Shown piece after piece: positions 1 to 6,914 of a stretch of 6,914 nucleotides of DNA. The stretch is from Thioalkalivibrio sp. (GTDB lineage: Bacteria; Pseudomonadota; Gammaproteobacteria; Ectothiorhodospirales; Ectothiorhodospiraceae). The first letter of the stretch is position 1. The number at the start of each line of letters is the position of its first letter. The stretch lies in NCBI GenBank assembly GCA_003553165.1, contig PUOZ01000289.1, positions 1-6,914 of the forward strand, written 5' to 3'. The notes below the pieces were generated by a model, which worked only from the letters and a program-made list of their open reading frames with translations, was not told the origin of the DNA and did no database searches. The translations under genes and the position numbers were made by a program.

Positions 1-1066
1 CCACGTCGATCTCGCCCAGTCCGCGGTAGCTGAGTTTCATGGGCGGCACGGTGTAGCCGATCGCCAACACCGTCAGCAGAGCCAGCAAGGTGAGTACAGC
101 AAAGGCGGAACCGGGGGTCAGGGCGAGCAGTGCCGCAGCGGCCGTGACGAAGGCCGCCAGGCTGACGGCAATGCCGGCCTGGACCTCCCGCGGACTTAGC
201 AGGCCTTCGACCAGTACCCGGGAGCCTCCGGTGAACATGCTGAAGAAGCGGTTGCTGCGATCGCTGCGCAAGTCCAGCAGTTCATTGCTCAGGACCGTCG
301 CCACCTCCAGCAGGAACAGGCAGAGGTAGCCTAGCCAGAAGACCGGGTTGCCGAACACGCCGCCCGGCGGCCCGGCTGCGAGTGCCCCGGCCGTGTAGGC
401 CAGCCAGGTCATCGGGTAGAACTGCAGGCGCAGGCCCTTGAGCCAGGCACCGGCCTTATCGCGCCGTCGCTCCCATGGCGTGACCCGGCCATGCTCCAGA
501 CGTCGTCCCTGGCGGCGGGCGTGTTCCAGCCAGCGCCGGCGCTGCTCCGGGCTGGAGGTCCGCACCGGGCCGAAGACCAGCGAGCGCACCGGCCGGATGC
601 CGCAGAAGCCCAGGGTCGCGCGCGCCATTGCCTCGCGACCGGGCTGGCGATAGACCAGGCGGTGAATCAGCGGTGGGGTATCCATGGTCGTGATCAACTG
701 TGCCGAACGCCCGCGCAGCAATCCCTGGTAACCGGTGCCGCCCTCGCAGGTCTGGAACGCGAAGCCTTGGGCAAGCAGCCGGTCCAGGAACCCTTTCAGC
801 AAGGCTGGCATCGTGCCCCACCAGGTCGGATAGACGAACACCAGGTGCTCGGCCCAGACGATCAGTTCCCGGGACTCCCGCAAATCCTCTTCCAGCGGCT
901 GCCGGTTCGGCGATTCCATTCGCACATGGGGGTCGAACTCCAGCGACGAGAGATGCAGCTGTCGGACCTCGGCGCCAGCCTCTCGTGCGCCTGTTGCGAA
1001 AGCCTCGGCCAGTGCTCCGCACAGGCTCTCGACGCGAGGGTGCCCGAGGATGACCAGTACGTTCAT
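1..1066 (-). CDS. NAD(P)H:quinone oxidoreductase-like / UbiA-type prenyltransferase fusion, 3' end cut off by window
   Basis: Reading from the ATG at 1066-1064, this frame stays open for 355 codons to the left edge, so the C-terminus is missing. Residues 1-190 look like a flavodoxin-fold NAD(P)H-dependent oxidoreductase (Flavodoxin_2, as in KefF, MdaB and NQO): N-terminal strand and loop VLVILGHPR (3-11), FVYPTWWGTMPALLKGFLDR (77-96), and a C-terminal FCGI (154-157). That family normally ends near 190-200 residues, but here the chain continues. A basic linker (about 182-205) leads to WLKGLRLQFYP (208-218), typical of the start of MenA/UbiA prenyltransferases, then hydrophobic helices, a first Asp-rich motif NELLDLRSD (261-269), GGSRVLVEGLLSP (280-292) and YTVPPMKLSYRGLGE (338-352). 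The second Asp-rich motif would lie outside the window. By family knowledge, the front domain reduces quinones or similar electrophiles using FMN/FAD, and the back domain transfers a prenyl chain to an aromatic acceptor in the membrane. Coupled quinone prenylation and reduction is inference. The start is supported by a GAGGGG site 5 nt upstream. Confidence 0.88.
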   Translation of the reverse strand, partial: MNVLVILGHPRVESLCGALAEAFATGAREAGAEVRQLHLSSLEFDPHVRMESPNRQPLEEDLRESRELIVWAEHLVFVYPTWWGTMPALLKGFLDRLLAQGFAFQTCEGGTGYQGLLRGRSAQLITTMDTPPLIHRLVYRQPGREAMARATLGFCGIRPVRSLVFGPVRTSSPEQRRRWLEHARRQGRRLEHGRVTPWERRRDKAGAWLKGLRLQFYPMTWLAYTAGALAAGPPGGVFGNPVFWLGYLCLFLLEVATVLSNELLDLRSDRSNRFFSMFTGGSRVLVEGLLSPREVQAGIAVSLAAFVTAAAALLALTPGSAFAVLTLLALLTVLAIGYTVPPMKLSYRGLGEIDV

Positions 1067-1071
1067 GCCAA

Positions 1072-1077
1072 CCCCTC
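1072..1077 (-). promoter_or_regulatory. Shine-Dalgarno of the oxidoreductase-prenyltransferase fusion gene
   Basis: On the minus strand GAGGGG lies 5 nt before the ATG at 1066. It fixes the start at the first residue of the flavodoxin-fold beta strand (MNVLVILGHPR), exactly where this family normally begins. Confidence 0.7.
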
Positions 1078-1099
1078 GTCGAAAGAATGGATGCTGGCG

Positions 1100-1128
1100 A
1101 CGATAAGGAACTCGGTAACGCAGCGCAA
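1100..1128 (-). promoter_or_regulatory. Candidate sigma70-like promoter for the leftward gene
   Basis: On the minus strand TTGCGC (1128-1123) and TATCGT (1105-1100) are separated by 17 nt. They match the -35 consensus at 3 of 6 and the -10 consensus at 4 of 6 positions. Transcription would start near 1093, leaving a leader of about 27 nt before the ATG at 1066. The position is sensible but the match is weak, and such matches arise by chance. Confidence 0.25.
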
Positions 1129-1173
1129 TCCGGTGGGACCGGACGGTTCATCGATGCCATCGCGTCGTGGGCA

Positions 1174-1201
1174 TTGAGTCGCCTGCACGTCGTTGCGTAA
1201 T
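1174..1201 (+). promoter_or_regulatory. Candidate sigma70-like promoter for the large CHAT gene
   Basis: TTGAGT (1174-1179) and CGTAAT (1196-1201) are separated by 16 nt, each matching 4 of 6 consensus positions. The start site would be near 1208, just upstream of both inverted-repeat arms described below, so the whole leader hairpin region would be transcribed. The assignment is weak; no alternative of better quality was seen in the spacer. Confidence 0.2.
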
Positions 1202-1212
1202 TCTCTTGATTA

Positions 1213-1257
1213 TCCCTGGTTCGTCGACAACACTCCCTTGACCGTACCCAGGGAGTG
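1213..1257 (+). promoter_or_regulatory. Alternative leader hairpins that mask the Shine-Dalgarno of the large gene
   Basis: Two upstream segments are complementary to the ribosome-binding region. TCCCTGG (1213-1219) pairs perfectly over 7 bp with CCAGGGA (1248-1254). CACTCCCT (1231-1238) pairs perfectly over 8 bp with AGGGAGTG (1250-1257), leaving an 11-nt loop. Both pairings occupy the GGGAG Shine-Dalgarno at 1251-1255, so they exclude each other and either one would hide the site from the ribosome. This would fit tight translational control of a potentially toxic product. The complementarity is seen directly; the regulatory role is inferred, and short G/C-rich repeats can occur by chance. 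Confidence 0.4.
1251..1255 (+). promoter_or_regulatory. Shine-Dalgarno of the large CHAT gene (decides the start)
   Basis: GGGAG ends 8 nt before the ATG at 1264, an ideal spacing. The frame also offers a GTG at 1255, but that codon overlaps the GGGAG itself and has no purine-rich site at a proper distance upstream. The ATG at 1264 is therefore preferred, which removes three residues from the longest possible product. Confidence 0.65.
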
Positions 1258-1263
1258 ACACAG

Positions 1264-4200
1264 ATGGCGCGTAAGACGATTCGGCTGGTGGTTTCGACTG
1301 AGCCCTTGGCGAGTCGCGGTGGGATGGGGCCACGGGTGGACGAGGGCCGGGAGCAGGAGCTGATCAATCAGGCGGCCGATGGCCTGTTCGTCGTTGAGTC
1401 GGTCTCGGCGTATGCGGTCGGAACTGCGCGTGCAGGGGCGGAGGAAATCACCGCAGAGTATCCGGCCGACCAGATCGTCCACGTGGAACTGGCCGACGGG
1501 GGCGAGCTCTGGCTCACGCTGGAACGCCTGCAGGAATTGACGGGGCAGCAGGAGGACACGCTGTTCCTCGGCGCGGAGACGGCGCTGGGGGGGCACGGCG
1601 CGCCTTCGCGCGGGATCGGTCGCTGGATCCGCAGGCTGGTTATCCCGAGGCTGCGCTGGGGCAAGGAGCTGGAAGATGCGACGGCGACTGCGGTCGTGCG
1701 CAAGGCGATCGCGAAGGTGGAGTCGCAGTTGCTGGAGCAGCGCACAGGGGTGTATCGCTGCCGATTCGACCGGGCGCGGACGGAACCCGTGTTCGAGTTG
1801 GTGGATGCGCCGATCCCCGCTTCGGGCAAGCCAGTTCTCGTGTTGCTGCACGGTACCGCCTCGAGCACCGTCGGGAGTTTCAGCGGCCTGTGGACCGATG
1901 CCCACCGGGACACCTGGCTGGAGCGGATCGAGCGGCTGTACGACGGGCGGGTCTACGCCTTGGAGCATCGCACGCTTAGCGAGAGTCCGATCCGCAATGC
2001 CTGCGAGTTGCTGAAATGGTTGCCCTCTGAACAGCCGTTGCACCTGCTGTCGCACTCGCGCGGTGGCCTGGTGGGTGAGCTCGTTTGCCGCGGCCGTGTC
2101 GAAGGGCGCGCTGCGCCGATCACCGAGGCGGAGATGGATCTCTATTTCACCGCGTATCCCGGAGACGACGCCGATACCCGTGAGGCACGCGAGGAGATTG
2201 CCGGAGAACTGAAAGAGTTGAACGCCCTGCTGGCCGGGAAGCGCCCGCGGGTTGAGCGTTTCGTGCGCGTCGGTTGCCCGTCGCGGGGCACCACCCTGGC
2301 GGCGGGGCGGCTGGATGTCTACCTCAACCTGGTGCTTTCCGGCGTCCAGCTCGCCGGCGCCAAGCTCCTGGGGCCGAAGGGCGCTGCATTCGTCGGTGCG
2401 CTGCGCAGCCTGGCCATCGCGGTCGCACGCAAGCGCTTCGATGACGGTCTGCTGCCCGGGATCAAGGCCATGGTCCCGGACGGCGGGCTGGCCCGCTTCA
2501 TCAACGACCCGGGCATTCGTGTCGATGCCGATCTGTCGGTGATCGCGGGAAATTCCAGCGTCGGCGGCGGCCTGCGCCAGACCCTGCTGGTGGCCCTGAC
2601 GAATCTGTATTACTGGCAGGCGAACGACTGGGTGGTCGAGACCGACGCGATGATCGGCGGGCATCCGCGCCGCGTCCCCGGGGTGCATTTCGTCGACGAT
2701 GGCCGGGGGCATCAGCCGGTCAATCACTTCTCCTACTTCGCGAACCGGCGGACTTTCAACGCCATCGTACAGGCGCTGGCAGGCAACCAGCTCAGCCTCC
2801 CGGAGTTCGTCTCGCTGCACGCCGAACCGGTCAAGGCCAAGAGCCGGGGCGAGCGTGGCATGCGTGTCAAGTGCATCACGGTGATGCTGCCCGGCCTGCC
2901 GGGCAGTCACCTGCGTGCGGACGGGGATCGCGTCTGGTTGCATCCGGCGAACATCGCAGTCGGGAGAATGCACCGCCTGGATGTCCGCAAGGCCAACCGG
3001 AAGGTGGTTCCCGACGGCTGGTTCCCCAGCCGCTATGCGGCGCTGGCGGAGTATCTTGAGGAGCGCGGGCACCGGGTCGAGATCTTCGACTACGACTGGC
3101 GGCTGTCCCTGCGGGAGAACGCCCGCCGGCTCGGCGGGACGCTGGGCACGCTGGCCCGTGAGGCCGACGCCGAATCGCTGAAGCTGCGGATCCTTGGGCA
3201 CTCGATGGGCGGTTGGGTGGCCCTGCTCTGGCTGGCCACGGAATCCCAGGGGCTGTGGGATCGGCTATGCCGTGACCGGGACATGCGGCTGGTGATGGCC
3301 GGCACGCCTCTGCAGGGCACGTTTGATTCGGTTCAGCTGCTGGCCGGCCAACACCCGCTCCTGCGCTTGCTGGCAGCGGTGGACTTCAAGCACAGCCGCC
3401 TGGAACTGGTCGAGCAGTTCCGGCACTACCCGGGGCTGCTCGAGACCCTGCCCGGCGCAGCCCTTTCGGGGACGGACTGGAACGCCTTTGACGATCGGCA
3501 CTGGGCCCGTCTCGCCCAGGGGCTCGGAAGGCGCTGGAAACATCCGGACGCCGAGGCCTTGCAGGATGCCTTTGGGGTGCGCAGCCGGGTCGACATCGAT
3601 GAGCCGCCGCTGCACGCAAGCCGCGTGTTGTATCTCGCAGGGCAGGATGGCGCCACGCCGGTTGGCATTCGCGTGGGGGGGAGCCGGCTCAGGTTCGATT
3701 ACACCGCTGAAGGCGATGGCCTCACCCCCTGGGCGAGCACGCCGCCGTGGCTGCTGGATGGGCGCTGCTGGTATCTGCCGCGCGTGAAGCACGGGGATCT
3801 GCTGTGCGCTCCCGCGGCGTTCCCGGCCATCCAGGAGCTGCTGGAATTCGGCAGTACCCGGTTGCTTGCGCAGCGGCCCCCGGCCGCCCGCGGTCTGGGG
3901 GCAGTGCCCGATGTGGAACCGGATACCCCGCTGCTGTTCCCTACCCAGGCGGAGCTCGAGGCCGCCGCGCTGCACGGGACAGCACCGTCGCTCGGGCCGC
4001 GCGAGGAGGTACTCCCGGCCTGCCACGTGCGCATCCGCCATGGCAACATCCACTATGCCGACGTGCCGGTCATGGTGGGCCATTACCAGGGCGAGAGTAT
4101 CACCGGTTCCGAGGCCGCGCTGGACCGTTCGCTGGACGGGCGGTTGAAGGCTCTGCACCGCGCTAACATTTATCCTGGGCCCCTGAACACCGTGGAGATC

Positions 4201-6834
4201 GTGGTGCAGCCAGGGACGCAGCGTAGCGAGGGAGCGGTGGTAGTGGGACTGGGCACGCTCGGGCAGCTCTCGGCGGCGAGCCTGCGTGACACCCTGCGGC
4301 ATGCGCTGATCCGCTTCAGCCTCGACCATGGCGCACGGCTGCGTGAGGGTGGTGAACCCGGGAGCAAGGCCGCAGGCGATCTGGCGCTGGCCTCGCTGGT
4401 GATCGGCTCGGGCGTGGGAGGGCTCGTCCGGGTCGATGCAGTCAAGGCCCTGCTCGAGGCTATCGCCGATGCCAACCGGCAGCTGCGCGAACTGGATGCG
4501 CCTTTGCTGCGGCGCATCGACATCATCGAGCTGTTCGAGGACGCGGCGATCGCGATCGCGCACGCCTGCGAGCGCGTCTGCCGTGAGCTGGGCCAGGCTC
4601 TTACCGTCGATCTGACCGTGCGGTCCATGCCCGGTGGGCTGCAGCGCCCGTTCTTTGACGAGGCCGAACCCTGGTGGCGTCGCATTCAGGTGACAGGGAC
4701 CGAGGACGGGCTGGATTTTGCGCCGCTAACCGACCGAGCCGGCATCGATGTGCGCGCGCACCCGATGCAGACGGCGCTGATCGACCGCTTTCTGGAGGTC
4801 GCGACGGCGAGTACGGCTGCCAATCCGGCGATCGGCTCGAGCCTGTTCGAGCTGCTGATTCCGGTAGCGTTCAAGTCGCAGGTGGAGGCGCAGGGCGGCA
4901 TGGTGCTGCTGGTGGACGATCGCGCGGCGCGTTACCCCTGGGAACTGCTTACGGACCGGCGGAGCCGGGATTCGCGTCCGCTTGCCACGCGCATCGGTAT
5001 GGTCCGGCAGCTCTACGACCGCTCCAGTGAACCGCCCCGGCCGACCGTGCGCAATGGCCGCGCACTGGTGGTGGGCGACACCCAGGCCGGGGAAGGCTTC
5101 CCCCCGTTGCCCGGGGCCGTGGCCGAGGCGTCGCTGGTGTCCGAGCACCTCAATCATGGAGGGTTCGATTCCGGGCAGCCGATGATCCGCCGCCGAAGCA
5201 TCGAGATTGTGATGGCGCTGACCAACGAGGATTACCAGGTCATCCACCTTGCCGGCCACGGCGTGGTCGATCACCCGATCAGGGACGCCGTCACCGGCGC
5301 GGATCGGCCCAGCACTGGAATGCTGCTCGGCGACGGCATCGTGCTGGGTCCGAAAGAGATCCGTGCGCTGCCCTGCGTACCGGAGTTGGTATTCATCAAC
5401 TGCTGCCACCTGGGGGCCAACCGCGAACCGCCGGCTGGTGGGCCGCGTTACACTCTGGCGGCGAATCTGGGTACCGCATTCATCCGGGCCGGCGCCAAGT
5501 GCGTGATCGCGGCCGGCTGGGCGGTGGACGACGCCGCCGCCGCGCGTTTCGCCGCGACCTTCTACGATGCCATGTTGTCGGGTGTGAGTTTTGGCGACGC
5601 GGTGACTGATGCCCGCAGGGCGGTGTTCGACGCCTACGGCGACAGCGACACCTGGGGCGCGTACCAGTGCTACGGCGACTATGCGTTCCGCCTGCGCCAG
5701 GGATCGGCGGCGGCTTCTCCCGTGTCTCGATCCGTGGAGCCCGGTGGGGTGGGGGGCGACACCGGCCCGCTGGTTCCACCCGGACCGACCTTTCACAGCA
5801 CGCGCGAGGTCGAGGTCGCGGCGTCGAACATCCGCAGCGAGGTCTACACGCGCAGGATGGAGCCGGACGGGCTGCAGCCGCGGGATCCCGTGGCCCGATT
5901 GAGACATCTGGAAGCCCTGCTGGAAGAACGGCCCCACCTCAAGACGGGCGCCACCAGCAGTGCCATCGGGGCCGCCTGGCACGAACTCGGCGACTTTGAG
6001 CGGTCGGCCGCATGGACCGAACAGGCGCTGGACTGTGAGGACGGCGGGACAACGGTCAAGGCCCTGGAGAACCGGGTCAACGCATTGGCCCGGCTGGCGG
6101 AGCGGCGCCTCGCGGGCGTCGATGCAGAAGCGGGAGATGACGCCGTTCTTGCCCAGCTGGAAGAAGCCAGCAGGGTCGCCGGGCAGGCGGTTGCGCTGGC
6201 CGATACCCTGATGACCCTGGGCGAGAACACAGAGCGGGCAATGATCCGGGCCAGCGCTTACAAGCACCATGGAATTGTCCACGCTGCGCGGGCGGCGGCG
6301 ACATCCGACCCGGAGGTGACGGCGTCCGCGCGCGAGCAGGCTCGTGATTCACTGCTGACGGCCTACACGATCTACCGCGACTCCGCGAACCGGGCGCTAT
6401 CCGCGACGGGCCGCCTGGCCAGTTATCCGCTGCTGAATGCGGTGGCGCTCTGGATCTATCTCGCCCGCCAGGGCGGGCGGGCCCGAAAGGTTCGGGACGC
6501 GTTGCAGAGCACGGATGCGGTCATGGACGAGCTCGAACGACTCGCGGAGCAGTTCGCGGGCGCGCCGCCGGCCGAGGGCGCCAAACGTTTCTGGGATCGC
6601 ACCGACCGCATCAATCTCGAGGTCCTGCGCTCGCTGGTGTCCCGGCGCCTGCATCGGCCTCCCTCGTCGCCGGAGTGGCGAGACTTTGCGGCGCGCTTCC
6701 GCGAGGAGTTCCAGCGGGCATCCCCGCGCGAGAGCGACTCGGTGACCAAGCAGTTGCGTCTGCTGACGCTGCTTCTGGGCACGGACTCCCCCGAGCTCGA
6801 CGCGCTCGCCCGGCTCTACCAGGAGATTGCATAG
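1264..6834 (+). CDS. Giant multidomain protein: two alpha/beta hydrolases, M17-N-like region, CHAT protease, TPR-like C-terminus
   Basis: 1856 residues ending at TAG. Residues 1-179 are an unrecognised domain without signal peptide. Hydrolase 1 (about 180-510) has LLHGT (194-198), nucleophile elbow SHSRGG with Ser265, and probable Asp455 (NDWVVETD) and His488 (VNHFSYF). Hydrolase 2 (about 533-865) is LCAT-like: PGLPGSHL (543-550), YDWR (610-613), GHSMGG with Ser647, Asp818 (EGDGLTPW) and His843 (VKHGD). Residues about 915-1120 resemble the macro-like N-terminal domain of M17 leucyl aminopeptidases (VVVGLGTL, 992-999). The CHAT domain (about 1140-1480) has YPWELL (1224-1229), LPGAVAEA (1282-1289), catalytic His1332 in LAGHG, Cys1381 in VFINCCHLG, and a terminal WGAYQCYGD. 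A Gly/Pro-rich linker precedes a helical tail with at least one TPR-like unit (about 1564-1593). CHAT domains are caspase-like proteases, and LCAT-like folds act on acyl esters. A cytoplasmic protease-gated lipase, perhaps for anti-phage defence, is inference; substrate and trigger are unknown. Every catalytic motif is intact and in one frame, so the gene appears functional. It seems monocistronic within the window. Confidence 0.93.
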   Translation: MARKTIRLVVSTEPLASRGGMGPRVDEGREQELINQAADGLFVVESVSAYAVGTARAGAEEITAEYPADQIVHVELADGGELWLTLERLQELTGQQEDTLFLGAETALGGHGAPSRGIGRWIRRLVIPRLRWGKELEDATATAVVRKAIAKVESQLLEQRTGVYRCRFDRARTEPVFELVDAPIPASGKPVLVLLHGTASSTVGSFSGLWTDAHRDTWLERIERLYDGRVYALEHRTLSESPIRNACELLKWLPSEQPLHLLSHSRGGLVGELVCRGRVEGRAAPITEAEMDLYFTAYPGDDADTREAREEIAGELKELNALLAGKRPRVERFVRVGCPSRGTTLAAGRLDVYLNLVLSGVQLAGAKLLGPKGAAFVGALRSLAIAVARKRFDDGLLPGIKAMVPDGGLARFINDPGIRVDADLSVIAGNSSVGGGLRQTLLVALTNLYYWQANDWVVETDAMIGGHPRRVPGVHFVDDGRGHQPVNHFSYFANRRTFNAIVQALAGNQLSLPEFVSLHAEPVKAKSRGERGMRVKCITVMLPGLPGSHLRADGDRVWLHPANIAVGRMHRLDVRKANRKVVPDGWFPSRYAALAEYLEERGHRVEIFDYDWRLSLRENARRLGGTLGTLAREADAESLKLRILGHSMGGWVALLWLATESQGLWDRLCRDRDMRLVMAGTPLQGTFDSVQLLAGQHPLLRLLAAVDFKHSRLELVEQFRHYPGLLETLPGAALSGTDWNAFDDRHWARLAQGLGRRWKHPDAEALQDAFGVRSRVDIDEPPLHASRVLYLAGQDGATPVGIRVGGSRLRFDYTAEGDGLTPWASTPPWLLDGRCWYLPRVKHGDLLCAPAAFPAIQELLEFGSTRLLAQRPPAARGLGAVPDVEPDTPLLFPTQAELEAAALHGTAPSLGPREEVLPACHVRIRHGNIHYADVPVMVGHYQGESITGSEAALDRSLDGRLKALHRANIYPGPLNTVEIVVQPGTQRSEGAVVVGLGTLGQLSAASLRDTLRHALIRFSLDHGARLREGGEPGSKAAGDLALASLVIGSGVGGLVRVDAVKALLEAIADANRQLRELDAPLLRRIDIIELFEDAAIAIAHACERVCRELGQALTVDLTVRSMPGGLQRPFFDEAEPWWRRIQVTGTEDGLDFAPLTDRAGIDVRAHPMQTALIDRFLEVATASTAANPAIGSSLFELLIPVAFKSQVEAQGGMVLLVDDRAARYPWELLTDRRSRDSRPLATRIGMVRQLYDRSSEPPRPTVRNGRALVVGDTQAGEGFPPLPGAVAEASLVSEHLNHGGFDSGQPMIRRRSIEIVMALTNEDYQVIHLAGHGVVDHPIRDAVTGADRPSTGMLLGDGIVLGPKEIRALPCVPELVFINCCHLGANREPPAGGPRYTLAANLGTAFIRAGAKCVIAAGWAVDDAAAARFAATFYDAMLSGVSFGDAVTDARRAVFDAYGDSDTWGAYQCYGDYAFRLRQGSAAASPVSRSVEPGGVGGDTGPLVPPGPTFHSTREVEVAASNIRSEVYTRRMEPDGLQPRDPVARLRHLEALLEERPHLKTGATSSAIGAAWHELGDFERSAAWTEQALDCEDGGTTVKALENRVNALARLAERRLAGVDAEAGDDAVLAQLEEASRVAGQAVALADTLMTLGENTERAMIRASAYKHHGIVHAARAAATSDPEVTASAREQARDSLLTAYTIYRDSANRALSATGRLASYPLLNAVALWIYLARQGGRARKVRDALQSTDAVMDELERLAEQFAGAPPAEGAKRFWDRTDRINLEVLRSLVSRRLHRPPSSPEWRDFAARFREEFQRASPRESDSVTKQLRLLTLLLGTDSPELDALARLYQEIA

Positions 6835-6914
6835 CGGCTGCTGGTCCATCTCCTCCGACAGGTAACCTTCGGCAGGCTCCGTACGAACGGCGCCTACACT
6901 GGTGGCGAAGGGGG
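6835..6914. other. Downstream flank without a supportable gene
   Basis: No hairpin followed by a T-run, no start codon with a Shine-Dalgarno, and no RNA gene is visible in these 80 bases. TACACT at 6895-6900 could be a -10 element for a gene beyond the right edge, but no acceptable -35 lies upstream. Confidence 0.4.

Follow-up and report, generated by a model that had tools for sequence, protein, structure and literature searches.

Two lipase-like hydrolases, an M17_N-like module and a TPR-S-like tail fused to a CHAT caspase-like protease in a widespread bacterial protein family: a candidate suicide effector

What a bacterium may do with two lipase-like hydrolases, a caspase-like protease and a helical tail joined in one polypeptide is the question raised by a gene of Thioalkalivibrio sp. 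that occupies most of a contig of 6914 bases, the whole of which was analysed and is referred to here as the window. The coding sequence (1264..6834, plus strand) begins at an ATG and runs through 1856 codons without a stop, as had been read originally. An alternative in-frame GTG lies at 1255, 9 nt 5' of the ATG; the ATG at 1264 is favoured as the start because a directly read Shine-Dalgarno-like AGGGAG (1250..1255, plus strand) stands 8 nt before it. A scan of the window for promoters and terminators found none. In the encoded protein of 1856 amino acids, hydrolase 1 is followed by hydrolase 2, an M17_N-like module, a CHAT protease and, last, a TPR-S-like tail. A hydropathy scan detects neither a signal peptide nor a strong transmembrane segment in it.

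Scoring of 7991 candidates yields 1285 relatives of this protein at E<=1e-3, and seven of the 120 listed matches are full length at 80-94% identity, so the frame is regarded as a real gene. CHAT and DUF7379 are present in nearly all of the 120 listed relatives, with one (P0014) lacking DUF7379. At least 501 relatives are found by a scan of named genomes, and the relatives span at least six phyla (Proteobacteria, Desulfobacterota, Nitrospirales, Bacteroidota, Acidobacteriota and Chloroflexi, as named in the genome records); the order of two lipases, CHAT and tail thus defines a widespread family and is not unique to the window. The distribution within the genus is patchy, as the full gene occurs in two of 29 other genomes (G010 and G012, at about 60% identity), a third (G018) matches the CHAT part only, and the source assembly, which is 68% complete, holds a single copy. 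A phage or viral origin was considered and dropped, since neither 50,697 phage records nor a pattern scan of viral contigs gave any match to the family, while only 10 of 72,556 plasmid records contain one. The whole protein matches no PADLOC family and no solved structure at E<=1. Azotobacter chroococcum (L064) carries two family copies (1943-7435 and 9587-15211) about 2 kb apart, and a plasmid copy in this species adjoins type I restriction and Fic genes.

The first hydrolase (residues ~186-520; 1819..2823, plus strand) belongs to DUF7379 (PF24096), which scores 94.9 bits at residues 192-274 against a Pfam cut-off of 33 and is mentioned nowhere in the literature searched. The second (residues ~538-870; 2875..3873, plus strand) is of the LCAT or group XV phospholipase A2 type and matches LCAT (PF02450) at residues 592-694 with a marginal 22.2 bits against a Pfam cut-off of 21. 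The triad of hydrolase 1 is S265 (2056-2058), D455 (2626-2628) and H488 (2725-2727), and that of hydrolase 2 is S647 (3202-3204), D818 (3715-3717) and H843 (3790-3792), all on the plus strand, where the acid and the histidine of each triad are assigned from conservation and order, not from structure. S265, D455, H488, D818 and H843 are identical in all 98 aligned proteins, while S647 is kept in 94 (replaced by G in three and A in one). In a second set of 82 sequences, partly overlapping the 98, the same five residues and the two of the CHAT dyad are kept in 82/82 and S647 in 78/82. Built from 65 sequences, a profile of the N-terminal half hits group XV phospholipase A2 (4x90, E 4e-8), LCAT (5txf, E 6e-7) and, more weakly, PlaB phospholipase (E 2e-4), and these matches fall at the profile positions corresponding to hydrolase 2; hydrolase 1 alone matches solved lipases weakly, with the putative lipase 7x2p as the best (E 0.016). 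Both hydrolases are probably active, judging by their conserved catalytic residues, and the chemistry of hydrolase 1 seems to matter, because its triad is kept without exception in both alignments. A gene on a Qingshengfaniella plasmid (L006 11629-14361), annotated as a trypsin-like peptidase, matches hydrolase 2 alone (residues 539-881), the same lipase part being combined, apparently, with another protease.

Between hydrolase 2 and the protease lies a part that had been overlooked in the original domain list, an M17_N-like module with a conserved region behind it (residues 912-1180; 3997..4803, plus strand). Peptidase_M17_N (PF02789) covers residues 937-1014 (4072-4305, plus strand) with 20.5 bits in the protein scan and 24.6 bits in a six-frame search, the cut-off being 23.4. 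A 35-sequence profile of the region matches the N-terminal part of the cytosol aminopeptidase 3jru (E 1.8e-5), and hhalign aligns it with an M17_N alignment at E 2.6e-6 and a probability of 89, while the Pfam scan of the protein reports no catalytic M17 domain. M17_N is classed with the macro domains by fold, and a nucleotide-sensing role of this module is therefore possible. Neither the region (E 0.23) nor M17_N itself (E 0.48) finds a Macro alignment in hhalign, so that this comparison weighs neither for nor against such a role; the Macro and M17_N test sets were cut at a fixed offset, gave stop-free reads at 19 of 30 and 18 of 29 loci, respectively, and include at least one read (L135) that looks to be in the wrong frame.

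The CHAT caspase-like protease (residues 1191-1472; 4834..5679, plus strand) is recognised by PF12770 with 95.9 bits against a Pfam cut-off of 24, and its dyad, H1332 (5257-5259) and C1381 (5404-5406), both on the plus strand, is identical in 98/98 aligned proteins, from which the protease is probably active. The profile of this region matches solved CHAT chains weakly (8tl0, E 0.0018; 8rot, E 0.22). In the 82 sequences, the stretch that begins with hydrolase 1 and ends with CHAT is conserved without a break; of the internal linkers, the most variable, poorly conserved and rich in gaps, falls at residues ~1480-1515 (5701..5808, plus strand), where it separates the tail from CHAT. It had been proposed that CHAT sets the hydrolases free by cutting its own chain; no positive evidence for it was obtained, and as the variable linker parts CHAT from the tail and not from the hydrolases, this reading, possible but weakly grounded, was dropped.

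The helical tail (residues ~1540-1856; 5881..6831, plus strand) contains the conserved residues E1657, R1658, K1667, Y1704, Y1721 and N1725. TPR-S (PF20308, cut-off 27.6) does not match the window protein at E<=1, approaches the cut-off in relatives at 57-58% identity (P0013, a Thioalkalivibrio paradoxus protein, 23.0 bits; P0011, 25.2 bits) and exceeds it in P0015 (31.2 bits), P0016 (47.5) and P0021 (46.9). In an alignment that includes two TPR-S proteins, no sequence departs from Y1704, Y1721 and N1725 at these positions (32/32). The family thus resembles TPR-S proteins in the tails of its relatives, and in some neighbours that carry TPR-S too, and differs from them in that the tail of the window copy stays below the PF20308 threshold. 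On these sequence comparisons the tail is TPR-like and probably akin to TPR-S, a predicted sensor domain. In 2020, Burroughs and Aravind reportedly put TPR-S forward as a domain that senses signals derived from NAD. The available part of PMC8195603 cites their paper for TIR-made, ADP-ribose-bearing signals. The original reading is therefore upheld for its parts: each hydrolase has a complete Ser-Asp-His triad, CHAT has its His/Cys dyad, and the C-terminus is helical, TPR-like and of a sensor type.

For the operon partners of the family, 80 loci were kept from the at least 501 relatives, of which one (L032) was dropped as no gene call matched the query, leaving 79; plasmid loci were excluded. 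Up to four genes per side on the same strand, with gaps of at most 200 bp, were taken as operon neighbours, giving 143 genes called with a home-made script, some of which are probably spurious frames, and 143 control genes were drawn from the 566 that lie in these loci at a distance of five genes or more. The scans cover the 25 commonest families of 127 (Pfam) and 30 (PADLOC) for the operon genes, and of 216 (Pfam) and 50 (PADLOC) for the control genes. By Pfam, the operon genes include 16 C14 caspases, 16 TIR_2, 10 M15, 5 TPR-S and 3 patatin genes, together with PG_binding_1 in three genes, one of them without a traced locus. By PADLOC, they include 16 caspases and 11 SAVED_TIR, with four ThsB models on 5, 2, 2 and 1 genes that may overlap, while the control genes include one caspase and no family in more than two genes. 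TIR, M15 and caspase are absent among the best 25 of the 216 Pfam families in the control, each of those families being found in 2-4 genes. The caspase difference (16/143 versus 1/143) gives a Fisher p of 2e-4; the number 16, which agrees with Pfam, is used instead of 18, because our own caspase model also matched two TIR proteins (L047 and L074). Our own models find TIR in 14 of 143 operon genes (12 of 79 operons), compared with 9 of the 973 others, and find M15 in 11 of 143, compared with 0 of 973, both with a bias toward the operon side as they were seeded from operon genes.

Such partners are confined to some members. The caspase is found in 16 of the 79 loci only, and a same-strand partner is missing upstream in 40 and downstream in 41, some of these being contig ends. 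On a FastTree tree with weak support at 23 of its 79 inner branches, the minimum number of changes, given without a shuffled baseline, is 11 for the caspase-type label (17 loci, one of them clostripain), 10 for TIR (14 loci, with L040 and L067 below the Pfam cut-off), 7 for the wall-gene label (14 loci) and 4 for M15 alone (11 loci). In L036 a clostripain (C11) peptidase (8917-9690) stands in place of the C14 caspase. The original 'one-gene system' is at odds with relatives that have operon partners, and an orphan single-gene system was dropped as a reading.

TIR domains are also linked to the family by fusion, since in P0035, P0086 and L013 the chain continues past the TPR-S tail into a TIR domain; in P0067 a pYEATS domain forms the front of the protein. 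In Thioalkalivibrio, the G010 and G012 copies are followed by genes for an Xre-type antitoxin and a RES toxin, and genes with TIR, nSTAND1, Amidase_2 and TPR-S lie near both, this set being identified in G010 by 92-98% identity to G012. G012 also has DUF4062 and a lipase-like gene below the Pfam cut-off near its copy. The Amidase_2 gene beside these copies sits in a divergent group, with a GH19-like part below the Pfam cut-off. G010 also has a TPR-S-patatin fusion (L100 11429-14071), in which, close to the family, a second lipid enzyme is coupled to this sensor domain.

Wall-acting enzymes form a further group of partners, a peptidoglycan-acting gene, mostly M15, being found in 14 of the 79 loci. 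M15 peptidases lie directly downstream in 11 loci, where their start overlaps the stop of the family gene by 4 nt in nine, and all 11 keep the pattern SxHxxGxACD + WVH, presumably the zinc ligands, while a crude hydropathy scan detects no strongly hydrophobic start in any of them. The remaining wall genes are Amidase_2 in L046, a muramidase with PG_binding_1 in L020 and PG_binding_1 alone in L008, and on a Rhizobium plasmid, outside the 79 loci, a shorter relative extending from the M17_N-like part to CHAT has behind it a gene that combines GH108 with PG_binding_3. Beside or near members in different lineages, wall-enzyme domains of four unrelated kinds occur (M15, Amidase_2, muramidase and GH108). 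The order C14 caspase, family gene, M15 peptidase recurs in six loci (L029, L031, L033, L039, L042 and L048); L039 has a TPR-S protein ahead of the caspase, and L033 a homologue of it. In five of the six (not L039) the gene after M15 encodes a protein that is 517-538 residues long and hydrophobic at its start (L048 15983-17536; homologues in L029, L031, L033, L042 and L076), the L048 copy of which has no Pfam match. Rhodoferax and Dechloromonas, for example, carry a complete set of caspase, family gene, M15 and membrane protein.

As some relatives adjoin caspases, TIR proteins and wall-cutting enzymes, the protein may well be a self-destruct switch against viruses. Our preferred reading, held tentatively and at somewhat less than an even chance, is a caspase-gated suicide effector for which a TIR-made, NAD-derived signal is the predicted infection switch and which would attack membrane lipids; the domain order, the intact catalytic residues, the broad conservation and the partners that relatives have in their operons are observed, while we infer the signal, the cleavage and the lipid target. 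On infection, the signal would come from a partner of TIR or TIR-like type, which some relatives carry in the same chain behind the tail and others encode next door, and it would be received by the TPR-S tail, perhaps together with the M17_N-like module. CHAT would then be switched on to cut proteins, perhaps including the adjoining caspase of 16/79 relatives as in an initiator-executioner pair, and both hydrolases would deacylate membrane phospholipids. An adjoining wall enzyme without a signal peptide could finally pass the damaged membrane and reach the wall, whereupon the cell would lyse. For the last step there is a precedent, as peptidoglycan attack has been predicted for effectors of another conflict system, according to the accessible portion of Kaur et al. 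(PMC7159879). Against the preferred reading count the lack of a PADLOC match, the missing TPR-S match of the window copy, the loss of S647 in 4/98 proteins, the loci without partners, and the lack of phage and viral matches together with the few plasmid ones.

The killing may instead lie with the protease, where a TIR-switched CHAT would degrade many cell proteins and the hydrolases would serve as sensors, scaffolds or accessory deacylases. This is how the part of PMC12847820 at hand describes type IV Thoeris, which links TIR and N7-cADPR to a caspase-like protease and its degradation of cellular proteins; by analogy we infer that a similar signalling logic, shared by the preferred reading, may operate in the present family. 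The TIR fused or adjacent in some relatives and the loss of S647 in 4/98 fit a protease that kills by itself, but the triad of hydrolase 1, invariant in both alignments, suggests that its chemistry matters, and the reading is judged unlikely.

The recurrent operon invites another explanation, in which CHAT mainly cleaves and activates neighbouring pro-enzymes such as the caspase, the M15 peptidase or the patatin. The caspase lies directly upstream in 15 loci, the M15 genes are coupled downstream as described, and pro-nucleases activated by a partner protease are described for Hachiman, AVAST and canu systems in the available text of PMC12799240. However, many loci have no such partner, and the conserved fused hydrolases would stand idle, which makes this explanation rather unlikely as the main role.

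The surroundings of the window copy itself bear on whether the family has an immune role at all. The contig stops 80 nt past the stop codon, and no defence gene is present in the upstream flank or in these 80 nt. The upstream neighbour, encoded on the opposite strand, looks like a NAD(P)H oxidoreductase with a prenyltransferase of MenA/UbiA type attached, an unusual fusion (2-1066, minus strand, 355 codons, clipped by the contig edge) with oxidoreductase models at residues 1-105 and prenyltransferase models at 203-355, all below curated cut-offs. With a metabolic gene upstream and the contig end downstream, the window copy joins the pattern by its family and not by its own context. A housekeeping enzyme of envelope or lipid remodelling, with a regulatory protease and no immune role, would suit this neighbour, the CoA-synthetase-like gene upstream of the nearest named relative (L007), the biotin-carboxylase-type genes that L078 and L079 adjoin and the genes beside L030 and L049 judged by eye to be ribosomal. 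It would also suit the PADLOC counts, as the control genes match 50 different families and the operon genes 30, for which reason enrichment is claimed for particular partners and not for defence islands in general. Of the defence association that was to be checked among homologues, the caspase and TIR partners of some members are supported, while general island enrichment is not. The patchy distribution (2/29) and the enriched caspase and TIR partners nevertheless speak against a housekeeping enzyme, which is considered quite improbable. Least probable, and very unlikely, is that the adjoining wall enzymes are PGRP-like sensors of peptidoglycan fragments that trigger the protein instead of acting downstream of it, since, although Amidase_2 domains share the PGRP fold, occur in L046 and near the Thioalkalivibrio copies, and the wall enzymes have no hydrophobic start, the intact M15 pattern (11/11) and the occurrence of muramidase and GH108 genes fit catalysis.

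The preferred reading, a lipid-attacking suicide effector, can be set against known systems. SAVED-CHAT acts with its caspase in a cascade. Some relatives resemble type IV Thoeris in having TIR and a caspase-superfamily protease in one operon or polypeptide, with a TIR gene in 12/79 of the relatives' operons and none in the window, and the family differs from it in the two lipase-like hydrolases and the M17_N-like module fused to the protease. VMAP caspase domains always have an alpha/beta-hydrolase gene adjacent, according to the portion of Kaur et al. (2020, PMC7159879) available, so that VMAP and EACC1-caspase systems share the pairing of a caspase-type domain with a hydrolase, whereas the hydrolases and the protease are fused here; MoxR, vWA and VMAP are absent among the best 25 of the 127 operon Pfam families. 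The family is also like TPR-CHAT/Csx29 of Craspase and SAVED-CHAT in joining a CHAT protease to a TPR or other sensor, and unlike them in the fused hydrolases; no Cas7-11 partner is seen in the window or among the best 25 of the 30 operon PADLOC families, and the protein is not placed in Craspase. As in canu and the trypsin-gated nucleases, a protease would be wired to a lytic enzyme in defence, although there, going by the accessible text of PMC12799240, the lytic enzyme is a separate nuclease of metallo-beta-lactamase type, while it is lipase-like and fused in the present family. The original statement that no characterised system has this domain order holds in that no published description of the architecture was found among the matches listed in the literature searched, which largely leaves out subscription journals; the order itself proved to be that of a widespread family.

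Bacterial caspase-family immunity acts via protein cleavage, pores and nucleases. If the preferred reading is true, destruction of lipid and wall would extend these modes. A further proposal, itself unlikely, is that the family forms a host-made, caspase-controlled lysis machine, in which receiver, protease and two lipases would be joined and endolysin-like wall enzymes, supplied by the operon in several lineages and lacking signal peptides, would cross the breached membrane; if this is true, the infected cell would burst early with tools like the holin and endolysin of phages. The named catalytic residues allow a direct test of the family, which would bring together in a single polypeptide the caspase and the hydrolase that adjacent genes encode in what is available of Kaur et al. 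(PMC7159879).
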